The translations under genes and the position numbers were made by a program. Positions 1-64,000 of a stretch of 64,000 nucleotides of DNA are shown one piece after another (the stretch's first letter is position 1; every line of letters begins with the position of its first letter). Source of the DNA: a virus; IMG/VR virus record IMGVR_UViG_3300028829_003504, positions 62,001 to 126,000 of that record. The stretch is one strand, 5' to 3'. The notes under the pieces are model-generated. The model ran no database searches and was not told the DNA's origin. It saw only the letters and a program-made list of their open reading frames with translations.

Positions 1-617
1 ATGTTAGCCACAATAGTTACGACTTCTGTATCTTTGTTTATGCTGCCCCACATCCCGAGACCTGGCCACAATACAGCCTGGGTATTACGTTTAACAAAAA
101 CATTATCTTTCTTATATCTTAGGATTTCAGAAAATACTGTTCTTATGTCACAATTAGATACCATCTCGCCAATGTGTCCCGACACGTCTACTCTATAAAC
201 ATTACGCACAAGCTTCCCGAAACTTAGGACAAGTTTCGTTCCTTCCGTAACAGTAGTAACCGAGTGAGGAATTATATCAGGCCTAAAGGTAATAGAATCG
301 AAGCCTAATAGTTTTCGTCGCTTGATATATGCGGCCTTATTCTTCTTATGTCCCCATAGTTGAAGGACACCTCCACGTAAGGCATTACGTAAGGTGACGT
401 CCGTTCTAAGATAATCATATCCTGCCCACCAGTGAGAATTATCTACGTGTTGGCATATCTTAGTGCCTTCTTGATACTTAATTAATTTAAGGTCACGCCT
501 GATTAACTTGCTTAGCCATTGAGGTATGAGCCACATGACTAAGTATGGAGTTAAGAAGCTTGCGTTTTGCTTGTGTTCAATCCACTTTAAGAACTTTCTA
601 TTTTTCCAGAGGTACAT
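1..617 (-). CDS. Hypothetical protein, C-terminus cut by left edge
   Basis: An open frame on the minus strand runs without a stop from an ATG at 617 to the left edge, giving at least 205 residues starting MYLWKNRKFLKW. It is basic and aromatic-rich at the N-terminus and has no motif I recognise. The start overlaps the end of the preceding gene by 20 nt. An AAGGA stretch about 8 nt before the ATG supports this start. It is the last gene of the leftmost minus-strand run visible here. Function unknown; confidence is for it being a gene. Confidence 0.75.
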   Translation of the reverse strand, partial: MYLWKNRKFLKWIEHKQNASFLTPYLVMWLIPQWLSKLIRRDLKLIKYQEGTKICQHVDNSHWWAGYDYLRTDVTLRNALRGGVLQLWGHKKNKAAYIKRRKLLGFDSITFRPDIIPHSVTTVTEGTKLVLSFGKLVRNVYRVDVSGHIGEMVSNCDIRTVFSEILRYKKDNVFVKRNTQAVLWPGLGMWGSINKDTEVVTIVAN

Positions 618-1422
618 TACCTTCATCCTTACTAATATTGAAGTTTACATTAACAGATTTAACAGTTGCATTAGGCATTATATGCAAATCAACTATCGTT
701 TTAGGTGTTTGTATAGTAGCAGTGAAGCTCGCGTTTGTTCGGGCGTTATCTGTCCACATCTCCTCGTCAATCTCATACAAGAAACGACTCTTACCTTCTT
801 CACCTGTAGGGTTATAGTCTACTACACTAGGCTCCAAGTTAATGAAGCTACGTGCCTGAAGCTTATATCCAAATAACAAGTGATACCATTTAACATCTTT
901 AATGGTACTGCCTAGTACTCTACAAAGATATCTATTCCACATACCGCGTGCAGCACTAACGCCTTTCATTGTAGTCCATGTTTCTTGGTGTGCTGCTACT
1001 TTACTGTCAGTTAAAGATTTACATTGCACCATGGACTTCATCTGTTCTTCGAGGCTAGCGGACATGTCCTCTATCATATCGTCGTTAGTTGGCTTGTTGA
1101 TGTAAGCCGCAGTGACTTCCTCTACACTCTTTTGTACCATAGAGTTAAGGCGTCTTATAGCAGCGGCCTCTAGGTCATTATGATCGTTCTCGACTGATGT
1201 GGGACCCCAAATAGAAGGTTCTTCTTCTAAATCAATTTCATCGAGATTCCCCACTTTAGGATCATGATCAGTGGTCCATACTTTCCAAGTATCTCCTTCG
1301 ACGTGTATATAATCTAAGACCTTTTTAGGGCAATGTACGAAGCGGCCTAAGCCTTCAATGGTTAACTCCCTGCTAGGCTGGCAACCAACGATATCGCAAG
1401 GACATTCCATATCCACACTCAT
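598..1422 (-). CDS. Hypothetical protein with Cys-rich N-terminus
   Basis: A 274-residue soluble protein with no signal peptide or membrane segment. The first 31 residues hold four cysteines (C7, C9, C14, C31), which could bind a metal. The middle (about 80-140) is acidic and helical, and the C-terminal third looks like beta structure. Its ATG overlaps the stop of the upstream gene by one base (TAATG), so translation is probably coupled. I do not recognise the family. Confidence 0.75.
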   Translation of the reverse strand: MSVDMECPCDIVGCQPSRELTIEGLGRFVHCPKKVLDYIHVEGDTWKVWTTDHDPKVGNLDEIDLEEEPSIWGPTSVENDHNDLEAAAIRRLNSMVQKSVEEVTAAYINKPTNDDMIEDMSASLEEQMKSMVQCKSLTDSKVAAHQETWTTMKGVSAARGMWNRYLCRVLGSTIKDVKWYHLLFGYKLQARSFINLEPSVVDYNPTGEEGKSRFLYEIDEEMWTDNARTNASFTATIQTPKTIVDLHIMPNATVKSVNVNFNISKDEGNVPLEK

Positions 1423-1928
1423 TAGTAGATACCTTTACTAGCCAGGACTTGGTTCATTTCCATTTTCATTTTCTCAACAGCCATTGCCATCATGTCTCCG
1501 AACATATTAGTAGCCATGGTATTTGCGTGCTTTTCAAACTTGGCCTGCATAGCATCACTAGTGGCTATTTCAAGTTCTTCTTTATTATCAACCCATAGAC
1601 GTTGAATACTACACTTCCAGTCGTCGCCTTCCAGAAGCTTGGTCATCATAGGCTGTATTTCTTCAATCATGGCAGACCACACCATGTTTCTGAAAGGAGA
1701 GACCGAGGTCTGTACGTCATATAAAGTATCATTGCCGTGGAATCTACCATTGTATCTGCTAATGGTAACCTTTTTAGTAGGTTCTTCAAAGAATGCTTTC
1801 CACTCTTTCTCCACAAGAGCTTGGAACTGTTCGTCAGGTAATAAGTCAATCATTGTACCTTTGACCATGTTGCCTACTTTTTCTTGTATAGCTTTTGGGT
1901 CAAAATTTGTCATAGCATTAGTGCTCAT
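1422..1928 (-). CDS. Hypothetical protein, helical Met-rich C-terminus
   Basis: A soluble protein of 168 residues if started at the ATG beginning MSTNAMTNFD. That start has an AGAGGA ribosome site 7 nt upstream and lies directly after the upstream gene's stop. A longer frame starting 33 nt earlier would overlap that gene and has no better site. The C-terminal 40 residues are a Met- and Lys-rich amphipathic helix, suggesting oligomerisation. No family recognised. Confidence 0.75.
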   Translation of the reverse strand: MSTNAMTNFDPKAIQEKVGNMVKGTMIDLLPDEQFQALVEKEWKAFFEEPTKKVTISRYNGRFHGNDTLYDVQTSVSPFRNMVWSAMIEEIQPMMTKLLEGDDWKCSIQRLWVDNKEELEIATSDAMQAKFEKHANTMATNMFGDMMAMAVEKMKMEMNQVLASKGIY

Positions 1929-1929
1929 G

Positions 1930-2391
1930 TTATATCCTCTCTGATGGGTGGTGGTCTTCAAAAATATGAGGGAACATAATATTTGCTTCCTCTTCTGTGA
2001 TTTGTTTTACAGTATGGCAATTACCTCTGTATATCAAGCATACTAAGTCCCCGTCTACCTCCATATTGGTCAAATGTGCTTTAACATGGAAGAAACCAAT
2101 CTCGTCATTGTGGAATAAGTAAAACATTTGCTTAATAGGAGTCCTGACGCCATCATTAGGCATAAGTATTTCATCGTGTTTGAAAACAAGGAACTCACCT
2201 AGTACTTCTGTTAATTGACTAGGCTCACTATGGATATCAAATTTACCCATCTTACTTATATCCTGAGCATCACCCACGAACTGAGCACGGCGTCCCTTAG
2301 CATACCTAACTACTCCATCCTCCACATAGCGCCTAAGTGAAGTTAGGCTAACTGACCTAGGTAGTTTGGACGCATCAAGAGTCGTAGCCAT
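1930..2391 (-). CDS. Hypothetical protein
   Basis: A predicted soluble protein of 153 residues, mixed alpha/beta, ending in an acidic His-containing tail (FEDHHPSERI). I chose the ATG that overlaps the upstream stop (TAATG, protein MATTLDASK), with GGAG about 12 nt upstream. A start 24 nt earlier is possible but has no ribosome site. It sits in the middle of a run of four coupled genes. No family recognised. Confidence 0.7.
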   Translation of the reverse strand: MATTLDASKLPRSVSLTSLRRYVEDGVVRYAKGRRAQFVGDAQDISKMGKFDIHSEPSQLTEVLGEFLVFKHDEILMPNDGVRTPIKQMFYLFHNDEIGFFHVKAHLTNMEVDGDLVCLIYRGNCHTVKQITEEEANIMFPHIFEDHHPSERI

Positions 2392-2780
2392 TATATACAT
2401 ACTCCAGCTTTCCATGAGGAAATGTGACTAATAGCACTGTAAGGGTGAATCTTACTCCGCTTAAAACTGTTTGCTTCACGTACAGTGGATGCCACATAGA
2501 TCTTGAAAGCCTCGTTCGTCTCAGCATGTTTAATGCAGGCACCAGGAGAGCCTATTACTATACTAGCCTTCGGACTCTCCATAAACAATTGTAGTATAAG
2601 TGACATCATACTCTCCCACTTAGTACCCTTTAACTTCTTGGAATCCACTATACTGTTTATGTACTGTGTCTCTAAATGCCTGAACGTTGAAACGTAAATG
2701 GTAGTACCCGCATCTGACGGTACTGGGTTATCTGCCCCTAAGACTGATCGTTTAGGTAAGATAGTATGGATAGGTGTCAT
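2391..2780 (-). CDS. Hypothetical protein, first gene of the leftmost run
   Basis: A 129-residue protein with the string VIGSPGACIKHAET in the middle and no identifiable catalytic motif. It is the first gene after a terminator and a late-promoter-like element, so it probably heads the leftmost transcription unit (2780 to beyond the edge). No family recognised. Confidence 0.7.
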   Translation of the reverse strand: MTPIHTILPKRSVLGADNPVPSDAGTTIYVSTFRHLETQYINSIVDSKKLKGTKWESMMSLILQLFMESPKASIVIGSPGACIKHAETNEAFKIYVASTVREANSFKRSKIHPYSAISHISSWKAGVCI

Positions 2781-2818
2781 GTTAATTCCTTGCGCGTAGA
2801 ATGGTAGTACATGTTGGG

Positions 2819-2828
2819 TATTTACAGT
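2819..2828 (-). promoter_or_regulatory. Late-promoter-like element ACTGTAAATA
   Basis: On the minus strand the sequence reads ACTGTAAATA, one base from the T4 late-promoter core TATAAATA over its last eight bases. It lies just downstream of a strong terminator and about 40 nt before the next start codon, the expected place for a promoter. The same ten bases occur at two other minus-strand gene starts in the window. That it is a promoter is inference. Confidence 0.4.
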
Positions 2829-2847
2829 TTGAGCATTCCTCAGACGT

Positions 2848-2872
2848 AAAAAAGGGCGACCGAAGTCACCCT
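2848..2872 (-). terminator. Rho-independent terminator with UUCG loop
   Basis: Read on the minus strand, AGGGTGAC pairs with GTCGCCCT (one T-G wobble) around a TTCG tetraloop and is followed by six T residues. It starts six bases after the stop codon of the gene ending at 2878, so it ends the operon that runs down from about 9.7 kb. Confidence 0.9.
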
Positions 2873-2877
2873 AAGAA

Positions 2878-3207
2878 TTACCTGTAGTTTGCAGGAACAA
2901 TCCATACGTCATACATGGATGTTGTCTTATCTATAACGGCATATGAATGGTTCATTATCTTATATCCACTAAGTACCAATTTCCTACTCCCCAGATTAAG
3001 GGTTATGTTCAATGCGTTTCTAGAGAGCCCTTCAATTATTGATTTTAGCTCGACCTCGATTAATCTAAATCGCAGGCGATACATACCTTTTATTCTCCCA
3101 TCAGGTTGATATTCCAGACTACTAAACAGGTCGTTAATGTTAGTGTTCTTGGAAGTCATTATAGGCCTATTGTTGCCCATTCTAATATTCACACTAGCCG
3201 TATTCAT
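2878..3207 (-). CDS. Hypothetical protein, last gene before terminator
   Basis: A 109-residue basic protein, probably beta-rich in its second half, with no recognised motif. Its ATG shares a base with the stop of the upstream 418-residue gene, and a terminator follows at once. It is therefore the promoter-distal gene of its unit. Function unknown. Confidence 0.7.
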   Translation of the reverse strand: MNTASVNIRMGNNRPIMTSKNTNINDLFSSLEYQPDGRIKGMYRLRFRLIEVELKSIIEGLSRNALNITLNLGSRKLVLSGYKIMNHSYAVIDKTTSMYDVWIVPANYR

Positions 3208-4463
3208 TAAAACTCCTCTAATAAGGCTAGTGCCGTATTCTCCTCCAATCTTGATCTGCTACTAATTAAAGAAGTAACAGGTATCATTGTGAATATATTG
3301 AAGTGATTACTTAACATGCCTGCGGTTTCCATATCCAAAGTCTTATCATCAAAGAACATATACTCCATGTGGGGACAATCAGGACTTCGGTATGGGTACT
3401 TACCATAAAACAGAGAGCGTGTGTCGGTCTCTCCATACAAGCTGTAGACAAAAGGCTTAATGTTATCTGAGTCATTCACAAACCAGAACGTTAGCAGAGG
3501 TACACACGTAGCCATCATATCTATCAACATCTGTTTTAAATTATCAGGAATCATGTGATGAATCCTTTTCCAGTCAGATTTATTTCGAACTATTTGCGTT
3601 TTGATTTTAGGGTCTGTACCAGGCAATACAAAGAACAGAGGTATCTCAGGCATTACACGTTGCTTAATGGCAACTGATTTACTTTTGCTAAATGCCATTA
3701 ATTCCCGAGTAGCTTTAGCCCTAGCAGTATCTTCAGGCAGTTCATAATCGTCGGCGACTTGTTCGCAGTTAAGGTTAGCGTAGACAAAGTATGCGTCTAT
3801 AGTACTCGATGCACGTTCAATGTCCTCGGCTTCGATAAGGGCAATTACTATGGCATTCTCTTTCTCGGCAAAAGGATTCCAATGATCATCATCATCTTCC
3901 GCTTTACTGCTATAGTCTTCGTTTTCCTCATAACCAACTACTTGCCAATTGAAGCTAACGTCACCTCGTTGACTAAACAATACATCTTGGAAGCTAAGAC
4001 AGGTGAATCTAAATAGAAACTTCGACACAGTATTATTCTTTATGATTAAGTTACCCTTAAGTCTTTCGAAATCAATACCAGCATGTGACAATTGGTCTGA
4101 TATCTCACATATCCTAGTCATTAGGCATTCGGAGAACGTTGATTGCTTCGATAGAACCTTATTGTGTTGGTGGTTTTCTATGTAGGCTTTAATGGCATCA
4201 AGTGTCTCTTGGTCCATAAGTTCACACATAAACGCATCACGAATCTCCAGAAGTAAACTACTTGAGTACACCGACATTACCCTATCATAGCAACCTTGCA
4301 GCAAAAGTTGTATTTCAAGCGAGTGTATCTGGCCAAGCAACGTAGTAAACTTGTCACTAACACCAAATTCTACGGTGTTATTTGGCACATCGTATAAAGG
4401 TTTAGGGAAGTCGCCCTTAACTGTTACGCGTAGTTCGTCTAACCATAAGTTTATATTTTTCAT
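3207..4463 (-). CDS. Hypothetical 418-residue protein
   Basis: The largest gene in the left arm. It is soluble and helical in the N-terminal half, with an acidic linker around residues 185-200 (EENEDYSSKAEDDDDHW) followed by a second, mixed domain. There is no nucleotide-binding or nuclease motif that I can see. The start overlaps the upstream gene by 47 nt. The overlap appears real because a GGAGA site lies 7 nt before the ATG and no later in-frame start has a site as good. Confidence 0.7.
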   Translation of the reverse strand: MKNINLWLDELRVTVKGDFPKPLYDVPNNTVEFGVSDKFTTLLGQIHSLEIQLLLQGCYDRVMSVYSSSLLLEIRDAFMCELMDQETLDAIKAYIENHQHNKVLSKQSTFSECLMTRICEISDQLSHAGIDFERLKGNLIIKNNTVSKFLFRFTCLSFQDVLFSQRGDVSFNWQVVGYEENEDYSSKAEDDDDHWNPFAEKENAIVIALIEAEDIERASSTIDAYFVYANLNCEQVADDYELPEDTARAKATRELMAFSKSKSVAIKQRVMPEIPLFFVLPGTDPKIKTQIVRNKSDWKRIHHMIPDNLKQMLIDMMATCVPLLTFWFVNDSDNIKPFVYSLYGETDTRSLFYGKYPYRSPDCPHMEYMFFDDKTLDMETAGMLSNHFNIFTMIPVTSLISSRSRLEENTALALLEEF

Positions 4464-4941
4464 TACTCAATCTCCGTAGGGGCGGTCCTTGTCGTTTAAG
4501 ACTAGGTACTGTTGGTCTTCTATCTAAAGTTGCGATTACTGCTTTAGCTCTAGCTAGATACTGCTTACTGTGGTAGTCAGGGAAATACTTCTTAACCGTA
4601 TTTGATAACTTACCTAATACCTTACCTGTCTCCACTTCAAATGGAAATACCATAACAACTGCATGACCACCATAGTCTAGGTAACTGTGTACTTTGGTTA
4701 GCTTTACCATCCTAACCTTCTGACTCTTATCAGAAAGTAGGATAAATAAATTAGACAAAGATTGAGGAGCACCATCGTACCCAGCCTGTAATTTAAAATC
4801 GTGTACAACGGAGTCAGGAGACATTTGCATAATGTCTCGATCCGCCAACCTAATCTTTATACTTTTCTTATCGTCTGATAATACCAAATCACGTAAAGGG
4901 AACATTAAATTAGTTCCTAGCATCATTATACTATCTGTCAT
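4417..4941 (-). CDS. Hypothetical protein with basic C-terminus
   Basis: A 174-residue protein. Residues 1-120 look like a beta-rich globular domain, and the last 50 are strongly basic (RRPTVPSLKRQGPPLRR), which could bind nucleic acid. The basic tail is encoded in the 47-nt overlap with the next gene, so that stretch is read in two frames. No family recognised. Confidence 0.7.
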   Translation of the reverse strand: MTDSIMMLGTNLMFPLRDLVLSDDKKSIKIRLADRDIMQMSPDSVVHDFKLQAGYDGAPQSLSNLFILLSDKSQKVRMVKLTKVHSYLDYGGHAVVMVFPFEVETGKVLGKLSNTVKKYFPDYHSKQYLARAKAVIATLDRRPTVPSLKRQGPPLRRLSNEKYKLMVRRTTRNS

Positions 4942-4952
4942 AGTACGAGACC

Positions 4953-5450
4953 TTACTTAAATGCGATTGCACGAGGCACGTAGACCCAACCGTCTATTTC
5001 GGATTCACGTTTATGCTCAATTTTATTACCTATCTGTACCGCATACATACGAGTAGTATCTGAGTAGGTGGCTTTATGGTAGTCGCCATTAATCCAAACG
5101 GCTATAGGTATGTGCATACATTCATCAGGAGGACTTCCTTTAGAGCATCGGTTAAGTACTACGGAAAATTGATAAGGAAGTACGTCTTCACCTTCTGATA
5201 TCTTAACCTCAGCTCTCCACAGGTATGGGCGAAGAAGTCTATTAAGTGCTTCTATATCTATACCTGTAAACAGATTCAAATGGTTAACATTAGAATGGAA
5301 TACTATATGTAAGGAATCACCATCCTTAACCGCTTTGTGGTTGCGTCGTTCCTCTCCTTCCCAATCCATACCGTTAATAGCTCGTTCAATTAGATCGTAC
5401 GCTGCTCCTACTAGATGTGGCCCACCTATAATTCTATCAAATGGCCTCAT
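4953..5450 (-). CDS. Hypothetical protein
   Basis: A 165-residue protein with an acidic, basic-flanked segment (WEGEERRNHKAVKDGD) and a C-terminal beta-like region. It begins inside the end of the previous gene (4-nt overlap) and is followed by a 12-nt gap. No motif recognised. Confidence 0.7.
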   Translation of the reverse strand: MRPFDRIIGGPHLVGAAYDLIERAINGMDWEGEERRNHKAVKDGDSLHIVFHSNVNHLNLFTGIDIEALNRLLRPYLWRAEVKISEGEDVLPYQFSVVLNRCSKGSPPDECMHIPIAVWINGDYHKATYSDTTRMYAVQIGNKIEHKRESEIDGWVYVPRAIAFK

Positions 5451-6151
5451 ACCAATTCCTTATTATCCGGTTTAGTTTTGTCAATATCTTTCTGACGGCA
5501 TTCTTCACGGTTTTCATGGTCTACCTGGTAAGCGAATAATTCAGGCAGGATGAGATTATCTTTACGGTCGTACACGTTACAGCCTAAGTCTCTCATGTCA
5601 AGACGGATTCTAAAGTTCACGTACTTTTGGTTAAAACCCGGGCTACCTGTCCACTGCCACTGACTTAAGCAACTAGCAGCAAGCGTAGGCAGTACATCTT
5701 TAAAGAAGGAACTCCATCTATTGTTTTCTTCGCTGTCCTTAATTTTAGCCAAGTACTCGTTATTAGGTACTTTCCGACTACAATCAATACGTCCTACCGC
5801 AGCTTGGATAATTAGTGCTTGGCGTTTAACGACCTCGCTATGTCCGAGCTTTGATAAAGCGTTATCTGGATCATGGGAATACTCTTTAACCTGCGCTTTA
5901 GTTTTAGTAGGACAAGTGCCTTCCATATCAACTTTAGCTACAGGGTGGTATTGTTCGTCATGTACTACCCATTCTTCAATGTCGTCACACCACGCAGGCT
6001 CAGTACGATACTGATTAATAGTACCATCAGAGTCGGTAGCTAACCACCAACCGTCTAAGGCAAGTAGTGTCATACCGAAATACATTGTGCCTACGATTTT
6101 AGTTATGTTCTCAGGTTGTTCCTTTAATAGTTTCAAGTCTTTGTTCTCCAT
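5447..6151 (-). CDS. Hypothetical protein
   Basis: A 234-residue soluble protein rich in Trp in two places (DGWWLATDSDG near residue 33 and SQWQWTGSPGF near residue 164) and with a charged C-terminal tail. Its ATG shares a base with the stop of the small upstream gene, and its stop overlaps the next gene by 4 nt. No family recognised. Confidence 0.7.
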   Translation of the reverse strand: MENKDLKLLKEQPENITKIVGTMYFGMTLLALDGWWLATDSDGTINQYRTEPAWCDDIEEWVVHDEQYHPVAKVDMEGTCPTKTKAQVKEYSHDPDNALSKLGHSEVVKRQALIIQAAVGRIDCSRKVPNNEYLAKIKDSEENNRWSSFFKDVLPTLAASCLSQWQWTGSPGFNQKYVNFRIRLDMRDLGCNVYDRKDNLILPELFAYQVDHENREECRQKDIDKTKPDNKELV

Positions 6152-6330
6152 TATCCATGTGTCTTTTGATTCAAGTATATAGCGCGAGCATGTGCTCTAT
6201 CCCAAATTCCTCTGTACCGATTATAAGGCCTAGGTACAGGACTGACACGCCAGTAGCGGTCAATGAAAACGATATGAGGTTTAGTGGCCTTAATGGCTCT
6301 GATACTTTGATTACCTTGATACTTTTTCAT
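6151..6330 (-). CDS. Small basic hypothetical protein
   Basis: A 59-residue, strongly basic protein (MKKYQGNQSIRAIK; later RPYNRYRGIWDRAHAR). I chose the ATG that follows the upstream stop and has AAAGGA 7 nt before it. A frame 30 nt longer exists but overlaps the upstream gene. The charge suggests nucleic-acid binding, but no fold is recognisable. Confidence 0.65.
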   Translation of the reverse strand: MKKYQGNQSIRAIKATKPHIVFIDRYWRVSPVPRPYNRYRGIWDRAHARAIYLNQKTHG

Positions 6331-6332
6331 AT

Positions 6333-6824
6333 TTAATCCTTTAAGGCTTCTACAATCCACAGACCTACCATAGGTTCTTTCAGCTTAACTCTAATGCAGT
6401 TCTCACTGCTAATATTAACATGGCTAGTTTGAACTTCCCTTCTATAATCATCTAAGAGTCTAAGTTTTACTTGGCGGGTTCTAAGTACGTGGTGTATCTT
6501 GATATGTGTCTTACCTTCAGGTATTCTACCACTATCGTAGCCAGAACGTTCTTTAAAACTAGAAAGTTCTTTACGTTCTTTTTCGAACTCCGAGTCAAGC
6601 AGGTCGATTGCCTCTTGACTGATTTGGTATTTAGACGCTTCAACCGCAAGGCCTTTCCACTTTTCCACCTGTTGACTCAAGTACATAATACGGTCGCGCG
6701 TGGCTGTACAAACAGCTTCGTGGTTTAAATCATTGCGCATAAGCATACGAGCCATGTCCGCTATCTCGATGTCGCTCTTGTACCCGTAAGCTATTGTTTC
6801 TCTTGTTTCTTTGTCGCCTGTCAT
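6333..6824 (-). CDS. Hypothetical protein, helical N-terminus
   Basis: A 163-residue protein. Residues 15-95 are predicted helical and probably coiled coil (heptad-like AVEASKYQISQEAIDLLDSE), followed by a basic segment (LRTRQVKLRLLDDYRREV). It is the first gene after a 97-nt gap, so a transcription start may lie there. No family recognised. Confidence 0.7.
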   Translation of the reverse strand: MTGDKETRETIAYGYKSDIEIADMARMLMRNDLNHEAVCTATRDRIMYLSQQVEKWKGLAVEASKYQISQEAIDLLDSEFEKERKELSSFKERSGYDSGRIPEGKTHIKIHHVLRTRQVKLRLLDDYRREVQTSHVNISSENCIRVKLKEPMVGLWIVEALKD

Positions 6825-6921
6825 GATACTTCCTAAATATTGTATTCGTTAAATTACTTTGCTTTTATACAGGTGAGTTCAATCACACCCTGTACTACAC
6901 CAGAACCAAAAATCAGTTCCC

Positions 6922-7428
6922 TTAATAAAAGACATACACATGGGAATATAGAGTATTACTTTTAACTTTACGGTAATCACAGTCTCTAACCTCGGCTTCT
7001 TGCTTAACAGCTTTAGTGGCAGCGTATTCTGTAATACTATCGAGAGTGAAGTGTTGGTTGTCCGAGGCATCTTTAAGAATGAGGTATCTAATCTCCCTAT
7101 CGGTTAAAGTGTGGCACGAACTCTCAAGCTTATCGGCCTTGACTATAACGGATTTATATGTATCGGGGTCCACGTAGGTATTATCTATAAGTACGGCAAC
7201 ACATGTCGCTCTCTTGGGTAACCATCTACTTAATCTCGTATCGAATCGTGGGTGCTGGGAAAACATGTGGATGTCACCTGACTTGTCAAGCGCAGCGTAC
7301 CACCCAGGTATTACATTAACCATAATGCCGTCAAGAGTCAGACTCTTTGAGTCTACTACAGTGTTGAACTTAAAGCCATCTTCAATTGCCTTAGTTGCAT
7401 CATACTGTTTCGGTTTCTTAGTAACCAT
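6922..7428 (-). CDS. Hypothetical protein
   Basis: A 168-residue protein with a beta-rich N-terminal domain (PGWYAALDKSGDIHMF) and a helical C-terminal part. AAGGAG lies at the usual distance before the ATG. Its C-terminus reads into a 97-nt intergenic stretch with no strong terminator; a TATAAAAG element at 6862-6869 on the minus strand might start the next unit. No family recognised. Confidence 0.7.
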   Translation of the reverse strand: MVTKKPKQYDATKAIEDGFKFNTVVDSKSLTLDGIMVNVIPGWYAALDKSGDIHMFSQHPRFDTRLSRWLPKRATCVAVLIDNTYVDPDTYKSVIVKADKLESSCHTLTDREIRYLILKDASDNQHFTLDSITEYAATKAVKQEAEVRDCDYRKVKSNTLYSHVYVFY

Positions 7429-7480
7429 TATAGCTCCTTAATTTCGTAACATAAGTTACAGTGTATTGTCTTAGTCTAGT

Positions 7481-8053
7481 TTACATTTTAGGTAACTGCA
7501 TCTTGTTCTGTATGATATGCCAGTTATCACATACATTGGTATAACCTAGCCAGTAGTCAGGAGCATACGTGAAATACCTATTGCCTTCATACCTAACATA
7601 GACAATCTGCGTATTAAAGCAAACGTAGTAATCGGTGAAGTTTCTAACTTGACCTGTATAAAGGACGTCATCGAACATACTAGGCATTCTGTATTCAATA
7701 ACAATCTCAGGCTCTACTGTTAGGACTTGGTGTAACTTAGTTACTGTGTTCTCAAGCTTTAACGGTAAATTGGTTACATATAGTAGCCAAGTCACTAAAC
7801 TTACTGACAGTGTACCCAGCAGGCAACGAGAAAAGAATATCCTTCGCTCATACTCGGTATAGGCGTCCCACCAAGCAATAATCTTAGCGCGTTTGTCGTA
7901 AGCCAGATGACTAATAAGACCGAACATGAAGAAGCCAGATCCTAATAGCAGCTTATATAATTTCTCCCAATCAGGTAGTAATAAATCGGCCGCTCCTATT
8001 ACTGCTACGGTGACTGCGACTAAGGCTAAATATACCTTATTCAATTTATTCAT
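7481..8053 (-). CDS. Inner-membrane protein with three membrane segments
   Basis: A 190-residue protein with three hydrophobic helices (about residues 7-26, 33-50 and 74-94) and a soluble C-terminal domain of about 95 residues rich in Tyr (YVCFNTQIVYVRYEGNRYF). Phage membrane proteins of this size can act in superinfection exclusion or membrane takeover, but nothing here identifies the role. It overlaps the upstream gene by 8 nt. Confidence 0.7.
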   Translation of the reverse strand: MNKLNKVYLALVAVTVAVIGAADLLLPDWEKLYKLLLGSGFFMFGLISHLAYDKRAKIIAWWDAYTEYERRIFFSRCLLGTLSVSLVTWLLYVTNLPLKLENTVTKLHQVLTVEPEIVIEYRMPSMFDDVLYTGQVRNFTDYYVCFNTQIVYVRYEGNRYFTYAPDYWLGYTNVCDNWHIIQNKMQLPKM

Positions 8054-8492
8054 GAGTTACTCCAGGTGAACCCATCAATGCAACAGGTCTAATCAATGTA
8101 GGGTCGGCGTTACATACTGCCCCTACTGTTTTCAATGAATAGGCATAAGAAGTACGAGCTTCATCTGATAGTTCTCTATGGAATACACCCATACGTGATC
8201 TGCCGCGTATGTGATTTAATTTAGGCTCGGACATATTACCTGTTACAAGAAGACCACATTCCAACTTACACCAGAAATCTCTACGACAACCTATCAAGGC
8301 TATCTGAATCGGAGAATTCTTATGCAAGCCATAGTAGTCGCCGATTGTTTTCTTTTCAGGCTTCATGGCGTTATTAACAAACAGTGCATAAAAGATACCT
8401 GCTGCAATGTGGGAGTTACTATGTGTTGCTTCATCCAATAGCTCTTGCGTGGATAACTTAAGTGAGTTCTGCGGATCATCTGCGATAACCAT
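8046..8492 (-). CDS. Hypothetical protein
   Basis: A 148-residue soluble protein with four cysteines and a basic patch (NHIRGRSRMGVFHREL). Start and stop both overlap neighbours by a few bases, typical of this polycistron. No family recognised. Confidence 0.7.
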   Translation of the reverse strand: MVIADDPQNSLKLSTQELLDEATHSNSHIAAGIFYALFVNNAMKPEKKTIGDYYGLHKNSPIQIALIGCRRDFWCKLECGLLVTGNMSEPKLNHIRGRSRMGVFHRELSDEARTSYAYSLKTVGAVCNADPTLIRPVALMGSPGVTHE

Positions 8493-8923
8493 TAACAGTG
8501 TTCCTCAAAGTCATCGCCTGGTGTAGGTCCAGGTGGTATTACGTAATCACAAAGCTTACCTTCGTAATGAGTAGTCTCGCCAGCAGAACTCATTACTTTA
8601 ATATCGTACAGTTGATTGAGAGGAGTACCATTTGGACAAGAATCGTGATAAGGAGTGCAGGTTAGTTCTACGTCATAGATGTAGCTGCTATCAGGAGTGT
8701 GATCGATAGACACAATCTTCATTCTGCTTGTACCTTCGTACAGGTGGTGCATAAGCAACGGAGCCACTTTACAAGGACTCGGTGCCATGTCCACAGGACG
8801 TTTAAGTATTTCCTGCAACTTAGGTAAAAGGGCTTCAAGATGGCAGTTGCTGTGCATGTAGAATTTACACGCTACTGTTTTGCCACCGATGTATTTAACT
8901 GTTATTATTGCGTTTGTGGACAT
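8492..8923 (-). CDS. Hypothetical Cys-rich protein
   Basis: A 143-residue, beta-rich protein with eight cysteines spread along its length and a proline-rich acidic C-terminus (PPGPTPGDDFEEHC). It overlaps the upstream gene by 19 nt. Its first five residues (MSTNA) match those of the gene at 1422-1928, but the similarity ends there. Function unknown. Confidence 0.7.
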   Translation of the reverse strand: MSTNAIITVKYIGGKTVACKFYMHSNCHLEALLPKLQEILKRPVDMAPSPCKVAPLLMHHLYEGTSRMKIVSIDHTPDSSYIYDVELTCTPYHDSCPNGTPLNQLYDIKVMSSAGETTHYEGKLCDYVIPPGPTPGDDFEEHC

Positions 8924-9411
8924 TTTTTAATTCCTTGGTTTGGGTCAATAGGTTTAAGTGCGGTATTCATTATACCTTGAAAGTCATAATCTACACCTTC
9001 CTTTTTACGTACTTGGAAATCCTCAAGGGATTCTAGTTTGTTAAGTTTGAATATAGAACCACTAGGCATTACCCGTCGTATGTAGGTCTTTTCAAATACA
9101 TTAACTGATTTGAAGTTTAGGGGCTGCCTAGGTTCATTGGCCTTAATATAGTCTAGTGCAAAAGTAAATAGCTCATGGCCGTAGTCGTCTTCTCTAAGTT
9201 CACGCCCTACAATCATACAGCCCTTTATAGGACCTATGTCGAATTTACATTCATGTATATTAGAGGAACTGAGCTTGTCAAATATTTCTTGTAGCCGTAC
9301 CTGCAATGAGCTAAATAGAGTTACTTTAAGTAAAAATTCGGTGTCGTTATCAGTATTAACAAAGGATTCTTCAAGTATAGTACTTATCTGCTTAGGAGTT
9401 AATAAGGCCAT
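8905..9411 (-). CDS. Hypothetical protein
   Basis: A 168-residue protein with a helical N-terminal 50 residues (LTPKQISTILEES...) and a mixed C-terminal domain. It shares a base with the stop of the upstream gene and runs 19 nt into the next. No motif recognised. Confidence 0.7.
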   Translation of the reverse strand: MALLTPKQISTILEESFVNTDNDTEFLLKVTLFSSLQVRLQEIFDKLSSSNIHECKFDIGPIKGCMIVGRELREDDYGHELFTFALDYIKANEPRQPLNFKSVNVFEKTYIRRVMPSGSIFKLNKLESLEDFQVRKKEGVDYDFQGIMNTALKPIDPNQGIKKCPQTQ

Positions 9412-9674
9412 TATAAGTCCAATATAGTTAGTACGAATTCTTTAGATGCCATAGGCTTAGGCTTATCTATAGGGCCTGCGAACTGTACGCCCTCACCTGT
9501 TACCTCCTCAATCCAGTCCGACACCTTTAATGTATCGACACCGCCTCCACCCTGACGTGTACAATAAATGCCATCGTGACCCTCCTGGGCAAAGAAGTAT
9601 TCTATACGTTGAGCTACCTCGGATTTGACCCAATAGTAACCTGGTACTTTTGGGCGCTGTTCAGTATATTGCAT
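9411..9674 (-). CDS. Small hypothetical protein, first gene of the left arm
   Basis: An 87-residue protein starting MQYTEQRPKVPGYYWVK. The pattern PGYYWV followed by a small beta domain and WIEEV is like small phage proteins of the DUF551-like type, but I would not assign it firmly. It is the first leftward gene of the divergent pair with the PAAR gene, so the 65-nt gap upstream probably holds its promoter. Confidence 0.65.
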   Translation of the reverse strand: MQYTEQRPKVPGYYWVKSEVAQRIEYFFAQEGHDGIYCTRQGGGGVDTLKVSDWIEEVTGEGVQFAGPIDKPKPMASKEFVLTILDL

Positions 9675-9732
9675 AACTTAACCTTGCGTTATTGCTAATT
9701 TAGTACTATCTTTACACTTCACAGTATGCGAG

Positions 9733-9740
9733 TATTTATA
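9733..9740 (-). promoter_or_regulatory. T4-late-like promoter core TATAAATA
   Basis: The minus strand reads TATAAATA, an exact match to the T4 late-promoter core, about 60 nt before the first leftward gene. It ends at the first base of the PAAR gene's start codon, so polymerase bound here would sit across the plus-strand ribosome site. Use as a promoter is inference; the needed sigma-like factor is not in this window. Confidence 0.45.
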
Positions 9741-10027
9741 TGGGACAGCCTATAATAAGATTAGGTGATAAGTCTATAGGACATCCTCCTTGGGGCCCAA
9801 ATGCACCTATAGTTTCAAGCACCGACGTATTTGTCAACTCCATAGGTGTTGTTAGACTAGGGGATGACTACGCTGTCCACTCTAACGGTCCGTCACCTCA
9901 TCCTGAGAAAGCATTATCTAATAGCTCTACAGTGTATGTCAACGGAAAACTTGTACAGAGGACAGGCGACCCCTGCTCTTGCGGTGATACAGCAGGACCG
10001 GGCAGCCAGAATGTTTTTGCAGGATAA
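9740..10027 (+). CDS. PAAR-domain baseplate spike tip protein
   Basis: A 95-residue PAAR protein that caps the central tail spike and helps pierce the outer membrane (T4 gp5.4 has nearly the same length). The fold is shown by the repeated RLGD and VNGKLVQRTGD motifs, His and Cys residues suited to the metal site (H16, H48, C82, C84) and the glycine-rich end TAGPGSQNVFAG. It opens the plus-strand baseplate operon and lies 3 nt before a gp25-like gene, the expected context. Its ribosome site is weak. Confidence 0.93.
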   Translation: MGQPIIRLGDKSIGHPPWGPNAPIVSSTDVFVNSIGVVRLGDDYAVHSNGPSPHPEKALSNSSTVYVNGKLVQRTGDPCSCGDTAGPGSQNVFAG

Positions 10028-10030
10028 CTT

Positions 10031-10429
10031 ATGAATACAGAAATTTCAACGAGTATTATTTACTCCGACTTAAACGCCCAAGCTTACATTACGCCTTATG
10101 ACATTGTAACTAATGTCGACGAGGCAGTACAGCGCCTACTTCTAGTACTAGCTACTCCGAAACGTACTAGGTGGAAGCGACCAGGCTTCGGTTCCCTTGT
10201 AGGTAACTTCCTATTCGATCCGATGGATTTAATAACAACGGAGCGTATACGAAACGAAATTCAGGATAGCGTTACTGATCCTGAGAACGACTTAACGGAC
10301 ATAACACTAGGTGAACTCGAAGTCGTACCCGATTACAATACAAGTAGTTACTACGTGAGAATTAAACTATCAATACCGAATCTACAAGACGATAAAGTCG
10401 TTGAGTTCGGATTAAGAGCAGGAGCCTAA
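10031..10429 (+). CDS. Baseplate wedge protein, T4 gp25 / P2 W family
   Basis: A 132-residue protein, the same length as T4 gp25. This lysozyme-like family nucleates tail sheath assembly at the baseplate. The helical core reads NVDEAVQRLLLVLATP, then the family signature WKRPGFGSLVGNFLFDPMD, and a C-terminal beta segment that includes VRIKLSI. Order with PAAR before and gp6/GpJ after matches known contractile phages. Confidence 0.92.
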   Translation: MNTEISTSIIYSDLNAQAYITPYDIVTNVDEAVQRLLLVLATPKRTRWKRPGFGSLVGNFLFDPMDLITTERIRNEIQDSVTDPENDLTDITLGELEVVPDYNTSSYYVRIKLSIPNLQDDKVVEFGLRAGA

Positions 10430-10431
10430 TA

Positions 10432-11892
10432 ATGGCAAACAAACCTTTAAGTAAAGTAACTGTTAATTTTGAGGAATCTGTAGCCGAGCTTCTGTCAAAG
10501 TTTTCAGATAGCCTACCTTGGGCGAACAAACTAAAGTCTAACGTAGGTACCGTTCTAACAGATATGATTGCAGGTACTGCTACTAATAACCAATTCTATA
10601 TAGAGTTTGCCGCGCGTGAGGCCTTCCTTAAGACAGCAAAGCGGTATAGCTCAGTGTATGCGTTAACACGTAGCCTAGGTGTACGTATAGTAAGACGTAC
10701 TAGTGCAAAGACTACCGTTTCTGTTCAGAACACAAGTACATCCCAAATATTCATTCCAGCCTATGATAGCTTTGAGCTTGAGGGCCGTCCGTTCTACAAT
10801 AGAGAAGGTTTAATGTTTGAGCCTGCTGAGGTAAAACAGTTTGTTTTATTTGAAGGTATCATACAACGCAAAGAACTGAAATTATCGGAACTAGCTACCA
10901 ACTCTTTAGAAATAATAGTAGGGGAGCCTGGTTTTGTTATTAGTGATGACGATGTTAGGGTATTTACCACGGACCCTACAGGAACTATGACTGAATGGAC
11001 TAGACACGATGGCTCCCTTTTTGAACTTAATTCGGAAGATACTAAATTCTTCGATGCCACAACCGGAGACGGCGACGTTTCTTTACTTTTTGGTGATGGT
11101 ACTTTTGGCTCTGTTCCTGGATCAGATAGTACACTTACTATCGTATATGCCATAACTAGTGGGACTGATGGCAACCAAGGCCTATCAGGACTTAAAGTTA
11201 ACTACGCTAAGAACGATTTAATAACAGGTCAAAACATTGAGTCTATATTTGGAGGCACTGGTATTAAAGATAAGGTTTACTATAAAAAGTATGCGCCTTT
11301 CATGTACAATAGTAAGAAACGTATGGTTAGCCCCAGTGACTGGCATGGTAATATAGGCCTATATCCAGGAGTGGGTGATTTAAGTATCCTCAGCCAACGA
11401 GACATTGCACCTAATGACCCATCATGGCAGAACGTGGTTCGCGTATGTATATTGCCCGAAAACGGAAGCTCGTGGGGTGGTCAGAATCCAAGTCCTGAAT
11501 CGGCAGTGTGGACTGAATTCCTCAAGTGGGCTAAGAAACGCGTACGACCTAACACTACTATTCAGCCGTGGAATCCAAGTAAAATTCTTACAGACATAGT
11601 AGTCGAAGTAGCGGTATTCGAGGAGGTAGACACACAGTTGATGAAGGATTTATTAACCACAGTTATCAGCGGAATGTTCACGCATACTCCGGGCACTTTA
11701 GGTAAAGCTTTTACCCGTAGTGACTTAGATGAAGCCATAAAATACGACGATGATCAGCGTAGAGACGGCATAGATTACGTTAAGATAGTCAGTCCTATTG
11801 AAGATATTGAACCTAGTACAAGGCTAGAGTTTGTTAGTCCTAAAAGCATAACCGTTCTGGTACGTTATACAGAACGTGAATCATTCCTATAA
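10432..11892 (+). CDS. Baseplate wedge protein, T4 gp6 / P2 GpJ family
   Basis: A 486-residue baseplate J-like protein that would form the inner baseplate ring with the gp25-like protein. Family features are the N-terminal helical region (FYIEFAAREAFLKTAKR), the RSLGVRIVRRTSA beta start, the VYAITSGTDGNQGL stretch typical of Baseplate_J, and a C-terminal domain with VRVCILPENGS. It is shorter than T4 gp6 (660) and longer than P2 GpJ (302). It starts 2 nt after the gp25-like gene. Confidence 0.88.
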   Translation: MANKPLSKVTVNFEESVAELLSKFSDSLPWANKLKSNVGTVLTDMIAGTATNNQFYIEFAAREAFLKTAKRYSSVYALTRSLGVRIVRRTSAKTTVSVQNTSTSQIFIPAYDSFELEGRPFYNREGLMFEPAEVKQFVLFEGIIQRKELKLSELATNSLEIIVGEPGFVISDDDVRVFTTDPTGTMTEWTRHDGSLFELNSEDTKFFDATTGDGDVSLLFGDGTFGSVPGSDSTLTIVYAITSGTDGNQGLSGLKVNYAKNDLITGQNIESIFGGTGIKDKVYYKKYAPFMYNSKKRMVSPSDWHGNIGLYPGVGDLSILSQRDIAPNDPSWQNVVRVCILPENGSSWGGQNPSPESAVWTEFLKWAKKRVRPNTTIQPWNPSKILTDIVVEVAVFEEVDTQLMKDLLTTVISGMFTHTPGTLGKAFTRSDLDEAIKYDDDQRRDGIDYVKIVSPIEDIEPSTRLEFVSPKSITVLVRYTERESFL

Positions 11893-11902
11893 GTGAGTCA
11901 GC

Positions 11903-14900
11903 ATGGAAAAGAACTTATTAGACGTATTTCTTGAGTACACTAGAGGTAATCCCCTTTGGGATGACTTTATAAATGCTCTTGATGAATTCAACCAAGAACA
12001 GATACTATCTCCTATTAAAGAGCTTGAAAGTATACGTAACATTAATAGTAACACGGACCCTGTATTTATAGATAAAACCATTAGACAGCTAGGCTTAACT
12101 ATTAATAACCAACTGCTTAGTGCCAACCGTGAAAATATACATAAACTGTTCCACATGCTACCTCTGTATCATGAACTTTCTGGTACACCTAAGTTTCCTA
12201 GGTTTATAGAATTCTTACTAGGCAGGGGTTTTCGGGCAACACCTATGTATACGGTTGACTACCAAGATTTCTACGCAAAACCTAAAGGTAAGCTAGTTAC
12301 AGAAGGAGGCCTATGGTACAGTACTTCTCATATTGAGCTTTCTGTTGATGCTCAAGGCATAGAAGACTCTTTCAGTTTACGTATTGAACGCCGCGATCTA
12401 GTCGGCTTACTTGAAGCAGGCTTTACTCAAGAACAAATAAATGAACTTCGAGGTGTGGCCTTAGATTCGAATATACATGATAGATTTATAGTTGAGCATA
12501 TCATCCATAATAGAATAATTGAACTCTATTATGAGTTTGCTCCTATAGAAGACGTAGTAAAGCATATAGCCTTAGCACTTCCTGTAAGTGGTCAGGTGTT
12601 TATCGCAGGGTCAGTTACGATAAAGCCTAAAGAATATATAAAGTTAGACGAAAATGGAATTAAACGCCTAGAACTCATAGCGCCTTCAATAGTATATGGC
12701 CTTGAGGTATACAGCTTCAACATGAAGGTAGTATTGTCGGACGACAGCGAGGTAACACAGCCATGCCATTTGCTAAGCACTCTTCCTGAAGGCCTAGCAT
12801 CGAACAACGGGTCTAATATAGTGTTCAATGACGTTATGACTCAGACCGAGGTTCAGGTTACTGTCCTTTATCAAGGTACTTCTTTCCATAAGACAGTCCA
12901 GTTAATTCCGTTAGGTGTTCCTGCGGTACCTGATTCAGTATTCATTAGCGGTAAACGTAGAGTACTTGAAGGATTGACTGCTCAATTCAAATTGTACGGT
13001 GACTTCGGTTTTGAGCGTAAGCCTGTATTAGACCAAGATAACGTTGAGTGGTTAATAGATACAGATGATGCCTATTTCGAAGGAAGTATATTACACATTA
13101 GCGAAATATATGCAGAACAAAGTGCCGTAGTTACTGCCAATTACTTTGATTCTGATAATGTCCTACAGACGAATAGCATTAGCATAGATATAATTAACTC
13201 AGTTAAAGAAGTTAAGCCTATAGATTTAACTATTAATGTACCTACAGAAATGTTACAAGGTCAGAACTATACGATTACCGTTGACGCCAAGTACTCCGAC
13301 GGAAGCGTTAAAGAAGTTAGTGCTCACTTAAAGGCAGTTAGTAACAAAGCCAAGTTTAATTTTGATGGTGTTGTATATTCACCTGTAGTATCGCGGGATT
13401 ATGATACCACATTCATTGCTGAATTCCAAGACAAAGGAGTGGCCCTGACGAAAGAGCAAAAAGTTACTTTCGTCTACCCTAAACTAGAAGTGTTTAAGCT
13501 TACTGCCTTAGTTCCAGATTCAATCGAAGAAGGTACGCGACTGCCTCTAAGTTGTATAGCCCATTGGTGCAAAGCCAGTGATTTACCTTTAGTGCAATCT
13601 AAGATCAAAACAGAGCAACAAGTACAACTGTTTACTTCCGAAACGCAAGCTGCATGGAAACCTATAGGTATACATACCTTTGCAGCAGGAGCTGAGGGTT
13701 TTACATCTGACACAGAGATAGTAGCAGTAGAGGACGTAACAATTGATGGAAATCTATTAATAGTTCCTCAAGTAGACCAGACAAGCGACTTGATTATTGA
13801 AGCGCGTATAACTACTGAATCAGGTTTGAATGTTACAACCACAAAGTACATTCAAATTAAACCTATCGAGAATCGTATTGAAAGCGTGAAGATCTCAATT
13901 AGACAGAAACTATTTGAGGGTGAGAGCAACACCATGGCCATTGTAGCTAGCTGGTCGGACGACACTCAAACAGAACTTAAAATAGGTACGGAAGGTTCTT
14001 CGGTAGTCTCCGCTCAAGTATTGCATGAGGACGGGCTTGCACATCCTGAGCTTTATTTCGAGGATAACATTTTAAGATATACAGGTACGATTAGCGGTAT
14101 TAGCACTGTAACTGTCTATGTTCAATATACTCACATTAATTTGGATGGGGAGGAAGAGATACAATCTATACAAGAAACCGCATTGGTGTCAGTTGTACCT
14201 AAGATTGTACTTACGGATAGCATTAGAGTATTTGCCCCTGAGTCTAGGACTCTGGAGGACGGAACTTGGGCTATACCTAATAGAAGTCGCATGTTTATAA
14301 GAACAGAAGCCGAGTTTGAAGATGGTACTGTAGAAGATATAAAACCTGTTATTACTCCTTCGATGTTTATACCTTATAAAGAACAAGACGTACCTATAAA
14401 TGTAGTTACGGGTGATTTTGCTCTCAGAGATATGGTTAACATTCTTACTAATAAGACCCCAGAGGAGATCTACGCAGAATTAGCCAAGAAGTATTTTGGG
14501 TATTTCGACGTACAGTGGGTTCCAGAAGATAGAACTTTAATCTATATTGAAAATGATAAAGGTGAAGGGGTCAGTACAAGCATAGATAACATCACTGACT
14601 TTGGTCTCATTAGAAATCACCCAGACCTAATGTCCTACGTCGAATTCGAAGCCGTTAAAGAGATTACAGATTTTGACAGGCAGGTTACTAGGACATTAGT
14701 CCAAGCATCCAAAGTCAATGAAGAAACTGAAATAGAGTTGGCCTTTAGGTATTTCAAAGAGGAAATGGAACAAACAATCTTTATCCTAGAGCGAGAAACA
14801 CAGGCACATAACTTAATACTAAGTAAACGTATCACAGGTCCTATGGAATTCTATGGCAACGTACCTGCGGTAAGCTATGCCTTATACGTAAACTTCGATG

Positions 14901-16591
14901 ACAGAGGTGAAGAGTACGGAGTGTCGAATGACTGGGAACTTACCATACTTAATAAGCGTGAGGTTATGATTGCGCTAGGTATGCACTTTGAGATAGAGGA
15001 CTTTGAAGACAAGACCGACGAAACTCTTAATCAAATAATGCCTGATAGAAAGATTGTGGATATTGATGAAAATGGTTATGTATATCCTAAAGAAAACGTC
15101 GATGCCTTACTTAATATTAAAGCTTTGTATGATGACGGTAAAACTTCTTTCGAGCGTGACCTAGATGTTCAAATGCGTAGAGCCAATACCTACTTAGAAC
15201 GTCTATCTATAGTAGGCCCAAGTACTATAGAGGATATAGATGATGTTAATCTTGTCCTGGACGGAGCCATGAGTCACGTACCTTACAAATTACTCCTGTG
15301 GCGCGTAGGTGCCACAACGCCTGAGGAAGTAGTAGGCTTCTGGACTCTAGAGCAAAGTACCTCAAGTAGCGAGCAGGACTTACTAGGCATAAACGTGGGA
15401 GAGGGTGACGGTAAACTTTACATTAAAACTCAAGTAGAAAACCAGGATATATTCTTAGTAGCTTATTACGAAGAACAGTTTGATGATAGGCGCGAGTGGT
15501 TAGGTAAACGTAAGCGGATATTTATAAATGCTAATAGAGCAGTGAATAAGGTAAAGATAGATCCTGTTGGAGGCATAATTAACGATAATGGTATAATGCA
15601 GCTAAACGCTACTGTAACTCTAGAGGATGGGTCGCAAGTCCCATTGAGTCCTAACCAGGAGCAGACGTGGATAATAGTAGATAGTCCTGAGGGTCTTGAG
15701 ATTTCGGACAGCGGCCTTCTTACTATACCTAAACTTCACACCAATGCGGATGTTACTGTATCGGTAAATGTATTCAGTGGCAGTATATCAGTAGAGCACT
15801 CAATTACCTTTCTTGTTACGGCACGTAATGCCTTACAAGGTTTACGTATAGCAGGATATAAAGATATACGTGACGATTCAGTTATTCAAACTCAGGCCGT
15901 TTTGTTTAGGTCCAGCGATACGATAATGGACTATACAGCCGGTGAATTGGAAGGTACTAATTTCTGTAATACTAAGGAGTGCGTAACTAACGATTGCCAA
16001 TGGTCCATTAAAAGAGTCGATGGACTTAACACAGATAAAGTTAGCATTAACGAAGCTACAGGCTTACTGACTGTAGGAGCCTTTGATAAAGATTTCGGTC
16101 TCGAAATTACTGCTGAATATGCAGAGCCTGGGCAACCTACTGTTACACATAGTATAGTCATGGTAGTACATAGTTCCTTGCCTCGTTTCGGTATAGGTGA
16201 TTACGGAATTATCAATGAAGTTGAGATGAATACCCTTAGTAATAGAGTTAACAACCTTGATAAGGGAGGTAGCTTTAATATTAACGCGGAAGGTCCTACT
16301 GGAAGTACTAAGTATGGTTACTTTGCGCATAGAAAAGAGTTCGGTCGAGCAGTAGTTAAATCCATTAGTGAGTCTACAGACCATGGCTCTTGGGATGGGG
16401 CTAATTGGTCGATTGATGCGGCTGACTATGAGACGGAGACGGAACGACAGAATGCAATTACCAACTTTGGTACTGACCCTATAGAGATTGAAGTGTCTTA
16501 TGATAACTCGACTGATATTTGGTATCTATATCGTACTGAAAAGAATAATTTTGGTTTTGGTGAATTTGCCTACTACTATACAGTAGAATAG
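11903..16591 (+). CDS. Giant baseplate wedge / tail protein, gp7 or GpI-like N-terminus with Ig-like repeats
   Basis: A 1,562-residue protein, one of the largest in the window. The first 200 or so residues (DPVFIDKTIRQLGL; LYHELSGTPKFPRFIEFLLG) resemble the P2 GpI / T4 gp7 group that follows gp6/GpJ in baseplate operons. The rest is a chain of about 90-residue beta domains, several of bacterial Ig-like (BIg2) type, recognised by repeats of INVPTEMLQGQ, VPDSIEEGTRLPL and LNATVTLEDGSQ followed by GLLTI-type ends. An alpha/beta section sits near residues 820-1000. The family call rests mainly on position and the N-terminus. The Ig-like array would project from the wedge and may hold fibres or bind the cell surface. 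Confidence 0.7.
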   Translation: MEKNLLDVFLEYTRGNPLWDDFINALDEFNQEQILSPIKELESIRNINSNTDPVFIDKTIRQLGLTINNQLLSANRENIHKLFHMLPLYHELSGTPKFPRFIEFLLGRGFRATPMYTVDYQDFYAKPKGKLVTEGGLWYSTSHIELSVDAQGIEDSFSLRIERRDLVGLLEAGFTQEQINELRGVALDSNIHDRFIVEHIIHNRIIELYYEFAPIEDVVKHIALALPVSGQVFIAGSVTIKPKEYIKLDENGIKRLELIAPSIVYGLEVYSFNMKVVLSDDSEVTQPCHLLSTLPEGLASNNGSNIVFNDVMTQTEVQVTVLYQGTSFHKTVQLIPLGVPAVPDSVFISGKRRVLEGLTAQFKLYGDFGFERKPVLDQDNVEWLIDTDDAYFEGSILHISEIYAEQSAVVTANYFDSDNVLQTNSISIDIINSVKEVKPIDLTINVPTEMLQGQNYTITVDAKYSDGSVKEVSAHLKAVSNKAKFNFDGVVYSPVVSRDYDTTFIAEFQDKGVALTKEQKVTFVYPKLEVFKLTALVPDSIEEGTRLPLSCIAHWCKASDLPLVQSKIKTEQQVQLFTSETQAAWKPIGIHTFAAGAEGFTSDTEIVAVEDVTIDGNLLIVPQVDQTSDLIIEARITTESGLNVTTTKYIQIKPIENRIESVKISIRQKLFEGESNTMAIVASWSDDTQTELKIGTEGSSVVSAQVLHEDGLAHPELYFEDNILRYTGTISGISTVTVYVQYTHINLDGEEEIQSIQETALVSVVPKIVLTDSIRVFAPESRTLEDGTWAIPNRSRMFIRTEAEFEDGTVEDIKPVITPSMFIPYKEQDVPINVVTGDFALRDMVNILTNKTPEEIYAELAKKYFGYFDVQWVPEDRTLIYIENDKGEGVSTSIDNITDFGLIRNHPDLMSYVEFEAVKEITDFDRQVTRTLVQASKVNEETEIELAFRYFKEEMEQTIFILERETQAHNLILSKRITGPMEFYGNVPAVSYALYVNFDDRGEEYGVSNDWELTILNKREVMIALGMHFEIEDFEDKTDETLNQIMPDRKIVDIDENGYVYPKENVDALLNIKALYDDGKTSFERDLDVQMRRANTYLERLSIVGPSTIEDIDDVNLVLDGAMSHVPYKLLLWRVGATTPEEVVGFWTLEQSTSSSEQDLLGINVGEGDGKLYIKTQVENQDIFLVAYYEEQFDDRREWLGKRKRIFINANRAVNKVKIDPVGGIINDNGIMQLNATVTLEDGSQVPLSPNQEQTWIIVDSPEGLEISDSGLLTIPKLHTNADVTVSVNVFSGSISVEHSITFLVTARNALQGLRIAGYKDIRDDSVIQTQAVLFRSSDTIMDYTAGELEGTNFCNTKECVTNDCQWSIKRVDGLNTDKVSINEATGLLTVGAFDKDFGLEITAEYAEPGQPTVTHSIVMVVHSSLPRFGIGDYGIINEVEMNTLSNRVNNLDKGGSFNINAEGPTGSTKYGYFAHRKEFGRAVVKSISESTDHGSWDGANWSIDAADYETETERQNAITNFGTDPIEIEVSYDNSTDIWYLYRTEKNNFGFGEFAYYYTVE

Positions 16592-16631
16592 CAGTAATTT
16601 AAACTAAAGAAACAATTAAGGAAACTTTGAT

Positions 16632-18986
16632 ATGCCTGATATTATTAGCCTCGCAGATAAGCTGCGAATGACTACAGCAGGTAAGCAGTCTGCACTTAAC
16701 GCTGACCAAGGTGGAGTTTGGGTAGTACCTAAGTCTTTCGCTGTTGGTACCTTTACTGGAAGTGTTCCAAGTACCGTGCCTGATGATCTGCTTACAAGTC
16801 CCCTATATGGGGGCAATATACATTACGCTGAGGTAGTCAGTGAGCAATCCGTCCGTTTCACATTTGATATACCTACATCTGTAGGCACGGAAGCAGGGAT
16901 ACCAATCGGTGAGGTAGTTATATATCTAGATGATGGCACAGCATTCGCACACGCAGTACTAGCGGAACCTTACGTAAAGCGTAAGGGAATAGGTGTTCGC
17001 ATAGAAGCTATGCTGCATATATTAGAAGCACCTGCCGCAGTTATTAATGTTACATTAAGCGAATTAGGAAGTATTCCTAGCGTTGCCAATGTGGAAGCAT
17101 TACCTAGCCCTGTAACATCACTATCAAATGCTATTAGCGTCCTAGACTTAGTACAGAATGTAGATGGTTCTACTAGCCCGGGCGTTGTATGTAAGTATGG
17201 TAACGGAGGCCAACATTGGGGCTTCTATGGATATAGCCGTATATTCAGTGAGGCTTTAGGTATAGGTAATGCAGTATCTCCTGCTGAACTTAATCAGTCA
17301 ACTGCTATAACTGAATTTGAATTACAAAATGGTGACGAGTTTATTATCCAAGTAATATCGGGTAATGGTGCAGGCGAAACCCGACTATTCAAACTGAATG
17401 GAAGTGACGAAAACGCCAGCTTCGTAGCAGTAGGTTCCGCATTTACGGCCTTGAGTGATAATTCAGTTGTTAGTATATGGGCTCCAATTGGAGCTAGTGG
17501 TTCATCAGGATGTGCTTGGCCCCCACAAGCCGACGGAGTACCTACAGACTGGGTACTTACTAAGGGTGAAGATAGTTGTCCTGTATGGTCGCCTCCTTAT
17601 AAAAACAAAGCACAATCAATTACCCTGTACCGGGAGCCTAGCAAGTTAGAGCTAAAGCCTTTTAATACCATGGCTACTTCTGACCGTATGACTTATGATA
17701 TAGGAGATGTGTTCCCCGAGAACAATAACTTTGCCTTAGTTAATACTCAGGGTATAAATCAACATCGTAATGCTTTTGATGTAGTTGAAAACCGTATTGA
17801 GTTTAGTCAACGCCTAGTTAACCAGATCATTCTTGACATACGTACGTTCACAAGAGCACCAAGCTCAGGTACTAAGTTAATATGGCATACTGGTGAGCAT
17901 ACTGGTAATGGTAGTACTCAAGAGTTTGATATGCCTAGCTATATCGACAGTCCTGAGTTAGCAATTATTACCGTCGACCATGCGCAGCAAGCCCTTACCT
18001 CCTATACTTTAGATAAAGATAGAAGTAAGATTATCTTTACCGAAGCGCCACCTGCAGGTTCTGTTATTCAGATTAGAACAGTTGAGTATATACAGGAGGA
18101 AGGCTTTAGTACTGATATCGTTAGTGTGTCTATGAAGACTTCTGATCTTACAAACGTAATACTTCTTCCTATATCACCTGAGTCTAAAGACCAAGTATTC
18201 GTCAGTGAGCAGGGCTTCTGGGTACACGCCTCTAGTTATGAAGTAGTAGACAATCGTGTTATCTTCAATGGTTCAATTGAGCCAGAGACAAGCATGGAAG
18301 TTTTAGTATTCCAGAATATACGTGCCGAAGGTGTTGCTAGTGCTGACGTTAAAGGAATGGTAGTAGGTGCTGTAGCTACGGCTAAAGGTATTGAATTAAT
18401 ACGACATAATGCACCTAGTATAAAGTTACCTGCACCTGAATTCACTATCAAATCAGGCAGTGGTACCCGTGTGACAGGTCAGTACCCTGAATTCCTTATT
18501 GAAAGTACATTGGCTGAACAGATAGCAAAAGATAGCTTCAATAGTTTTAACGTCCAAGCTAAAGAAGAAGATGCCGAGCAAATTCTTATTACACAACGTA
18601 TTGAATTTAAAGGGGATATAATAGTACAAGCTAACGCGGACTTAATGGCTGAGCTTGGACCTGGTTTCATATCAGAAAGCGGATATGAGCGTGGTCAATT
18701 CGTACTAGGTGTAAGAACTACAGGTACAGTAGAGCCTGAGTATGGCCGCGGTATTAAAGGTACTGGTGAGTTTGGCATTAAAGCTGTTAGTGAGACACAA
18801 GCACAAGCATCAGGCTATGGTAATGCCAGTGTTACGCAATCGTGGAACATAATTAAAGCCAATCATCCTGCAGGCTATATAGACATTGTTGCTAAGATGC
18901 GTATATCTGACGCAAACATCAGTAAGTACGGAAGTAAACTTACAGCACTTTTAAACATAGTAGTGCTTCCTCAATTAGGTTCTTAG
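16632..18986 (+). CDS. Baseplate-attached tail fibre / collar protein
   Basis: A 784-residue protein. The N-terminal 140 residues (GEVVIYLDDGTAFAHAVLAE) look like the domain that attaches tail fibres to baseplates. A region near 180-330 holds a stretch ending GASGSSGCAWPPQADGVP. Residues about 415-490 form a beta module (NGSTQEFDMPSY; IQIRTVEYIQEE). The C-terminal 200 residues are beta-rich. It follows the wedge gene, 40 nt downstream, with AAGGAAAC before the ATG. Probably a fibre or wedge-tip protein; the exact T4 counterpart is not clear. Confidence 0.6.
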   Translation: MPDIISLADKLRMTTAGKQSALNADQGGVWVVPKSFAVGTFTGSVPSTVPDDLLTSPLYGGNIHYAEVVSEQSVRFTFDIPTSVGTEAGIPIGEVVIYLDDGTAFAHAVLAEPYVKRKGIGVRIEAMLHILEAPAAVINVTLSELGSIPSVANVEALPSPVTSLSNAISVLDLVQNVDGSTSPGVVCKYGNGGQHWGFYGYSRIFSEALGIGNAVSPAELNQSTAITEFELQNGDEFIIQVISGNGAGETRLFKLNGSDENASFVAVGSAFTALSDNSVVSIWAPIGASGSSGCAWPPQADGVPTDWVLTKGEDSCPVWSPPYKNKAQSITLYREPSKLELKPFNTMATSDRMTYDIGDVFPENNNFALVNTQGINQHRNAFDVVENRIEFSQRLVNQIILDIRTFTRAPSSGTKLIWHTGEHTGNGSTQEFDMPSYIDSPELAIITVDHAQQALTSYTLDKDRSKIIFTEAPPAGSVIQIRTVEYIQEEGFSTDIVSVSMKTSDLTNVILLPISPESKDQVFVSEQGFWVHASSYEVVDNRVIFNGSIEPETSMEVLVFQNIRAEGVASADVKGMVVGAVATAKGIELIRHNAPSIKLPAPEFTIKSGSGTRVTGQYPEFLIESTLAEQIAKDSFNSFNVQAKEEDAEQILITQRIEFKGDIIVQANADLMAELGPGFISESGYERGQFVLGVRTTGTVEPEYGRGIKGTGEFGIKAVSETQAQASGYGNASVTQSWNIIKANHPAGYIDIVAKMRISDANISKYGSKLTALLNIVVLPQLGS

Positions 18987-18987
18987 T

Positions 18988-21156
18988 ATGATTAATGAAA
19001 TTCGTTTAAGGACGTTTACTTCGCAGGTTGGAGAGGATAATGAAGTTCTCTCCAGAGACCCGAAGCAGAACGCTATAGAATACGAAGGAGATACAGGTCC
19101 CAATACTAGATTAGTTGAGGATGTCGCCTTCAATAAAAAACTAGGTGTACTAACATTCATTAGAAACAACGGTGAAGTCATTGAAGCAAGCGGGTTCTTA
19201 ACAGAGGATCAGATAGGGCACGGCCCTAAAGGTAAGGTAGGTAGAATAGGTAAAGCAGGTCGTGATGGTGAAGAAGGCCGACTAGGTAAAGAAGGACCTG
19301 CTGGATGTGAAGGTGCGCAAGGTAATGCGGGCGATAAAGGGATGTCAGGTAGAGATGGTGAGGATGGTCCTGTAGGTATAGCAGGTACTTCTGGATGTGA
19401 AGGAGATGTAGGCCCTGAGGGTGACGAAGGGGATAAAGGTCCTAAAGGATTCCAAGGATCGATGGGTAAAGACGGGTTAGACTGTATCATAGGCTGTCCT
19501 GGACCTAAAGGGGAACAAGGTTTAGGTACTTTTGTAGTACAAAAGGAAACACCTACTGAGGAGCACGTATACTTATGGGGCGTTCCTTTTGAGAGCGTTT
19601 TACCTGAGTTACCCAAAAAGCCTGATGATATGTCAGCTTCAATCAATTCTATAGTAGTTACTATGACTAAGGATAGAGGTACTACTTATACTGCTTCAGG
19701 CTCTTTAATAGTGAGCGACTTTAAAGGTGGTGTAGGACCTTTCTCTATCATTTGGACAGGTGACTATAAAGCTAAGTTAGGTATAACTAAGGATAGTATA
19801 AGTAACGACAGCCTAAGATTATCACTTGATGCCTCCGCTGAAATAGAACCAGGTGAGGTTGCTGAGATTGCTGGCGATGCCGTTGTTACCATAACGGATA
19901 CGTCAAATGGTAAACAGCTAGTTTTACCTACTACGTATGAATTTAAAGGGAGCAACAGTACGGTAGTTGCTCCTCCCATATACGGTAACGTACGTGATGC
20001 AGCCGTTGTTGAAGGTGATGACTTAAAGTTCTTAGTAACTACTACGAGTCCTTTACTCTCATCAGTACGAATCACATATACGCTAAAGTCAGGAACAGCA
20101 GGAACCTCCGACTACAAGGATTTGGGTCAAGGTTACATGGACTTAAGCATAGGCGTGGACCAGTTCTACGTTAATGTAGAAGCAATACGCGATTCTATAC
20201 CTAACGAAGATGTGGAAACAATGTCGGTTACTGTTAGTATTCCTGGCGTATCTGAATTAAATGCAGGTGATATGACAGCAATAGGTACTATTACTGAGGC
20301 TGATAGCCATATAGTACCTATTGTCCTAGGGCCTGCAGTGGTGACGGAGGGAAGTACTGCAAAAATAACCATCAGGCTAGGTGGTTCTTACATAGAAGGT
20401 GTCACCGGCGGCTACGCAGTTAAGTATAGAACATTATCGGATACAGCGGGTACGTCGGACTACGTAGCTCGGTCTGGGACTCTAACTTTCACCTATAGTT
20501 GGGAAGAGAAAGTCATTGAAATAGCAACAATAGATGATTCTATTGTTGAAGCCACTGAGCAGTTTTATTTTGAGTTGTACGATGCAGGTGCACATCTTGA
20601 CTTAGGTGGAGATACTAAAAAAGTTACGGTTACAGTTAATGACAATGACGAAACTTATAGGGGTTCTACCGGCGGTGGGTGTATAGGATGGGGTGCGAAA
20701 GTTGAAACGCCTGAAGGTACTACATCTATAGAGACTGTATTGATAGGTGATACTATCCTAGGATACGCTGAGCCTAGTATGTCAACAAGTGCTAATTCAA
20801 ACGATCCAGAAGTATTAAACTGGCACGCCCTTGAGTTAAGAGGCAAACGTGCTTGGGTTATGGTTACAAATGCTAGGCATGATACATACCCTCAATACAA
20901 AGTTATCAACGATCTTAACTTAACTTTCGATCATCCTGTCATGACTAAGCGTGATGGCGTATGGCAGTGGCTACCTGCCCTGCAAGTTATAGTTAGTGAT
21001 ATTGTCCTAGGCACTGATAGTCAAGAAGTCCCAGTTACAATAGCTACAGAAGTATACAAAGAACTTAAAGTAGTAGAGCTTGACGTTGAGCCTCACGATG
21101 TCTATTATGTTAACGACATACTAGTCCACAATGTGAATAAAATTGTACATAAGTAA
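18988..21156 (+). CDS. Collagen-like tail fibre with two Calx-beta domains and a C-terminal Hint domain
   Basis: A 722-residue multidomain fibre. In order: a head module shared with four other genes (1-78, ending in SGFLTEDQIGHG), a Gly-X-Y collagen segment (79-180), a short cap (TFVVQKETP...LWGVP), an Ig/PKD-like domain (215-325), two Calx-beta domains (333-438 and 446-553), and a Hint domain (565-715). The Hint domain starts at Cys565 after GGG, has the TxxH block B (TFDHP, 646-649), and ends VHN, followed by only VNKIVHK. Hint domains catalyse protein splicing or self-cleavage. Here almost nothing follows the terminal Asn, so cleavage or attachment of the upstream fibre is likelier than splicing. 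It begins 2 nt after the previous gene. Confidence 0.85.
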   Translation: MINEIRLRTFTSQVGEDNEVLSRDPKQNAIEYEGDTGPNTRLVEDVAFNKKLGVLTFIRNNGEVIEASGFLTEDQIGHGPKGKVGRIGKAGRDGEEGRLGKEGPAGCEGAQGNAGDKGMSGRDGEDGPVGIAGTSGCEGDVGPEGDEGDKGPKGFQGSMGKDGLDCIIGCPGPKGEQGLGTFVVQKETPTEEHVYLWGVPFESVLPELPKKPDDMSASINSIVVTMTKDRGTTYTASGSLIVSDFKGGVGPFSIIWTGDYKAKLGITKDSISNDSLRLSLDASAEIEPGEVAEIAGDAVVTITDTSNGKQLVLPTTYEFKGSNSTVVAPPIYGNVRDAAVVEGDDLKFLVTTTSPLLSSVRITYTLKSGTAGTSDYKDLGQGYMDLSIGVDQFYVNVEAIRDSIPNEDVETMSVTVSIPGVSELNAGDMTAIGTITEADSHIVPIVLGPAVVTEGSTAKITIRLGGSYIEGVTGGYAVKYRTLSDTAGTSDYVARSGTLTFTYSWEEKVIEIATIDDSIVEATEQFYFELYDAGAHLDLGGDTKKVTVTVNDNDETYRGSTGGGCIGWGAKVETPEGTTSIETVLIGDTILGYAEPSMSTSANSNDPEVLNWHALELRGKRAWVMVTNARHDTYPQYKVINDLNLTFDHPVMTKRDGVWQWLPALQVIVSDIVLGTDSQEVPVTIATEVYKELKVVELDVEPHDVYYVNDILVHNVNKIVHK
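20680..21132 (+). other. Hint (hedgehog/intein) self-processing domain within the fibre gene
   Basis: Encodes Cys565 to Asn715. Visible blocks are A (CIGWGAKVETPEG, then IETVLIGDTIL), B (LTFDHPVMT), F (VVELDVEPHDVYYVN) and G (DILVHN). There is no endonuclease insertion. The residue after the terminal Asn is Val, not Cys, Ser or Thr, which argues against normal splicing and for a bacterial-intein-like or hedgehog-like reaction. No autoprocessing can be proved from sequence. Confidence 0.85.
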
Positions 21157-21166
21157 GGAGAATTAA

Positions 21167-21799
21167 ATGTTAACTAGACCTCCTATGGAATCAGTTAATG
21201 CTAACGGTACTGCCAGTCAGACTGACGTTATAGTTAAAGACGGGAAGTTAGCTGCGGGTAACAAAGAAGATAGTCAAACCGCTGAGGTACAAGATATATT
21301 CTTCGATTCTACTGTCGGTATTCTCGTCATAGAGTTTACTAATGGTGAGACTAAGCGTGTATCTGGGTTCCCTACGTTCGGAACTATACCGGATGGTCCT
21401 GCAGGTCCTACAGGCGACCCTGGTGAAGACGGAAAAGAGGGACGTGACGGACGTGACGGTGAAACAGGAGCACCTGGATGCTTCGGGCCTATTGGACCTA
21501 AAGGAGTAGAGGGTGATCCCGGACGCAATGGCGAAGATGGAGCACCCGGAGCACCTGGACCTAAAGGCTGTCCTGGTCCAGCAGGTAATAAGGGACCTAA
21601 AGGGGAACCTGGAGATGTGGGGGAACCTGGAGTACAAGGACCTCCAGGTGATACAGGTCCTCAAGGCCCTGAGGGTGAGCGTGGTCCAGCAGGTAAAATC
21701 AACTATATCATAAGTACATCAGACCCAGGAACTAGCGCAGGTGCTGGCAGTATATGGATTAATCCTAACATTACAGAAACCAGCCCGGCTTGGCCGTAG
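21167..21799 (+). CDS. Collagen-like tail fibre protein
   Basis: A 210-residue protein. A head module (1-76, starting MLTRPP and ending [13 protein letters not shown]) leads into about 100 residues of uninterrupted Gly-X-Y repeats (77-177, such as [20 protein letters not shown]). It ends in a cap shared with the paralogues, [16 protein letters not shown]. Phage collagen segments form trimeric rod-like fibres. AAGGAG precedes the ATG. Trimerisation is inferred from the family. Confidence 0.85.
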
Positions 21800-21807
21800 G
21801 AGTTAGT

Positions 21808-22875
21808 ATGAGTGACGTTAAAACCAATATGCTAGATATCGGACATATTAGCGGTGACTTACGAGTCCAAGATGGAACGCTTAAAATTGTCCCTGATTCT
21901 ATGACGCCTAATGGCAATGTTACAGGATATATTGATAAAACAGGAGTCTTGACTATTGACATACCTGGCCACGGTACTATACAAGCAAACGGATTCCTAA
22001 CGCGTGCTGATATCGGTCAGGGGCATGAAGGCAATAGGGGAAATGAAGGCAGTAATGGAACTGACGGATCGATAGGATTAGATGGCTCCAAAGGTGTTAT
22101 AGGTGATAGGGGAGAAGTAGGTAGTAGAGGCGTACCTGGAGTAAGAGGACCCAGAGGCATGCAAGGCAGTTTTGGCCAAAATGGCAATAGTGGTGCGGAG
22201 GGAGTTAAAGGAGATGACGCCTTTGTTAATATGTTTATACAGGAGTCAGACCCAGGGGCTCCAGGCGCAGGCGCAGTATGGGTTAAACCTATATACACCC
22301 ACCTGCAAGAAGCCATTGCTGATATACAAGCCAATTGTAGTAGTGATGAAGATGAAGATACAGAGGAATTACCAGTCATTGAAGGTGATTCGGAATCACA
22401 TCCTTATACAAGTGATGGACATGCTACAGGTAGCTTAGTCGTTTACTTCGATACAAGTACGTACACCACTTTAGAAGACAGCGGTAAGGAATTCATACGT
22501 GTAGAAGAAGAAGAAAGATTCATACTAATACTTAGACTACTTTCGCCGTTACCTATTGATGCTGTATTCCAAGTGAAACTTAGAGAGGACCCTACTAATA
22601 TTGCATGGGCGGGATTCAAATGGGATTCAGATGACGCTAAGGGTACTGTAGAAAGAACACTTACAATACCAGCAGGTAAGTTAGTCTCTGATGAACTTAC
22701 CGCTTACGTTCCTGAGGATTGGGTAATCGCAAGCGATAGCGGTTATGGCGAACTTGCAATTTCGTCCGATTCAGGTAACAATCAAATAATGATTGACGAA
22801 AGTACGTACCAATTTGTCAGTGATTCCCCCAAATTGAACTATATTAAGATGCGAGTCTATCCTAAGATTTCGTAG
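21808..22875 (+). CDS. Collagen-like tail fibre with C-terminal beta domain
   Basis: A 355-residue protein from the ATG preceded by TAGGAG. A TTG 18 nt earlier would overlap the previous gene and is not needed. Layout: head module (1-71, LTIDIPGHGTIQANGFLT), collagen repeats (72-136), the cap QESDPGAPGAGAVWVKP, an acidic linker (SSDEDEDTEELP), and a C-terminal beta domain (about 205-355) that looks Calx-beta-like. Same family as its neighbours. Confidence 0.8.
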   Translation: MSDVKTNMLDIGHISGDLRVQDGTLKIVPDSMTPNGNVTGYIDKTGVLTIDIPGHGTIQANGFLTRADIGQGHEGNRGNEGSNGTDGSIGLDGSKGVIGDRGEVGSRGVPGVRGPRGMQGSFGQNGNSGAEGVKGDDAFVNMFIQESDPGAPGAGAVWVKPIYTHLQEAIADIQANCSSDEDEDTEELPVIEGDSESHPYTSDGHATGSLVVYFDTSTYTTLEDSGKEFIRVEEEERFILILRLLSPLPIDAVFQVKLREDPTNIAWAGFKWDSDDAKGTVERTLTIPAGKLVSDELTAYVPEDWVIASDSGYGELAISSDSGNNQIMIDESTYQFVSDSPKLNYIKMRVYPKIS

Positions 22876-22908
22876 TATTACATAATTTTCTAAACACGTG
22901 AGGTGCTT

Positions 22909-23400
22909 ATGTTAACAAGACCACCACTAAATGCAATTGATGCTGGAGCCGAAAGCGGTGACGTAACTTCAAATGCACTTAATCTACAAGTAGAATCTAT
23001 TGACGATAGTATAGCGACTGAGCTTGGTGCTAAATACGATTCAGTCAATGGCTCTCTAGTTATATCATTCCCAGGATACCCACACCTTAGGATAAACGGC
23101 TTCATGACGCCTATTCATATTAAAGAAGGCAGACAAGGTAAACCTGGGTATGAAGGCAGAGAAGGAATCGAAGGCACTATAGGATCTGACGGAGAGCAAG
23201 GCCAGCAAGGATGTTTAGGCCCAGAGGGTCCTCAGGGACGTCCAGGTCAACGTGGACCTAGAGGTCAGATGGGTTCTCAAGGTGAGATTGGTCCTACGGG
23301 TCCTGATGGGGCTAAAGGAGAGCCTGGAGAATTTCTAGTCTATATACAGAACGACGAACCCGTAGGGGTGGAGCACGGTGCGCTGTGGGTGAAACAATAA
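22909..23400 (+). CDS. Short collagen-like tail fibre protein
   Basis: A 163-residue protein that keeps only the shared parts: head module (1-78, MLTRPPLNAI to INGFMTPIHIKEG), collagen repeats (about 79-143), and the cap YIQNDEPVGVEHGALWVKQ, with no distal domain. I chose the ATG with GAGG six bases before it over a GTG six bases upstream. It may be a truncated fibre or a spacer subunit that co-assembles with the next, collagen-free protein. Confidence 0.8.
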   Translation: MLTRPPLNAIDAGAESGDVTSNALNLQVESIDDSIATELGAKYDSVNGSLVISFPGYPHLRINGFMTPIHIKEGRQGKPGYEGREGIEGTIGSDGEQGQQGCLGPEGPQGRPGQRGPRGQMGSQGEIGPTGPDGAKGEPGEFLVYIQNDEPVGVEHGALWVKQ

Positions 23401-23412
23401 TTAGGAACTAAT

Positions 23413-26070
23413 ATGGCACTTAACTTAGAACTATCAAGTTCGAATGAAAAGTCAGTACTATACGATGGTGAGTACGGAGATTTAGACTACATAGAAAGCT
23501 CCTTAACTTTATATTTTAGTGTAGAAGGAACTAGCTCGTATTCTGTTACGATTATCGATGCGGATACAGGAAACGACCAGACGTCTATCGTACAAGTCGG
23601 TCAGGGAACACTAACCATAGACCTTCGTATTCTAAAAAGTTATTTCACAATAGGTACTACCGTATTCGGTGGTACTGTTGTGTTACAGATAGACGATAAT
23701 GATAGTACTGATACTGGTCAGTTTAACATCGACTTCCATTTCGCCGTTACAAATAACGCAGTATACGTGGCTCCAGTGACATTCGGCCTCAGTACAAACG
23801 GTATTGCCATTAGTACTGAGTTACAGCGCAGTAGTGGTATTGATTTCGTTGAGCGCGCCGCGTATCCTACGGTAGAAGTACTTGGAGGCTCAGGTCCTTT
23901 CGAGTACACTTGGGTTCCTGCAAACTTTGAACACTTCTTAATAGAATCAGTAGAAGGTCTTGATACAGACAAACCTACCGTAAACTATAAACTCGATGTT
24001 GCGTCGGACCTACCTGAAGAACTATTTAATTCCGATGGAGGCAAGTGGACTCAGACAGGTATATTTAACGTAAGCGTTCGAGATACCAGTAACGGTGATA
24101 TCTCGTTAGGAGAAGTATCCTGGAGCTTCACTGTTAGTGTACAGGAGGAGGAAAGAGGCGACTCGGTAGTTAAAGAAAGCAGAATCATACCAGGACGATT
24201 TAGAGTACGAAACCCTCTCAATAGCTTCTGGTATGACTTATGTTATTATGAAATGTACGTCTTTGATAAAGATTACCTACAGTGGATTAGACTATTCCCT
24301 AATAAGGTGTTTGTGCGCGATGGAGGCAGCAGTGATTGGATTGAAATAGGTTGCATTACTGATACTTCCTATGACGACCCTTGTGCAGGCTTCGGGTCAG
24401 GTACCGATTGTTCAGGTGAACCTCAAGATCCTCTTGCGGGATCTGGTGATGGATTTGGTTCTAATGGTCCTTCATACGATGTCGATACAGGATATCCTGC
24501 AGGCTTTGATATGCCTGACAGCTCACTCGGTGGCTACGGTATTAAGATTGCACCTAAAGCCACTGGTTACGATACTCCGGTAGGTTACATAATGCAGCGT
24601 CCCGGACTACAGTCGGAAGAATCTTATGATCCTACAGGTCTATCTGCCGATGAAGGCGCTCACGGTAAGTATAATAGTCCTAACTTAAATGGAGCCAGCA
24701 CTTGGGGTAGAGGTGCAGCGGTTACTGAGACTATATATGAATTACCTGCACAGAATGGTTATTACGAACTTCTCTATGCTGCTTACGATTCCGTTAGTAT
24801 CGATGTTTACTACGTAGGTCAGCGAGTAGCTACAACATGTGGACCTGTGCCTAAGTTGACGCGAGGTCTATTGACGTTTAATGTTAACATAGCGACAGGT
24901 CTAGGTGAAAGACGTATCATGATTAGGGTACGTGGTGCCGAGGATGTTAGATGGGCTTACCAAGTAGTAGGTCCTAAAGCTTCACCTGTGCTACAAGATT
25001 TCGATAACCAAGACGATGATGATTACGCAAATATCAATGAGTTTCTTTACGAAGAATCTGAAATGATGCAAACCCAGTACATAGGTACGCCTATGTTTCC
25101 TGCACCCTGTCACGGCACTGTAGGTAATGTAGATCAGACGTTTCCTTGGGCATTATCTGATAGAATTGAGACGCAAAACTGGTTTGAGTACTATCACTAT
25201 GTCGGCGAAAACGGGGGTCCAATGGTGCTCGATTTTAGCTCATGGGCAGCCGCTGACTACGTTGAAATCTGGCAAAATGGGGTTCGGATAGCTACATCTC
25301 AAGATTATAACCAAACTCCAGGCTATGTTGATTTTATATATGAAGCCCGTGAAGGCGTTCAAGATATAATGGTTAGAGTGCATACAGAATCAAAAGGTAT
25401 GGGTCAAGATTTAAGTACTTGGTACTATACACTATTCTGCCCTAACGCAATTGGCCACAGAAGACAACCATGGCCTTGTGGGCCTGACGTTATATACAGC
25501 ATGGGACATCCTGCCACAGAGGATAACTTTGATATAGATAACGGCGTCGAGCGTGGTGCCTTTAAAGTATACATGCGAGAGTGTACGGCTACTACATTAG
25601 TTAGAGTATTCAATAGAGACGGAGACTTGATAACGTCGATGACGGGCGAAGGTGACTTCGATGTAGAGGCTTTCAATTTCGATGTGGTTACAGGAGAAGT
25701 ACATAAGGATATATATGTACGTGTTGAGACTTCTATAGGGCATGGTTGGCAATACACCGTAAGTTGTCCAGTACCTTTACTTGATATAATACTAAAACCT
25801 GTAGACCCAAGTGTAGAGTGGTCTATAACCGATGAAATTATACAGGACGATTCTGAGTATGTCGAACTTATCGTAAGCATAAACAAAGCCCAATTGGTTG
25901 ATAGGTCTATTGATTGGGCTACTAGCAACGACACTGCGTATGACCTAACGGACTACTGTGCTGCTAACGGAACTGTGACAATACCTGCTGGACAGACTAG
26001 TATTAAGATTCAAATTAATTTAGCTCCTTGTGATGCTGAGGATGAGGATGAGGATGCACCTAGCACCTGA
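23413..26070 (+). CDS. Large beta-rich tail adhesin with triplicated module
   Basis: An 885-residue protein without a collagen segment. After N-terminal Ig-like regions (1-240) and a linker with Cys pairs (CAGFGSGTDCSGEP) come three copies of a beta module of about 120 residues. These share YYVGQRVATT / WQNGVRIATS / FNRDGDLITS, then VRVRG...WAYQV, VRVHTE...WYYTLFCP and VRVETS...WQYTVSCP. A Calx-beta-like domain ends the protein, with an acidic tail (EDEDED). This build suits a receptor-binding fibre. It probably pairs with the short collagen protein 12 nt upstream. Confidence 0.6.
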   Translation: MALNLELSSSNEKSVLYDGEYGDLDYIESSLTLYFSVEGTSSYSVTIIDADTGNDQTSIVQVGQGTLTIDLRILKSYFTIGTTVFGGTVVLQIDDNDSTDTGQFNIDFHFAVTNNAVYVAPVTFGLSTNGIAISTELQRSSGIDFVERAAYPTVEVLGGSGPFEYTWVPANFEHFLIESVEGLDTDKPTVNYKLDVASDLPEELFNSDGGKWTQTGIFNVSVRDTSNGDISLGEVSWSFTVSVQEEERGDSVVKESRIIPGRFRVRNPLNSFWYDLCYYEMYVFDKDYLQWIRLFPNKVFVRDGGSSDWIEIGCITDTSYDDPCAGFGSGTDCSGEPQDPLAGSGDGFGSNGPSYDVDTGYPAGFDMPDSSLGGYGIKIAPKATGYDTPVGYIMQRPGLQSEESYDPTGLSADEGAHGKYNSPNLNGASTWGRGAAVTETIYELPAQNGYYELLYAAYDSVSIDVYYVGQRVATTCGPVPKLTRGLLTFNVNIATGLGERRIMIRVRGAEDVRWAYQVVGPKASPVLQDFDNQDDDDYANINEFLYEESEMMQTQYIGTPMFPAPCHGTVGNVDQTFPWALSDRIETQNWFEYYHYVGENGGPMVLDFSSWAAADYVEIWQNGVRIATSQDYNQTPGYVDFIYEAREGVQDIMVRVHTESKGMGQDLSTWYYTLFCPNAIGHRRQPWPCGPDVIYSMGHPATEDNFDIDNGVERGAFKVYMRECTATTLVRVFNRDGDLITSMTGEGDFDVEAFNFDVVTGEVHKDIYVRVETSIGHGWQYTVSCPVPLLDIILKPVDPSVEWSITDEIIQDDSEYVELIVSINKAQLVDRSIDWATSNDTAYDLTDYCAANGTVTIPAGQTSIKIQINLAPCDAEDEDEDAPST

Positions 26071-26217
26071 TACTTTCCTAGCTACTATACGTAAAGCTTT
26101 TGAATCTGTAATACCATTTATGTGATTTGATAACCATACAGTCATAAAGTATTAGGGAGTAAGGAGTTAGTAGACCTTGCAGGTAAGTCAGGTAAATGGT
26201 GGCAAGTACTTAATTAA
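26042..26217 (+). pseudogene. Possible relic of a fibre gene end in an unusually long gap
   Basis: Between two tail genes that would normally be only a few bases apart lie 156 bases with two coding-looking fragments. One, in the +1 frame of the upstream gene, is MHLAPDTFLATIRKAFESVI and ends at 26125. The other, at 26161-26217, has no start and reads KELVDLAGKSGKWWQVLN followed by a stop. They are in different frames. A decayed gene, a deletion scar or a frameshifted C-terminus are all possible. No terminator or promoter is evident. Confidence 0.3.
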
Positions 26218-26226
26218 GGAATTATA

Positions 26227-28020
26227 ATGGCAAAACGATTTCATGTTGACTTAGCGAATCCTAGTTTCGGAGTCATAGAAAAAGGTAAAGGAATTGTAAC
26301 GATTCTGGAGGTAGCTGAACCTTTACCTCCAGAGCGGCCTGAACCCGAACTAGTAAATGAATACATCTGGGAATGTATATTTGAAAACTTAGATGGTGAT
26401 GAGGTGAAGTCTGTACCTCATAATAGCGAAGAAGGCTACGAGTATATGATAGCCCATATAGATCTAGAAGGTGATAACGAGATTACTTGGAGCCACGTAG
26501 CTAGATTTATAGGGGACAATCCCACAGGTACACCTATGGCGCAGAATATAGATAGTGGTGTAGGCGTGAGTGACAATTTTGGTATATTTATAGATACGTC
26601 CAACGGTAGTTCTATAATAATTAAAATTATGCGTAGACCTCTACCTGTAGCTGCCGACGAAGACAGCAGAGTAACAGGAAATGAGTTCGTCCGTGTTAGC
26701 GGAAATGACTTAAGCTACCAGTGGGATTTAAACTACGAATACTACATAACCTGTACTTATGGCACACTATCTAACTATACAGGAACTATAATTACCGATG
26801 AAGTATCCTACGGCTATTCGAGCATAGATAAATCAACTGCTTGGATAGCAAACATCGATCAGGATAGGAAGAAGTGGGTAGGGTTTGGACATAAATCATC
26901 AGAGCCTGGTAATAAATCTTATCGTACAGTAGTTACAAAGAGATGTGACTTACACAGCGTATGGCGCAGGCCTTGGTCGGCATCTAGCCTTCCAGCTAGT
27001 GAGTTTGCCAATGAGCATAAACGTGTTAAGAATAACATGGATAGTCCTTCTACTACTTTAACGTTCGACTGGAAAGATAACAAAGAATACCTCGTCATGA
27101 TGGCGGATACTTCTTCTGACAACGAGGTAGCTTGCGCTAAAGTGTATACTACTCCTGGTCTGTTAGAAGTACCAGGCGTAACTAGACATAAATCAGGTAT
27201 TGCTGCACCTGGTGGTAACCCATCATGGATAGAATTCCTACAGACCAGCGTAGGCGGTAGTAAAAAGATAGAGGCGCACCACGGATATATATTAAATATA
27301 CTCGAAAGAGATATGTTCTATGACCCTGGGACGTGCGGCGCTGAAGGTTTCGTAGGTCCTGTTAGCTCTATTTCATCTTTAGCTAGTATTAACACAATAG
27401 GTAAAATCGCGTTTATGTCTGACACCCCAGGTATTACAAAATACGGGGCTTCGGCTACAGACGGTTCAGCTTTGGAAGTTGAGGCTTATATAGGGGACTG
27501 GACAGGCAATGTACCCGATGTATACAATGATAAGTATACTAGCGATATTCAAGGTATAGCGATACCTTATAGTTACGGTGGGGGTATCGCTAGTAACATG
27601 ACGCCTTCCGATCCGTATCTAGCCGAGTCAAAATCTACGGCTTGGAGAGGCTGGTACCTATCCGTCATAGACGAAACTGAACACACTTCTGGTATTAAGT
27701 ACAGTAAGATAACGAGTATCGATATTAACAAGTACGTAGATGGCCACACTTTAGTAATAAGGTGTGAGGACTCTGCTGATGGTGATTATACGCTTGAGAG
27801 TAATTCCTCGATAGTGGACAACAACACAGGACGCTCCGTTAGCCTTAGTGATATCTACGGAATCAGAACTAAAGCATTACACATAGGATTTCAAGATACC
27901 TTAGCAAGAAATCAGTCAGGAATGGATGCTGAGGTTACTATTGCTATTGAATTTGAATTTCATGATGGTACGATGTTTTCACATACATTGACTCTTGCCG
28001 CTAATAGTGAAATATATTAA
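26227..28020 (+). CDS. Tail fibre / adhesin protein of unknown family
   Basis: A 597-residue, beta-rich, Trp- and Tyr-rich protein with no membrane or signal segment. Two related stretches (DEVSYGYSSIDKSTAWIANI near 194 and SYGGGIASNM...STAWRGWYLSVI near 455) hint at an internal duplication. AAGGAATT precedes the ATG. Position inside the fibre block is the main evidence for a structural role. Confidence 0.55.
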   Translation: MAKRFHVDLANPSFGVIEKGKGIVTILEVAEPLPPERPEPELVNEYIWECIFENLDGDEVKSVPHNSEEGYEYMIAHIDLEGDNEITWSHVARFIGDNPTGTPMAQNIDSGVGVSDNFGIFIDTSNGSSIIIKIMRRPLPVAADEDSRVTGNEFVRVSGNDLSYQWDLNYEYYITCTYGTLSNYTGTIITDEVSYGYSSIDKSTAWIANIDQDRKKWVGFGHKSSEPGNKSYRTVVTKRCDLHSVWRRPWSASSLPASEFANEHKRVKNNMDSPSTTLTFDWKDNKEYLVMMADTSSDNEVACAKVYTTPGLLEVPGVTRHKSGIAAPGGNPSWIEFLQTSVGGSKKIEAHHGYILNILERDMFYDPGTCGAEGFVGPVSSISSLASINTIGKIAFMSDTPGITKYGASATDGSALEVEAYIGDWTGNVPDVYNDKYTSDIQGIAIPYSYGGGIASNMTPSDPYLAESKSTAWRGWYLSVIDETEHTSGIKYSKITSIDINKYVDGHTLVIRCEDSADGDYTLESNSSIVDNNTGRSVSLSDIYGIRTKALHIGFQDTLARNQSGMDAEVTIAIEFEFHDGTMFSHTLTLAANSEIY

Positions 28021-28030
28021 GGAGATTACT

Positions 28031-28585
28031 TTGCCTACTGTTCAAAAACATTGGCTAGTTAACGAATTGGACATTAATACTTATGACGGAAGTTATCAAG
28101 TAGAAGGTGTCCCTTACGTTAAGAACCAAAGCTGTGGCTTTATCATTAAACCTAATTGGGGACTTAGTGTTGACGTAGTTAGCGGTAAGACTATCTTGGG
28201 TCCTAAAAAAGGTAACTTAATGTTAGCTATAATACCGGATAGTACATTACATAAGTCCGAGTGGCTAGAAGGCCAGACGTCAGGTGTTATCGACATAGGG
28301 CGTTTTCATTACGAAGATAGCCAAAGCTACGACTTCACTATTGTATCCAAAAGGGAATCAGGTAAAGGAATAGTCGTACCTCCAGTAGGGACGCATAGCT
28401 TTAAGCAAGATGTATATTCATGGCTTAAATCCCCAGATGCTGCGGTATTTTCTTTCGAAATACATTTGGTAATTGATGACACAACGGATTATATACAAGA
28501 GTTCACTCCGTTATTAGTTAATTTAATAAAAACTCAGAAGTCCAGCAATATAGGCTTCCACGCCGAAGACAAAATAGAGGTATAG
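28031..28585 (+). CDS. Hypothetical tail-region protein, TTG start
   Basis: A 184-residue protein. The best start is TTG, 6 bases after AAGGAG and 10 bases after the previous stop, giving (M)PTVQKHWLVNEL. A frame begun further upstream would overlap the previous gene without a ribosome site. It is beta-rich with no motif recognised. It sits two bases before the next fibre gene and may be an accessory or chaperone of it. Confidence 0.6.
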   Translation: MPTVQKHWLVNELDINTYDGSYQVEGVPYVKNQSCGFIIKPNWGLSVDVVSGKTILGPKKGNLMLAIIPDSTLHKSEWLEGQTSGVIDIGRFHYEDSQSYDFTIVSKRESGKGIVVPPVGTHSFKQDVYSWLKSPDAAVFSFEIHLVIDDTTDYIQEFTPLLVNLIKTQKSSNIGFHAEDKIEV

Positions 28586-28587
28586 TA

Positions 28588-30975
28588 ATGGCTACTACCA
28601 ACTTTGCACCTCTGCTTACAGTGGGTGATGAATACGACTTGTCACCTTTTAGTGGCAGAAACATGGTAATACATGCCCAACGCAATAACACAGGATATAC
28701 GTATACATTCAGCATTGACATACTGACTGGTTTTGATCAAGATCGTTACTACGGTCTTATTGTACCTTCGGGACATGGAGAGATACCTCAATCCAATCCT
28801 AATCAGTTGTTTAAAATCACAGCCGATGCTAAGCTTGTACCTCTTAACTATAGTGATGGTCTTGCAGCACAGATTAGCTACCTTACAGGTGATGATGCAG
28901 GAACTCCAGATATCAATGTACATTGGGGATCAGTAGCCCAGCTTACGGTTATCTCAAGTACTGCAAATGAGGGAACTGAGGCGCTACTTAGAATATACAG
29001 GGATGGTGATACTTCGGGTGCGGTTGATATTAATATTGGTTTTATTCCGGGGACCGCGGACTTAGATGATGTACAGTCTATACCTCCATCTGTTACTATG
29101 CAGTCGGGCTTCTCGTTTGTGGATGTACCTATTACTATTAAGACTGACCTTGATTACGAAGGGGACCAGTCATTTTTATTAAGTGCCCAAATAGCAAATG
29201 CGCCTAATGGGGAGGAATGGACAGGTAGTAACTACAGGCAGTTGGTTATTGTAGATACAACTCCTGAATTTCCTGTAGATGTACCCGGTTGTATGGACGT
29301 TACCGCTAACAACTATAACGATGAGGCTACGATCGACAATGGCAGTTGTACCTATGACCCTGTAGTTGTACCAGGCTGTACTGACCCTCTAGCCAACAAC
29401 TATGATCCACTGGCTACTTCGAACAACGGCAGCTGTACATACGACCCAGTGGTGGTATACGGATGTACTGACCCTTCGGCAAGCAACTATAACCCACTAG
29501 CTACAGATAATGACAATTCCTGTGTCTATCCGCCTCCTGTAGTGGACTGTCTAGTCGTAGGAGACTTACTGGAAGTAGAACATTGGTTTAAAGTTTGGTT
29601 TATAGAGCCTGTTGACGGAGAACAGCTACACGACCAAGATTTAATTCAGTATAAGTGGAGCGGTGACTGGGTAACTGACCCTCGTATAGACCTATTCGAT
29701 TACTCGGAGAAAAATCGTGTAGCGATGTTCAAATTCACCAACACTATGTCTTCATCTGATAGTGACGTAGATGTAGACTACGAGGTAACAGCTTGGGCTA
29801 AAGATTTAAGGTTCATTACGTTAGATGTTACTGACGAAGATAGTGCCAATGTAAGCTTCTCTATGCCTTGTGTTATTGCAGGTAATACCCCAAGCTTTAG
29901 CGTAGGCGACATTACAGTTACGGAACCTAGTAGCGGTACCCTAAAAGCATCTGTTTATATAACGGCAAGCGAAGCCGTAACGGGTGGATCTATTACAATC
30001 GATTACTGTTCGAGTGATATAACCGCTACGTCATCTAGTGCCTCTGTAGATGGAGACAGAGATTACGAGCCTGCCTGCGGTACGGTTACTTTTGAAGTAG
30101 GTGAAAGCTCTAAACAAATAGATGTAACTATAAATACTGATAATCTGTACGAACCTTCCGAGACATTAAAGATGACCATATCTAATGTCAGTCGGGGCAG
30201 TATATCAGACTCGGTAGGTACTATAGAGATACAAGAATGGATTGTTCCTACAGTATCAGTTACTCTGGCGTCACAGGGAGCTACGAAAGAATTGTTTGTG
30301 GGTCGCGATACTTCCGGATCGACGGATGCGGTTGAGGTGACAGTAAACGGAAATGTCGAATCAAGACGTTTCTTGATGGAACAGGTCCTCAAGGACTATG
30401 ACATAGCTATATGTGATGAACCCGTTGAGACTGGTCACGGTAATGACGGATGTTCAGACAATTCTAATCCCCTGTCCCACTATAAAGGTGTTGCGGGTGC
30501 TACTAGTAATTTGACTGTCAACTATATAAATAGCATACAACCTCTTCTTGATTCAGGTACTCAGGAGATTAGTATCCTAGTAATGAATGATAGCTCCGAT
30601 GCAATATCCCATGATAACTCTGTATGGGATAACGAGTGGGCTTGGCTAGGAGCTTTAGGTATCCCTGTTACTCTGACCTTCATACGCGTAATAGGGCAGA
30701 CTCATATAGATAACGGTACAGGTAACTATGAATTGGCTCGCATCTGGTTTGAAGAAATCGTTGCTGCTGCACCAGGTAATGTAACGGCTTACTTTAAATC
30801 CTATAGCTCCTACACAACAGGCGCAGCCAGTGACCTAAATGATATACTAAGCAGTACAGTCAATAATGACTATGCGGCAACATGTAACGCCCGACCCGAT
30901 GACGTTATAATAGTAACAGCACCGGACGAAGACTCAGCCTTATCCTTAGCACAGGGAGCCATAACATGTCCTTAG
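28588..30975 (+). CDS. Tail adhesin with Calx-beta domains and Cys-rich GCTDP repeats
   Basis: A 795-residue protein. In order: an N-terminal domain (1-115), a Calx-beta-like domain (119-225), three 29-residue Cys repeats (233-315, pattern GCTDPxAxNYxPxATxxxGSCxY), a beta domain (321-435), a Calx-beta domain (443-545), and a C-terminal 240-residue alpha/beta domain (ISILVMNDSSDA; WAWLGALGIPVTLTFI) that could be von Willebrand A-like. The GCTDP repeat is known from surface proteins of marine bacteria, and Calx-beta domains bind calcium. Together they suggest a calcium-stabilised adhesin on the tail. Role inferred. Confidence 0.65.
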   Translation: MATTNFAPLLTVGDEYDLSPFSGRNMVIHAQRNNTGYTYTFSIDILTGFDQDRYYGLIVPSGHGEIPQSNPNQLFKITADAKLVPLNYSDGLAAQISYLTGDDAGTPDINVHWGSVAQLTVISSTANEGTEALLRIYRDGDTSGAVDINIGFIPGTADLDDVQSIPPSVTMQSGFSFVDVPITIKTDLDYEGDQSFLLSAQIANAPNGEEWTGSNYRQLVIVDTTPEFPVDVPGCMDVTANNYNDEATIDNGSCTYDPVVVPGCTDPLANNYDPLATSNNGSCTYDPVVVYGCTDPSASNYNPLATDNDNSCVYPPPVVDCLVVGDLLEVEHWFKVWFIEPVDGEQLHDQDLIQYKWSGDWVTDPRIDLFDYSEKNRVAMFKFTNTMSSSDSDVDVDYEVTAWAKDLRFITLDVTDEDSANVSFSMPCVIAGNTPSFSVGDITVTEPSSGTLKASVYITASEAVTGGSITIDYCSSDITATSSSASVDGDRDYEPACGTVTFEVGESSKQIDVTINTDNLYEPSETLKMTISNVSRGSISDSVGTIEIQEWIVPTVSVTLASQGATKELFVGRDTSGSTDAVEVTVNGNVESRRFLMEQVLKDYDIAICDEPVETGHGNDGCSDNSNPLSHYKGVAGATSNLTVNYINSIQPLLDSGTQEISILVMNDSSDAISHDNSVWDNEWAWLGALGIPVTLTFIRVIGQTHIDNGTGNYELARIWFEEIVAAAPGNVTAYFKSYSSYTTGAASDLNDILSSTVNNDYAATCNARPDDVIIVTAPDEDSALSLAQGAITCP
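29284..29532 (+). repeat. Three tandem Cys-rich 29-codon repeats
   Basis: Three successive copies encode GCMDVTANNYNDEATIDNGS-, GCTDPLANNYDPLATSNNGS- and GCTDPSASNYNPLATDNDNS-type units. Each has two cysteines about 21 residues apart, probably forming one disulphide per unit, and short Pro-Val linkers. The copies have diverged at DNA level, so this is an old protein repeat rather than a recent duplication. Confidence 0.85.
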
Positions 30976-31637
30976 AAGTTCCTGTATTTGTACAGAACGT
31001 ACCCATTAGGCCTTTGCAGCGTAAAGTACAGTGGTACGAGTTTACGCCGTCAAAAGTAAATGGTTTCTTCGACTTCGTACTATCACAAGGGCGTAAGCCT
31101 ATAGGCCGTATCGATATATTCCTAGGAACTAAGTTAATTCAATCGACCAGTCCTACAGATGCACCTGAATTTGATATACAGACCTGGAAGAACTTTAATG
31201 CCAGTAAGTTTGCGATGGAGCCTAGAGGCGCTATTGAGTTTAGTAATATAGATAAATTCTTTATAAATAAAGATGATGTTATTTACGTCAGGATAGAGGC
31301 AGAATTACCGGCAGCCTTTAGATTTTCACTTAATAGATGCCATATCCTGGATTTAAGTGAGTCTATCGGCCTCGTTGTAGATGTATGTAATAGTACTAGA
31401 TTAATTGTCGATCAAGGCCGCCAACCTTGTAATTTCAGAATAGACTTTGGTAAGATACTTAGTACGGATTTTACTCTATCGGAGCATACCAGTAAGATAC
31501 TGTCGGTGCCTATTAGCGCAGACGCTTCGGTTGAGTGGTCTTATGTACCAGGCCGCGATATTAGAATTCGAAGTATAGAACTTTCTACCATAGTACCCTA
31601 TAAAACTAATATTCGAATAGTGAGGAGTAATGGCTAA
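30966..31637 (+). CDS. Hypothetical tail-region protein
   Basis: A 223-residue, beta-rich protein. Its start lies 10 bases inside the end of the adhesin gene, with GGGAG seven bases before it, so the two are translationally coupled. Four cysteines are present (including RCHILD and VDVCNS). A role in assembly or as a fibre tip is possible, but no family is recognised. Confidence 0.6.
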   Translation: MSLEVPVFVQNVPIRPLQRKVQWYEFTPSKVNGFFDFVLSQGRKPIGRIDIFLGTKLIQSTSPTDAPEFDIQTWKNFNASKFAMEPRGAIEFSNIDKFFINKDDVIYVRIEAELPAAFRFSLNRCHILDLSESIGLVVDVCNSTRLIVDQGRQPCNFRIDFGKILSTDFTLSEHTSKILSVPISADASVEWSYVPGRDIRIRSIELSTIVPYKTNIRIVRSNG

Positions 31638-31845
31638 CTCAATCTTATTAAGAGCTAGGGATTCAGATGGGAGTTGGATTGAAAACTTCCATCTAGGTGC
31701 TTGGTTGATGCGCAATGAAGATAATACCGCTTGGGTACCAATGACAACTGCAAATACTAGAATCGCTAATCCTGATTATGATCCAAATGATTTAGATTCA
31801 ATTATGTGGTTGGTTCCCGGCGACCCAAGACAAACTGGAGATTAG
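31630..31845 (+). CDS. Small tail-region protein
   Basis: A 71-residue protein with Trp-rich beta strands (GSWIENFHLGAWLM; IMWLVPGDPRQTGD). It overlaps the previous gene by 8 nt and is followed one base later by a collagen-like fibre gene. Possibly a fibre adaptor. No family recognised. Confidence 0.6.
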   Translation: MANSILLRARDSDGSWIENFHLGAWLMRNEDNTAWVPMTTANTRIANPDYDPNDLDSIMWLVPGDPRQTGD

Positions 31846-31846
31846 T

Positions 31847-32608
31847 ATGTTAACTAAACCGAAGATTAGTATGATAGCTCCAAGTCAGAACTCTGCTGAT
31901 AATGATGTAGTGAAGACGGCTGGAGGTAAGTTAAAGTCGGAGCAGAATGTAGTACCTATAGGGGACGCCGCAGTTAAGAGTGGCCGATATGATACTACGA
32001 CAGGCACTTTGATGATAACGTTAGGTGATGACAGTACTTTAGTCGTGGAGGGTTTTCCTACTGACCAGAGTATAGGAACTGGCCCTAAAGGTGATAGAGG
32101 TGCTGTAGGAAAAGGAGGCCGTCCTGGCAAGAACGGCAAAGATGGATTAGATGGCCCTCAAGGATGTCCAGGGTCTAAAGGAGATAAAGGTGAAATCGGT
32201 CCTACAGGGCCAGAAGGCCCTATGGGTATAACGGGTGAGCAAGGTATTCAAGGTATTCAGGGCCAGCAAGGTGACAGGGGACCTAAAGGAGAACCTGGGC
32301 AAGAACCTATTTACGTATACAGTGAAGCAGGTAGTGAAGAACGAACAGTACAATATGGCCGTGTCATGCTGTGGGGTCACTATCAGTCGGACGGTAGCGT
32401 TAACACTGCTGATGTTAGGTATCCTCAGGCTACAACTAGACTTACACAAACTGTAGTAGCCTTCTTCGCTAATCCTCAATCCGTTCAAGCTCAAAACTAT
32501 GAGATTGAAGCGCAGACGAAAGAAGGGTTTGCTCTACGCGTACCATCATCATTTGCCTTACCCCTTGATGACGATTGGGACTTCCAATGGATAGCACTAG
32601 GAGATTAA
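31847..32608 (+). CDS. Collagen-like tail fibre protein
   Basis: A 253-residue member of the collagen-like family, 8 kb from the other four. Head module (1-83, MLTKPKISMI to VVEGFPTDQSIGTG), collagen repeats (about 84-155), then a distal domain of about 95 residues (YVYSEAGSEERTVQYGRVML; AEAQTKEG-like strands) instead of the short cap. It is followed two bases later by a likely fibre assembly protein, which supports it being a complete fibre. Confidence 0.8.
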   Translation: MLTKPKISMIAPSQNSADNDVVKTAGGKLKSEQNVVPIGDAAVKSGRYDTTTGTLMITLGDDSTLVVEGFPTDQSIGTGPKGDRGAVGKGGRPGKNGKDGLDGPQGCPGSKGDKGEIGPTGPEGPMGITGEQGIQGIQGQQGDRGPKGEPGQEPIYVYSEAGSEERTVQYGRVMLWGHYQSDGSVNTADVRYPQATTRLTQTVVAFFANPQSVQAQNYEIEAQTKEGFALRVPSSFALPLDDDWDFQWIALGD

Positions 32609-32609
32609 T

Positions 32610-33104
32610 ATGTTTTATGCTTCGTATGACGTAAATAAAAAGGGCGATAACATAAAAGGATTCTATCCTTTAACTCACCCTGAGATACCTAAACAGTGTA
32701 TACAAATCACAGAAGCCCAGCGTGATAAAGTAATACGGTACCCAAACCATTTTCGTGTTGAATCCGGTAGGTTAATACAGATTAAAGACACGAGGCAGGA
32801 GCTACAGAGACGGAGATTAAGTAATATCCGTAAAGAAGCTAATGCTAAGAACAAGTCGCCTATAATAGTAGGGAATCTAAAGTATTTTGTAGATTCCACG
32901 TTCTTAGGCAATCTTAATCTTAATTTAAGTGTATGCTCAAATTTAAAAGGTCATGTATGTTCTCTATGGGCTGTCAATAGTTCAGGTGATTGGGAATTTA
33001 TAGTACATGATAAACAGATGCTAATTGATGTGGCTGTTGCTTTCAACTCTAGGCGAGAATCTATATCTAGAGAATTGTACGGTCAATCACCTAGTGATAC
33101 TTAA
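32610..33104 (+). CDS. Probable tail fibre assembly protein, DUF4376-like
   Basis: A 164-residue protein. The N-terminus (ASYDVNKKGDNIKGFYP), the central helix (ELQRRRLSNIRKEANAK), the GNLKYFVD segment and the W-D...RRESISRELY end match the layout of DUF4376-type or tail-fibre-assembly proteins usually found just after a fibre gene. Such proteins help the fibre tip trimerise. Assignment is by pattern, from memory. Confidence 0.45.
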   Translation: MFYASYDVNKKGDNIKGFYPLTHPEIPKQCIQITEAQRDKVIRYPNHFRVESGRLIQIKDTRQELQRRRLSNIRKEANAKNKSPIIVGNLKYFVDSTFLGNLNLNLSVCSNLKGHVCSLWAVNSSGDWEFIVHDKQMLIDVAVAFNSRRESISRELYGQSPSDT

Positions 33105-33127
33105 ATCAAACTAAACGGAAATTAACG

Positions 33128-33988
33128 ATGGATGAAAAATTAGTTACATTCGTTGATCGTTGTCTAAGCATTGCTGCTGAAAGAGAATTGGCTTACGACA
33201 AGCCAATTATCATAGTAGTAAAGGCTCCAACGACAGGTGAAACTACTCGCATAGTAATAGCCCATAGTGAACCTCATGGTTTAGTGTTACCTTTAAACGT
33301 TACATGGGTAGTATCGGATTCAGACGACCTCGCATATAAGAAAGTATTCAAGCGTTCTTCAAAATCTACTGAGGTACCTTTTGAAAATACCTGGAGTGAA
33401 CTCACTACGTACGAAGAGGTGTTTACTCCTTTTCAGTACTACGCAGATGAAGATCTTCCAGAAGTAGACTACATTGTAGGTGAAGTAGCAGACCATCTAG
33501 ATAAGACCAGTGACGACGATGTACACGGAAGTACGTCCTATACCAACGGAAGAATTTCCGTCTTACAGGGTTCTTTCGGAGCTGTTTACCAGAATCTGAA
33601 CCAACGTATCGTGTACAATGATCAAAGGATTAGAGAACTGGAGAGTGTAAGCTCTGAAGGTTTATCTGAAACCATATTAGCCCTTGAGTTAGGTGGTTTA
33701 GAAAGAGACGCAATACTAACTGACCTTACTGATCGTATAGTGGATATAGAGAATGGAAGTTCAGGAGGCGGGTCCACTGGATACAACAGCTATACGAAAA
33801 TAGTATCAGATGCGGATACGTCTTGGGTTATAGACCATAACTTTGGCACCAAAGGCCTTATATGTCAAATATATGATGAAGACTTTAATCCTGTACTGCC
33901 TTCAAGTATGCAGGCAATCAGCGATAATCGTTTGATAGTACTATTTGACGTGGACCAAGCAGGTCGGGCTGTTTTAATCAGTACATAG
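33128..33988 (+). CDS. Tail fibre protein with C-terminal NHxLG-type beta domain
   Basis: A 286-residue protein. The N-terminal 130 residues resemble fibre attachment domains. Residues 135-210 are helical and likely a trimeric coiled coil (LNQRIVYNDQRIRELES). After a glycine linker (GSSGGGSTG) comes the recurring domain (about 218-286: SWVIDHNFGTKGLICQIYDE ... QAGRAVLI). A motif AAACTAAA in the 23-nt gap upstream also occurs before two other plus-strand fibre genes. Confidence 0.65.
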   Translation: MDEKLVTFVDRCLSIAAERELAYDKPIIIVVKAPTTGETTRIVIAHSEPHGLVLPLNVTWVVSDSDDLAYKKVFKRSSKSTEVPFENTWSELTTYEEVFTPFQYYADEDLPEVDYIVGEVADHLDKTSDDDVHGSTSYTNGRISVLQGSFGAVYQNLNQRIVYNDQRIRELESVSSEGLSETILALELGGLERDAILTDLTDRIVDIENGSSGGGSTGYNSYTKIVSDADTSWVIDHNFGTKGLICQIYDEDFNPVLPSSMQAISDNRLIVLFDVDQAGRAVLIST

Positions 33989-33998
33989 GTTGTACATC

Positions 33999-34937
33999 AT
34001 GATAAGACTCAAGACCCGGATCCTCGTTGCACTTATTTTTATGCTGTTTAGTAAATCAATATGGTCGTCATATACTCTCTTCCATAAAGATGAATTTACA
34101 ATGGCCGTAGTTAGATCCCCTGTCGGTTCTTATTACGGTAATCCATATATAAGATATATTGCCGAACACCTAGATCAAGTAGGTGTCCATGTTATATATA
34201 TCAAACCTACTATCACGAAAACACGCATACCCTCTAACTATCAAATAAACTTGATTGCAGGTAAGATACTAAAAACATCTCCTAAACAAGTACTAGCTAG
34301 TGACTCCCTAATAAAAAGGTTGAAGGAAGCATTGCCCTTTAAATGGCACAGTAGACTAAGACCTTTCTCTTTTGTAGATCTAGGATCGTCATATATTGAG
34401 CAGTATTCCATGAAGTTAAGGAATTTCATAGAATCCTCAAATTTTTCGTATGACCGAATCTATATACTACATGATCAGACCCCTTTCAGCACTGAAAGGG
34501 CTTTGAGCATAAGAGGTAACCTCATAAAAGCTAAATTCCCAATCTCCAAAATAACATTAGTAACCATTAAGAACTTCCATAGTATAGGTGCGGAACTTAG
34601 GAAGATTTCACATAAGCCTCCTTCTATTATAATCAATAGCATCTTTGTTATAAATGACCTGGAGGTTAATAAGTTGAGGTATAGTGATGACGCTAAACAG
34701 TCAATATTAGATAACAACAGAAAGCATTTAGATATAGGTTTCTGGGTAGCCCGTGATAACGAGGCTTTAATCATAGAACCTAACCCGAAAGATTTCTACG
34801 ACTATTTAATTCTAGGTAAAGAGATTTCACCTGTGCGAGTTAATCTTTACGTCAATAAGAAAAGAATGAATAAACTAAAAATGCAACACATGTATATCAA
34901 TGGCATGGGTGATTTAGATGGATTACTAGACAGATGA
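33999..34937 (+). CDS. Secreted protein of unknown function, periplasmic-binding-like
   Basis: A 312-residue protein with a clear signal peptide (MIRLKTRILVALIFMLFSKS, cleavage near residue 24) and no lipobox. The mature part alternates strands and helices (IRYIAEHLDQVGVHVIYIKP; YDRIYILHDQTPF; IGAELRKISHKPPSIIINSI) like periplasmic substrate-binding proteins of the ABC_sub_bind type, though no ligand motif is visible. I use the ATG rather than a TTG nine bases earlier. It sits among tail genes but does not look structural. It may act in the host periplasm, for example in exclusion. Low certainty. Confidence 0.6.
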   Translation: MIRLKTRILVALIFMLFSKSIWSSYTLFHKDEFTMAVVRSPVGSYYGNPYIRYIAEHLDQVGVHVIYIKPTITKTRIPSNYQINLIAGKILKTSPKQVLASDSLIKRLKEALPFKWHSRLRPFSFVDLGSSYIEQYSMKLRNFIESSNFSYDRIYILHDQTPFSTERALSIRGNLIKAKFPISKITLVTIKNFHSIGAELRKISHKPPSIIINSIFVINDLEVNKLRYSDDAKQSILDNNRKHLDIGFWVARDNEALIIEPNPKDFYDYLILGKEISPVRVNLYVNKKRMNKLKMQHMYINGMGDLDGLLDR

Positions 34938-35248
34938 CTACGAGAAAGAAATTTAAACTACTACTCATTCTAGTAATTGCAGTTGTAGGGATAACAACAA
35001 TAAGTCATTTCTCCGTATCAAGTGGAATACAAAAAGAGCGTGAGAAGATTAGAGAGGACATTGTCTGTATATCCGCTATATGCTTAGATACAGGAATAGG
35101 TAATGAATGTTTTACCTTACCTTCGACAATAAGTAAAATATCGATTGTGGAAGATTTGAACGTCTTCGGAGCAAAGAGATTAATTATAGAGCCTGGCGAT
35201 AGTAGCTGCGGTGTAATAAGGAATGGTGGTACTAATGGAGTTCCTTGA
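34934..35248 (+). CDS. Membrane-anchored hypothetical protein
   Basis: A 104-residue protein: a basic N-terminus (TTRKKFK), one membrane helix (about 8-28, LLLILVIAVVGITTISHF) and a periplasmic domain with four cysteines, including CISAIC. It overlaps the secreted-protein gene by 4 nt (ATGA), so the two are likely made together. Function unknown. Confidence 0.65.
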   Translation: MTTRKKFKLLLILVIAVVGITTISHFSVSSGIQKEREKIREDIVCISAICLDTGIGNECFTLPSTISKISIVEDLNVFGAKRLIIEPGDSSCGVIRNGGTNGVP

Positions 35249-35783
35249 TTTACTCCTCAACAGCCCTGTAGCCGTGATAGTACTTACAGTAATACTTTGC
35301 TGTTTTACTGCTTATGGTTATTTATCAGTACTTCCGATGATGGAACGTAATGATATGTTGAACAAGAGGAATAAAGAGCTTGAAGACAAGCTCTTAACAC
35401 AAGGCGGAGTAATAACTACGTTACTTCCGCAGTTGGAATCCTTTATAGGTACAGACTTCAAGGACACCTTACGAGGAGTCAGTGATAGTCTATTGCTTCT
35501 TCAGGAGTCAGTTAACCAATTGAAGGCTTCGGCTAGAGATACTAGTAACCTATACAGTAAGTTCGATGCTTTAAAAGATAAGATTGACCGTATAGATTCC
35601 GTTATAAACAAACACCCAAATAACCTTGAGTCTGAAATGGCTGAACTTAAAAGGTCAGTAAGCGATATACATAGTGAGTGCGTCGGGCTATTGAGACGTT
35701 ACGATAGTATCGCAGGGGCGCTTATTCAAAATAACACTGGCCGAATGGACGGTCAGCCGGTGCACTTGGAAGGCCTAAGATGA
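35235..35783 (+). CDS. Membrane-anchored coiled-coil protein
   Basis: A 182-residue protein with an N-terminal membrane helix (about 10-30, VAVIVLTVILCCFTAYGYL) and then long helices with heptad pattern (MMERNDMLNKRNKELEDKL; LQESVNQLKASARD; KFDALKDKIDRIDSVI). I take the second ATG, preceded by GGTGG, because the first directly abuts the AAGGA. It overlaps both neighbours. The layout (anchor plus coiled coil) is like a partner of the preceding membrane protein. Confidence 0.6.
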   Translation: MEFLDLLLNSPVAVIVLTVILCCFTAYGYLSVLPMMERNDMLNKRNKELEDKLLTQGGVITTLLPQLESFIGTDFKDTLRGVSDSLLLLQESVNQLKASARDTSNLYSKFDALKDKIDRIDSVINKHPNNLESEMAELKRSVSDIHSECVGLLRRYDSIAGALIQNNTGRMDGQPVHLEGLR

Positions 35784-36538
35784 TATTCATTAAAAACAAC
35801 ATAAATTTCAGGCAAGTTAGTGCATTGGCGCAATCTAACTTCCTACGAAGTAAAAGTTTCATGCTAAATGAAGTGTTGAAGTCAGAAAAACACGTATTCA
35901 GCAGTACCTCAAAAGAGATACTGCTGCAAACCTACAAGGTGTGGACGGATTTACTCATAGTGACAGAAGACTTCTTCGTAAGTAATAGTAAATCCGTCTG
36001 TGACGCAGAGGCTTTGGATTTTCTCAACTCCGAAGCTAAGAAACGTGTTGAAGTATTACGTAAACATTTCGTGTCTAAACCGGAGTGGTTTGATCAAGAG
36101 TTTATAAACGTATGGCTTGAGATACAGGATTCGCGTAAGGTACAACTTAAGCAAACTCTGTCCCACACGGCATTAAATGAATCAGCTACTTCGGCATATA
36201 ACAGTATGACGTTGCACCTTATATCATTTATGAACCACGTATTATTTACATTACATGAAATAGACTACCTCTTGTACTTCAACGATAGAGAGGATTTTCT
36301 ACCTTTTGTGTACATTGACACGGTAGATGTTAATTTTAATATAGCTACTGGTAATTGCTATTCCTCTACGAGGATTGACATATACCGAGCTTTGAATCTA
36401 CTTAATACGGAAACCATAGAAATTAAAAATGGTTTCCGTAAAGAGCAACTGGAAGATGATAGTAAATTCGCTAAAGCGTATAAAGCTATAACTTCCGAAA
36501 TTGAATCACGTGGCATAACGATAGGTTGTATTACGTAG
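35780..36538 (+). CDS. Hypothetical protein
   Basis: A 252-residue, mostly helical soluble protein with no signal peptide. It overlaps the coiled-coil gene by 4 nt and closes the four-gene block that interrupts the fibre genes. The next gene follows after 36 nt with its own possible promoter-like AAACTAAA. No family recognised. Confidence 0.6.
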   Translation: MIFIKNNINFRQVSALAQSNFLRSKSFMLNEVLKSEKHVFSSTSKEILLQTYKVWTDLLIVTEDFFVSNSKSVCDAEALDFLNSEAKKRVEVLRKHFVSKPEWFDQEFINVWLEIQDSRKVQLKQTLSHTALNESATSAYNSMTLHLISFMNHVLFTLHEIDYLLYFNDREDFLPFVYIDTVDVNFNIATGNCYSSTRIDIYRALNLLNTETIEIKNGFRKEQLEDDSKFAKAYKAITSEIESRGITIGCIT

Positions 36539-36574
36539 ATATTTAAAACTAAACCTTAATTGGAGAATTCTTTT

Positions 36575-38257
36575 ATGAATTTATTAGGTAATTTGGCATT
36601 AACCGGTGGCGGTGTCATCAAGAAGCTTCGCCCAGAAAACTTAGCAGCAGATCCAGTATCTCCTTTAGTGAGCCAAATATGGTTTAATACAGTAGACCTG
36701 GCATTAAAATACTTTGACGGCACTGAGGTACACCAAATCGCCCAAGGTGGTGATTTAGACGAATACTTACGCCGTGACGGTTCCTTACAAATGGGTGCCG
36801 ATTTAGAATTATCAAGTGTAGATCAAACGGCTTCTACGGATTTATCGGCCGTATCTAAAGGTCATTTAAACACGGAGCTTGATAAGAAAGAATTAGTTCT
36901 TACAGGTGCCGCTACTACTATAGCACATGACGATCTAGATGCTGACCTAGCACTTGTCTCTGATGCTGCAGGTAAAGTAAGTGCCTCGGCTACTACTTCC
37001 GCACAAGTAGGCTACTTATCTACTTTGACTTCTGACGTCCAGGTTCAGCTAGATAGTAAAGAAGACGCTCTTGGGTATACTCCGTTAGATAAAGCTGGAG
37101 ATGCAATGTCAGGCCAGTTGGCTATGAATACAAATGCTATTGTAGGCTTACCTGCAGCGGTTGACGCAACTTCACCTGTACGTCTTGCGGAATTTGACGG
37201 CTTTATAGCTGGGTTTAATTGGCAAGAAGATGTCATTGCAATTCAAACCGATGCTTTGACCGATCCAGGAGCCGCTCCTGAGGAAGGCGCTCGTTACGTA
37301 ATCTCAGATGCAGCTAACCTACATGCCAACTTCGGTACTATTGCAGATGTAGAAAACAATGACATCGTAGAGTTCGATGGTACTGACTTCGTAGTAACTT
37401 TTGACGCTAACGTTGTTACTGATCCAGATGGTGCAATGGTTTGGAACACAGGCGCTGCAAACAACTACCGCTTAATCTCAGATGTGTGGACTCCTTTCTA
37501 CGGCCTAGATAATCTAATCGCCGGTACTGGTCTTATTAAATCAGGCCAAACGTTTGATGTGAACTTAGGTGCAGGTATCGGCGAAACACCTTTTGACGAA
37601 GTAGGTATTGACTACGCACCTAATGGTGGTCTTTGGACTCAGGTAGCAGGCGTTGAGTCCACCGACTCTGCGTCTACTTTAGCAATCAAGCTTAATGGTT
37701 CTTCGTTAAAAACTACCGTACTAGGTCTTGAAATCAACGCTGACGGCATCGACGAAACAATGCTAGTTAGTTCTGCTTTAGGTAACGGATTACAAGGCGG
37801 TTCGGGTGTTACTCTTAACGTTAAAGGCGATACGGGTATTACCGTTTCAGAAACTGGTGTTGCTTTCGATGAAACTTATGGCGATGAACGTTACGCTACT
37901 CTATCCGGTGCTACATTCACTGGTATTATTAAAGGTGTTACGCCAGTCGATGATGAAGACTTATCTACTAAAGGTTATATTGACACGGCTGATGCCTTAA
38001 TCAATGAAGCCATTACGGCACTAAGTACTAAAGTAGGAGGTGGTCACTTTGTATATGAAGAAGTTACTACTCCAGCTTCTAGCCACGTTGTAGTTCACAA
38101 TTTTGCCAACAAGTATGTTGACGTTACGGTTGTGGATACTTCGGATGAAGTTATCCTACCTGATAGCATATCTTATACTGATGATAACACTGTGACTGTT
38201 GGCTTCACTAGCCCAATCCTTTGTAGAGTCATTATAACAGGTGCTAACAAGTCGTAG
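36575..38257 (+). CDS. Major tail fibre protein
   Basis: A 560-residue fibre from the ATG preceded by TTGGAGAA. It starts with the common fibre motif VSQIWFNTVDLALKYFDGTE, continues with repeated beta/helical units (TSAQVGYLSTLTSDVQVQLD; DEDLSTKGYIDTADALI) typical of long trimeric fibres, and ends in the recurring NHxLG-type domain (SSHVVVHNFANKYVDVTVVD ... CRVIITGAN). Codon choice is more uniform than in its neighbours (many GCT, GGT, GAC, TTA), and a strong terminator follows, suggesting high expression. Confidence 0.75.
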   Translation: MNLLGNLALTGGGVIKKLRPENLAADPVSPLVSQIWFNTVDLALKYFDGTEVHQIAQGGDLDEYLRRDGSLQMGADLELSSVDQTASTDLSAVSKGHLNTELDKKELVLTGAATTIAHDDLDADLALVSDAAGKVSASATTSAQVGYLSTLTSDVQVQLDSKEDALGYTPLDKAGDAMSGQLAMNTNAIVGLPAAVDATSPVRLAEFDGFIAGFNWQEDVIAIQTDALTDPGAAPEEGARYVISDAANLHANFGTIADVENNDIVEFDGTDFVVTFDANVVTDPDGAMVWNTGAANNYRLISDVWTPFYGLDNLIAGTGLIKSGQTFDVNLGAGIGETPFDEVGIDYAPNGGLWTQVAGVESTDSASTLAIKLNGSSLKTTVLGLEINADGIDETMLVSSALGNGLQGGSGVTLNVKGDTGITVSETGVAFDETYGDERYATLSGATFTGIIKGVTPVDDEDLSTKGYIDTADALINEAITALSTKVGGGHFVYEEVTTPASSHVVVHNFANKYVDVTVVDTSDEVILPDSISYTDDNTVTVGFTSPILCRVIITGANKS

Positions 38258-38282
38258 TATGATACGCTTAGTTAGTTGAATT

Positions 38283-38305
38283 AAAGGGGACTTCGGTCCC
38301 CTTTT
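38283..38305 (+). terminator. Rho-independent terminator with UUCG loop
   Basis: AAAGGGGAC and GTCCCCTTTT form a perfect stem around TTCG, 25 nt after the major fibre gene's stop, ending in four T residues. The complement also has an A/T-rich flank, so it may work in both directions. It uses the same GAC-UUCG-GUC core as the terminator at 2848-2872. Confidence 0.92.
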
Positions 38306-38332
38306 AGCCTTTCAATACCATAAGGACTTTAT

Positions 38333-38932
38333 ATGAAATCTTTCGGTAATATAGATATGCAGAATAATGTACTCAAGAATGTTGTACTTGAAGATTTAGA
38401 CGCATTTCCCGCTAATCCTAAGGTAGGATCTTTTGCTTTAATCCAAAAACGACTAATGGTCTGTTTGGAGTTACAAGACACTGTACCTCTTTGGTTCCCT
38501 CTGGGTTCTGAGATAAGTACCCACACTCATACTCAAAGTGAAGACGAATCAGTGTGGGTTATAAATCATGATCTAGGTAGTTCGACGGTTTTAGTACAAG
38601 CCTATGATGTAAATAACAAAGTCATTATACCTGATGATATTGACCTAAGTCTAAAAGACACTGCGGTAATTACGTTCGCAGTTCCTATACAAGGTCGTGC
38701 CATTATTATGTTAGGTAATATTACAGGTATGGCTAAACCTGAAGTCCGCTTCGAGCAATCATTTACTGTCAATGCTACATGGACGCTTAATCATGGACTT
38801 GGGTATAATCCTATTATCCGTTGTATAAAAGATGGCCTAGAGATACAACCTCAGTCTATCGTACATGATTCCACAACTACCGCTACTATTACTTTCAGTG
38901 AACCTGTTTCAGGTAAAGTAGTGGCTATATAG
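38333..38932 (+). CDS. Small fibre protein with two NHxLG-type domains
   Basis: A 199-residue protein. Residues 1-57 carry a fibre-type head (NPKVGSFALIQKRLMVCLEL...WFPLG). Two tandem copies of the recurring beta domain follow: about 64-127 (VWVINHDLGSSTVLVQAYDV ... GRAIIM) and 136-199 (TWTLNHGLGYNPIIRCIKDG ... SGKVVAI). Probably a fibre tip or a decoration protein. Confidence 0.65.
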   Translation: MKSFGNIDMQNNVLKNVVLEDLDAFPANPKVGSFALIQKRLMVCLELQDTVPLWFPLGSEISTHTHTQSEDESVWVINHDLGSSTVLVQAYDVNNKVIIPDDIDLSLKDTAVITFAVPIQGRAIIMLGNITGMAKPEVRFEQSFTVNATWTLNHGLGYNPIIRCIKDGLEIQPQSIVHDSTTTATITFSEPVSGKVVAI

Positions 38933-38942
38933 GGAGTACATT

Positions 38943-39158
38943 ATGCTTAAACGATCACAACCTGTCAATTACGTACAAGAGAACCCTTCTACTACTTGGA
39001 TTATTCCACATACGTTAGGTGAAATTGTAGCAGTAGACGTTTTTGTAGACTTAGGTGAAATTGCATTAGAGAAAATACTTGCTCCTACAAAGTTTGAGGA
39101 AAATCAAGTCACTATATCGTTCAGTCAGCCTATGAAAGGTAAAGCTCGCGTAGTGTGA
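38943..39158 (+). CDS. Single NHxLG-type domain protein
   Basis: A 71-residue protein that is one copy of the recurring domain and little else (TTWIIPHTLGEIVAVDVFVD ... QVTISFSQPMKGKARVV). The central Asn-His is Pro-His here. AGGGAG precedes the ATG. As a free-standing copy it may decorate or cap a fibre. Confidence 0.65.
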   Translation: MLKRSQPVNYVQENPSTTWIIPHTLGEIVAVDVFVDLGEIALEKILAPTKFEENQVTISFSQPMKGKARVV

Positions 39159-39171
39159 TATCGTTTTAAAC

Positions 39172-39218
39172 GTGTTTACTTAATACTGTTAAACACCCGC
39201 TACATCGAAAGGTGTAGC
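39172..39218 (+). other. Two tandem RNA hairpins in an intergenic gap
   Basis: GTGTTTA/TAAACAC (39172-39178 with 39190-39196, 11-nt loop) is followed at once by GCTACATC-GAAA-GGTGTAGC (39199-39218, GNRA tetraloop, one wobble). Neither is followed by a T run, so ordinary termination is doubtful. They could protect the mRNA end, be processed, or regulate the gene 25 nt downstream. Confidence 0.6.
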
Positions 39219-39242
39219 ATTAACATACAAGAGGATAAATTT

Positions 39243-39815
39243 ATGTTAACTGATGGCATTCAACTGGTAGGTGCATCTAAGATCCAACGCGAGATGGTAA
39301 ATTCATCTAGACGTGGTCCTATACTTCCATTAGAGCCAGTAAGCTCACAGTTATTCCAATTAACTGAAACAGAGGGCACTAACACTCCCGGTATTTATGT
39401 GTACAGCCTTACTGAGGAAGAATGGGTTCCCGTAGGTGATACAGAATCGCATCCATATGACATAGCGATGTCAGTATGGGGCCGCCCAATGAGCTACCGC
39501 TCTATAGCTAAGATTGTAAGTCCACGCACTATAATCTTCGACGAAGGCTTAATTAAGTGCAAGGCCGTATGTGATGAGGCCTCATCGGTCCGTGTCGATT
39601 TTCAAATAAAGATTAAGAATGTGTCTAATGTGGACACCACAATAGGCGTTTTAACGTTCATGCCTGGTGAATTAATTGGGTCTTTTACTAGCTCTTTAGG
39701 CCACGATGCGTTACTTCAAGAAAATGACCACTTATTCTTGATTAATGAAGCTGATCGGGATGTAAGCTTGCGCGATTTGTCAATCACCCTAACAGGGCGT
39801 CTAGCTACCTTATAA
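39243..39815 (+). CDS. Tail fibre / head-fibre-like protein
   Basis: A 190-residue protein. The first half has the fibre pattern PVSSQLFQLTETEGTNTPGI then VYSLTEEEWVPVGD. The second half (HPYDIAMSVWGRPMSYRSIA; GELIGSFTSSLG) is a beta domain seen in phage surface proteins. GAGGAT precedes the ATG. Probably structural; specific partner unknown. Confidence 0.55.
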   Translation: MLTDGIQLVGASKIQREMVNSSRRGPILPLEPVSSQLFQLTETEGTNTPGIYVYSLTEEEWVPVGDTESHPYDIAMSVWGRPMSYRSIAKIVSPRTIIFDEGLIKCKAVCDEASSVRVDFQIKIKNVSNVDTTIGVLTFMPGELIGSFTSSLGHDALLQENDHLFLINEADRDVSLRDLSITLTGRLATL

Positions 39816-39827
39816 GGAGGAATGAAT

Positions 39828-40817
39828 ATGTTTTCTTCAGGATTCGACAGATCTTTATCTGAAAGGTTTACAACTCAGCAAGATGGAAGTCACGCCATAC
39901 TGCTATACGACTCAGAAAAACCTGCTTCCGTGGATGATGTGGTGTTTAAAACATTGAGTGAGGCTTTAGAGAGTGCTTCCGCTGTAGCTTATGCTAGTAT
40001 AAGTAGAACTGCTCCTAACTCTTGCACATTAAGCCAAATAGGGTCTGCAGGTTTATCAAAATTTACAGAACGAACGTTCGTATCGAATGACGATAGTAAT
40101 GGTACTGCGGTGTTTGTTAAAAAACCTACTTATATTACGTCTTACTTAAGACCTGAAGGTCCCACGAACGCACAGTTAATTAGTTTGCGTCTATATGGTG
40201 GTGAGTATATTCAGTCAGTCACAGGTGTGAGATCTTGGGGAGAAGGCCGTAGCTTGGAGTATGTCTATGATGATGCTATTCTATTTGATGGACTCTTTAT
40301 ACATTCTAAGGATTTTAATAGCAGAAGTAGTTACCTTACAGACATATACGTATACGCCAGAGATAGTGACGACGATGTTTGGGTACTACAGCAAGTATTT
40401 CGTGACGGTCAGATTCAAGGTAAAAAGTACGCAGTGTTTACCTCACCTTTTACAGCGAAGCAGATTAAATTTAGTATCGTAGCCTACGACTTCGACAACA
40501 GATATAATTCAAATGACCATACAGCTGACGTATATTCCATAATACCATATACGTCAGCTAGGCCTACGTCTATGGATACAGAGAGTGTCGATCCTAAATG
40601 GGGTATCATGGTATATCCCCCTAGCATCTCAGGTTCGTATAGCTCAGAGTTACGAACGGAAATAAAATCTATGCTTCTCGATGTGGGTTTAACAGGGTCT
40701 AATGCTGCACTTAGATTTCCTAGTTTACCCCTCAGTGGTACAGATTCAGATGTATTCGAGACTAGGCAAATTGTTTTCGGAGAACTGTTCAATACATGGA
40801 ATGACCCTAGAAGTTAA
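39828..40817 (+). CDS. Tail protein with possible galactose-binding-like domain
   Basis: A 329-residue protein. I use the second ATG, 7 bases after AAGGAGG, since the first abuts the site. The region about 140-225 (ILFDGLFIHSKDFNSRSSYL; VYARDSDDDVWVLQQ; SPFTAKQIKFSIVAYDF) has the strand order of discoidin or galactose-binding-like domains, so it may bind a surface sugar. A 12-bp perfect inverted repeat lies in the coding sequence. Followed by a 103-nt gap with no clear terminator. Confidence 0.55.
   Translation: MFSSGFDRSLSERFTTQQDGSHAILLYDSEKPASVDDVVFKTLSEALESASAVAYASISRTAPNSCTLSQIGSAGLSKFTERTFVSNDDSNGTAVFVKKPTYITSYLRPEGPTNAQLISLRLYGGEYIQSVTGVRSWGEGRSLEYVYDDAILFDGLFIHSKDFNSRSSYLTDIYVYARDSDDDVWVLQQVFRDGQIQGKKYAVFTSPFTAKQIKFSIVAYDFDNRYNSNDHTADVYSIIPYTSARPTSMDTESVDPKWGIMVYPPSISGSYSSELRTEIKSMLLDVGLTGSNAALRFPSLPLSGTDSDVFETRQIVFGELFNTWNDPRS
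40523..40559. repeat. Perfect 12-bp inverted repeat inside a gene
   Basis: AGCTGACGTATA at 40523-40534 is matched exactly in reverse complement at 40548-40559, with a 13-nt spacer. It encodes part of TADVYSIIPYTSA, so the protein sequence does not require the symmetry. It could be a hairpin in the mRNA or a protein-binding or recombination site. Confidence 0.75.
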
Positions 40818-40920
40818 GATGGCGTCATTGGACGGCGTATAGTATTGAGTGTGATCAGTCTAGCGCCTTGTAAAATTAACTTAAGTAAGTCTTGTACTTA
40901 AAAGGCTTTTAGGAGATATA

Positions 40921-42198
40921 ATGAGTGTGATAAATGTTCCTGCACTCCAGGATTTACTGCACGTATACCACTCCAATTCAGGTAAATTTCAGATATTCCT
41001 TTTTGAGGGAACTATGCCACAACCATCTGAGATTAAAGCCTGTTTGGATTATGACGATGACTTAGCTGAGGTGTTCAACTTAGCTCCGACAATAGATGCA
41101 ATAGAGAACTTAGGCCCTAAACTCCTATACTATATGAACACTCCATTTACGTCTAATGGGGCAGAAGGTACTGCTAAAGTAGAAAAGTTGCATAACAAGT
41201 TAAAGTTCTCTATGGGTGAAGCTAGCACAGACCAAGCATTTGCGGTAGTGGACGGCACTGCGACCTTTGCTGTTATGGCGTGGACTAGTAGTGACGCACT
41301 TCCCCTAAAAACTACAAGCTATGGAATGTTAGTAGGATCGTTTGGCTTGGAAGGCTCAGGCTGTGACTTCGAAGGCTCGTCTGACGTTATTATAGGCTCC
41401 GCGACTATAATATTTTCCGATTTGGAGTTAAGATTACGTGAAGGGTCAGACCCTTTAGCTTTTGTAGATTTTACAGGGCTGGGCCAAGAAACAAGGCAAT
41501 GGATTGGGATGACCCAGCACGGCTCTGACGTATTCGCTTGCGATAAGTCTTTCGTATATAAGCAGACAGGAGGTACAGGCGACTTCGTAGTAACTGCTTT
41601 TGCGGAGATGGATTGGACAGATCTAACATCTCTAAATGGCCAATTGTATGGCTGTGTAGGTGGTGCTGGAGGTTCGGGTGCTATATATAAGATGAATACT
41701 ATTACTAATGCTATAGTGGTACAAGGAGGTCCCATAGACGCACAATGGGTTTGCCTTACGTCAGATGGTACCGACGTATATGCTGCTGCTTTCCAAGGAT
41801 TAGTATATAAGCAGACAGGAGGTACGGGCGACTTCACATCAATTAATACAGAAATCCAAGATTGGGGAGGTTTAGCAATACATGAAGGTAGTTTGTATGG
41901 AGCTACCTTAGCCTCTATTATGGTATACAATGAAGATTCCGTAAACTTCGAAGCTATGACAGGCTTTCCTGAGCTAGCCTACTACGATGACCTAGAGAGC
42001 ACACCTTCGGGTCTTTATGTCGCATGTAAGCAGTCTACTTATGCAGGTATATGGAGACTTCAATTAGATTCAGATACCTCAGGTCTTGCGATCCATAGAC
42101 CTTATACAAGTGCTTGTAGATCTTTGTCTCTTACGGAGTACGGATTGTACATCGGAACGGATAATGATATCCATGTATCAATAGGTGAACCTATTTAA
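40921..42198 (+). CDS. Tail protein with beta-propeller-like repeats
   Basis: A 425-residue protein. N-terminal 180 residues share with later genes the string FLFEGTMP and the end SDVIIGSATIIFSDLELRL, marking a paralogous series. Residues about 195-425 are propeller-like blades (WIGMTQHGSDVFACDKSFVY; WVCLTSDGTDVYAAAFQGLV; WGGLAIHEGSLYGAT). Two blades carry the same VYKQTGGTGDF, encoded by a nearly identical 33-base repeat. A propeller at the C-terminus would suit receptor binding. Confidence 0.55.
   Translation: MSVINVPALQDLLHVYHSNSGKFQIFLFEGTMPQPSEIKACLDYDDDLAEVFNLAPTIDAIENLGPKLLYYMNTPFTSNGAEGTAKVEKLHNKLKFSMGEASTDQAFAVVDGTATFAVMAWTSSDALPLKTTSYGMLVGSFGLEGSGCDFEGSSDVIIGSATIIFSDLELRLREGSDPLAFVDFTGLGQETRQWIGMTQHGSDVFACDKSFVYKQTGGTGDFVVTAFAEMDWTDLTSLNGQLYGCVGGAGGSGAIYKMNTITNAIVVQGGPIDAQWVCLTSDGTDVYAAAFQGLVYKQTGGTGDFTSINTEIQDWGGLAIHEGSLYGATLASIMVYNEDSVNFEAMTGFPELAYYDDLESTPSGLYVACKQSTYAGIWRLQLDSDTSGLAIHRPYTSACRSLSLTEYGLYIGTDNDIHVSIGEPI
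41554..41835 (+). repeat. Pair of 33-base direct repeats within the propeller gene
   Basis: The bases at 41554-41586 recur at 41803-41835 with one silent change (ACAGGC versus ACGGGC). The copies are 249 bases apart, exactly 83 codons, so both encode VYKQTGGTGDF. The near identity at DNA level, while the surrounding codons have diverged, suggests recent conversion between blades or selection on the sequence. Confidence 0.8.
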
Positions 42199-42249
42199 CA
42201 ATAAGATAATTTAATATAGTGATACGTTCTTGTAGCACTTGTAAAAACA

Positions 42250-42280
42250 TGGGGGTTGTTCGCATAGACCCCAAATTTTA
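42250..42280 (+). terminator. Possible terminator hairpin
   Basis: TGGGG pairs with CCCCA across a 14-nt loop and is followed by AATTTTA, 52 nt after the propeller gene's stop. The stem is short and the loop large, so it would be a weak terminator. It lies in one of the longer gaps of the block, and TTTAAACTATAAT follows just before the next gene. Confidence 0.4.
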
Positions 42281-42300
42281 AACTATAATGGAATCACATT

Positions 42301-43239
42301 ATGTATTTAGATAATGCTTATCAATTTTCGTACGGACTTGCTTCAAGTCCTTTTAGATCTTCATGGGGCTTGGCTCTATTCGCTGGCGCCGTTCCAGAGA
42401 ACATCGAGGGCGTATCATTTGATATGTCTAAGGCAGACGAGGTATTTAAGAATGCCGAGTGTCAGATGAATATAGATGCTTCAATAATTAACGGAGACAG
42501 CGTTCGTTTCTTACGTGGCAATACCTTAGGTGATACGTTACTACAAAACAAGATCCACTTCTTCGATGAAGTACTTGCTACGTGGTACTTCATCCCACAG
42601 GAAGCGAACGTGTTATCTACACTTAAAGATACGTTCCTTATACAAGATAAACTTACATTCATGTCTGGGTACGGCTCTATATTTAACCCAGAAACTACTA
42701 CGGCCATCGATTTTGACGCCGCTTTAGATGATCCTAAGAACTTAGAGATAGAGTATGTCTTCAATGAAGAAGTTACAGTTTCAGCCATTCATGCTAAAGC
42801 AGCTAATGCGGCAGCCTTAGGTACTACTCTACATGTGTTCGTTCGTGACGCGGGTGATACTACGTGGACTGAAATCGGCACAGGCCTTACTAATGCTTTC
42901 TCGGGATTACTTGAGTTAGGCGATAGTGCTACAGGTACTAAATTTAAAGTTGTTTCGACTTGTACTAATAAACACAGTATTGCTACCTTACTTCTATGTG
43001 GTGACACAGATCCTACTCAATCTGCGCGACCTCCTGTAACATGGGCAATGATATACCCTCTAGTAAATCCATCATCAGTATATGAAGTGTCTAAAGAGCT
43101 TCCTGTTATTATTATGGATGCAGGTGGACCTGAAGTACAACTACCGTTAACGTTGAATAGCGCTACAGCTATAGCGGAAATCCCATTCAACGTAATTAAC
43201 CTTAAAATCAGTTCACCTTACCTAGAGGAGACAGTATAA
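42301..43239 (+). CDS. Tail protein of the LFEGxMP-type series
   Basis: A 312-residue protein whose N-terminus (WGLALFAGAVPENIEGVSFD) corresponds to FLFEGTMP in the preceding gene. Residues about 130-235 (AIDFDAALDDPKNLEIEYVF; LHVFVRDAGDTTWTEIG; FKVVSTCTNKHSI) look like a galactose-binding-like domain. The codons are rather uniform, suggesting good expression. Its stop overlaps the next start (TAATG). Confidence 0.55.
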   Translation: MYLDNAYQFSYGLASSPFRSSWGLALFAGAVPENIEGVSFDMSKADEVFKNAECQMNIDASIINGDSVRFLRGNTLGDTLLQNKIHFFDEVLATWYFIPQEANVLSTLKDTFLIQDKLTFMSGYGSIFNPETTTAIDFDAALDDPKNLEIEYVFNEEVTVSAIHAKAANAAALGTTLHVFVRDAGDTTWTEIGTGLTNAFSGLLELGDSATGTKFKVVSTCTNKHSIATLLLCGDTDPTQSARPPVTWAMIYPLVNPSSVYEVSKELPVIIMDAGGPEVQLPLTLNSATAIAEIPFNVINLKISSPYLEETV

Positions 43240-43754
43240 TGATAAAGATATCTGAATCAATTAAGGTAGGATACACCCATAGCGTCCTAACCTCGGATAG
43301 TCAGAGCCATAACATAATGTTCTTTGAAGGCGTTATGCCTACTCGTGCTGAGTACCTGGCCCTAGTCTCTCCGTTCAGATCCTTAGGCCTGTTAAGCATG
43401 TCGGATCTACTTAATGCAATCGTATCACATGATGCGAGTAACGCTATTTTAGGATATGTATATACGGCGGCTACCGTTAAACCTAAACGTCTTAGTCCAG
43501 ACCGTACGTCGTTCCCTTTCTCTAATAGTCAAGCGGATTTGACGTGGAGAAAAGATGGAACCTTAGGTTTCTTCGTTTTAGCTCTAGGTCCTACGGTAAA
43601 TACAGACCTGACAACTTCGAAAGGAGTTAAATCTGTTATTATAGGCACGGCTGGTGATGTAGGTAGTGGGGCGGATATCGAACTTCTTGGTGGTAATATT
43701 GAGCAAAACCAAGAATACAGAATTAACGATATCGTAGTACAGTTAAACACTTAA
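43239..43754 (+). CDS. Tail protein of the LFEGxMP-type series
   Basis: A 171-residue protein. The N-terminus has HNIMFFEGVMPTRAEYLALV, and the C-terminus SVIIGTAGDVGSGADIELLG and IVVQL match the propeller gene's DVIIGSATIIFSDLELRL. It is the shortest complete example of the series, so the shared fold is probably this whole protein. Coupled to the upstream gene by a one-base overlap. Confidence 0.55.
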   Translation: MIKISESIKVGYTHSVLTSDSQSHNIMFFEGVMPTRAEYLALVSPFRSLGLLSMSDLLNAIVSHDASNAILGYVYTAATVKPKRLSPDRTSFPFSNSQADLTWRKDGTLGFFVLALGPTVNTDLTTSKGVKSVIIGTAGDVGSGADIELLGGNIEQNQEYRINDIVVQLNT

Positions 43755-43766
43755 CGGGGATTATGT

Positions 43767-44549
43767 ATGGGACTTCTAGCAGTCATCAATGACGTATTTG
43801 GTTTGAATGAGCCCGGTGTGTTCTCCATGAATATGGTACCACTGAATACCGTGTTAGAGTCAGATAACATAACTTCATTTAGTCTTAACAGTGCTTTGCG
43901 TCCTATGGATATCGGGTTTGAGATTGATTATGGAGTACCTACATTCTCCCTAATCAACGAAACGGTTGTTGGTGATGAAAATCGCTATACGACCGTTTCG
44001 GCATTTACTCTCTTGCAGGGTGAGTTTGACCCGCATACAGATTATGATTACTCAAACTTCCGGATAAGTACACCACTAAGCCGGAGCGTGTTCATTGGGG
44101 CGAAGGCGACTACCTTAGAAGGATATTCAATAACGGATATACTTTATAAGGATATAAACCTGGACGTTAACGTTACTCTCATTAGTCTTACGAGAATAGC
44201 TTATGCTACTTTCTCAGGACTACCTTTAATCCCAGAACTTATATTGTCCTTTTTAGCTTTAGATGAACTAGTTTCAGACCAACAGTCACCTGACCCAGAT
44301 ACATCAGTCAGACCTACTATTAGTAGTAGCTGTACGTTAGACCTAGTCGATCCTAAAGAGGATGTATCTATAAGAGTTTTAGGTGCGAACGAAGTAGGGA
44401 TTAGCACGCAAAGTGTAGCGAGCGAAAATACCAACATTCTCTCTAGCAGGGATGTTGAATTAGAGTCAGCTAAACTTGCTGCAGGTACACTCTCCCTATT
44501 AGGGGACGTTGTAGTTATGTATGATGATGGACTTGTTACTTACGTATAA
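43767..44549 (+). CDS. Hypothetical tail-region protein
   Basis: A 260-residue, beta-rich protein, acidic, with no signal peptide. N-terminus GLLAVINDVFGLNEPGVFSM. No clear motif of the paralogous series is left, although size and position fit. GGGGATT precedes the ATG and a strong terminator follows the stop by 4 nt. Confidence 0.5.
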   Translation: MGLLAVINDVFGLNEPGVFSMNMVPLNTVLESDNITSFSLNSALRPMDIGFEIDYGVPTFSLINETVVGDENRYTTVSAFTLLQGEFDPHTDYDYSNFRISTPLSRSVFIGAKATTLEGYSITDILYKDINLDVNVTLISLTRIAYATFSGLPLIPELILSFLALDELVSDQQSPDPDTSVRPTISSSCTLDLVDPKEDVSIRVLGANEVGISTQSVASENTNILSSRDVELESAKLAAGTLSLLGDVVVMYDDGLVTYV

Positions 44550-44553
44550 CAGC

Positions 44554-44579
44554 GATTGGGTTTCTTAGGAAGCCCAATC
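44554..44579 (+). terminator. Strong rho-independent terminator
   Basis: An 11-bp stem, GATTGGGTTTC with GAAGCCCAATC (one wobble), closes a TTAG loop and is followed by TTATTATCTT. It lies 4 nt after a stop codon and separates two tail genes, so the following gene may have its own promoter or rely on readthrough. Confidence 0.85.
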
Positions 44580-44598
44580 TTATTATCTTGGAGTAAAT

Positions 44599-45075
44599 AT
44601 GAGCGGGTTAGCGAGCACAAGCCTGCCTATCAAAGGCGGCATAAGTCTTTGGATATTCGATACCATAGATGTATTTAGTGAATACCAGTTTGATAAGGTA
44701 ATGCAGAATGTCCTTGAAGGTTCAGTAGATTTAGTGGTAAGATTTGAACCTGGGAGTATTGCCTTATCCAACTTAGGAGACATGAATTGGATAGACCCTG
44801 ATCATCAAGTATCAACATTTCATGTTACAGTAGATAGATTAAAACCATTAGAGTCTAACGATAGTTATATCTCTAATTATGACGTTATTGGCACTAGATA
44901 TCCGACTGGTGACTTATACTTTAATGTAAACGTAGGTAATGAATTTACCCATGACATTATCACAATAGAGTCCGAAGACGTAATCTTTAACGCGGAATAC
45001 GTAGGCGGCAGTATAATACTGCAGGTTACAATTCCCGAAACACCAGTAACAGACGAAATAATAACCTTTGAATAG
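44599..45075 (+). CDS. Hypothetical tail-region protein
   Basis: A 158-residue, beta-rich acidic protein beginning MSGLASTSLPIKGGISLWIF. The pattern ISLWIFDTID near the N-terminus may correspond to the IFLFEG region of its neighbours. TTGGAG precedes the ATG. Function unknown. Confidence 0.5.
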   Translation: MSGLASTSLPIKGGISLWIFDTIDVFSEYQFDKVMQNVLEGSVDLVVRFEPGSIALSNLGDMNWIDPDHQVSTFHVTVDRLKPLESNDSYISNYDVIGTRYPTGDLYFNVNVGNEFTHDIITIESEDVIFNAEYVGGSIILQVTIPETPVTDEIITFE

Positions 45076-45085
45076 GACTGACGAA

Positions 45086-45628
45086 ATGATTAAAGTGTCA
45101 AAAAGTATAGCTGCTGCCAATATAGTAAGATTAATAGACCAGGCTTTTTATACAGGGGTCTATGTGTTTGAAACCCCTGAAGGTGGTATTACCGATGCCC
45201 AAAAAGATGCAGCCTTAGATGCAGCACGTAGCACAAAAGGTTTAATAACACCTTCCGCCCTAAAACAGTCTTTAAATGATCTAGGATGTAAGGTGTTAGC
45301 AGGTAATGGTTACTATAAAAATGATTGTCCTTGGTACCAACCTGCACATAATAAATTAATCATAGGTTTCTCAGGAGCGGTAGCAGCAGATCCCTTAAAA
45401 TTCATAGAAGAAGGTAAGATGTCAATGGCAGTCGTATTAGCTGCTTCTAATTCTGGGGTAGGTTCCAATTACCCTGGGATGACATACGGCGGAGATACGG
45501 TAGGTACAGCTTTCTTTTTTGACGTAGGTGAAATAGATAGCGAATCTGATTTGGAATTCCTAGAACTTGACGTGACCTCTGAATCAGCAATAGCCGTTAA
45601 TGACATATCGTTGACGCTCGGAGTATAG
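45086..45628 (+). CDS. Last tail protein of the paralogous series
   Basis: A 180-residue protein from the ATG with AGGA 9 bases upstream. A TTG 18 bases earlier overlaps the previous gene and is less likely. N-terminus MIKVSKSIAAANIVRLIDQA resembles MIKISESIKVGYTHSVLTSD of the gene at 43239. GVYVFETPEGGI takes the place of FFEGVMP, and the end (VNDISLTLG) matches the series. A hairpin terminator follows. Confidence 0.55.
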   Translation: MIKVSKSIAAANIVRLIDQAFYTGVYVFETPEGGITDAQKDAALDAARSTKGLITPSALKQSLNDLGCKVLAGNGYYKNDCPWYQPAHNKLIIGFSGAVAADPLKFIEEGKMSMAVVLAASNSGVGSNYPGMTYGGDTVGTAFFFDVGEIDSESDLEFLELDVTSESAIAVNDISLTLGV

Positions 45629-45636
45629 GGCATTAC

Positions 45637-45668
45637 GCGAGCGTGGTATTAAGTCTCGCTCGCTTTAT
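45637..45668 (+). terminator. Rho-independent terminator before the lysis cassette
   Basis: GCGAGCG pairs with CGCTCGC across a 13-nt loop and is followed by TTTATATAATTT. It lies 8 nt after the last fibre gene and separates it from the lysis genes. The AT-rich stretch after it (TATATAATTTATA) could hold a promoter for them. Confidence 0.75.
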
Positions 45669-45711
45669 ATAATTTATATGTAAGTTAAATCAAAAAGCAA
45701 TAGGATACTAT

Positions 45712-45963
45712 ATGTTAATGCAAAATTTCGGTGGTCTCAGAGCAGTAGGTGAGAAGGCCTCAATAATGATCCGTTTGACGTCTGAGAGTAAGGGACTTAG
45801 TGAGATGCAAGAGGCTTACCAAGCTGTCTTACAAGGGCTTTTGACCGAAAAGGGTATAGAGTCTCCTTTTGACTCTCAAGATGCCACACAGATAAAGGCG
45901 TTCTTTGACGAAGCATCTAGACGATGGAAGAACTATATAGCTGATAATAGTATAGCGGTGTAA
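45712..45963 (+). CDS. Small hypothetical protein
   Basis: An 83-residue, helical, soluble protein (LSEMQEAYQAVLQGLLTEKG), preceded by AGGA six bases upstream. It starts the lysis-region transcript and ends 17 nt before a membrane protein gene. No function recognised. Confidence 0.6.
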   Translation: MLMQNFGGLRAVGEKASIMIRLTSESKGLSEMQEAYQAVLQGLLTEKGIESPFDSQDATQIKAFFDEASRRWKNYIADNSIAV

Positions 45964-45980
45964 TCCGGGAGTTAATACCT

Positions 45981-46292
45981 ATGGAAGAAATTGAAGTAGG
46001 AGCCTTACTAGGTTACATTACGGATTATTCATGGGGTTACATCGTCCTAGCCTTCATGTCATGGGCCAGCGGCGTGATAGTACACTATATAAAAAAGTGT
46101 AAGCGGGACGATATCTCTTTCATCGAGTACTGGACCAGTCATATTGATGCAAGTATATCAAGCATAGCGCTAGGCTTAGTTGCCTTCATCACAACATTAA
46201 CGAATGAGCCTAATGCCAGTATTCTTACTTATTTTGGAATAGGCTACGCCATAGATAGCATGATAAACAAAGCTAAAGGCAAGAATCATTAA
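45981..46292 (+). CDS. Small membrane protein, holin candidate
   Basis: A 103-residue protein with three hydrophobic segments (about 17-37, 56-75 and 80-94) and a basic C-terminus (NKAKGKNH). Size, helix number and place beside the spanin and transglycosylase genes are what a class I holin would show, but the sequence is not diagnostic. The protein at 47216 is a second holin candidate. One of the two could be an antiholin. Confidence 0.6.
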   Translation: MEEIEVGALLGYITDYSWGYIVLAFMSWASGVIVHYIKKCKRDDISFIEYWTSHIDASISSIALGLVAFITTLTNEPNASILTYFGIGYAIDSMINKAKGKNH

Positions 46293-46371
46293 GATCGAAA
46301 AAGCATAATAACCTCTCTGGCTTAGGTCAGACAAATTCGTATTCAATAATACATATTAAAGGAGTATACTC

Positions 46372-46731
46372 ATGACTGAATTAAAAACACCAGTTACCCA
46401 AAAGAAAGCTATTCTAGATAAACTGGATGATACAAAAAGTAGAAGTTGGTTAAAATGGGTTCTAATCATCTTAGTTGCTGTAGGTAGTGCCTTATTTCTG
46501 ATGATGGGAGATAGACGTAGTAGTCAAATGTTAAATCAACGGAAGAAAGAAATCCATACCAGACAAAAAGATGCTAAGATAGACATGGTAGTTAATAGTC
46601 GTGAGGCTATAGATAACCAGGAAGAGAAGATAGAGCAAGTCCGCCAGGAGTATGCAACTAAGACAGAGAAGATTAAAGGTCTTAGTACAGAAAATGAAGT
46701 ATTTACTTCTTGGGAAGATGGAGCCACGTAA
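46372..46731 (+). CDS. i-spanin-like membrane protein
   Basis: A 119-residue protein with a 28-residue charged N-terminal tail, one membrane helix (about 29-46, WVLIILVAVGSALFLMM) and a periplasmic helical, coiled-coil-like domain (EKIEQVRQEYATKTEKIKGL). This matches inner-membrane spanins, which fuse the membranes with a lipoprotein partner. The lipoprotein gene follows with a one-base overlap (TAATG). No disulphide-forming Cys is present. Confidence 0.6.
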   Translation: MTELKTPVTQKKAILDKLDDTKSRSWLKWVLIILVAVGSALFLMMGDRRSSQMLNQRKKEIHTRQKDAKIDMVVNSREAIDNQEEKIEQVRQEYATKTEKIKGLSTENEVFTSWEDGAT

Positions 46732-47213
46732 TGAAGAAATTATTTTTTACTGCCTTAATCTTGTCAGTCCTTACCGGCTGCATGTCCCCTCCTGAGTTCC
46801 CTGTATCGGACTTACGTATTAGCAATATGCCGAACTTAGAAGGTCAGGTAATAGACGCTATAGCTGTTCCAGATAAACCTAAAGGTGCGCTTGAGAGTAT
46901 CGTATCAGATGATGGGACTCAAGGTAAAGTACTAACATTCAATAGTGCAGAAGTTAAAAGATTATTGGCTATACACAATGCGGCGGAAGGTAATGCCAAA
47001 CTCGTTAAAGAAATGAATAAGCTCCTTTCTATGTATGTGCAGCAAGCTAATATGATTAAAGATTTAGCAGAATTAGAGGAAGCCCGTTCAGCTCGCCTTG
47101 AGTCGGATTTAGCTTACTCTGATTATAAACTTAAAGAGCAGCAGTTGGAAAGCAAAATTGAAACATGGAGCTGGAAGATAGTTGCATTCATAGCACTGGC
47201 CGTAGGATTGTAA
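46731..47213 (+). CDS. Spanin-like lipoprotein with C-terminal hydrophobic segment
   Basis: A 160-residue protein from the ATG with GGAG 7 bases upstream. It has a lipoprotein signal with lipobox LTGC (Cys17; Met at +2 favours the outer membrane), a long helical, coiled-coil region (70-145), and a terminal hydrophobic stretch WKIVAFIALAVGL. Lipobox plus C-terminal membrane helix is the build of a unimolecular (u-)spanin, though the helix is short and an i-spanin-like gene lies just upstream. Either way it should act in outer-membrane disruption at lysis. Confidence 0.65.
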   Translation: MKKLFFTALILSVLTGCMSPPEFPVSDLRISNMPNLEGQVIDAIAVPDKPKGALESIVSDDGTQGKVLTFNSAEVKRLLAIHNAAEGNAKLVKEMNKLLSMYVQQANMIKDLAELEEARSARLESDLAYSDYKLKEQQLESKIETWSWKIVAFIALAVGL

Positions 47214-47215
47214 TA

Positions 47216-47554
47216 ATGATTAGAAATTTAAACCGAGAGAACCTGTACGCACGATGTTTCCGTTTTGTTTTTGTTCTAATAGCATTAGGGCTAGTCTACT
47301 TTATATTTAGTACAAGCCCTAATGTGAAGTTCCCGTTAATGTTACATAAGTTGAGTATGGTGACAGTAGCTGCCATCATAGGTTACTTCTTAGATTACAT
47401 ACTTTTCCCGAACTTTAGACCAGGAGATTTGGCTAAAGTCATTGAGGATGAAAAATATCCTACTAGGGGTCTGTATCAGCTTGTAGGTATGTGCAACATA
47501 CGTAGAGCGATTATCATCGTAGGTATGATAATTGGAGTTAGTCAAGGAGTATAG
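47216..47554 (+). CDS. Holin-like protein (Phage_holin_8 type)
   Basis: A 112-residue protein with AGGA eight bases before the ATG. It has three hydrophobic segments (about 14-32, 43-63, 94-111). The string LHKLSMVTVAAIIGYFLDYI followed by LFPNFRPGD and a C-terminal RRAIIIVGMIIGV match, from memory, a family of phage holin-like proteins encoded next to lysis lipoproteins and transglycosylases. It lies 6 nt before the transglycosylase gene. Holin function is inferred. Confidence 0.65.
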   Translation: MIRNLNRENLYARCFRFVFVLIALGLVYFIFSTSPNVKFPLMLHKLSMVTVAAIIGYFLDYILFPNFRPGDLAKVIEDEKYPTRGLYQLVGMCNIRRAIIIVGMIIGVSQGV

Positions 47555-47560
47555 ATTATT

Positions 47561-48235
47561 ATGATAAAGCCAGCCCTTGTTCTGGCTTTTTCTGTTTTTG
47601 TGGTAGGATGTACTACTGAGAAGCAGAAGAGCCCGACACCCGTAGAAGAAAAGCCTTATACTTTAGTTTGGGTCGAGAGCACCCAGTCTATACCTAGCAA
47701 TGCTAACCAGTATAAGGCTGATATAATTAGACATGCCCAAGCGACTTTTGGGATCAATGCACCTATAAGTATACTGGCCGCACAGATTCATAAAGAGAGT
47801 ACATGGAGAGAGGACGCCAAGAGTCCTTACGCCGAAGGCTTAGCTCAATTTACACCACAGACGGAAGAGCACGTTAAGAACAAATATCCTGTGTTATCGT
47901 ATGGTGATGCACTAAATCCTATATGGTCTATACAGGCTCAGATGCTATACGACAATGAGCTTAAAACTAAAGTAGATGCCATAGACGAGTGTAACGACTG
48001 GGCCTTAACATTTGCAATGTATAACGGAGGTAGTGGTTGGATATGGAAAGAGAAAAATCTAGCAGAAGCTTCCGGGGTAGACAGGAATCAATATTTTGAT
48101 GGAGTTGAGAATTTTAATGGAGGACGTAGATTAAGTGCTAAGAAAGAAAACAGAGACTATCCTAGAAAGATAATACTAGAATTACAGATGATGTACCAAG
48201 AGGGAGGTTGGTCTGGAGTCATAATCTGTGATTAG
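47561..48235 (+). CDS. Lipoprotein lytic transglycosylase (endolysin)
   Basis: A 224-residue SLT-type enzyme that would cut the glycan strand of peptidoglycan. Features: a lipoprotein signal with lipobox VVGC (Cys17), the catalytic Glu79 in IHKESTW, the GLAQFTP motif (93-99) and AMYNGGSGW near residue 155. Being a lipoprotein is unusual for a phage lysis enzyme and would tether it to a membrane facing the wall. The first codons coincide with a terminator-like hairpin. A convergent-end hairpin follows the stop. Confidence 0.88.
   Translation: MIKPALVLAFSVFVVGCTTEKQKSPTPVEEKPYTLVWVESTQSIPSNANQYKADIIRHAQATFGINAPISILAAQIHKESTWREDAKSPYAEGLAQFTPQTEEHVKNKYPVLSYGDALNPIWSIQAQMLYDNELKTKVDAIDECNDWALTFAMYNGGSGWIWKEKNLAEASGVDRNQYFDGVENFNGGRRLSAKKENRDYPRKIILELQMMYQEGGWSGVIICD
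47566..47599 (+). terminator. Terminator-like hairpin over the first codons of the transglycosylase gene
   Basis: AAAGCCAG pairs perfectly with CTGGCTTT across an 8-nt loop, followed by a T-rich tract (TTCTGTTTTT). It begins two codons into the gene. It could terminate or pause transcription before the lysis enzyme or hide the ribosome-loading region. The same bases encode the hydrophobic signal peptide (Phe, Leu and Val codons are T-rich), so part of the T tract may be there for the protein. Confidence 0.55.
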
Positions 48236-48257
48236 GGGGATTGGTTTTAAATCCCCT
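48235..48257. terminator. Hairpin between convergent genes
   Basis: GGGGATT pairs with AATCCCC across a 7-nt loop, overlapping the last base of the transglycosylase gene and ending 5 nt before the end of the opposing gene. There is no T run on either side, so intrinsic termination is uncertain, but the site is where a bidirectional terminator is needed. Confidence 0.55.
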
Positions 48258-48261
48258 CCAT

Positions 48262-48783
48262 CTAGTAACTTGATGTATCACTACTGCCTACCATTGCAGG
48301 CAGGCGGTTGATAAGTTCTTTGACTTTCAATGCGGCCTTAGGGGGATTGTCTGATAGTATATCCTCAAGTTTACACATAGTAGTTTTCTCCAAGTCCTCT
48401 TTAGAATACAAACGGTTATGATAACTCCATAGTTCTATATTGAAGTCTATAAGCAACTTTCTCACATTAGAACCGTGAGTCTCGTACCGGGCTAGTAAGC
48501 AAACGGGGTCAACGTCGAATTTCTCGGCAATACCCATCAAGGTCAGTGTTGTATCTCCATAGTTAATGTTAATGGATCTAGATCTCTCCTCTAACCCGTA
48601 TAGCACGAATATAGATTGAAGGTCACTCTCATCAAGATCCATACCACGTATGATCTCTAAAGGGTTAGTACTATTTGAGGCGACAGCAATAAGTTTAGCG
48701 TATATTGGATTACTCATTGATTGCATCTCAAGATGCGCACAGGTTAGAGAACGTTTTATTTTCTTAGTAACAGTGGTTTGCAT
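48262..48783 (-). CDS. Hypothetical protein
   Basis: A 173-residue, helical soluble protein with a basic N-terminus (TTVTKKIKRS). The stretch LMGIAEKFDVDPVCLLARYE resembles a helix-turn-helix, so DNA binding is possible but unproved. Last gene of the right-arm minus-strand run; it faces the lysis cassette tail to tail. Confidence 0.6.
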   Translation of the reverse strand: MQTTVTKKIKRSLTCAHLEMQSMSNPIYAKLIAVASNSTNPLEIIRGMDLDESDLQSIFVLYGLEERSRSININYGDTTLTLMGIAEKFDVDPVCLLARYETHGSNVRKLLIDFNIELWSYHNRLYSKEDLEKTTMCKLEDILSDNPPKAALKVKELINRLPAMVGSSDTSSY

Positions 48784-48814
48784 GGTCTATTCCTTTTTAA
48801 AGCAGGCCAGATAC

Positions 48815-49555
48815 TTAAATTTTAGTTCTGACCTCAGAAGAATCAACGCCTAAAGAATCCAATATATCGCACATATCTAGTAATCTCTGTCGGAGTCGCC
48901 AGCTCTCCAAGGTATCAGAAGTAGTGTTTAATTTGGTCAATAATCGAGCAGTTCGACTTTTGTATGTGTCTATACTAGATGAAAAAACAGCCCCGTCAGA
49001 GTAGCTTTGGAGGCGTGTTAAAGCGCTTTGGGCGGTGTCCGTAGGGACTTCATCTAGCCACACTAGGCTTTTAGGGTTAACTTGCACATAGTCACTATGT
49101 AGCATAATATAAGGTTCTTTCTCTCCCCATACGGCCATAATCAAAAGATCATAGTCAGGCTTAACTAGTAATATGGGTTGGCACTCAAAACGCAGTTTGC
49201 CGTCAGGATTACCGAACGTAGTGTTGTGTACTAAGTCGGTCTTAGTGATATATGAGGCACTATCTATATCACTAAGTAATTGACGGCCAGCTAAGGTCCT
49301 AGTATCTGGAAAGTGTGCGTACAAATTATCATACCCACTTTCCACAACGAGACGTTTATGTCGAAACATAGGGTTATCTACCAAGTATGAATATGCAAGG
49401 TAAGGGTTTTGTTTTGAGTCAGCACCTATATCTTCCGCATCATACTTAGCAAGAACGTCCAATCTCGCTAGTCGTTCATCGGCCTTTAAAATTTGCAGAT
49501 TGCGAAGGCGAGAACTAAGCTCACCTCCAACCACTACGTAATAGTATAGGTTCAT
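48815..49555 (-). CDS. Hypothetical protein
   Basis: A 246-residue protein with a beta start (LYYYVVVGG), a mixed middle and a helical C-terminal third (TARLLTKLNTTSDTLESWRL). It directly abuts the upstream gene. No family recognised. Confidence 0.65.
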   Translation of the reverse strand: MNLYYYVVVGGELSSRLRNLQILKADERLARLDVLAKYDAEDIGADSKQNPYLAYSYLVDNPMFRHKRLVVESGYDNLYAHFPDTRTLAGRQLLSDIDSASYITKTDLVHNTTFGNPDGKLRFECQPILLVKPDYDLLIMAVWGEKEPYIMLHSDYVQVNPKSLVWLDEVPTDTAQSALTRLQSYSDGAVFSSSIDTYKSRTARLLTKLNTTSDTLESWRLRQRLLDMCDILDSLGVDSSEVRTKI

Positions 49556-50233
49556 TTACTTTCTTCTCTTGTGGGACCTTTTAGTCTTACCGATAGCGTG
49601 TTTTATTGTAGTCTTTAAGTACATCTGTCCTCTGATTTTCTTGGAGGCGTTGATGGCGTCAGCGGATGCACATATAGGACTTATAAATCTCTCGTCGTCG
49701 TCAATCTCCACTGCCCCTACTTTGTATATACCTGCGCCTGCATCGTCTATAAAAACATCGTTAAAGTCCGACATAGTAAAAGCTATTTGATAATCAGCAG
49801 AGGGTACTAATGGGTCTAGGCCACATCCTTCGGTAAAGTGTACTGCTTTAAGTCCGCAGTACTCACGGTAGTTGTATCTACTATCAGTACCCGTCAGTAG
49901 CACCACTAGCGTTACGTTACTTCTTTCGGCTACATCAATGAAATACTCCGGAGTGGTAATAGATCCATCTAAACAGTCAGGGTCAATAGACGCGAAGTGT
50001 TGTAATAACTTAGACTCATTATTATGTTGGGATTCTTTTATAGATACTATAAAATGACTATTGCTTTCATCTAACGTGATGGCTTCTACGAAAGGAGACA
50101 TCAATGCTGTGCATTGTATAAGTTCAAATAGCTGCTTCAATTCAGGACTGTCTGACTTGACATTTTTCTTCAAAGAACCAAAAGCCCAGTTCCATGTTTC
50201 GACATAGAAGTCGGATTTGTTTAATACGCCCAT
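49556..50233 (-). CDS. Hypothetical protein with basic tail
   Basis: A 225-residue alpha/beta protein. Strand-helix units such as VTLVVLLTGTDSRYNY recall a Rossmann-like or von Willebrand A-like fold. The C-terminus is strongly basic (KTTIKHAIGKTKRSHKRRK), suggesting nucleic-acid contact. Its Cys and Asp residues do not form a motif I know. Confidence 0.65.
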   Translation of the reverse strand: MGVLNKSDFYVETWNWAFGSLKKNVKSDSPELKQLFELIQCTALMSPFVEAITLDESNSHFIVSIKESQHNNESKLLQHFASIDPDCLDGSITTPEYFIDVAERSNVTLVVLLTGTDSRYNYREYCGLKAVHFTEGCGLDPLVPSADYQIAFTMSDFNDVFIDDAGAGIYKVGAVEIDDDERFISPICASADAINASKKIRGQMYLKTTIKHAIGKTKRSHKRRK

Positions 50234-50243
50234 GGTAATTCTC

Positions 50244-50783
50244 CTACAAAGTTATCTCAATGTGTTCGTCTATATAGTTCAATCTACTTATGTTATCTAC
50301 GTCAATAGATAGATTCTCAAGTGAATTTACTATGTCGCCAGGCATTACTGAAATCAAGTTGCCTTCAGGCAAGCCTATCTGTTTGGCTATTACATCGTAT
50401 TGAGATAAACATTCGGTGGATTTTATATCTATGAATGCCTGACTTAAGCTCAGTAGTACGTCATTCATCCAATGACCCGGATTGAATATCCTACCATTAC
50501 ACAGCAGTAGTACGTCAATATCATCTTCGCTAGTCATACCTCTTTTAGTCATAACTATGAAGGAAGTAGTTTGGGCATTACCAGTCGAATGAGGGTCGGA
50601 TTCATTAGATGTAGAATCAACACAGAAGATTTTATAATCTACATCTAATAAAATTTGAGACTCTACCTGCAGACTGTACATGAGATTAAGGCTGCCATCT
50701 ACATCTACTGTTTTTGGTATAGGCGCAATAGCCTTGATGACTTCAGGTAGCACATTAGGTTGAAATAGTTGTGAGTTCATCAT
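50244..50783 (-). CDS. Hypothetical protein
   Basis: A 179-residue soluble protein with LLLCNGRIFNPGHWMNDVLL in the middle and an acidic C-terminus (DIVNSLENLSIDVDNI). Only 6 nt from the macro-domain gene upstream, so probably in its operon. No family recognised. Confidence 0.65.
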   Translation of the reverse strand: MMNSQLFQPNVLPEVIKAIAPIPKTVDVDGSLNLMYSLQVESQILLDVDYKIFCVDSTSNESDPHSTGNAQTTSFIVMTKRGMTSEDDIDVLLLCNGRIFNPGHWMNDVLLSLSQAFIDIKSTECLSQYDVIAKQIGLPEGNLISVMPGDIVNSLENLSIDVDNISRLNYIDEHIEITL

Positions 50784-50789
50784 ATTACC

Positions 50790-51362
50790 TTATCGTCTTG
50801 CTTTGAATTTATAAAGAATCAAAGTTCGATCAGGGTACTCTTCAAGTACTTCGTTTATAACAGGCACAATCAACTTTAAAGGAGTACCGTTGTTACCTAC
50901 ACCAGGCTGAGCCAATGCGATTCGCCCATGAGGGTAAAGGTTAAATAGCTGTCGCAGTGAATCTGCAAAATGTTTAAGGTTAATATGACCAGTGTGATCG
51001 CTATAGTGCTTCTTGGTCTTAAAGTTACCATAGCCGAACTGTATGTATAAGTTTACCAGGTCCGTACCTTTATCCGTAGTGCAAGCTTTAATTGTACCTA
51101 ATTTAGATTCGTTACCTTTACCGCTTTCTTTATCCACTTGGGAGAACTGTGGATATTTTTCAGAAAGAGTACGTAGTACGCCTACGCCCATGGCATTGAA
51201 GCAGTTCATGCCAACAGCAAGGACATCAAAGTCTTTACTGTTTAAATCTCGAAAGACGTTAGACTCACGCTCAACTATGCGAGAGGTACCCGTCTGAATT
51301 GTAGCTTTGGAGCCTATGCCCCCTGCCAGAAGTTCTTCTAATTTTTTGTTACTGACTTTCAT
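50790..51362 (-). CDS. Macro-domain protein (ADP-ribose binding)
   Basis: A 190-residue macro domain. Signature parts are FDVLAVGMNCFNAMGVGVLR (ligand loop 1), LGTIKACTTDKGTDLVNLYI, FGYGNFKTKKHYS, and the second glycine loop IALAQPGVGNNG before a helix. The layout is close to Poa1p-like ADP-ribose-1''-phosphate phosphatases and other deacylases of ADP-ribosylated products. In phages such proteins may process cyclic-phosphate metabolites of RNA ligation or remove ADP-ribose put on by either side. It is preceded by a late-promoter-like element about 75 nt upstream. Catalytic specificity cannot be read from sequence alone. Confidence 0.85.
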   Translation of the reverse strand: MKVSNKKLEELLAGGIGSKATIQTGTSRIVERESNVFRDLNSKDFDVLAVGMNCFNAMGVGVLRTLSEKYPQFSQVDKESGKGNESKLGTIKACTTDKGTDLVNLYIQFGYGNFKTKKHYSDHTGHINLKHFADSLRQLFNLYPHGRIALAQPGVGNNGTPLKLIVPVINEVLEEYPDRTLILYKFKARR

Positions 51363-51394
51363 TTTTCTCTGTCTCCTAGAGGATAATTAAGTTA

Positions 51395-51407
51395 ACTCAA
51401 GTTGAGT
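51395..51407. promoter_or_regulatory. 13-bp palindrome in the macro-gene leader
   Basis: ACTCAAGTTGAGT is perfectly symmetric around one central base. It lies between the promoter-like element at 51439 and the macro-gene start. The position suits an operator, but no regulator is known and a chance palindrome is possible. Confidence 0.3.
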
Positions 51408-51437
51408 ATTCCTTTATATTGATTATTGGTCTAATAT

Positions 51438-51878
51438 CTATTTACAGTTTTGTGATTCTTTAACCGTAGGATAAATAGATTCGTGTAAACTAGATACTTC
51501 TTTGCCGTAGTGTAGGTCAGCGTCTAAAGCGGTTATTTCATTTGCTTCATCAGGGAAGATAGCAGAGTCGTCATATACGAAGACCTTACCGTGACGTGAT
51601 ATTAGGTTGTACGCGAATGAGGCCATCTGGTCTAAAGTCTTACTGCCATACCGAATAGTTAAATCTACCCAGAACGTTCCGTTATCGAGCTTAGCAAGCA
51701 TGACCGCGTGTGGGTCATCCCCGGTAAAGAAACCTACAGGCTCAAACAGGTCTTGCTTAACGTCAAGCCAAGTACAACCAGTGAACATCTTATCCCGCTT
51801 AACAGCTTTGTTTGAGAAAAACTTCTCAAATGCCTCTGCATCATCAGGCTCTATAATAAATACGTAGTCTAAACTCAT
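51438..51878 (-). CDS. Hypothetical protein
   Basis: A 146-residue acidic alpha/beta protein. Its N-terminus (DYVFIIEPDDAEAFEKFFS) and GKVFVYDDSAIFPDEAN look like two strand-helix units. The stop codon lies inside the promoter-like element of the next gene. It directly follows the SspB-like gene (1-nt gap). No family recognised. Confidence 0.65.
   Translation of the reverse strand: MSLDYVFIIEPDDAEAFEKFFSNKAVKRDKMFTGCTWLDVKQDLFEPVGFFTGDDPHAVMLAKLDNGTFWVDLTIRYGSKTLDQMASFAYNLISRHGKVFVYDDSAIFPDEANEITALDADLHYGKEVSSLHESIYPTVKESQNCK
51439..51448 (-). promoter_or_regulatory. Late-promoter-like element ACTGTAAATA
   Basis: The minus strand reads ACTGTAAATA, identical over ten bases to the elements at 2819 and 53866. 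It overlaps the stop codon of the preceding gene and lies about 77 nt before the macro-domain start. Promoter role is inferred from the recurrence and placement. Confidence 0.4.
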
Positions 51879-51879
51879 G

Positions 51880-52329
51880 CTATTTCACCAACGATAAATG
51901 GGATTTCTTTTTAACGGGCGCTACTACTTCCGCAGGAGCCATTTGATTAATATAAGGGTTGAGCACTTCTTGGTACAACGTTTCGTTAGTAGGAGATATA
52001 GCAGTTAGGTTAATCATACTACCTACTGGTATAAACAAGTCAGTTGCCTTTCCTTCAAATCGAACTAACGTGTGAATAAATCCACCATCTATATTAAACA
52101 TACTGATAGCGTCAGGCGATACGTCAAGAGTAACACATAGGTTGTTAATCTTGTCTTCAGGTATTCCTTCAAATATACGCTTATTAGTTTCAGGATTAAC
52201 GACTAATATACGGCCGTATATCTTATTTACGTTATCGTCATTAGCCATCACGTCAATGATTGCAGTAATAAGGGCCGTGCGGACCTCATCGGCTAAAGGA
52301 TTATACCCACCTGTCTGTAACATTATCAT
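51880..52329 (-). CDS. SspB-like ClpXP adaptor protein
   Basis: A 149-residue homologue of stringent starvation protein B, which binds ssrA-tagged or other substrates and hands them to the ClpXP protease (E. coli SspB has 165). The N-terminal helix (VRTALITAIIDVMANDD) and the core (LDVSPDAISMFNIDGGFIHT, then VRFEGKATDLFIPVGSMINL) follow SspB's NIAPRAVGN and ARFGGIPRQVSVPLAAVL. After a flexible linker the protein ends KKSHLSLVK, like the ClpX-docking tail LRVVK. AAGGAA lies 5-6 bases before the ATG. Neighbours are a FEN nuclease and a macro protein. Confidence 0.8.
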   Translation of the reverse strand: MIMLQTGGYNPLADEVRTALITAIIDVMANDDNVNKIYGRILVVNPETNKRIFEGIPEDKINNLCVTLDVSPDAISMFNIDGGFIHTLVRFEGKATDLFIPVGSMINLTAISPTNETLYQEVLNPYINQMAPAEVVAPVKKKSHLSLVK

Positions 52330-52338
52330 AGTGTTTCC

Positions 52339-53349
52339 TTATGTGAACATCAGCGATGTCATCTTGAATTTCTTTTTAAGTTTACGTATCTTGTCACCAT
52401 CGATCTCACCCATACGCATATCATCCATACTAGGTAAATCTTCGATGTCTATTTTAATACGTGCTAGTTTACGTGTTAGTGAGAAAGGAGGCAGTATGCC
52501 TTTCGTTCCTTTATCACCTCGCATTGCTCTCTTCCAAACGGCTGTACCCTTTATATCTTTACGTACTGCCTTTAGTTTACTTAACTTACCGTACTCGTTA
52601 AGTAACCCAACTGCCGTCTTAGATCCGATACCGTCGACGCCCGTAATGTTATCCACCTTATCACCGCATAGCATTAAGTACTCAATGATTTGGTTGACTT
52701 TAACTCCGAAATGTTTAATACATTCTTCGTCATTGCCTATCCTAACTTCAGGTAGCTTACCTTGAGCAGGCATAACATGCGTAACCTTACCTTCGACAGC
52801 AACCTGAGCAAAATCTTTATCACGACTTTGAAGTTCAATGATTGCATTGTCTTGGTTCTGGTAAGCTATACTTCCTAAGTAATCGTCGGCCTCATAAGGC
52901 GCGCCTATAACAACGCATATACCACTTGCCTTAAGGTATCGTTGAATCCATTTGATTTGCTCACGCATAGAGTCGGCAACCTCAGGGTCTTTACTACGAT
53001 TGCCTTTGTATGAATGAGAATGCTCTTTATCGTCGGGCTTTACCATGCCACAAGTTATAGCGCGTTTAGGATTCGATTCAACCCACTCTTCAATCAAGTC
53101 ATGGCGGAATGTTTTGAACGAAGGTACATCGAACGCAACACAGATACGATGGTCTTTAATGCCTTCGCGCTTACGTCTGTTTATCAAAGACATAATCATT
53201 GTGTTGAACCCTTTAATAGCATTGGTATTAAAGCCTTTACCATTATCGAGTTTACCAAAGCCTACTGCATAGAACGCACGGTTGGCCCAGTTGTTACCAT
53301 CAATTAGATCTAAGTGAGGTAATTGCTTCTTCTGTTTCTTCTTTGCCAT
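52339..53349 (-). CDS. 5'-3' exonuclease / flap endonuclease
   Basis: A 336-residue member of the Pol I N-terminal / T5 D15 / T4 RNase H nuclease family, which removes RNA primers and flaps during replication. Motifs: DLIDGNNWANRAFYA (metal Asp17), AFDVPSFKTFRHDL, the arch region with YKGNRSKDP, GAPYEADDYLG, QSRDKDFAQ, and the helix-3-turn-helix LCGDKVDNITGVDGIGSKT. A basic Lys-rich N-terminus (MAKKKQKKQ) precedes it. It overlaps the upstream gene by one base. Confidence 0.93.
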   Translation of the reverse strand: MAKKKQKKQLPHLDLIDGNNWANRAFYAVGFGKLDNGKGFNTNAIKGFNTMIMSLINRRKREGIKDHRICVAFDVPSFKTFRHDLIEEWVESNPKRAITCGMVKPDDKEHSHSYKGNRSKDPEVADSMREQIKWIQRYLKASGICVVIGAPYEADDYLGSIAYQNQDNAIIELQSRDKDFAQVAVEGKVTHVMPAQGKLPEVRIGNDEECIKHFGVKVNQIIEYLMLCGDKVDNITGVDGIGSKTAVGLLNEYGKLSKLKAVRKDIKGTAVWKRAMRGDKGTKGILPPFSLTRKLARIKIDIEDLPSMDDMRMGEIDGDKIRKLKKKFKMTSLMFT

Positions 53350-53834
53350 TAGTAGATTATCTCGGATTTATGTTCGATGACGATAGTTGGATTGTTATCG
53401 GTCAGACGAATCTCATTAGTGTAGTGTGCCATACCGTTGTCTTCAAGGTTTGTGAAGATAGGTGACAAGAATGATTTCTTAAATTTATAATCTTCGCTGG
53501 AAGGTTCCAACTCATAGCCTAAGTGGATGATGCTGTCGTATCTACCTAACGTGTTGAGGACTGAACTACCTGCTGTCCTGAACTGAAAGATTACATTGTG
53601 TACAGGAGGAAGACAGGCATCTATATACATGTCGGCTAAGTACGGAATAGGTTTACCTAAATCTATATCACCCATCACTTTAGTATGAAGTTCCGATAAC
53701 GATTCTTCTGTGTTGAACTTAGAGGCGAGTGCTAGAACTAAAGACGACATACGTTCGCCACCTTCAGGTAGATGTATTTTAACGGCAGTAAAACCATTAC
53801 ATGTGATTGCTATTAAGCCTGAGTACTTAGTCAT
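53349..53834 (-). CDS. Hypothetical protein
   Basis: A 161-residue, mixed alpha/beta protein beginning MTKYSGLIAITCNGFTAVKI. It is first in the unit after a terminator and promoter-like element and is coupled to the exonuclease by a one-base overlap. It may be a replication accessory protein by context only. Confidence 0.65.
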   Translation of the reverse strand: MTKYSGLIAITCNGFTAVKIHLPEGGERMSSLVLALASKFNTEESLSELHTKVMGDIDLGKPIPYLADMYIDACLPPVHNVIFQFRTAGSSVLNTLGRYDSIIHLGYELEPSSEDYKFKKSFLSPIFTNLEDNGMAHYTNEIRLTDNNPTIVIEHKSEIIY

Positions 53835-53865
53835 GCTATATTCCTAGTTATCTTCTATTACTCTC

Positions 53866-53875
53866 TATTTACAGT
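53866..53875 (-). promoter_or_regulatory. Late-promoter-like element ACTGTAAATA
   Basis: Minus-strand ACTGTAAATA sits between a terminator (53890-53913) and the next start codon 32 nt downstream. This terminator-promoter-gene order is the same as at 2.8 kb, which is the best argument that the element is a promoter. Confidence 0.45.
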
Positions 53876-53889
53876 ATAGTGGAGACCTG

Positions 53890-53913
53890 AAAAAGGGCAG
53901 CCTGAGCCACCCT
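53890..53913 (-). terminator. Rho-independent terminator
   Basis: Minus strand: AGGGTGGC pairs with GCTGCCCT (two wobbles) around a TCAG loop and ends in TTTTT. It starts 4 nt after the stop of the gene ending at 53917 and closes the packaging-side transcript. Confidence 0.85.
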
Positions 53914-53916
53914 CTT

Positions 53917-54195
53917 TTAGTCTTGCTCTTTAATTGAGCCCTTGGCAATTCTACCCGTATAGTCCTTGTAGACTTCTTTTAATGTATGCCTACCCATGTT
54001 CATTACTGACTCTACGAATAGGTAGTTAGGCGATGAATTAGGAAACGTTAAATCGTACAAGTTACGAAGCTCGGACTTAATATCTTCTGGGTCTTTACCA
54101 AGAGTGACGACCACAGAAACTCTGTTTGAAGCTTCATTCATGCTTATTAAAAGAGGTGTCACACAATGATGACACATTACCTGAGTCTTTAGCAT
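53917..54195 (-). CDS. Small hypothetical protein with CHHC motif
   Basis: A 92-residue protein with MCHHC at residues 7-11, which might bind a metal, though no second pair is nearby. The rest is alpha/beta (RVSVVVTLGKDPEDIKSELR). Last gene before a terminator. Function unknown. Confidence 0.65.
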   Translation of the reverse strand: MLKTQVMCHHCVTPLLISMNEASNRVSVVVTLGKDPEDIKSELRNLYDLTFPNSSPNYLFVESVMNMGRHTLKEVYKDYTGRIAKGSIKEQD

Positions 54196-54207
54196 AATGA
54201 GTTAGAT

Positions 54208-54597
54208 CTAGTTCCAGGTCTCTTCCGCTTCATCGTCGTCCTCCTCCTCTTCATCGTCGTCATCTACACCAACGTACATTGTTACCAGTACTAAGACTGA
54301 TGGACATGGACCAGTCAATCGAATTACCTGAGTAACAAGGACCCCGCCTAGCTCTGAAATCTCCTCAGCTAAATCTCCTCCTAAATCAGCCAAGTAAGAC
54401 GCAAAAGCTGGTACCAAAAGCTCAGCAGTAGTGTAATCTATAATATCAGAGGCAGGTAGATACTCCTCCGCTACGTCTCCAAACCCTGATATAAGCTCTG
54501 CATGTTCTTGGTAATCGTCTAGACCCTCAGGTATGATAATTACTTTAGGTTCCGTTGTAAGTTCTATTTTAGCATATCCGAATAGTTGGTCGTTCAT
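54208..54597 (-). CDS. Hypothetical protein with polyacidic tail
   Basis: A 129-residue protein whose last 19 residues are nearly all Asp and Glu (VDDDDEEEEDDDEAEETWN). Polyacidic tails occur in DNA mimics and in proteins that dock on DNA-binding partners. The N-terminal 110 residues are mixed and unrecognised. Overlaps the upstream gene by 4 nt. Confidence 0.65.
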   Translation of the reverse strand: MNDQLFGYAKIELTTEPKVIIIPEGLDDYQEHAELISGFGDVAEEYLPASDIIDYTTAELLVPAFASYLADLGGDLAEEISELGGVLVTQVIRLTGPCPSVLVLVTMYVGVDDDDEEEEDDDEAEETWN

Positions 54598-54917
54598 TTT
54601 GATGTCCTTAATGTATGTGCTTTATGTAACGCACGGAGTTTCGTTTCGTTTGTAGACTCAACCATAGCGTAATAGTACTCGTAGGTTAAATCGGGGTTAT
54701 CTGAGATCTGCATAGGAGTATACTTAGAGTAAAAATCAGCGCTGACAATTGATGTCAACTCCTTAATGTAGTCCATTTGATCTTGCTTACTCAGTAGGTT
54801 ATCTATATCTAGATCAAATGAATTCCAGCTTCCCTCTCCTACTAAAGAAGAGGTATAGCCTCCCATATACTGGTCTGCATACCACTTAGTGAGTTCTTCT
54901 AATGTAGTTTCTTCCAT
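54594..54917 (-). CDS. Hypothetical protein
   Basis: A 107-residue, helical, acidic protein rich in Tyr (TKWYADQYMGGYTS; YEYYYAMVEST). GGAGG lies close before the ATG. No family recognised. Confidence 0.6.
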   Translation of the reverse strand: MEETTLEELTKWYADQYMGGYTSSLVGEGSWNSFDLDIDNLLSKQDQMDYIKELTSIVSADFYSKYTPMQISDNPDLTYEYYYAMVESTNETKLRALHKAHTLRTSK

Positions 54918-54926
54918 GTCACCTCC

Positions 54927-55289
54927 TTAAATATCAAATAAGAAACCATTCACAGTAGCGTTAGACTTAGATAGAAGGCTTACATCTGAAACTGTGCCGT
55001 CTAGAAAGTAATTAACTTTCTGGATGACTAGGCCCATAGCCACAATAAAGGGTTCTGGAAATTCACTGATGTTGGTTAGCACTTTTATATCACTACTGAG
55101 AGTAAGGTCGGTAATATTGTCACCACTAGCTGTACTAAGGTAAACGTATTCAGGAACAACTCTATCTTTAAAGCTGAACCTAACGCCTATCCCGTATTGA
55201 GGAGATTTAACACATTGGAATATAAGTCTCAAACCAATAGAATCGGGCTTCTTCTTTTTAAGTCTATCTGCAAAAGTTACTATATCCAT
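54927..55289 (-). CDS. Hypothetical protein
   Basis: A 120-residue protein, basic at the N-terminus (ADRLKKKKPDS) and beta-rich after that. It overlaps the next upstream gene by one base and belongs to the portal-terminase operon. No motif recognised. Confidence 0.65.
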   Translation of the reverse strand: MDIVTFADRLKKKKPDSIGLRLIFQCVKSPQYGIGVRFSFKDRVVPEYVYLSTASGDNITDLTLSSDIKVLTNISEFPEPFIVAMGLVIQKVNYFLDGTVSDVSLLSKSNATVNGFLFDI

Positions 55290-56134
55290 TATCTTAAACT
55301 CGCTTGTCGTGCTGTCTCAATAGGTGATATATAATCACCTTGGTTCATCTTCTTAACTTTCAGTAGGACCGAACTCATACGCTTTGATATACGCTCAGGC
55401 AGTACGTTCCTTAAATGCGTATACGTAGCGACATTAAGTGGGTAGAAACCTACCTGGGATCTAAAAAATAGTTCATTCTCAAGTTCCTCTCGCAAGTGTT
55501 CTTTTATATGGCCCGGAGAAGTAAGGCGCTCCATGGCAATCAATTTAAACAAAGCTCTGTAAAAATGATCAAGAAAGAATGTAATATCAGGCTGATCAAA
55601 GAAATAGACAGGCATTATTATAGCCATGTCTACATACAGCTTCCAGTACTCTTCTTCGGACTTTAAGTTTAAGGCGCGTCCTTTGTCATCAAGTTTGAAT
55701 TTACTTTGATTTACGTCCACTGAGTCAAACAAAGCCCGGTCCATCGAACGCGCAAATAACTCACGGTCTTGCTGTAGGTGCATTCTAGTCAATGAGGCGG
55801 TCAGTATGTTATTTGAATTCTCGTAGTAGCCGAGATTGAATAAGTATGGCTCGTTAATCTCACGTCTCCAAAGGTAAGCGCCTCGTGCTGTAAATCTAGG
55901 ACGGTCGGAACCGTCTTTGAATCCAAAAGAGTATAAGTTACCTGCATTACGCTTACTAATACTTTTAAATATAGAATAATAAAAAGAGTCTAATAGTTCT
56001 TTCTGTAATTCCATTATTTCTTTATAGGTAGGGCTCATGCCGCTTGCTTTACGTACGGCAGTCTTTACTTTATTCTTACGCGACAATATGGATGAATACC
56101 ACTTGCTTAGTTTTTTAAACATATTAAAGTCCAC
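55289..56134 (-). CDS. Hypothetical protein next to portal
   Basis: A 281-residue, helical, basic protein (KKLSKWYSSILSRKNKVKTA at the N-terminus). It starts inside the last codons of the portal gene (11-nt overlap), so the two are translationally linked. In many phages a head-completion or neck protein lies near the portal gene, but sequence gives no support for a specific role. Confidence 0.65.
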   Translation of the reverse strand: MDFNMFKKLSKWYSSILSRKNKVKTAVRKASGMSPTYKEIMELQKELLDSFYYSIFKSISKRNAGNLYSFGFKDGSDRPRFTARGAYLWRREINEPYLFNLGYYENSNNILTASLTRMHLQQDRELFARSMDRALFDSVDVNQSKFKLDDKGRALNLKSEEEYWKLYVDMAIIMPVYFFDQPDITFFLDHFYRALFKLIAMERLTSPGHIKEHLREELENELFFRSQVGFYPLNVATYTHLRNVLPERISKRMSSVLLKVKKMNQGDYISPIETARQASLR

Positions 56135-58010
56135 TTCTTTTCATTGCATCCAACTCAGATTTTCTAGGCTTCTTAGAAGTCCTAGTGCGGTGAGTAAGAG
56201 GCGTTTGTTGATTAGCGGTAATCTCTCCCATCGCTCGTACTATGCTACCATTAGCTTGCTCGTTCGCAAGTTTCTGATTATAAATCCATTTCTTTTTGCC
56301 TGTACGAGTCTGACCCACAATCTCTGATTGCTCACCGAAGTCCCGACTAGCTAGAGATTGACGACCCTTTCCTGCTAGGACTCGGCTACGTGGACCTACT
56401 ACGGAGCTAAATGATTCCATGTCGTCGTCACCGCCACCACCATAAGTTTTCTTAAGATCTTTGAGACGTTTATCATACTCAAGAATCTGGCGCTGCATTG
56501 ACATATCTTCTTCTTGATTCATTAACAGAGTATCTAAGTTGAATCCACCTGCGGCAGCTAAAGCACGTAAAGGTACAGGTACGCCTAGCTCTTGCATACC
56601 TCGTAACATTTCCATTCTATTGGAATCTGCCTCTGGGCTAAGCTGCTTGCTCCAATGTATAGTAGGGATAAATAACTTACTGCCGTCTTGCATACGCCTT
56701 AGCTTATCTTCAATATCACCATCCATTAAACCTGTCTTGGTGATTATCTTACCCTTTCGGTTTATGGAGTAACCGTTCATCATAGATACAAGAGGGAATA
56801 CTTTGTTGTAGAATATGCGCCTAGTGAGACTATCACGGAAAGCTTTCATACTCTCGATGAATACAGTTAACGACCCTTCCATGTTGGCGTAGGTTGCCTC
56901 CCCTGACAGGAACGCCTCACTGATACCTAAAGCCCTAAGCTTGAACATAGAGGTTTGGTCCCATAAGTCAGTGACTTTCCAGAAGTCACCACCCTGCCTG
57001 AATTCATCTACCGATACACCTAAGCGTGTTGCTACGATAGCGCCCAACGGATCTAAATCCGCATTTTGGAATATATCAGTCATGAACTCTAATTCATCAA
57101 TGCTGGGTTCCCACTGGTCACCATCACCCATCTGTAAGTGCATGATACCACGCTGACGTTTACCACTTTCAACTAAAGTACCACGGAATAGATTCTTCTC
57201 TATTAGATAAATAGGAACTACTCGACGGTACCAAGAACTACCTTCCCCGAAGGAGAATGTTCTTCGAGGTAAATATATCGTACCTAGGGGGTCGAGCTCC
57301 AAGTTACCTGATTCCAACTTGTTTACAAAATCACTACCTAGTTTCTTCTTTAACATTTTAATACGAGGACTATCCATACTTAAAGTCTTGCGGACTTCAT
57401 CGGGTATCTTCATATTAATAATAGGGTCTTGTGAGTAGAAAGGAAGAGGACTAATTTCTGCGTTATCTAATCGGTGATTCATCATATCAATGAACCGCTT
57501 TTCGTTCTTACTGTATAGCATTGAACTTAAGTAAGATCCAGTAACTAGATGATCAGTTGTTATCTCAGGCATAGCCGTACGTAGATTTAACATCTCTACT
57601 GCTTCGCGGTAGGGTGCTAAGTACTTATCATCTGCACCCCCGATACTAAACTCACTAAAAGGTAAGGTAGCGTACATATCGGTAGCACTGCCACACACTG
57701 CGTCATGGTGGTATATGTCTCTATAGAGATTAAATAACATTTTGTCAGGATGGTCTAGATCGAAACCTTCCATTAACGGACTCATGTCAATGCCCAAGTC
57801 AACGCTACCTACCTGGATATTACCTGCAGAAGAGCCTTGCCCTGATGAGGTAGATCTGAATGATTTATTTTTAGTATTCGCTTGGTCTAAGTCTAATACC
57901 TTCTGTCTGACTCGAGGTGAAGAAGCACCTATGCGGGAATTCCCACCCAAAGCAATCTTACGCTTATCAGTTTCTGCCGCAGATTGTGCTGTACTACGCT
58001 TGAACTTCAT
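56124..58010 (-). CDS. Portal protein
   Basis: A 628-residue protein that would form the dodecameric DNA channel at the head vertex. After a disordered, charged N-terminus (1-60) come parts typical of large portal proteins: LMEGFDLDHPDKMLFNLYRD, YHHDAVCGSATDMYATLP, LIEKNLFRGTLVESGKRQRG, the region GVSVDEFRQGGDFWKVTDLW, and a long helix (SMKAFRDSLTRRIFYNKVFP). The C-terminal 120 residues are basic and flexible. Next to the large terminase, as usual. Confidence 0.82.
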   Translation of the reverse strand: MKFKRSTAQSAAETDKRKIALGGNSRIGASSPRVRQKVLDLDQANTKNKSFRSTSSGQGSSAGNIQVGSVDLGIDMSPLMEGFDLDHPDKMLFNLYRDIYHHDAVCGSATDMYATLPFSEFSIGGADDKYLAPYREAVEMLNLRTAMPEITTDHLVTGSYLSSMLYSKNEKRFIDMMNHRLDNAEISPLPFYSQDPIINMKIPDEVRKTLSMDSPRIKMLKKKLGSDFVNKLESGNLELDPLGTIYLPRRTFSFGEGSSWYRRVVPIYLIEKNLFRGTLVESGKRQRGIMHLQMGDGDQWEPSIDELEFMTDIFQNADLDPLGAIVATRLGVSVDEFRQGGDFWKVTDLWDQTSMFKLRALGISEAFLSGEATYANMEGSLTVFIESMKAFRDSLTRRIFYNKVFPLVSMMNGYSINRKGKIITKTGLMDGDIEDKLRRMQDGSKLFIPTIHWSKQLSPEADSNRMEMLRGMQELGVPVPLRALAAAGGFNLDTLLMNQEEDMSMQRQILEYDKRLKDLKKTYGGGGDDDMESFSSVVGPRSRVLAGKGRQSLASRDFGEQSEIVGQTRTGKKKWIYNQKLANEQANGSIVRAMGEITANQQTPLTHRTRTSKKPRKSELDAMKRSGL

Positions 58011-58013
58011 AAA

Positions 58014-58232
58014 CTATTCCTTAATAGGAGAAGATACACGACAGCCGTTACACCATATTACATCTTCATCATTAATTATCTTAACAGGCTTCATAGCTCC
58101 ATGACACTTTGGACATTCGGCGTATTTACTCTCCATAGACGTACTTTCCATCTTAGGGTCTTTGTTACTTGATTCAGATGTATTTGTGTCTATATCTACA
58201 CTGTCGAGTGGATTGAAAAACTTATTAGTCAT
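58014..58232 (-). CDS. Small zinc-ribbon protein
   Basis: A 72-residue protein. The first 35 residues are Ser/Asp-rich and likely disordered. The rest is a zinc ribbon with two Cys pairs (C40/C43 in CPKC, C61/C64 in CNGC). It lies between portal and terminase. A regulatory or scaffold role is possible. Confidence 0.7.
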   Translation of the reverse strand: MTNKFFNPLDSVDIDTNTSESSNKDPKMESTSMESKYAECPKCHGAMKPVKIINDEDVIWCNGCRVSSPIKE

Positions 58233-58269
58233 TTGTTATTCTCCGTATGTTGTACTACTAAATTATGAA

Positions 58270-61200
58270 CTACCTTTGTTTATTACCAAGGGACTTACTA
58301 GTACCTATTAAGCTCCTAGTATTATTCATCTTACCTGTAGATCCCTTAGACCCGTAAGAGGCTACTCCTAGTGCGGCTTTACTCTTACTACTTACTACTG
58401 AACCTTTTAAAATATCTATAAAATCTGGGTTAGTTAATCCCCACATACACAACACAGATGCTCTCCATATATCATCAGTAAGGTCATCCCCTTTAATGAC
58501 GGTCTTACCTGCATCCTGTACAGTCAACATTTGTAAGATAAAATGCTCTACTGGCATCCTTTCAAAACACATAGGGTATTCATCATGAGTACTTAAGGCT
58601 AAGATATCATCAAACTCTTGCTTAACGTGAGGTCTAGGTATAAGTATTTGTTGTTGTTGCATCCTGGTTTTAAAATCAACGAAGTCACTATACTTAAGGC
58701 TATACTGTTTCCACAAGTCAATATCCGTACTAATTTCAGCATCTTGCAGTAGCTTTATACTGTTCCATCTATCGGCTAATAGTATCTTTACATTTCGAGC
58801 CTCTATAAGAGGTATCATAATGTTTTCATATATCTTAGGATAATGTAGAGGTATGCTAGGTAATGGATTTATTTCAACGACAATATCAAGTACAGGTATT
58901 ACAACTTCTTCACCATTAACCTCTACTTTCTGCAAGCTGCCTATACTCAAGGCAAAACAGTTATTACTGTAGCCGGCATCGACTGCCATAACGGACTTGC
59001 CTTCGCAGGACTTAACTTTATCTACATAGCCCCATCGATACTTAGCTCCGTCTTTTGCTTTGTATATCTTGTAAGTGACGTTTGCAAAATTACGACCAGT
59101 CTTCTTTATAATACCTTTAACCAGTTCTTCCGACGTAATGAATGGGTTACTAGATAGTGGGGGTTGAGCTCCATAATCCCGCATCGCGGTACCGTGATCT
59201 TTTCGGAATTCATCGTCTAAATCGGCGCGCGTTACGTCGGGGTTCATTTCCCAAGTAGGCTTATGTAGACCTAGTAGTTTTTTACTGCCGTGTGACTGCC
59301 TGATTAATTCACATATCTTATCACGTTGCGAACTAGGTGAACTGATATTCATAAAGTAACCTGTTAAGGCTTCATCGTATTCGGAGGCTAACTGCCTGCG
59401 CTCACTGTTACGTACGGTACGTAACGAACGCTCAAGTGCAATGTAAACTTCCGAGCCGTTAATCTTAACCTTGCTGCTGTTCTTGTCATTGTCGAACCAG
59501 CCGATTTCATCAACCGAATTTGACACAAGCATGCCGCTTGCTTGGTATGCGTGTTCCGGAATGTTGACAGTCATATCATAGGTCTTAACCTTGATCTTAC
59601 TAGGTTTAACATATTCTATTTCTGAGGTAAATAAATCAAACTCCTTAGTAGGTTCGTAGTAGTCCTCATACATACTTTGCCCATCGGTGTCATAAGCAGT
59701 ACTATTGCGCCTAAAATCAAAACCTATGTGACTAACAAATATACGACTGAACTCTCGGCTCATATCAAGTCTATATAGAAAAACTTTCCTGTCACCGTAT
59801 TTATAATCAACCTTATGCCAATCACCCTTACTTCCGTATTTAGTTTTCTTAAAACTAGATGCTATCCTAAGTCTAAGCAAAAGTTGTTGGATCTGCTTTA
59901 TAAGCTCTTTACTTGTTGATCGGTAGTAAACAGTTTTTCGGCTAAGGAAGCCTCCATCACAATCGAACGCAGATCTAATGTAGGACATCGCACAGGATTC
60001 AGGTGCCTGTAAAATACTCCAAGGTACCTGCTTATATGCACTGTAGTCCGAAGTGCATCCTATTTTCTGTAAGAACTCTATAATAGGTCTGTGACTTATG
60101 GAGGCTCGATATACTTTCTTACCAAGACGTTTAGTTTGCAAATGTCTTGGAGCGATACCAAATGTCCGCACCACTTTATCACAGTAATCATTATACTTAT
60201 CTAAGTTAGTTGTATCGAATCTATATCCACGTTGACCTTTATCTTGCACATTACCGTCAGCAGTTAGATAACCTAAGATGCTTGCTAGGTCATCTGTCAT
60301 ACACTCAGGCAAAACAACATTTAGCCCATCGTGGGAACTATCAAGTATTAAGTCTGAAAGATTAAACTTGTCCGTGATATTGTAGTAACAACGTTCCATG
60401 CCCGTGTACATGACGCCTTTACGGTAGTGCCGTTCGATCATACCGCTACGTCTAAGTTGAGTCATTACCTTAGTAAGGGCTTTCGACCCGTTAGAGGCTT
60501 CTTTAATTTCTTTACGCGTAAAGTTTACAAGCTTAGCCATAGCAGCATAAACTATCTGCTTGCTAGATGATTGGGTTGGTTGCACCACAGTAAATTTCAA
60601 TTCGCGGCTAAACTCAGCACCTGTCGATATAACTACTCTATCAGTCTCTAGTAGATTCTTTAACTTAACTTTCTTGAACTTATTGTTACGGTAAACACAA
60701 ATCTTATGTTCAGGTGTAGCCTTTAACTCCTGTCCAGATTTAAGTTTGAGTCCCCATATTTCTTTTGTTCCCGTGCAGACATGTTTAGTTATCTCGCCGT
60801 AACTAGCTCCTACGTTTGTCCAACACCAACCTTCTTTAATCTTATCCATTCTAATAAGACCTTCACTAGTGCTTATCAGTTGATCTCCAGGTATACAACC
60901 AAATATACGTGTTCTACCACGAAGCGTTCGTTTATCAGGTCCTGCAGGATATACCATAAGACTACGGTGTCTGTAAAGTACGAATGTATCTTTTAACTTA
61001 AATATTTCATGGCCATACTTCTGCTCATAACGTCTAAGCAGTGCATGATATTTTTGAAACCAAGGGCTTTCACACAGGTACTGATAATATGGTTCCCATA
61101 AAGTATCTTTAGCCTGAGCATAGGTTAGAGCTACGAAAGTTCCGTGGAATACGGTGTTTGATTTAACCCTAAATAGCTGGGTGGGTTTTTGAGCTTTGAG

Positions 61201-61830
61201 TATACGGTGGGTAAGATAAGTACTTAACATTGCGACGAGGGCGGACTTACCAGAACGCTGTCCTGCGTTAACTGCGAGTTCATTGTAGAAGTTTAGTTCT
61301 TCGTCACGCATCATGTGAGAACGTCTAGCCTGGCACTTAGGACAAACACCATACTCTAACAGTACTACTCTGCGTTCGAATTCTACTAATCCGTCTTGAG
61401 GGTCGTGACCCCCATCATCCATCCACTCAAGGTCAGAACATCGGGCGCAATACTCTGAGAAAAGCTTAACGCCAATGAGTGCTTGCTCTAGGTACGGAGG
61501 CATATCTGAACCGAGGAATTCCTCGTTCGTGCACCAATCGTAATAGTTCTTTGCTTGGGACATGGAGCTATCGTCGATTTTTAAATCTCTAGGAACTATG
61601 TCCTTAGAATCGACTACTTCTGATATAACAGCGAAGAGGTCTCTCTCCTCGTTTGCATATTGCTTAGCAAGATCACTAGGTTCCCCTATCATAGCCATGT
61701 CTGTATTATTCGCTGAGACCTCTAAATCAGTCTCCTCGTCAGTCAGGCCTATAAGATCAGAAATCCCTGAAACTAGTCCAGGGTTTTTGTTTCTGACTGC
61801 AACAGGGGATGATCTCTTCTTACGAGCCAT
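58270..61830 (-). CDS. Terminase large subunit interrupted by an intein
   Basis: A 1,186-residue precursor. Residues 312-771 are an intein; the mature packaging motor would have 726. Extein features: a zinc ribbon (C128, C131, C163, C166), Walker A GQRSGKS (190-196), Walker B DE (774-775 in SVDEIGWFD, right after the intein), and an RNase H-like nuclease with Asp951 (SVMAVDAGYS) and Asp1020 (ILLADRW). The C-terminus is Ser/Gly/Lys-rich. The motor pumps DNA through the portal and cuts it. Splicing joins FG to SVDEIG, so activity depends on intein removal. Confidence 0.92.
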   Translation of the reverse strand: MARKKRSSPVAVRNKNPGLVSGISDLIGLTDEETDLEVSANNTDMAMIGEPSDLAKQYANEERDLFAVISEVVDSKDIVPRDLKIDDSSMSQAKNYYDWCTNEEFLGSDMPPYLEQALIGVKLFSEYCARCSDLEWMDDGGHDPQDGLVEFERRVVLLEYGVCPKCQARRSHMMRDEELNFYNELAVNAGQRSGKSALVAMLSTYLTHRILKAQKPTQLFRVKSNTVFHGTFVALTYAQAKDTLWEPYYQYLCESPWFQKYHALLRRYEQKYGHEIFKLKDTFVLYRHRSLMVYPAGPDKRTLRGRTRIFGCIPGDQLISTSEGLIRMDKIKEGWCWTNVGASYGEITKHVCTGTKEIWGLKLKSGQELKATPEHKICVYRNNKFKKVKLKNLLETDRVVISTGAEFSRELKFTVVQPTQSSSKQIVYAAMAKLVNFTRKEIKEASNGSKALTKVMTQLRRSGMIERHYRKGVMYTGMERCYYNITDKFNLSDLILDSSHDGLNVVLPECMTDDLASILGYLTADGNVQDKGQRGYRFDTTNLDKYNDYCDKVVRTFGIAPRHLQTKRLGKKVYRASISHRPIIEFLQKIGCTSDYSAYKQVPWSILQAPESCAMSYIRSAFDCDGGFLSRKTVYYRSTSKELIKQIQQLLLRLRIASSFKKTKYGSKGDWHKVDYKYGDRKVFLYRLDMSREFSRIFVSHIGFDFRRNSTAYDTDGQSMYEDYYEPTKEFDLFTSEIEYVKPSKIKVKTYDMTVNIPEHAYQASGMLVSNSVDEIGWFDNDKNSSKVKINGSEVYIALERSLRTVRNSERRQLASEYDEALTGYFMNISSPSSQRDKICELIRQSHGSKKLLGLHKPTWEMNPDVTRADLDDEFRKDHGTAMRDYGAQPPLSSNPFITSEELVKGIIKKTGRNFANVTYKIYKAKDGAKYRWGYVDKVKSCEGKSVMAVDAGYSNNCFALSIGSLQKVEVNGEEVVIPVLDIVVEINPLPSIPLHYPKIYENIMIPLIEARNVKILLADRWNSIKLLQDAEISTDIDLWKQYSLKYSDFVDFKTRMQQQQILIPRPHVKQEFDDILALSTHDEYPMCFERMPVEHFILQMLTVQDAGKTVIKGDDLTDDIWRASVLCMWGLTNPDFIDILKGSVVSSKSKAALGVASYGSKGSTGKMNNTRSLIGTSKSLGNKQR
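59518..60897 (-). other. Intein with LAGLIDADG-type endonuclease in terminase
   Basis: A 460-residue intein. Block A starts with Cys (CIPGDQLIS), block B has ATPEH, and blocks F/G read VKTYDMTVNIPEHAYQASGM then LVSN, with Ser as the +1 residue. Two LAGLIDADG-type helices (ILGYLTADG near 207-215, YIRSAFDCDG near 306-315) mark a homing endonuclease. Between block B and the endonuclease, residues 112-176 look like a winged helix-turn-helix (FTRKEIKEASNGSKALTKVM then QLRRSGMIERHY). The penultimate residue is Ser instead of the common His. It sits next to the Walker B site. Confidence 0.9.
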
Positions 61831-62686
61831 CTATACCGTCCATTCGTCGTGGGTTAGAAAAACCCCTAGTAGTACCTAGAGGATTACCTTTATTTTGTTT
61901 ACCTGATTTAGTTCTCGCGTGTGCATTCTCTAGCTCAGACCTATACTTAGTAAACTGGGCGCTGTGCTTTGCCTGCTTTAAGTCCTTATCCGTGTTGGCG
62001 ATAATGTTGGCGATAAACTGCTCCAACATTAAGTGCTTCATCCGCTTAGATAAGTTTTTTTGTTTCTCTAAAAGATAACTAACTAAGTCTGCCTGAGTAA
62101 CAGCGTGTATATAAGACTCTAAGGAAGTATCAGGCTCGATGTCCGCACCGAAACAATCCCGCATAACGGCTTCCAAATGGGCATTAGCACTATCGCCAGC
62201 AAAAGCAAGAGGAGCATGAGAGGCTAACATTAACTCAGTCATTTCCTCAGTAATGGTTTTAGTGTTTTCTACAATATTTTCTATATAGTCTTCATCTACG
62301 TCGATGACATTACCGAAAGGTATAGAACTTTCGTCTATAGTAGGTACAGAAGATAGTATAGTAGGTACTAAGTGATTCCGATGCTCGACTTCAACGACTT
62401 CATCAGGTCCTATTAGTATACCTTCGTCGTCAAATTCGCCGTCGTCGTAAGACGGGACTACGCTCTCACCATCAAGGTCGCTGTCCCAAATAGGTTCATC
62501 ATAATCATCGACGTAGGCAGGTTCGATAACAACTCTATCAGTAACTGGGATAGCTTGGCTACCGTCTAATGTAGGTAATATGTAAACACCGCTAAGTCCA
62601 TCAGTAATGAACCCGTGTATTTCAGAGGAGGGGTTCGCCTCCCCTGAGCAAGCCCCGTAAACGGGATGCTCTAGGTTCTTTGTCAT
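61820..62686 (-). CDS. Hypothetical protein, possible small terminase
   Basis: A 288-residue protein. The N-terminal 120 residues are acidic and probably disordered (YVDDYDEPIWDSDLDGES; EGILIGPDEVVEVEH). The C-terminal half is helical and ends basic (YRSELENAHARTKSGKQNKG). It directly precedes the large terminase with an 11-nt overlap, the usual place of the small subunit, but no DNA-binding motif is visible. Function stays open. Confidence 0.65.
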   Translation of the reverse strand: MTKNLEHPVYGACSGEANPSSEIHGFITDGLSGVYILPTLDGSQAIPVTDRVVIEPAYVDDYDEPIWDSDLDGESVVPSYDDGEFDDEGILIGPDEVVEVEHRNHLVPTILSSVPTIDESSIPFGNVIDVDEDYIENIVENTKTITEEMTELMLASHAPLAFAGDSANAHLEAVMRDCFGADIEPDTSLESYIHAVTQADLVSYLLEKQKNLSKRMKHLMLEQFIANIIANTDKDLKQAKHSAQFTKYRSELENAHARTKSGKQNKGNPLGTTRGFSNPRRMDGIDGS

Positions 62687-64000
62687 TCTAGTGCGAAATC
62701 CTTCTTACGTTTCTTGCTTGATTTATCTTTAAGGGCTTTCTTACTACTTCCAATACGCTTACTACGTTTGAAGCCTTTACCTTTAACTTTTTTGGCATCA
62801 TCATTAAGGAGGGATCCATCTGAGTCGTTGTCGTCGTCATCGGAAGGATCAAGTCGCTTAGTTGAAGAGCCATCCATGTTGCTGACTCGCATTCTGTCAA
62901 ACTCCTCTTTCAAGTCAAACGGCATTAACTCACCGTCACGGTTCTTATCTACTTTAATGTGTAGGATTTTCTCAGCACGGACTTCCTCCTCAGAGTAGTT
63001 CCACTTCCACATAACGTCACAATGTTCTTTAATACCTTTAGAGTAACGTAGCTTACTTGAGGTATCATCCAATTGACAAAGTAGTATAACTAGAGTACCT
63101 GTCGCTACCGAAAAACGCTTACAGATTGCGGCAATCTCAGATAATTTACGCCATTGATTTTCGTCATCAACCCCGTCCAGTAGACTGATGTAATCCAAAC
63201 AGATTACCTTATAGTTAAACGGACGGACCATTGATAGTACCTCATCTATGGTCATAGACTTTGTAGGTGCAACTAAGCCAAACTGAGTACCAGCTTTCAA
63301 TTTAAGTGCATCCCACTCCAACATTTTACGCTCAAGCTCTTTCTTCTCGCGCTTAGATAATTTACCTTGCTTGATCTTCCAGAACGGAGCTCCTGTTACC
63401 ATAGCGATTAAGCGATTAGTCTCTTGCTCAATACTCATTTCCAATGTAATACGGACAGTACTTATCGAGTTTAAGTCATTTAGATTTGCCAGTAGATTGG
63501 TTGAAGTTACTGATTTACCTCCTGACGTTGTAGCTGCGATAATCATAACGCCTGACGTAGGGAGTCCGCCGCTGTGTTCATCAAAGTCCTTGTAGCCCGT
63601 CTTGTACATACGTTCGGCAGGAGAATAGAGAACCTTATTGAGGACTTTCTGCATGTTACCACGCAAACCAAAGTTATAGATAGTCTGATCTTCTGAGTAG
63701 TTGCGATTGGCGTGATTCATATCGTTCCCGATTTCCTCAAACACACTCTCAACGTCAACGGACTCTCCTTCTAAGGCCTCACTAATCTTTTTACCTATAT
63801 CGTATAGCGACCTAATCTTACGATACCCATCTAACTGCTCCACTAAGGCTTTCGTCGATCTCTTAGTCTTACAGGGTTTAACATCTGTTTCTTCAAACAG
63901 TTCTCGATACTCTTCACTCAGTCCAGGGTCTTGGAGAAGGTCTTCCCAATCCATAATCTGGGCTTTCTTCTGAGCTATCTTTTGAAAACGGCTAAGTGCT
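62683..64000 (-). CDS. DnaB-like replicative helicase, N-terminus cut by right edge
   Basis: A hexameric-type helicase that would unwind DNA at the fork. The first in-frame ATG (63954) gives 423 residues, but the frame stays open to the edge and that ATG lacks a good ribosome site, so the real start is probably outside. Numbering from that ATG: linker helix (43-60, GYRKIRSLYDIGKKISEALE), Walker A ATTSGGKS (141-148), Walker B VICLDYISLL (Asp254), a QL sensor (LVILLCQLDD), and RDGELMPFDLKEEF with the likely arginine finger. The C-terminus is Lys-rich (KKALKDKSSKKRKK). Confidence 0.9.
   Translation of the reverse strand, partial: ALSRFQKIAQKKAQIMDWEDLLQDPGLSEEYRELFEETDVKPCKTKRSTKALVEQLDGYRKIRSLYDIGKKISEALEGESVDVESVFEEIGNDMNHANRNYSEDQTIYNFGLRGNMQKVLNKVLYSPAERMYKTGYKDFDEHSGGLPTSGVMIIAATTSGGKSVTSTNLLANLNDLNSISTVRITLEMSIEQETNRLIAMVTGAPFWKIKQGKLSKREKKELERKMLEWDALKLKAGTQFGLVAPTKSMTIDEVLSMVRPFNYKVICLDYISLLDGVDDENQWRKLSEIAAICKRFSVATGTLVILLCQLDDTSSKLRYSKGIKEHCDVMWKWNYSEEEVRAEKILHIKVDKNRDGELMPFDLKEEFDRMRVSNMDGSSTKRLDPSDDDDNDSDGSLLNDDAKKVKGKGFKRSKRIGSSKKALKDKSSKKRKKDFALE

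Follow-up and report, generated by a model that had tools for sequence, protein, structure and literature searches.

A phage tail-fibre-like protein ending in a bacterial intein-like Hint domain, a putative removable terminal cap

The closest described relatives of the domain reported here are the A-type bacterial intein-like (BIL) domains, known to us through the accounts given in PMC7765530, PMC5874633 and PMC7664689 of the original work (Amitai 2003; Dassa 2004). BIL domains naturally lack a nucleophile at the residue following the domain (+1) and mostly yield cleaved products (PMC7664689); the A-type members keep the terminal His-Asn and are able to cleave and sometimes to splice (PMC7765530, PMC5874633). 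The hedgehog C-terminal (Hog) domain (PDB 1at0) likewise combines the Hint fold with a terminal placement, Cys1 and TxxH, and the Peptidase_S74 intramolecular chaperone is likewise a C-terminal domain that is self-removed from a phage fibre or spike (PMC7824862). The nearest named proteins are those of phage NCTB and Erwinia phage Y3, annotated in their records as 'putative phage tail protein, contains intein domain': they are direct orthologs of the gene described below, in the same synteny and with a C-terminal Hint, and belong to PHROG 38766, the family of this Hint-bearing fibre gene. In the open-licence literature we found neither functional work on PHROG 38766 proteins nor a description of terminal Hint domains on phage fibres.

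The gene lies in a 64,000-nucleotide stretch (the window; positions 62,001 to 126,000) of the IMG/VR virus record IMGVR_UViG_3300028829_003504, whose 261,788 bases hold a single match to the Hint profile. Its ORF is intact, and an identical copy is present in a second viral contig (L043). The original prediction of a collagen-like shaft and Calx-beta domains joined to a C-terminal Hint is confirmed, and all its motif positions are correct (table 1). Pfam recovers Collagen (E=3.4e-14; 29 uninterrupted Gly-X-Y triplets) and Calx-beta (E=1.7e-13), the PHROG 38766 match covers residues 40-340, and the N-terminal module finds matches at other places of the same genome from residues 37-48 onwards. 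The Hint motifs are GGG followed by Cys565, T646-F-D-H649-P, D704-VYYVND and V713-H714-N715, after which only V716NKIVHK722 remains. The Calx-beta region was inserted in the window lineage and is missing from every ortholog in the alignment; compared with the NCTB and Y3 proteins, the window copy carries two extra stretches between fibre body and Hint.

Table 1. Coordinates of the fibre gene, its parts and its neighbours in the window
Feature	Coordinates	Strand	Basis or remark
Upstream conserved collar/fibre protein, 784 aa	16632..18986	+	Basis for synteny and tree
Gene of the 722-aa tail-fibre-like protein that ends in the Hint	18988..21156	+	ORF; PHROG 38766 virion structural protein, E=2.2e-64
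N-terminal module, residues 1-77	18988..19218	+	Sequence resembles neighbouring collagen-like fibre genes; ortholog alignment
Collagen-like Gly-X-Y shaft, residues 79-165	19222..19482	+	Pfam, repeat reading
Post-collagen domain, ~residues 200-340	19585..20007	+	Last part common to Hint-less orthologs; alignment
Calx-beta region, two stretches, best 472-554	20008..20649	+	Pfam; lies after the fibre body and before the Hint
Predicted N-terminal scission point Gly564|Cys565	20677..20682	+	Based on block A and on the invariance of Cys
BIL-type Hint domain, residues 565-715	20680..21132	+	Cys565, T646xxH649, H714-N715
Seven-residue tail VNKIVHK after Asn715	21133..21153	+	Translation
GGAG, Shine-Dalgarno-like site for next fibre gene (ATG at 21167)	21157..21160	+	
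Next gene in cluster, collagen-like fibre	21167..21799	+	Pfam

The profile search against Hint models proposed with the original prediction succeeded with a family profile but not with the window sequence alone. As a single sequence, the domain gave nothing significant in Pfam and NCBIfam scans and stayed below threshold for every Hint model; the best, Pfam Hint_2 (E=0.082), scored 13.7 bits against a curated cut-off of 28.4, with relatives scoring higher. A profile of 14 orthologous or paralogous domains, in contrast, matched the BIL domain of PDB 2lwy over nearly its whole length (3.4e-12), followed by the gp41-1 inteins and Tetrahymena BIL2, and a wider family profile reached 2lwy at 6.4e-13. 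Twelve of the 14 members match PT-HINT and ten match Hint_2 at E<=1, the best single relatives at 7.6e-7 and 2.3e-6, respectively. An AlphaFold2 model of the domain, built from a 15-row alignment, has a mean pLDDT of 84, a pTM of 0.80 and values of 94-98 in most core blocks; a second model, covering the C-terminal half (508 aa), was of low quality beyond the Hint (pLDDT 55) and was set aside. Foldseek with the Hint model against the PDB returned 2lwy first (E=7.7e-8, target TM 0.81); there were 55 matches at E<=0.001, the best 50 of which are inteins, BIL and hedgehog domains, and BIL2 and 1at0 are also in the list. By both family profile and modeled fold the domain is closer to BIL domains than to inteins, and the assignment of residues 565-715 to the Hint family, made through the family profile and the predicted fold, is far beyond chance. 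The original prediction that the tail-fibre-like protein ends in a catalytically complete Hint is supported.

A-type BIL domains are the best match in sequence and fold. Both have Cys1, the terminal His-Asn and a variable, non-enzyme host protein, and the window copy, with Val at +1, also lacks the +1 nucleophile; they differ in that the window Hint caps the end of a phage fibre and is followed by a seven-residue tail, and in that most of its orthologs have Thr at +1. The other known systems fit less well. A class 1 intein is rejected on account of Val716 at +1 and of the seven residues left after Asn715, and because the Dickeya phage orthologs described below stop at the N-junction without a tail, their exteins not joined; the terminase inteins of the same viral sample have Cys at +1, whereas the window has Val. 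With so short a tail there is no sterol-recognition region for hedgehog-type transfer, the fold match to Hog being weaker as well, and no toxin domain as in the pretoxin Hints of polymorphic toxins. Peptidase_S74 is not among the Pfam matches of the 722-aa protein; its fold and chemistry are unrelated, and the likeness is one of analogy only.

Cys1, the T and H of TxxH and the terminal His-Asn are invariant in an alignment of 16 domains, in which the relatives are 25-34% identical to the window Hint. Pairwise dN/dS of the Hint, where computable, is 0.01-0.12, and the fibre body behaves alike. Mean identity among the Erwinia and Yersinia orthologs is 69% for the Hint and 72% for the post-collagen domain, and 43% for the linker before Cys1. 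Such is the pattern for a domain under selection for its chemistry and, given the invariant catalytic set and the strong purifying selection, the window Hint is very probably an active autoprocessing domain.

A tblastn search with the Hint returned 55 phage records: 48 from Erwinia phages, 2 from Dickeya phages, NCTB, Yersinia phage fHe-Yen9-02, two further records and a weak match to a Campylobacter DNA polymerase. The neighbours of the gene, the collar protein on one side and the collagen-like fibres on the other, do not change among the loci inspected. At this position JA29 and JA11, two Dickeya phages, encode an orthologous protein of 324 aa, which has no Hint and ends in ..TARNPK*, at the point where Hint-bearing relatives read ..VARNP, a short linker, Gly-Cys1 and the Hint; the post-Asn tail of the relatives is absent as well, which sets the gene apart from a plain inteinless allele. 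Since these orthologs stop there, the fibre is able to end at the junction, and this most telling finding fits a removable terminal cap, not an intein that needs a C-extein. A profile search of genomes found zero Hint matches in JA29, PaBG, HRDY3 and Lu11. The collar-protein tree has the JA phages as sister group of the enterobacterial phages that bear a Hint and joins the window and NCTB with Pseudomonas phages that lack one, which forces two changes; long branches make the placement of the window and NCTB less sure. The Hints of this fibre family form a moderately supported cluster (83/72) that is separate from other viral Hints, so that one ancestral acquisition followed by two losses is a reasonable but not proven scenario. 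No cellular relative of the Hint was found in a profile search of genome contigs.

The presence of a Hint varies on neighbouring fibre genes as well. In NCTB another fibre gene (L006:11346-15260), encoding 1304 aa, has GGGGGGC-Hint at its end; the window homologue (23413-26070, 885 aa) has no Hint, nor do those of Alexandra and Yoloswag. NCTB further encodes BN7874_135 (L006:9521-9982), a free-standing 153-aa Hint gene directly after the Hint-bearing fibre; it is divergent and has no residue at the Cys1 position of the alignment, which suggests degeneration or a function in trans. It should be noted that several proteins named 'large intein domain protein' or 'contains intein domain' have no Hint on reading (L011:10527-12548, L011:15473-15679 and L013:9619-10845). 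For Yoloswag (L011) a whole-genome profile search gave no Hint at these proteins, and the names look copied from NCTB. Alcaligenes phage Afa-NA1 (L013, 78 kb) and Salmonella phage Sen-NF (L014, 109 kb) encode an identical 476-aa Hint fibre; perhaps the labels of these 'complete genomes' are wrong or the records are fragments.

We favour, at a probability of roughly 60%, a reading in which the C-terminal 151 residues form a BIL-type Hint acting as a removable terminal cap. The fibre chain would fold first, after which Cys565 would attack the Gly564 carbonyl (N-S acyl shift); the thioester would be hydrolysed or otherwise resolved and the Hint released, leaving a fibre of 564 residues that ends in ..STGGG, and cyclisation of Asn715 could free the seven-residue tail. 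A point against this is that hydrolysis of a thioester without a nucleophile can be slow. By analogy, cleavage at Gly564|Cys565 would be the likeliest and most economical mechanism; its occurrence and timing, and a mature virion fibre free of the cap, are what we infer. The suggestion in the original prediction that self-cleavage exposes a new fibre end remains the best reading, and the Hint-less orthologs that end at the junction strengthen it. Purely by analogy with S74, the chaperone domain that removes itself from the C-terminus of other phage fibres, a plausible reason for such a cap is assembly control.

Against removal of the cap it can be said that the Hint is dispensable in the JA29/JA11 lineage, which also fits an optional domain that is kept. 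A rival reading is an inactive Hint that stays in the virion as a folded tip with a structural or receptor-binding role. The model is indeed a stable, compact fold, and the presence of the Hint differs among phages as it does for tip domains; a mere tip would, however, hardly keep the catalytic Cys, TxxH and His-Asn invariant among relatives so divergent, and the only copy that aligns without Cys1 is the free-standing NCTB gene. We consider a retained tip quite improbable, and less likely than autocleavage. Still less credence, very little in fact, goes to the idea that an intein, selfish or in decay, inserted itself at the end of the fibre gene. Weak Hint matches elsewhere in the Alexandra, Y3 and Yersinia phage genomes are probably true inteins, and terminase inteins have been reported for this phage group (PMC7412058), but 151 aa leave no room for a homing endonuclease, Val occupies +1, dN/dS is low, and in the Hint-less allele the two exteins are not rejoined.

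Removal by cleavage has also to be weighed against ligation, in which the Gly564-Cys565 thioester would be passed to the short tail (BIL-style splicing) or to an amine or other nucleophile on another fibre chain, a virion protein or a host molecule. Transfer of the latter kind, to another tail protein or the host surface, had been raised in the original prediction; no support for it was found. This chemistry is open to Hint domains, as in hedgehog transfer and A-type BIL splicing (PMC5874633, PMC7765530). At +1 the window and the Yersinia phage have Val, NCTB has Ala, Afa-NA1 has Met, and most Erwinia and Dickeya orthologs have Thr. The tail is kept in the Erwinia and Yersinia phages (78% identity), mostly with Thr at +1; its end in Erwinia phages, AEK, is encoded by GCGGAGAAA right before TAATG, which is the Shine-Dalgarno site of the next gene, and the preceding TDIVA is not accounted for by this overlap. 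Splicing onto the tail is therefore possible in the Erwinia phages, given the +1 Thr and a conserved tail that the Shine-Dalgarno site explains only in part. The original view that splicing is unlikely with Val at +1 is weak: BIL domains mostly cleave (PMC7664689), but A-type BILs sometimes splice (PMC5874633), and the Thr of most Erwinia-phage orthologs weakens the argument further. Against ligation stand the tails themselves, which are unrelated across lineages (VNKIVHK, AVMVAKK, TDIVAKAEKK) and lacking in JA29 and JA11, the overlap of AEK with the Shine-Dalgarno site, and the lack of a partner or sterol-binding region after the Hint. Altogether we regard ligation as unlikely, and its boldest form, in which terminal Hints would serve phages widely to assemble or anchor their fibres through a covalent bond, made by way of the thioester, with a second virion chain or a host-surface amine, as a long shot.

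The original prediction had also called the build unusual, which does not stand: besides the roughly 55 named phage records, it recurs on many unrelated viral structural proteins. To survey viral proteins we used a scan for the motif GCFVAGT, a sample thus chosen by motif, together with three loci from a profile scan. Among the matches listed, at least 43 complete viral ORFs have a Hint with the terminal His-Asn, and 28 of these 43 end 1-15 residues past it. The 28 fall, judged by eye, into about 12 families, and their +1 residue is K, A, I, G, V, F, L or M, never Cys, Ser or Thr. Five of the 43 listed have Cys at +1; the three checked all match terminase large subunits and read as true inteins. 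Terminal Hints were found on DUF4815, baseplate-hub N-terminal domain, Phage-tail_3/Rcc01698, PASTA and collagen-like proteins. A fold search of the BFVD placed NCTB copies on top (1304, 506 and 153 aa, by length), and the remaining matches include phage proteins named PASTA, fibronectin, Hint and 'Collagen triple helix repeat'. The architecture therefore recurs among viruses.

Two of the viral proteins, at L038:3562-6285 and L040:1-2418, carry long (S)PVGV repeats and end in closely similar Hints with four-residue tails; PASTA repeats are present in the former. A mirror image of the terminal cap is seen in viral proteins whose BIL-like Hint lies right at the N-terminal end (residue 17-47), with Lys or Gly at +1 and a long C-terminal part to follow (L063:2796-9362, L112, L126, L103 and L077); the first of these proteins matches tail tip protein J domains.

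The Hint of this fibre is no isolated case: many phage structural proteins end in Hint caps that are likewise uncharacterised. The phage group to which it belongs bears 'hairs' of unknown protein (PMC6143709), for which the collagen-like fibres are candidates. The same gene is present in isolated phages of Erwinia, Dickeya and Yersinia, and the Dickeya JA phages offer natural Hint-less controls. Should the cap be lost in vivo, intein-like autoprocessing would be a maturation step of many phage fibres and tail proteins, one that is absent from present models of fibre assembly.
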